From: Arcobacter sp. UBA7394
Lineage (GTDB): Bacteria; Campylobacterota; Campylobacteria; Campylobacterales; Arcobacteraceae
DNA: 13,523 nt
NCBI GenBank assembly: GCA_002470185.1
Contig: DKNG01000228.1
Span: 190 to 13,712, forward strand
Direction: 5' to 3'
Below the pieces are notes generated by a model. It was given only the letters and a program-made list of their open reading frames with translations. It did no database searches and was not told the DNA's origin. Within the stretch, counting starts at the first letter, position 1; each line of letters opens with the position of its first letter. Shown here piece by piece: positions 1 to 13,523 of the stretch. The position numbers were made by a program, and so were the translations under genes.

Positions 1-1088
1 ATTAATAATAATGGAACTCCCATCCCAACAGACATTACAAATAGTGCTAATCCTCCAAGAAGTGCATCACCTGTTTGTCCAATATAAACAAGTGCACCTG
101 CAAGAGGAGCAGCTACACAAGGACCAACAATTAATGCTGATAAGAATCCCATGATAGCCACACCCATAACACCTTGTTTCTCTTTTCCATCTGTTGTTCT
201 TGTAATCTTATTTTGAATACTTTGAGGTAATTCTAATTTGTAGTATCCAAACATTGAGAAAGCTAAGGCTACAAAAATACCTGCAAATACAGTTAAGACA
301 TAAGGATTTTGAAGTGCAACTTGTAAGTTAGCACCAAATAAACCAGCAATTACTCCAGCAATTGTGTAAGCTAAGGCCATAGCTACAACATAAACTAAAG
401 ATAAAAAGAATCCTTTCGCAGGAGTTATTTCTTCTTTATTTCCAGCTTTTACAATTATAGAAGATAAAATTGGAATCATTGGGAAAATACAAGGAGTTAA
501 AGAAAGTGCTAGTCCTGCAACAAAAAAGAATCCTAATACAAAAAAGAAACTTCCATTTTTAAGTAATGCAGCAATTGAGTCTGTTTCATTAGCTGGTTCT
601 TCTTGTACACTTGTCTTTGGAGTTTTATCCTCTGATATTGCATTTAATACAGCATTTGATTTAAGTGTTGCACTACCTGTTGTATCAAGATTAAAGTTTT
701 GTTTCATAGGAGCATAACAAAGACCTTTTTTTGAACATCCTTGATATTGCACTTGGATTTCATATGTAGGAGAATCAATTTTTGATTGAAGTAATGAAAA
801 TGGTATTTCAATATTTATATCATTAAACTGAACAATCCACTCTTCATAAGGAACAGGAGTTGGTAGAATTATCTCTTTTGTAATTTCTTCTTTGATAGGT
901 TTTAGAATGAATACTTTAATTTTTTCATCATATAAATATATATCTTTCCCTAATTTCAGGTCAAATACTAATTTGTCTTTTTCTTGAGTAAATTTAGGCT
1001 TAAAAGCTTCGTCTGGTTCTAGGAATGTTTGTTCAATTGCAAAAAGAGATTGAAACAGAACAAACAAAACTAATATAATTTTTTTCAT
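1..1088 (-). CDS. dsbD: Thiol:disulfide interchange protein DsbD (3' part outside window)
   Basis: DsbD carries electrons from cytoplasmic thioredoxin across the inner membrane to periplasmic thiol proteins. The visible 362 codons give a signal peptide (about residues 1-18, MKKIILVLFVLFQSLFA), a periplasmic alpha domain with the cysteine pair C118/C124 in QGCSKKGLCYAP, a linker, and then the start of the polytopic beta domain. That domain shows its two family motifs LTPCIFPM (C200) and VGPCVAAPL (C323), the membrane cysteines that pass the electrons. The C-terminal thioredoxin-like gamma domain would lie beyond the left edge, so its presence cannot be judged. An AAGGA ribosome binding site (1099-1103) lies 10 nt before the ATG. 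The gene follows the thioredoxin-like gene after 19 nt and is surely co-transcribed with it. Identity is firm; CcdA alone is excluded by the N-terminal domain. Confidence 0.93.
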   Translation of the reverse strand, partial: MKKIILVLFVLFQSLFAIEQTFLEPDEAFKPKFTQEKDKLVFDLKLGKDIYLYDEKIKVFILKPIKEEITKEIILPTPVPYEEWIVQFNDINIEIPFSLLQSKIDSPTYEIQVQYQGCSKKGLCYAPMKQNFNLDTTGSATLKSNAVLNAISEDKTPKTSVQEEPANETDSIAALLKNGSFFFVLGFFFVAGLALSLTPCIFPMIPILSSIIVKAGNKEEITPAKGFFLSLVYVVAMALAYTIAGVIAGLFGANLQVALQNPYVLTVFAGIFVALAFSMFGYYKLELPQSIQNKITRTTDGKEKQGVMGVAIMGFLSALIVGPCVAAPLAGALVYIGQTGDALLGGLALFVMSVGMGVPLLL

Positions 1089-1107
1089 AAGATTCTAGTC
1101 CTTGATA

Positions 1108-1470
1108 TTAATTAAATATTGAATTGGCATTTGATTCAAGTTCATTAACTGATTGAATACCAATTTTTGTTTTAACAGCTTTGCCATCTTGAAAATATAC
1201 AAGAGAAGGAAGTCTAGTAATTCCATACTTCTTAGTTATTAACGGTTGATCGTCAATATTAATTTTGTATATAGTAACGTTATCAGGTTTAACAATATCA
1301 TATTCTTCTAATTTATTATTTAATACCTTACAAGGTGGACACCAGACCGCATAGAAATCAATGATAACATTTTTACCTTTTATCTTTGATTCAAAATTGT
1401 CCATATTTAGTTCTTCAAAAGCGAACACGGATGCCACACTAAGTAATAGTATGAATACTATTTTTTTCAT
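1108..1470 (-). CDS. Periplasmic thioredoxin-like protein (WCPPC)
   Basis: A 120-residue single thioredoxin fold exported by a signal peptide (residues 1-17, hydrophobic core ending in SVFA). The active site is WCPPC, C44 and C47, instead of the WCGPC of cytoplasmic thioredoxin; WCPPC is known from several periplasmic thioredoxin-like proteins and from the C-terminal part of some DsbD relatives. The cis-proline is P88 in TRLPSL. The protein probably receives electrons from the neighbouring DsbD and reduces periplasmic disulfides or sulfenic acids; this partnership is inferred from gene order (19 nt apart, same strand, this gene first). An AAAAGG ribosome binding site precedes the ATG. The exact substrate (cytochrome c maturation, general thiol repair or DsbD recycling) cannot be read from sequence. 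Confidence 0.85.
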   Translation of the reverse strand: MKKIVFILLLSVASVFAFEELNMDNFESKIKGKNVIIDFYAVWCPPCKVLNNKLEEYDIVKPDNVTIYKINIDDQPLITKKYGITRLPSLVYFQDGKAVKTKIGIQSVNELESNANSIFN

Positions 1471-1513
1471 TCTAAAGCCTTTTTATAATTTATACTCTAT
1501 TTTTAGTTATGCT

Positions 1514-1519
1514 ATTATA
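1514..1519 (-). promoter_or_regulatory. Possible -10 element for the thioredoxin-dsbD operon
   Basis: On the minus strand a perfect TATAAT lies about 44 nt upstream of the thioredoxin-like start. No convincing -35 is seen at the usual spacing (TTAACA lies 20 nt upstream), and the region is so AT-rich that chance matches are easy. Campylobacterota promoters often lack a conserved -35, which keeps the call alive. Confidence 0.35.
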
Positions 1520-1611
1520 TTTAATAAATATAAAGAGTTTGTTAATTGAATTTTATTATATTTATGAGATATACTTATATAAGTTTTTATTATATTTAAT
1601 TTTATCTTATT

Positions 1612-1617
1612 TATGAT
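1612..1617 (+). promoter_or_regulatory. Possible -10 element for the rhodanese gene
   Basis: TATGAT, 26 nt before the ATG of the rhodanese gene, would give a short leader that includes the ribosome binding site AAGGA at 1633-1637. The whole 173-bp divergent gap 1471-1643 is almost pure A/T and holds no other structure beyond a 5-bp stem (ATTCC 1621-1625 with GGAAT 1635-1639) that could cover the ribosome binding site. Confidence 0.3.
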
Positions 1618-1643
1618 AAAATTCCCATTTTTAAGGAATATAT

Positions 1644-2003
1644 ATGGATAATTTAGTAGATTTACAACCAAAAACTGTAGAAAAAATGATAAATGATAAA
1701 GTTGTAATGATAGATGTAAGAAGAAAAGATGAGTGGGAAAGAACAGGTACAATCAAAAATGCCTATAAAATGACCTTCTTTGATGAGTATGGTAATCATG
1801 ATGTAAAATCTTGGATGAAAGAGTTTGAAAAGATAGTTACACAAAAAGATCAAACAATCGTTTTAATTTGTGCACATGCAAATAGAACAAGAACTATTGG
1901 CAATTTTTTAATTGACCAAGGTTATAAAAATACTGCACACTTATTTGGTGGTATGGCCTTATGGCAACAAGAGTTAAGAGAAACTATTAAGCATATTGCT
2001 TAA
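1644..2003 (+). CDS. Single-domain rhodanese-like protein
   Basis: A 119-residue cytoplasmic rhodanese-fold protein with no signal peptide. Family features in order: the substrate-binding strand VVMIDVRRKDEWERTGTIKN (20-39) with the usual D-V-R and the x-G-x-I-x-N/G step; the active-site loop starting at C76 (ICAHANRTRT); and the C-terminal LFGGMALWQQ that matches the common L-x-G-G-x-x-x-W end of these domains. C76 is at the persulfide-carrying position, so sulfurtransferase activity is plausible. The loop C-A-H-A-N-R-T differs from the common C-R-x-G-x-R: the first Arg is Ala and the Gly is Ala. Substrate is unknown; thiosulfate or polysulfide sulfur transfer is inferred from the family only. 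It stands alone on the plus strand, divergent from the thioredoxin/dsbD pair. Confidence 0.88.
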   Translation: MDNLVDLQPKTVEKMINDKVVMIDVRRKDEWERTGTIKNAYKMTFFDEYGNHDVKSWMKEFEKIVTQKDQTIVLICAHANRTRTIGNFLIDQGYKNTAHLFGGMALWQQELRETIKHIA

Positions 2004-2008
2004 TAGTT
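1982..2008. terminator. Stop-codon-spanning hairpin between convergent genes
   Basis: A perfect 11-bp inverted repeat (1982-1992 with 1998-2008, 5-nt loop ATATT) contains the last codons and the TAA stop of the rhodanese gene. It is placed to act for both converging transcripts, since the 78-residue gene ends at 2034. The plus-strand downstream sequence is not a clean T-run; reading the minus strand, the RNA after the stem is U-rich but broken. A bidirectional terminator or 3'-end protecting hairpin is likely; strength is uncertain because the stem is AT-rich. Confidence 0.5.
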
Positions 2009-2033
2009 ATCACATTAAAATATATTTGTTTAA

Positions 2034-2270
2034 TTATGCTTGAGACGCTTTTCTATCTTCACTTGCTTTTTGTAAAATAGCAATTACTTCATCTAAATTT
2101 TCATATGGAATATGTGATTTCCATTGCACATCTTGACCATTTAATAAAATACCAATACTTATAATATCTGCAGTATCTTTACCATATGGTTCAGTTACAT
2201 TTGATACAGAGATTTTACCTTTTTTTGTACCTGCTAATGGCAGCGACCCTAGTTCTGTTATTGTAGACAT
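2034..2270 (-). CDS. Conserved-looking small protein of unknown function, 78 residues
   Basis: I do not recognise this protein. It is soluble, without signal peptide, membrane segment or cysteine. The N-terminal third is short and flexible; residues 17-53 alternate like beta strands (GKISVSNV, DIISIGILLNG, DVQWKSHIP), and residues 57-73 form a clear helix (ENLDEVIAILQKASEDR). A strand-rich sheet closed by one C-terminal helix resembles the plan of small nucleic-acid-binding folds such as PC4-like proteins, but I see no specific motif, so this is only a structural guess. A good AAGGA ribosome binding site sits upstream of the ATG. It follows the GGDEF-EAL gene on the same strand after 68 nt and may share its transcript or have its own promoter. 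Confidence 0.7.
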   Translation of the reverse strand: MSTITELGSLPLAGTKKGKISVSNVTEPYGKDTADIISIGILLNGQDVQWKSHIPYENLDEVIAILQKASEDRKASQA

Positions 2271-2338
2271 TTTAAATCCTTAGTGTTAAAATTTAATTAT
2301 TATTTATTTTACAAAAATAAACTTTTGTTTTATTAAAA

Positions 2339-3808
2339 TCATTCAATATTTGGGGTTGGTTTTCCCAAATAAAAACCTTGAAACTCATCTATACCCAACT
2401 CACTCACAATATTATAAACTTCTTCTGAATGTACAAATTCTGCAATAGTTTTAATATTTAATGCTTTTGAAAAATCTATAATTGATTTTACAATTTCATA
2501 TGAGTTCTTGTCATTGTTTATATCTTTTATAAGTGATCCATCAATTTTTATAAAATCTGGTCTTGTTTCCAAAATATGTGCAAAGTTTGAGTATCCTGTA
2601 CCAAAATCATCAATTGCAATTTTTATACCTAGATCTCTATATTTTAAAATAAAGTTTTCAAGTACAGTATAATCTGTAATTAAGTCACTTTCTAATAATT
2701 CAAAAATAATTCTTGATTTATTCTCTTTAGTAATATTTTCTAAAATATCATCTAGTTGTTCAATGAAATGTGAATCTAAAACATCTTTAAAACTAAGATT
2801 AATAGATATATCTTTATCTGTTTTATCTAAGTCGTTTAAAGCTTTTGTTATTACTTGACTTGATAAAAGTAAATATTGTTTTGTTTTAATAGCCACATCT
2901 AAAAATTCATAAGGAAGAATATACTCAACTTTTCCATCATTAGATTCATTTTTTAGTCTCATTAATGTTTCGTATTTTATAATCTCTTTATTTCTATTAA
3001 AAATGGGTTGATAAAAAGGAATAACATTATCTTCATCAATTGTTTTTTTGATTCTATCTCTCCAAAAAATTGATTTTTTAATAATACCTTTTGCATCTAA
3101 ATTATTTGTGTATGCAAAAAATCTCAAGTTACTTTTTTTAGCTTTTTTTAGAGCAATTCCTGCAGTTCTTAATGGCTCGTCTTGAAGCATAGAAATACCT
3201 AATGTAATATCAATGAATATTTCCATATCTAATTTTTCTATATATATTGTTCTATTTTTAAATAATCGACTTAATTCTTCTGTTCTTGAAACAAACTGAG
3301 GAAAATTAATCATTTTAAATTCAACTATTGCAAATTCATTTCCGTGTATTCTATACAATGAAGAATCATTTTTTGAAGCAAACTCTTTTAAAATTCTTGC
3401 TGTTTCTTTTAAAACTAAGTTCCCAGAGCTAAATCCATATAATTCATTAATATCGTTGAAAGAGTCGATATCTACTAGTATTAAAGAGATAAACTCTTCA
3501 TTTTTGATATCTTTTGATAAGGCATTGGAGTTTTTTAGATTAGTTAATTTATCAAGATATAATTTTCTTTTTAATTGTATTTGCTTACTTTGATTTTTTC
3601 TTTGGATATTAAATATTATGAAAATAAGAGCAAGTGTAATTAAGAAATACACTACATTTAATAGAAAGATTCTATTATCTAAACTCTCTAAAAAGAATAT
3701 ACTTTGTGTGTTGCTACTAAATGAGCTATATAAAACAACAAAAAGAATTAATGAAAAGATCGAAGCGACTAAAATACTAGCCAACTTATAAATTTTTTCT
3801 TGTGTCAT
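2339..3808 (-). CDS. Membrane GGDEF-EAL protein, probable c-di-GMP phosphodiesterase
   Basis: 489 residues. Two membrane segments (about 8-28 and 46-68) flank a short loop of about 17 residues, so there is hardly a periplasmic sensor. A GGDEF domain follows (about 83-235), but its signature is R-I-H-G-N-E-F at 153-159: the first Gly is His and the catalytic Asp/Glu position is Asn, and no RxxD inhibitory site is present, so it should not make c-di-GMP. The EAL domain (about 255-489) keeps the known catalytic set: Q267, E280 (E-T-L instead of E-A-L), N337, E370, D400/D401 in DDFGTGYS, K421, E457 and Q477. The protein should therefore hydrolyse c-di-GMP, perhaps with the dead GGDEF as a GTP-sensing or dimerising module (known for some relatives; inferred here). 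A GGAGA ribosome binding site (3815-3819) precedes the ATG. It lies 68 nt after psd on the same strand. Confidence 0.92.
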   Translation of the reverse strand: MTQEKIYKLASILVASIFSLILFVVLYSSFSSNTQSIFFLESLDNRIFLLNVVYFLITLALIFIIFNIQRKNQSKQIQLKRKLYLDKLTNLKNSNALSKDIKNEEFISLILVDIDSFNDINELYGFSSGNLVLKETARILKEFASKNDSSLYRIHGNEFAIVEFKMINFPQFVSRTEELSRLFKNRTIYIEKLDMEIFIDITLGISMLQDEPLRTAGIALKKAKKSNLRFFAYTNNLDAKGIIKKSIFWRDRIKKTIDEDNVIPFYQPIFNRNKEIIKYETLMRLKNESNDGKVEYILPYEFLDVAIKTKQYLLLSSQVITKALNDLDKTDKDISINLSFKDVLDSHFIEQLDDILENITKENKSRIIFELLESDLITDYTVLENFILKYRDLGIKIAIDDFGTGYSNFAHILETRPDFIKIDGSLIKDINNDKNSYEIVKSIIDFSKALNIKTIAEFVHSEEVYNIVSELGIDEFQGFYLGKPTPNIE

Positions 3809-3876
3809 AAGAAGTCTCCAATTTTGACTTACTTAATAATAACACAATTCCTTTTGTTATTTATTAAAAATAATTT

Positions 3877-4686
3877 TTATTTGAAAGTTGCTATTTTTTG
3901 TCCAAATCTAACATCTTCGTTTAATAAACTTTCAATTTCAACAGCATCTTCTTCCCATAACATTACAACAGTTGATCCCATTTTAAAGTAACCTAAACAA
4001 TCAGCTTTATCAATTTTTATATCTTCATATTCATATACTTTGATTTCTGCTGTATCAATATTAGTTTCTACTTTTGGTTCAAATTCAAATACCATTTGAC
4101 CTACATTTAAAGCACCAACAAATACCATATAGAAAAGTTTACCATTTGTATCGATACATTCTAAAATAACTCTTTCATTTTGTACAAATAAATCTAACTC
4201 TTTATTTAAGTATTTTAAATTAACAGGGTATAGTTTTCCTGGAACATGGATAAGTTTTTTAAGTTCAAAATCACAAGGTGAGTGATATCTATGATAATCT
4301 TTTGGAGATAAGTAGAAGTTCATAAAACTTCCCTCTTTAACTTTTGAGAAGTTATCTGTACAATAGAATGTTAATAACTCTTCTACTGAGTATTCCATAC
4401 CTTTAATTTGTAAAGCAGTATCTTCTTTGATTTGTCCACACTCTGTAATAAAACTATCTGTTGGAGAGATAAATTCATTTTCTGCACTAACAATTTCTCT
4501 ATTAATTTCAAGTTTTCTTGTAAATAAGTCATTTAAAGACTTGTAATATCTTGGGTGTTTAAACTCACTCATATTTAAACCTAAAAACTTTACATAACCT
4601 GCGTTAATTACCCTTTGGATAAATGGTGGGAATTGAGTCTTCGCAAATTTACCAAAACATTGAGAAATTATATTTGTAATGTGCAT
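3877..4686 (-). CDS. psd: Phosphatidylserine decarboxylase proenzyme
   Basis: Converts phosphatidylserine to phosphatidylethanolamine at the inner membrane, using a pyruvoyl group made by self-cleavage. The 269-residue protein shows the family landmarks: SPTDS with D77, the YLSPKDYHRYHSP block with H135, and K-M-G-S-T at 235-239, where cleavage between G237 and S238 would give a large beta chain and a short alpha chain of about 32 residues with the pyruvoyl end. The usual motif is L-G-S-T; the Leu-to-Met change is conservative. The length fits short proteobacterial Psd forms. The ATG at 4686 has an AAGGAAG ribosome binding site. It is first in a minus-strand run that continues with the GGDEF-EAL gene, and it is divergent from the cysteine-rich gene. 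Confidence 0.95.
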   Translation of the reverse strand: MHITNIISQCFGKFAKTQFPPFIQRVINAGYVKFLGLNMSEFKHPRYYKSLNDLFTRKLEINREIVSAENEFISPTDSFITECGQIKEDTALQIKGMEYSVEELLTFYCTDNFSKVKEGSFMNFYLSPKDYHRYHSPCDFELKKLIHVPGKLYPVNLKYLNKELDLFVQNERVILECIDTNGKLFYMVFVGALNVGQMVFEFEPKVETNIDTAEIKVYEYEDIKIDKADCLGYFKMGSTVVMLWEEDAVEIESLLNEDVRFGQKIATFK

Positions 4687-4714
4687 TATCTTCCTTTTTT
4701 TAATTAATAAGCGA

Positions 4715-4720
4715 ATTCTA
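4715..4720 (-). promoter_or_regulatory. Possible psd -10 element
   Basis: On the minus strand, TAGAAT lies 28 nt upstream of the psd ATG and would give a leader of about 20 nt carrying the AAGGAAG site. No clear -35 is present. The 194-bp divergent gap 4687-4880 otherwise holds a 5-bp inverted pair AATGC/GCATT near 4755 and a perfect 12-bp palindrome at 4827-4838. Confidence 0.35.
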
Positions 4721-4826
4721 TCTAGATTTACTTCTTAATCTGCTTTAATAAATGCGTGCATTATTAACATAATCTAAAGAATAAAGTTTATCCTTAAAAA
4801 AATATTCACTTCTAAGGGAAAAAAAG

Positions 4827-4838
4827 TCAAAATTTTGA
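4827..4838. repeat. Perfect 12-bp palindrome upstream of the Cys-rich gene
   Basis: TCAAAATTTTGA reads the same on both strands and ends 42 nt before the ATG of the cysteine-rich gene, in the psd/Cys-rich divergent gap. It is placed where an operator could control the plus-strand gene. The AT-rich context makes a chance palindrome possible, and it matches no binding-site consensus that I know. Confidence 0.3.
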
Positions 4839-4880
4839 TAAGGTAGCATATTAATTTTAATCATTATAAGGACAATATTT

Positions 4881-5120
4881 ATGTATAAAATCGTTGTAGC
4901 AAACCAATGTGGCTGTTTTAAAAGGAGTGAATTACAAAATAATTTAACTTTTCCATCGAAAGATGACGCTCTTATTAAAGCAATTGAAATGAAAGATACT
5001 ATGAATAATGAATTCTGTAAAAAGCATGAGTTCGAAGTACAAGAGATGTACAATAATTTCGTAATTACTTTCTACACAGAAGCTAGAGATAACTGCTGTG
5101 GTAATGGGTGTTGTTCTTAA
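4881..5120 (+). CDS. Small cysteine-rich protein of unknown function, 79 residues
   Basis: Not assigned to a named family. It has no signal peptide, so it should act in the cytoplasm. It carries seven cysteines in three places: C10 and C12 in NQCGCFKRS at the N-terminus, C46 in the middle, and a terminal cluster C72, C73, C77, C78 (CCGNGCCS) that makes up the end of the protein. Between them are a helix (about 27-44) and strand-like segments (EFEVQEMYNNFVITFYTE). Cysteine pairs at both ends suggest metal or Fe-S binding, or sulfur handling; this is inference from residue pattern only. An AAGGA ribosome binding site (4868-4872) is well placed before the ATG. The last codons and the stop form one arm of a 14-bp hairpin shared with the converging mltA gene. 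Confidence 0.85.
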   Translation: MYKIVVANQCGCFKRSELQNNLTFPSKDDALIKAIEMKDTMNNEFCKKHEFEVQEMYNNFVITFYTEARDNCCGNGCCS

Positions 5121-5133
5121 ACAACATCCATTA
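5102..5133. terminator. 14-bp hairpin shared by the ends of convergent genes
   Basis: The arms 5102-5115 and 5120-5133 pair over 14 positions with a single G-T wobble and a 4-nt loop CTTA. The left arm encodes the C-terminal Gly-Cys-Cys residues of the plus-strand gene; its stop (5118-5120) lies in the loop and first arm base, and the TAA of mltA (5131-5133) ends the right arm. No T-run follows on either strand, so it may stop polymerase weakly, or act mainly as a 3'-end stabiliser or barrier between converging transcripts. Confidence 0.55.
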
Positions 5134-6213
5134 TATATTAGGAATAAATAAAAACACCCTTCCTTTTTCTTTCATCAAACCAGCTAACTGTCCTGCACTA
5201 TTTCCATAACCAAAAAAGAAATCTAATCTAATTTCACCCTTTATTGCTCCACCTGTATCAGCTGCAATTACAAGTCTATTCATAGGTACTTTTGTTTTTG
5301 GATTAAATGTTTCAATAAATACTGGCATTCCCAAAGGAATATGTTTTGTATCTACTGCTACATTTCTATTAGCAACTAAAGGAACAGATAAACTTCCTGT
5401 TGCAGTTTGTTCTCTTTTCTCAAAAAAGATATAACTAGGATTTAAATTTAAAACTTCATCTGTTTTTTCAGGATTTTCTTTTAGATACTTTTTTATAGTC
5501 TGCAAAGAAATATCTTTTTTATCAACATGCCCATTTTCAACTAAATGACGACCTATTGCAAAATATTTTCTTCCATTTTGTGAAGCATATCCAATATTCA
5601 TAACTTCGCCACTTTCTAACTGCACACGACCAGAACCTTGTACATGGAGGAAAAATAAATCTACTTTATTATCTACGTAAACAATAGCTTCTAAATCATC
5701 TCTATTTTCTATTTGCTCTCTTGTATCATAAGGAATATATTTCCCATCTACAATCTTTGCTCTATATCTATATCTTTCAAACTCTGGGTAGTTTTTCTTA
5801 TCTTTTATAATCACTAAATCATTTGGTATTTTATATATTGGATATTTATATTTATCAGTTTTTATTGCACTTCCAAAAAGTAGAGGTTCAAAATAACCAG
5901 TGATTAAACCTAAGTCACCTGTATTTGATACTAAAACTCTAGGTGTAAAGTTTTGTGTGAAAAACTCTTTGCCATCATTATAAGAGTAAGCATTAATACA
6001 TACATTTTGAAATAGTTTTTTTCTAGCTGATTTTTCACAAGCAAGTTTAAAAACTTTTAATGCTTCATCTAAATTATCATCATAAAAACCATTTAGATAA
6101 TCATAAGGGTCATTTGGGTTATTTATTTTTTTTACAGCAGGTTCATTTACGGATACAGATGTGCATCCAGAAAAAAACAATAAAGAAAGTATAAAAGTTA
6201 AAATATATTTCAT
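5131..6213 (-). CDS. mltA: Membrane-bound lytic murein transglycosylase A, lipoprotein
   Basis: Cleaves the MurNAc-GlcNAc bond of peptidoglycan with formation of 1,6-anhydro-MurNAc. The 360-residue protein starts with a lipoprotein signal ending in the lipobox FSGC (C17), so it should be anchored in the outer membrane facing the periplasm. The MltA domain begins around the family block GYFEPLLFGS (106-115) and includes FLHVQGSGRVQL (188-199). The C-terminal 3D domain holds its three aspartates: D288 (AVDTKHIPLGMP), D319 in DTGGAIKG, which corresponds to the catalytic Asp of the family, and D331 (RLDFFFGYG). The ribosome binding site AAGGAAG lies before the ATG, partly inside a small hairpin (GAACTT 6217-6222 with AAGTTC 6231-6236). 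It is the last gene of the minus-strand run that begins at hrcA, 63 nt after the zinc-ribbon gene. Confidence 0.94.
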   Translation of the reverse strand: MKYILTFILSLLFFSGCTSVSVNEPAVKKINNPNDPYDYLNGFYDDNLDEALKVFKLACEKSARKKLFQNVCINAYSYNDGKEFFTQNFTPRVLVSNTGDLGLITGYFEPLLFGSAIKTDKYKYPIYKIPNDLVIIKDKKNYPEFERYRYRAKIVDGKYIPYDTREQIENRDDLEAIVYVDNKVDLFFLHVQGSGRVQLESGEVMNIGYASQNGRKYFAIGRHLVENGHVDKKDISLQTIKKYLKENPEKTDEVLNLNPSYIFFEKREQTATGSLSVPLVANRNVAVDTKHIPLGMPVFIETFNPKTKVPMNRLVIAADTGGAIKGEIRLDFFFGYGNSAGQLAGLMKEKGRVFLFIPNI

Positions 6214-6276
6214 AAAGAACTTCCTTTTTAAAGTTCAATGATTTTAACATTTTAAAGTTAATAGTTGGTTACACTC

Positions 6277-6558
6277 CTAACCTTGAGAATAAACCTCTTT
6301 TAGTCCACATTCTTTACATTTATATTCAATATCATTAACACCTGAACAACCACCATTTTTAAGAACTCTTGCACTTATGGCTTCTGATTTGAACATTGTT
6401 TTTGTATTTTCATCATAGAAAGTTTTTGTTGTGGCACCACAAGATGGACACTCACCTTTATTTAGCTTGTCAACACGAGAGTGTTTACTTTTGAAGTATA
6501 ATAAAACAGAGAATATTACTATTAAAAAAACTAATAGCAAGAAGATTATAGTTTGCAT
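6277..6558 (-). CDS. Small single-pass membrane protein with zinc-ribbon cysteines
   Basis: 93 residues, not assigned to a named family. Residues 2-22 form one strongly hydrophobic membrane helix, followed by a positively charged stretch (KSKHSRVDK) that predicts a cytoplasmic C-terminal part. That part carries CPSC (C37, C40) and CKEC (C81, C84), a spacing typical of a zinc ribbon, plus one extra C71 in NGGCSG. A DNA-, RNA- or protein-binding ribbon tethered to the membrane is likely; the partner is unknown. The gene starts only 11 nt after the dnaK stop, with no clear Shine-Dalgarno sequence, which suggests translation coupled to dnaK. It would be heat-inducible if read from the hrcA promoter. 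Confidence 0.85.
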   Translation of the reverse strand: MQTIIFLLLVFLIVIFSVLLYFKSKHSRVDKLNKGECPSCGATTKTFYDENTKTMFKSEAISARVLKNGGCSGVNDIEYKCKECGLKEVYSQG

Positions 6559-6569
6559 GAAGCAGAGTT

Positions 6570-8456
6570 TTACTCTACTTCAGCGTCGATAACATCGTCA
6601 TCGTCTTTTTTTGCTTTTTGGTTTGGTTGTGCACCAGCTTGGTCACCACCTTCTTTTTTGTACATAGCTTCTGCTAACTTGTGAGATTTTTCAGTTAAAG
6701 CTTTCACTTTTTCTTCAATTTGCTCTTTAGTTGCATTTTCGTCTTTTAATAATTCTTCTAATTCAGCAGCAGAATCAACGATAGCTTTAGTTTCTTCTTC
6801 AGAAACTGCATCTGGGTTTTCTTCTAATGTTTTCTTAGTTGAATGTAATAAAGCGTCAGCTTGGTTTCTTACTTCAATTACTTCTTTTTTCTTAGCATCT
6901 GCTTCTTTGTTAGCTTCTGCTTCATTTACCATTTTTTCGATTTCTTCATCAGATAATCCAGATGAACCAGAAATAGTAATTTTATTTTCTTTACCTGTAC
7001 CTTTATCTTTAGCAGATACATTTAAAACACCATTTGCATCAATATCAAATGTTACTTCAATTTGAGGAACACCTCTTGGAGCTGCTGGAATGTCAGATAA
7101 TTCGAACATACCTAAAGATTTATTATCTTTAGCAAATTCTCTTTCACCTTGACCTACGTGAATTGATACAGCTGGTTGGTTATCTTCAGCAGTTGAGAAT
7201 ACTTGAGATTTCTTAACTGGGATAGTTGTACCTTTTTCAATTAATTTAGTTAAAACTCCACCTAGAGTTTCAATTCCTAATGATAATGGAGTAACGTCTA
7301 ATAATAATACGTCTTTAACATCACCTTTTAATACACCAGCTTGAACAGCAGCACCTGCAGCTACAACTTCATCAGGGTTAACACCTTTGTTTAAGTCTTT
7401 ACCGAAGAATTCTCTTACTACTTCATTTGCTTTTGGTAATCTAGTAGATCCACCAACCATAATGATTTCTTCAATTTCGTCTTTATCTAAACCAGCGTCT
7501 TTTAAAGCAACTTTGATGTGATCTAAAGTTTCAGTAATTAAATCTTCAGTCATAGCTTCAAATTTTGCTCTAGTTAATGATTTAACTAAGTGAACAGGAC
7601 CAGCTGAACCCATAGAGATGAATGGTAAGTTGATTTCTGTTGATTCAGCAGAAGATAATTCTTTCTTAGCGTTCTCAGCAGCATCTTTTAATCTTTGTAA
7701 TGCCATTTTGTCATTTTTAACATCAAAACCATTTTCAGTTTGGAATTCTGCTGCTAACCAATCAATAATAGCGTTATCGAAGTCATCTCCACCTAAGAAT
7801 GCATTACCATCAGTTGATAATACTTCAAAAGTACCATCACCAATTTCAAGTGCAGTAACATCAAAAGTACCACCACCTAAATCATATACTAATACTTTTT
7901 CTTCACCTTTTTTATCTAAACCATATGCTAATGAAGCAGCTGTTGGCTCATTGATAATTCTTAATACGTTTAAACCAGCAATAGTACCAGCTTCTTGAGT
8001 TGCTTTTCTTTGTGCATCATTGAAGTATGCAGGAACAGTAATAACAGCGTCAGTTACAGGAGCTCCTAAATATTCTTCAGCGTCAGCTTTTAATTTTCCT
8101 AAAATCTTTGCAGATACTTCTTGAGGAGTATATACTTTGTCACCAACTTCAACAGCTGCTGCTCCGTTTCTATCAACGATTTTATAACCAACTTTAGATT
8201 GTGCTTCTTTAGCATTCTCTTCGTCCATCATAAGACCCATAATTCTTTTTACAGAATAGATAGTTTTTTCTGGGTTTGTAATAGCTTGTCTTTTTGCTGG
8301 ATCACCAACTAATACTTCGTTTTTGTCTGTAAATGCTACGATTGAAGGAGTTGTGTTCTTACCTTCTTTATTAGGGATAACTTTCGCTTCTCCACCTTCG
8401 TAAACTGCCATACAAGAGTTAGTTGTACCTAAGTCAATTCCAATTACTTTACTCAT
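6570..8456 (-). CDS. dnaK: Chaperone protein DnaK (Hsp70)
   Basis: ATP-dependent cytoplasmic Hsp70 that binds exposed hydrophobic peptides with DnaJ and GrpE. The 628-residue chain is complete. The N-terminal ATPase domain shows GIDLGTTNS (6-14), [12 protein letters not shown] (168-179), [11 protein letters not shown] (190-200) and [11 protein letters not shown] (331-341). The interdomain linker [11 protein letters not shown] is at 382-392, followed by the peptide-binding beta domain and the helical lid. The disordered tail ends in [11 protein letters not shown], as in proteobacterial DnaK. An AAGGA ribosome binding site lies before the ATG. The gene is separated from grpE by 212 nt, long for this operon, because of a 122-nt palindrome. 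DnaJ is not in the window. Confidence 0.99.
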
Positions 8457-8553
8457 TTTAATTCCTTATCAAGTTTTGTTTTTTAATTTTAATTTCAAAT
8501 ATTTTTTAAATCTATTAGTTTTTTGACATTACGGTCAGTTCAACCAAGTTGCC

Positions 8554-8675
8554 GAAATAGCATATTTTAGGCTAGTTCAAGGCAGACAAGAAATAGAAAG
8601 GAGAAGCTTACTTTTGTAAGTGACTCTTTTATATTTCGTAGTCGAACGTAGAAATAGTCAAAATATGTCTATTTC
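8554..8675. repeat. 122-nt imperfect palindrome between grpE and dnaK (MITE-like or structured repeat)
   Basis: The two halves pair along their whole length. The outer 7 bp GAAATAG (8554-8560)/CTATTTC (8669-8675) are perfect, then CATATTTT (8561-8568) pairs with AAAATATG (8660-8667). Further in, GGCTA pairs with TAGTC (one wobble), then interrupted pairing (TTC/GAA, GAC/GTC, GAAATA/TATTTC, AAAGGAG/CTCTTTT), and a terminal stem-loop CTTAC-TTTT-GTAAG (8607-8620). By hand I count more than 40 pairs, with a few single-base bulges and a weak patch at 8580-8584. The 7-mer GAAATAG occurs at 8554, 8590 and 8651 directly and at 8669 inverted. The grpE TAG stop (8669-8671) and its last Lys codon lie in the outer arm. 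The element codes for nothing evident. Transcribed from the operon promoter it would form a long hairpin that could pause polymerase or be an RNase III target, changing the GrpE:DnaK ratio (inference). Confidence 0.8.
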
Positions 8676-9238
8676 TTACAGATTGAAACCATTGCTGGTC
8701 TTAACAATCTTTCTTTTAATTTATAACCTTTTTGAAGTCTTTGAACAATCATTCCATCTTCATGGTCAGGGCTATCAATTTGCATTACAGCGTCGTGGAA
8801 GTTTGGATCAAATTCACCATCTGTATCAACTGTAGTAATATCATGTTTTTCAAAAGCAGTGTAGAAGTTTTTAATTGTTAATTCAACACCTTCTTTTAAT
8901 TTACCTAATAATTCATCAGCTGGTAAATCTGTTGCTGCTTCTTCAGCTGCTAGTGCCATCTCTAAAGTATCAATAGGAGCTAATAAATCTTTTGCAAACT
9001 TTTCAGATGCATAATCAATTGCTGCATATTTTTCTCTTTCAAGTCTTTTCTTGATGTTTTCAAAATCAGCATGTACTCTTAAGTACTTATCTTCTGATTC
9101 TTTTAATTTTGCTTCAAGTTGTGCAATTTTATCTTCAGCTGTTTCTTCTTTTACTTCTGTAACTTCTTCAGTTGCAGTTTCACAAGTTTCTTCAACAACT
9201 TCTTCAGTTGTTACTTCTTCTTTTTTTTCTTCGCTCAA
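8669..9238 (-). CDS. grpE: Nucleotide exchange factor GrpE (TTG start)
   Basis: Dimeric exchange factor that releases ADP from DnaK. Of 189 residues, the first 33 are Glu/Thr-rich and disordered, about 34-130 form the long helical and dimerising region, and the C-terminal beta domain carries the GrpE signature (about 143-187: FDPNFHDAVMQI and LLRPAMVSI). The start codon is TTG: the start triplet 9236-9238 reads CAA on the plus strand. It is well supported by an AGGAG site 6 nt before it, and no in-frame ATG lies between it and the hrcA stop. That AGGAG overlaps the TAG stop of hrcA, and only 9 nt separate the genes, so translation is probably coupled. The C-terminus ends in ICKK, with the last codon and the stop inside the palindromic element; the original end may have been altered by its arrival. 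Confidence 0.97.
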   Translation of the reverse strand: MSEEKKEEVTTEEVVEETCETATEEVTEVKEETAEDKIAQLEAKLKESEDKYLRVHADFENIKKRLEREKYAAIDYASEKFAKDLLAPIDTLEMALAAEEAATDLPADELLGKLKEGVELTIKNFYTAFEKHDITTVDTDGEFDPNFHDAVMQIDSPDHEDGMIVQRLQKGYKLKERLLRPAMVSICKK

Positions 9239-9247
9239 TTTTATCTC

Positions 9248-10039
9248 CTAAAAAGTTGTAATTTTTTTATAAAAGTATTCATAATTTTTTGGTAATTCGC
9301 CAATTACTAACATTTTCACATCTTCATTATTAACCTTACAATAGTGACAGATACCAATATAATCATCAGGTAAAAGTTCTTCAAAATATAGACCTTCGTC
9401 TACTCTGTCTAAAATTTCACCCTTTAAAAAGCTATTAATTGTTAGTTCATCAAAATTGTAATTCAATGCTAAATTTAAAAATTCTTTATAATTAAAAATT
9501 TCAAAATCCGAATTTTGTATTGTTTGCATTATTGCATCGTGTACTTCATATGCTCCAACATCTTTTGAGATTTTTAAAATATCTTTAGTTGAAATTCCAA
9601 CCATATCTTGTAAAAATCTATAAAGAGCATCAGAGAATTTCACAGTAATTGCAAAAGAAGTAAACTCTAATATCATATATTTATTGTCTACATTAATAAT
9701 GTCATTTAATACATCTGATTTTTCTTTTTTAATAAATACAGAAACTTCAACTTGTGATGCAAAATATTGTAAGGCTGGTAAATTTATATCTTCGATTTTA
9801 AAATTAAGTTTTGTAAGCCAGTATTGTTTTAAAGCTTCAGTAGTTGGGGTTCTTCCACTACTTATATGTTCTTGAGCTAAAAACCCTTCTTCACCCAACT
9901 TCTTAAAGTAACCTCTAATTGTTGCAGGAGAATAAGTAATATCATACATAGATTTTAATTGTGTAGACCCAATAGGTTCACAATGCTCTATATAAGCTTT
10001 AATAATAGACTGTAATAAAAACTCTTTTTTATTAATCAT
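9248..10039 (-). CDS. hrcA: Heat-inducible transcription repressor HrcA (short form)
   Basis: Repressor that binds CIRCE operators and shuts off chaperone genes at normal temperature. The 263-residue protein has an N-terminal winged helix (about 1-75) with the family blocks EPIGSTQLKS (21-30), YSPATIR (36-42) and ISSGRTPTTEALKQYW (59-74). The C-terminal part is short compared with the roughly 340 residues of Firmicutes HrcA but of the size I expect for Campylobacterota HrcA. I choose the ATG at 10039 (MINKKEFLLQS): the longer frame opening with GTG at 10066 would begin inside the CIRCE element and adds nine residues foreign to the family. No strong Shine-Dalgarno precedes this ATG, which fits low repressor output from a strong promoter. 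It heads the hrcA-grpE-dnaK operon and controls it, itself included. Confidence 0.95.
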   Translation of the reverse strand: MINKKEFLLQSIIKAYIEHCEPIGSTQLKSMYDITYSPATIRGYFKKLGEEGFLAQEHISSGRTPTTEALKQYWLTKLNFKIEDINLPALQYFASQVEVSVFIKKEKSDVLNDIINVDNKYMILEFTSFAITVKFSDALYRFLQDMVGISTKDILKISKDVGAYEVHDAIMQTIQNSDFEIFNYKEFLNLALNYNFDELTINSFLKGEILDRVDEGLYFEELLPDDYIGICHYCKVNNEDVKMLVIGELPKNYEYFYKKITTF

Positions 10040-10059
10040 TTTACAACCAATTTTATTTT

Positions 10060-10086
10060 TTAGCACTCGTTGTCTTAAACTGCTAA
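10060..10086. promoter_or_regulatory. CIRCE operator (HrcA binding site), one degenerate half
   Basis: The established CIRCE consensus is TTAGCACTC, nine bases, GAGTGCTAA. Here the half next to hrcA (10060-10068) matches 9 of 9, the spacer is exactly nine bases, and the promoter-side half (10078-10086) reads AACTGCTAA, 7 of 9. The element lies just downstream of the -10 box and covers the expected transcription start, so bound HrcA would block initiation. Confidence 0.9.
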
Positions 10087-10089
10087 AGA

Positions 10090-10119
10090 ATTATAACCTA
10101 TTGAGTGTATCTTTGTCAA
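10090..10119 (-). promoter_or_regulatory. Sigma-70 promoter of the hrcA-grpE-dnaK operon
   Basis: On the minus strand a perfect -35 TTGACA (10114-10119) is followed after 18 nt by a perfect -10 TATAAT (10090-10095). Transcription should begin near 10082-10084, inside the CIRCE element, leaving a leader of about 45 nt before the hrcA ATG. This is the strongest promoter in the window; the full -35 is unusual in a genome of this type. Confidence 0.85.
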
Positions 10120-10371
10120 GTAGTTTTATTTATAAATGAAAAAATTTCTTATAAAATGAATCTAATTTTTTTATTTTTTTATTTCTAATTTTCCAGATGT
10201 TATATTATAAGTTATGGTATGGATAAATTATATACACCAAATGTACACAAATAATTCATAGTATTATTCTAAATCCCTTTTTTTAAGTTTATATAAATTT
10301 TAAGTATGATAAATTGTCACTAAATTGTAATTTATAAACAATTTATATGTAATTTACATGCTAATATACAT
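10120..10371. other. AT-rich regulatory gap upstream of the TAXI-TRAP promoter
   Basis: About 250 bp between the two divergent promoters with no credible gene. The half near hrcA is low-complexity A/T with long T runs. The half near the transporter holds two dyads and a helical-turn-spaced direct repeat, listed separately. No RNA gene or riboswitch fold is evident to me. Confidence 0.6.
10322..10359. promoter_or_regulatory. Tandem dyads and direct repeat, possible operator of the TAXI-TRAP operon
   Basis: Two symmetric sites sit side by side. AAATGT-like arms AAATTGT (10322-10328) and ACAATTT (10338-10344) are separated by 9 nt, and ATGTAA-T-TTACAT (10347-10359) is a perfect 13-bp palindrome. 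The 9-mer TGTAATTTA occurs in both, at 10326 and 10348, exactly 22 nt apart, about two DNA turns. The pair lies 14-51 nt upstream of the presumed -35, where an activator could bind. The regulator is unknown. Confidence 0.4.
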
Positions 10372-10372
10372 C

Positions 10373-10400
10373 TTGATTATTTTATTGTATCTGATATAAT
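10373..10400 (+). promoter_or_regulatory. Promoter of the TAXI-TRAP operon
   Basis: TTGATT (10373-10378), 16 nt, then TATAAT (10395-10400), preceded by TG at 10392-10393 to make an extended -10. Transcription would start near 10407, giving a leader of about 50 nt with a strong AAGGAG site. Confidence 0.7.
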
Positions 10401-10455
10401 TATCATAGTGTTGTTTCACAAAACTAACTTACATATTAATTTTAAGGAGAAAAGA

Positions 10456-11403
10456 ATGAAAAAAATCGCTACAGCTGCTCTTTTAGGAGCATTAACACTT
10501 CCAGCTTTCGCTGCTGAATTTGTAACAATTGGTACAGGTGGAGTTACAGGAACTTACTACCCAACAGGTGGTGCAGTTTGTAGACTTGTAAACAAATACA
10601 AGAAAGAGACTAAAATCAGATGTTCTGTTGAATCAACTGGTGGTTCTGTATACAATATTAATACTATTAAAAATGGTGAATTAGATTTCGGTATTGCACA
10701 ATCTGATGTTGTATACCAAGCTTCTAAAGGTATTAAGAAATTTGCTGATAAACCAGTAAAAAAATTAAGATCTGTAATGGCTATTTATCCTGAATTATTC
10801 ACATTAGTTACAAGAAAAGATGCAAACATCAATGGTGTTGCTGATCTTAAAAACAAAAGAATTAACTTAGGAAATCCAGGTTCTGGTAATGAAGCTACTG
10901 CTTTAGCATTATTCAAAGCTGTTGGTATGACTAAAGATGATTTAAAATTTGCAGGGGCTTTAAAAGCTGCTGAAATGCCAGATGCATTAAGAGATAACAA
11001 AATTGACGGTTACTTCTACATGGTAGGTCACCCTACTGCAAATATTAAAGATGCTTCTAACTCTGTTGACGTAAAAATCACTCCATTAGTTGGTGATAAA
11101 GTTGATGCATTAGTTAAAGCTAACCCATACTTTGCACAAGCAGATGTTCCTGCTGGAATGTACAAAGGTAACCCAGAAGCTACTCCTACATTTGGTGTTA
11201 AAGCTGTATTAGTTTCTAGTACTGATGTAAGTGATAAAGCAGTTTATACTGTTGTTAAAGCTATCTTAGAAAACTTCGATGCTTTCAAAAAATTACACCC
11301 TGCTTACGCGAACATTACAAAAGAATCTTTATTAGACGGTCTTTCTGCTCCAATGCATGAAGGTGCTAAAAAGTACTTCAAAGAAGCTGGAATTTTAAAA
11401 TAA
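10456..11403 (+). CDS. TAXI-family TRAP transporter solute-binding protein
   Basis: Periplasmic binding protein that hands its ligand to the TRAP permease encoded next. The 315-residue precursor has a signal peptide (MKKIATAALLGALTLPAFA, cleavage about residue 19-20). The mature part shows the TAXI hallmarks: IGTGGVTGTYYPTGGAVCRL (25-44), STGGSVYNINTIKNGELDFG (60-79), LGNPGSGNEATALALF (138-153) and GYFYMVGHPTANI (185-197). C42 and C56 could form a disulfide in the periplasm. I choose the ATG at 10456 because AAGGAG (10444-10449) precedes it and it starts the signal peptide; a GTG 48 nt upstream would add 16 residues before the signal peptide and lies at the predicted transcription start. The ligand cannot be told from sequence; known TAXI systems carry organic acids such as glutamate or 2-oxoglutarate. 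Confidence 0.95.
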   Translation: MKKIATAALLGALTLPAFAAEFVTIGTGGVTGTYYPTGGAVCRLVNKYKKETKIRCSVESTGGSVYNINTIKNGELDFGIAQSDVVYQASKGIKKFADKPVKKLRSVMAIYPELFTLVTRKDANINGVADLKNKRINLGNPGSGNEATALALFKAVGMTKDDLKFAGALKAAEMPDALRDNKIDGYFYMVGHPTANIKDASNSVDVKITPLVGDKVDALVKANPYFAQADVPAGMYKGNPEATPTFGVKAVLVSSTDVSDKAVYTVVKAILENFDAFKKLHPAYANITKESLLDGLSAPMHEGAKKYFKEAGILK

Positions 11404-11413
11404 TTCCTAGTAC

Positions 11414-11433
11414 TCAAGGGCTTTTGCCCTTGA
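11414..11433 (+). terminator. Intercistronic hairpin (attenuator) between binding protein and permease
   Basis: Perfect 8-bp stem TCAAGGGC/GCCCTTGA closed by a TTTT loop, the most GC-rich short stem near the operon. A run of five T follows at 11441-11445 after a 7-nt gap. It starts 11 nt after the binding-protein stop. It probably stops part of the transcription or protects the 5' message, giving more binding protein than permease, a common need in such transporters. A second, weaker pairing (ATACGC 11446-11451 with GCGTAT 11474-11479) follows. Confidence 0.75.
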
Positions 11434-11511
11434 AACCTAATTTTTATACGCAATTTAAAAACTACTTTGAATGGCGTATGACAAATAACTTAAATATTTA
11501 AAGGATTTACT

Positions 11512-13523
11512 ATGCCTCTTTATGAAGAGAAACCTCATAAACTTAGTGAATTAGAAGAAGAGCAAGCCCACGAAACGGAAGCTGTTGTTAATGAACTTGA
11601 AGGACAAAGAGTTTTCGGTGCACAACACTATGAGTTTTGGTTAATTTCGGTTATTGCCTTAAGCTGGTCACTATTTCAATTATATATTGTAATTGAACCT
11701 ATTAATTCAACTATTACAAGATCAATTCACTTATCATTTGGTATTTTATTAGCATTCCTAATTTACCCAATGTTCAGAAAACCATATTTTTTACAAAAAA
11801 TTAGATGGTTTGGATTTACATTAGCTGGTGTTGGAGTAGCAACAGCTTCATATATTGCTGTATTCTATGAAGATTTAGCACAAAGACCTGGTGATTACAT
11901 TGGTCTTGATATTTTTATGGCATTACTTGGTATTGTTATTTTATTAGAAGCAGGAAGAAGAGTATTAGGATTTGCACTTAGTGTAATTGCTATTATATTC
12001 TTAGCTTATGATGTTTTAGGTCCTTATATGCCTGAAATGATTATCCATAAAGGTGCATCATTAAATAAATTAGCAGGACATATGTTCTTAACTACTGAAG
12101 GTATCTTTGGTGTTCCATTAGGGGTATCTGCTGGATTTGTATTCTTGTTTGTACTTTTTGGTTCATTATTAGATAAAGCTGGTGCTGGTGAGTACTTTAT
12201 TAACTTAGCATTTGCAATGCTTGGTAAATATAGAGGTGGTCCTGCAAAAGCTTCTGTTGTTGCATCTGGATTTACTGGAATTATTTCTGGTTCTTCAATT
12301 GCTAATACAGTAACTACTGGTACATTTACTATTCCATTAATGAAAAAAGCTGGATTTAGGCCGGAACAAGCAGGTGCAGTTGAAGTTGCATCTTCTACCA
12401 ATGGACAATTAATGCCACCGGTTATGGGTGCTGCTGCGTTTATTATTGCTGAGTTCTTGGGAATGGCATATACAGATGTAATTGTTGCAGCATTTATTCC
12501 TGCCTTTGTTTCTTATTTTGCACTATTTTATATTGTTCACTTAGAAGCACTTAAGTTAGGTCTTAAAGGAATGGATGATGAGGATTTACCTCCAAAATGG
12601 AAAACATTTGTTAGAGGTATTCACTATTTAGTCCCTATCTTCTTCTTGATGTATACACTAATGGTATTAAGAGAATCAGCGGCAAGTGCTGCATTTAATG
12701 CAATTATGTTACTTATGATGTTAATGGTTGTTCAGCATCCATTCAGAGCTATTTTAGCAAAAGAGAAAATTACTAAAGAGATTATGTTAAGTGGTTTTGT
12801 TGATATTTTAGCTGGTATGATTGCAGGTGCTAAAAATATGGTTCCTATTGCAATTGCTACAGCATTAGCTGGTATTGTTGTTGGATCTATTACATTAACT
12901 GGTTTAGGTCAAGTATTATTAGAAGTTATTGAGTCATTATCTGGTGGTAATATCTTTATTATCTTATTCTTAGCTGCTTTTGTTTCATTAGTATTAGGAA
13001 TGGGTTTACCAACGACTGCTAACTATATTGTAATGGCATCGTTAACAGCACCAGTAATTTTAATTCTTGCACAAGATAATGGATTCTTAATTCCTGCAAT
13101 TGCTGCACACTTATTTGTATTCTACTTTGGTATTCTAGCAGATGACACCCCACCTGTTGGTCTGGCCGCCTATGCAGCTGCCGGAATTGCTAAAGCAGAT
13201 CCAATTAAAACTGGTATCCAAGGATTTAAATACGATATTAGAACAGCGATTTTACCGTTTATGTTCTTCTTTAACCCAGAGTTATTATTAATCTCAGGTG
13301 TTGATGCTATGAATCCTGCGGATCCTAAAGGATGGATTTGGATTACAAATCCTGTTGAAATTGTAATGATTTTTGTTACAGCATTTATTGGTATGGTTGC
13401 ATTCTCTTGTTTCACGCAAGGATACTTTGTAACTAGAACAAATATTATTGAGAGATTTATCTTCTTAACAATTGTTCCATTTATGTTCTTACCAAAAATT
13501 ATGGCTGAGTACTTTAGTTTACC
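11512..13523 (+). CDS. TRAP transporter fused permease, 4TM and 12TM subunits (3' end outside window)
   Basis: Sodium-coupled secondary transporter that takes up the ligand delivered by the TAXI protein. The visible 670 codons begin with a charged cytoplasmic stretch (1-38), then four membrane helices of the small DctQ-like part (about 42-62, 70-86, 100-118, 130-165), and continue into the large DctM-like part. Family motifs of the latter: GFTGIISGSSIANTVTTG (253-270), TNGQLMPPVMGAAAF (296-310), LGMGLPTTANYIV (495-507) and FGILADDTPPVGLAAY (539-554). Fusion of the two subunits is normal for TAXI-type TRAP systems. An AAGGA site (11501-11505) lies 6 nt before the ATG, and the gene lies 108 nt after the binding protein. 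The frame stays open to the right edge, so the C-terminus is not seen. Confidence 0.95.
   Translation, partial: MPLYEEKPHKLSELEEEQAHETEAVVNELEGQRVFGAQHYEFWLISVIALSWSLFQLYIVIEPINSTITRSIHLSFGILLAFLIYPMFRKPYFLQKIRWFGFTLAGVGVATASYIAVFYEDLAQRPGDYIGLDIFMALLGIVILLEAGRRVLGFALSVIAIIFLAYDVLGPYMPEMIIHKGASLNKLAGHMFLTTEGIFGVPLGVSAGFVFLFVLFGSLLDKAGAGEYFINLAFAMLGKYRGGPAKASVVASGFTGIISGSSIANTVTTGTFTIPLMKKAGFRPEQAGAVEVASSTNGQLMPPVMGAAAFIIAEFLGMAYTDVIVAAFIPAFVSYFALFYIVHLEALKLGLKGMDDEDLPPKWKTFVRGIHYLVPIFFLMYTLMVLRESAASAAFNAIMLLMMLMVVQHPFRAILAKEKITKEIMLSGFVDILAGMIAGAKNMVPIAIATALAGIVVGSITLTGLGQVLLEVIESLSGGNIFIILFLAAFVSLVLGMGLPTTANYIVMASLTAPVILILAQDNGFLIPAIAAHLFVFYFGILADDTPPVGLAAYAAAGIAKADPIKTGIQGFKYDIRTAILPFMFFFNPELLLISGVDAMNPADPKGWIWITNPVEIVMIFVTAFIGMVAFSCFTQGYFVTRTNIIERFIFLTIVPFMFLPKIMAEYFSL

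Follow-up and report, generated by a model that had tools for sequence, protein, structure and literature searches.

Among described repeats, the closest to the element analysed here are those known as ERIC, IRU or RU-1. They are 127 bp long and occur in Enterobacteriaceae and Vibrionaceae, according to the accessible text of a 2024 review (PMC10969869). In the accessible parts of the 2007 papers, the mechanism of their mobility is left unresolved, and the portions of reviews at hand class ERIC with MITEs. The same portions describe ERIC copies next to stop codons in Yersinia, where message levels are affected through an RNase E site. In the literature searched, a body of text with most subscription papers outside its scope, no publication describing such elements from Campylobacterota genomes was found.

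The window, that is, the whole 13,523-nt stretch of Arcobacter sp. UBA7394 DNA that was analysed, carries hrcA, grpE and dnaK in this order on the minus strand. The first gene of the group, at 9248-10066, is presumably hrcA, as judged from its translation; grpE lies at 8669-9238 and dnaK, the downstream gene, at 6570-8456. The gap between grpE and dnaK is 212 nt and contains most of a 122-nt palindrome at 8554-8675. As the first-pass annotation had described, both this gap length and the position of the grpE stop (TAG, 8669-8671, minus strand) and last Lys codon inside the outer arm were found to be correct. The near end-to-end pairing read from the letters was borne out by RNA folding: the plus strand gave -43.9 kcal/mol (z -8.48) and the minus strand, which is the operon mRNA, -31.4 kcal/mol (z -6.27), and in each case none of 200 shuffles was as low. 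DNA folding of the plus and mRNA strands gave -23.2 and -15.5, respectively.

The element is non-coding and about 118 nt long, with a TA close to each end. Its TA-to-TA unit spans 8558-8671 on the plus strand, and the right-hand TA (8670-8671) is that of the grpE stop codon, where the element is placed. The outer arms, described at first as perfect, do pair, but with one T bulged: GAAATAGCATATTTT is opposite AAAATATG-T-CTATTTC. The predicted inner hairpin is present as GCTTAC-TTTT-GTAAGT at 8606-8621, and this core is in common with ERIC. Two conserved motifs, TTCAAGGC at 8576-8583, which is mostly unpaired in the fold, and AACGTAGAA at 8645-8653, lie on either side of it on the same plus strand. 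The GC content of the palindrome is 32.0%, against 22.7% in the rest of the gap (8457-8553), 29.6% in the window, and 33.8% and 28.9% in the two 1-kb flanks. The impression of a GC-rich block thus holds against the rest of the grpE-dnaK gap only. An Rfam search of the window returned no match to any family, and no terminator-like site was detected in 8300-8900.

Further copies in the own genome and in relatives, for which the first-pass annotation had proposed a search, were found. A nucleotide search gave one copy in the own genome and matches in ten of 60 genomes, the own genome included. A consensus fold made from ten copies has 38 pairs, 22 of them with double-sided changes. A covariance model of length 118, termed R1, was built from these ten copies, all from the family of the window. 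It matches the window at 8556-8673 on the plus strand with 123.7 bits, this copy being one of the ten used for the model. R1 matched 33 of the 60 genomes, the own included, with 1-39 copies each, and these counts are lower bounds (strict filters; at most 61 candidates scored per genome). The nucleotide search therefore understates the family. The own genome, a draft of 268 contigs that is 86% complete, has three copies. By group, 28 of 37 genomes of the family of the window and five of 23 outside it had matches. When six genomes were searched again with R1, 3 (own genome), 9, 7, 8, 22, and 40 matches were obtained, one of the 40 being a reverse-strand duplicate. In a phylum-wide search, at least 70 of 298 genomes matched, again a lower bound (strict filters; at most 12 candidates scored per genome). 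Most copies are 112-120 nt long. Conservation lies in their loop motifs and pairing and not in the sequence of the terminal stems.

Subsequent counts refer to a set of 104 copies, comprising 86 from the six re-searched genomes, one of these added by a separate search, and the best copy from each of 18 others; a G009 copy identical to that of the window, the weak matches G009:1227040 and G022:470739, and the reverse-strand duplicate were left out. Genes around the copies were called as simple ORFs, and 99 of the 104 copies are located between called ORFs.

The published consensus of E. coli ERIC has AAGGC, GGAGCTTAC..GTAAGTGA, and AACGCAG in common with the Campylobacterota element, in the same order. 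R1 also recognised an E. coli ERIC copy located with that consensus, over the full model length and on the expected strand, but weakly (30.8 bits, E 1.2e-4), at a score similar to those of reverse-strand matches of true copies. Five Enterobacterales copies that had not been selected by motif (L182:4730, L170:763, L139:6863, L198:794, and L152:5672) scored 35.8-44.5 bits over the full length, among the matches listed. A core-motif scan of named genomes yielded at least 119 stretches, of which 80 were made into loci; among the matches listed were records of Enterobacterales, Alistipes and other Bacteroidales, Clostridia, Lysobacterales, Sulfurimonas, and Arcobacter. At E ≤0.01, R1 had matches in 75 of the 80 loci, at 93 places in total and over its full length at 91 of these, although most of these scores are partly built in by the choice of loci through the core motif. 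The other five loci (L146, L149, L158, L164, and L204) had no R1 match at this threshold. Many of the motif loci are MAGs, in which misbinning is possible. For the orientation and strand counts in named loci, 86 of the 93 rows were used, after removal of three reverse-strand duplicates, L189, L190, and two weak hits in L156. The first-pass annotation had suggested a MITE, a REP-like repeat or a regulatory hairpin. A small dispersed palindromic repeat is indeed indicated by the further copies and by relatives without the element (described below), but its type is ERIC/IRU rather than REP-like.

The copies are placed in a characteristic way. In the 104-copy set, 65 are between tandem genes, 31 between convergent and 3 between divergent genes, 2 are inside a called ORF, and 3 have no neighbour. 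The model strand is opposite to the genes in 64 of the 65 tandem pairs, and 28 of the 31 convergent elements are oriented with the gene of the nearer stop. An upstream gene was sought only in the locked orientation, which left three copies without one; for the remaining 101, the element is within 37 nt of the stop codon of the upstream gene in 95 cases. The stops of the 101 upstream genes are TAA in 64, TAG in 35, and TGA in 2 cases. The host genes of the 101 copies fall into 54 clusters, and the recurrent sites include fabI (13 copies), guaB (6), grpE (5), nrdB (5), lepA (4), htpG (3), and purH (3). Among the matches listed, all nine tandem copies in named Campylobacterota loci were also opposite to the genes, a set that overlaps the 64 of 65 in at least one copy (L196 is L053).

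Among the matches listed for Enterobacterales, orientation is not locked overall: 12 copies are opposite to the genes and 14 run in the same direction. Close to a stop codon (-20 to +10 nt), nine of the listed Enterobacterales copies are opposite and two the same, although some rows may represent one site. In Yersinia, De Gregorio and others reportedly found in 2005 that ERIC prefers one orientation next to stop codons, and the bias seen here near stops in Enterobacterales agrees with that study. The listed Bacteroidales copies are divided equally (three and three).

Elements were also observed near rRNA genes in other Campylobacterota families (L300:2000-2113, L305:2020-2136, L313:2009-2124, and L316:2040-2156). 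The L305 and L316 elements lie between the 16S and 23S genes, and that of L300 between the 23S gene (end 1965) and the 5S gene (start 2359). Some genomes have three equal-scoring copies, which had raised the suspicion of a 23S rRNA intervening sequence; this was rejected since the L300 element is in the 23S-5S spacer and not inside the 23S gene. The orientation rule is kept in seven of nine rRNA-adjoining loci, while in L305 and L313 the model strand runs the same way as the rRNA genes. In four genomes of another family (L309-L312), the element is located 4-5 nt behind the stop of a gene of 635-658 aa, which is uvrB in L309. With the origin placed at dnaA near base 1 and the terminus assumed halfway, the upstream genes are co-directional with replication for 19 of 22 elements in G022, 8 of 9 in G009, and 7 of 8 in G011; for sampled genes the values are 53% (152/285) in G022 and 58% (140/241) in G009, and expression level is a possible confounder.

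The conserved fold belongs to one strand, which is antisense to the upstream gene. The model strand is the more stable one in 103 of the 104 copies (mean -42.7 versus -28.1). Single mismatches on the model strand are GT or TG in 145 cases and AC or CA in 15, as counted on folds made with Watson-Crick pairs only on that strand, a procedure that is nearly but not perfectly strand-neutral. Among the matches listed, the same tendency is seen in Enterobacterales (model strand more stable in 41 of 41; 38 GT/TG, 3 AC/CA), Bacteroidales (17 of 19; 8 and 2), Clostridia and others (7 of 8; 4 and 1), and Lysobacterales (4 of 4; 4 and 0). The model strand of the element is G-rich (G 2670, C 1448) within C-rich flanks (C 1858, G 1554), which disfavours a general mutation bias as the cause.

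The fabI site provides a second line of evidence. Across 14 genomes, the fold at this site has 40 pairs, which are 96.4% paired, and 22 of them show double-sided change. Shuffles gave a mean of 10.2 such pairs and slid structures at most 7, in a comparison that favours the unslid version because the fold was derived from the same alignment. Several G-T pairs are fixed or nearly so, and these correspond to A-C mismatches in the mRNA. These pairing data are probably best explained by selection on an antisense RNA or a single-stranded DNA. It should be added that the fabI gene upstream of the second element of the own genome (L122:1182-2007, contig C2; placed by homology in two frames) looks broken, with FabI homology at residues 1-193 and 249-274, either through an assembly error or in reality.

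In the case of an ordinary MITE with terminal inverted repeats, a transposase acting at TA would mobilise double-stranded DNA, and the orientation bias would have no other cause than selection to keep the more stable hairpin out of the mRNA. Such an element would fit the classification given in the reviews, and the mRNA strand is in fact the one that folds more weakly. In addition, a symmetric TA is present near the ends of 70 of the 104 copies, compared with 132 of 624 (21%) at control places shifted outward. This symmetry is, however, partly a by-product of the palindrome. The terminal stems have diverged while loop motifs and pairing are conserved, and the double-sided changes and strand-specific G-T pairs in the 14 genomes with the fabI site point to selection after insertion. 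On balance, we regard an ordinary MITE as unlikely.

The position directly behind stop codons, the stability of the mRNA-strand fold, and the RNase E site of Yersinia ERIC would suit a regulatory hairpin in the 3' UTR, with the sense strand as the working form, serving for cleavage by RNase III or RNase E or for protection of the 3' end. The first-pass annotation had pointed in this direction. The mRNA strand does fold, but the pairing is kept on the other strand, as judged from the excess of G-T over A-C mismatches, and the nearly fixed G-T pairs of the fabI site become A-C mismatches in the mRNA. The strand comparison thus disfavours the mRNA-strand hairpin as the conserved form, and a 3' UTR hairpin of this kind appears improbable, to about the same degree as an ordinary MITE.

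A chance hairpin or plain transcription terminator is scarcely credible. The dispersed homologous copies already rule it out as a complete explanation, and the z score of the fold and the lack of a terminator-like site around the palindrome speak against it as well. The flanks of some copies do look terminator-like: at 4-29 nt out, 34 of 104 reach a complementarity score of 9 or more, where permutation gives 3.3. Skipping eight flank bases removes this excess (8 versus 6.7 at score 8). Insertion into terminator loops is not supported as a general rule, since only the bases adjoining the element show the excess.

In our favoured reading, which is somewhat probable, the form in which the element would be recognised is a folded single strand, either antisense RNA or single-stranded DNA. 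With rather more assurance, the element is likely to be of the ERIC/IRU type in Campylobacterota, one of a family whose copies lie behind stop codons in a single orientation and keep their fold on the antisense strand.

At the grpE site itself, the element is present behind grpE in three of ten same-genus genomes, the own one (G000) included, the others being G009 and G007, and the other seven have a grpE-dnaK gap of 75-90 nt without it. The comparison of gaps suggested in the first-pass annotation thus shows that the gap is not conserved, and the element is not essential, since relatives without it still have grpE adjoining dnaK. Outside the genus, the element also lies behind grpE in G011, G019, G035, and G032, with no dnaK start found adjoining it in G035. 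This makes seven of the 33 family genomes with a readable gap; the gap was not readable in G015, G021, and G028, and G012 gave no GrpE match. Apparent remnants were noted by eye in the gaps of G010 and G031. The outer arm tracks the last grpE codons, as GAAATAG/CTATTTC in the own genome, AAGAAGTAG/CTACTTCTT in G007, and GCGAACTAG/CTAGTTCGC in G035; the non-coding side has followed the coding side. In a GrpE tree of 26 of 36 genomes, which is weakly resolved, presence of the element amounts to four changes. The distribution may reflect loss, spread or re-insertion. No clean empty site showing duplication of TA was found, and beyond the right TA the sequence does not match the empty sites in the genus.

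Other features of the gap were observed. On the minus strand at 8524-8537, TGACCGTAATGTCA is a motif of the type TTGACCGnnATGTCAnnAAACTA, or a close variant, upstream of dnaK. By eye, motifs of the TTGACCGnnATGTCAnnAAACTA type are present in the family genomes with read gaps, with or without the ERIC-type element, and could be a candidate dnaK promoter or operator. G033 (L258) and G027 (L267) have another palindromic segment just before dnaK, also recognised by eye, with a hairpin of the CACATGC..GCATGTG type followed by a GGTTGAA..TTCAACC hairpin. In L258, L265, and L266 (G033, G016, and G022), an A/T-rich repeat-like stretch of the TTTTTCACT..TTCATTT type was seen by eye in a gap without the ERIC-type element.

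In the mRNA, the element at the grpE stop would form a stable hairpin ahead of dnaK. By analogy with Yersinia ERIC, this hairpin might shift the balance between grpE and dnaK messages, a possibility to which we give a little less than an even chance. The Yersinia work also makes it plausible that the upstream message would be affected in a ribosome-dependent way.

In short, the phylum is an unexpected one for an ERIC-type element, and the copies there follow a tighter rule of placement and conserve a fold that is specific to one strand. A structure model that reaches far outside the enterobacteria, together with the strand-specific fold and the orientation lock, opens the way to direct tests of the recognised molecule, RNA or single-stranded DNA. 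The findings also bear on ERIC-PCR typing of Arcobacter. The available text of one paper (PMC7075591) describes the use of ERIC-PCR for typing A. butzleri, and that of another (PMC3566208) states that ERIC primer sites are absent from two A. butzleri genomes. ERIC-type elements are present in named Arcobacter, Halarcobacter, and Aliarcobacter records among the matches listed. The 3' ends of both ERIC-PCR primers fall in the diverged stems, and this could be why primer sites were missed in Arcobacter, the named records examined being from organisms other than A. butzleri. A wider and more speculative picture, which we put forward tentatively, is that ERIC might be more than an enterobacterial MITE, namely an old cross-phylum element that would work as a single folded strand, as antisense RNA or as single-stranded DNA. 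It would reach stop codons in one orientation and then be kept by selection for its fold, most strictly in Campylobacterota.

The element can finally be compared with other known systems. REPs are palindromes close to gene 3' ends, and the likeness to a REP with its RAYT is that of a palindrome near a gene 3' end. The REPs described in the abstract consulted are 20-40 bp with a tagged end; identification as such a tagged hairpin was rejected in view of the 118-nt unit. A Y1 transposase match was found in seven of 11 family genomes with at least eight copies and in seven of the 26 others, and Y1 as a required partner is not supported, since G033 has 32 copies and no Y1. Integron attC sites lie behind a stop codon in one orientation, with variable stems and the folded strand opposite to the gene. 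In these four respects the element resembles attC, though in outline only: ERIC-type elements are single copies behind housekeeping genes. At gathering level, Rfam gave nothing in six named loci. The Rfam family V_AS5 (RF02818), a Vibrio antisense RNA, matches E. coli ERIC on the strand that bears the conserved fold in the Campylobacterota elements, with a score of 48.1 bits (E 1.2e-9) that does not reach the gathering value of 96; the window itself gave no V_AS5 match even at E up to 1. With ERIC, the element shares the core and motif order, the palindrome of nearly full length, the intergenic multi-copy occurrence, TA near the ends, the more stable strand, and one preferred orientation near stop codons. 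It differs from ERIC in its length of about 118 nt instead of 127 bp, its A/T-rich composition and diverged stems, its nearly complete orientation lock, and its occurrence in another phylum.
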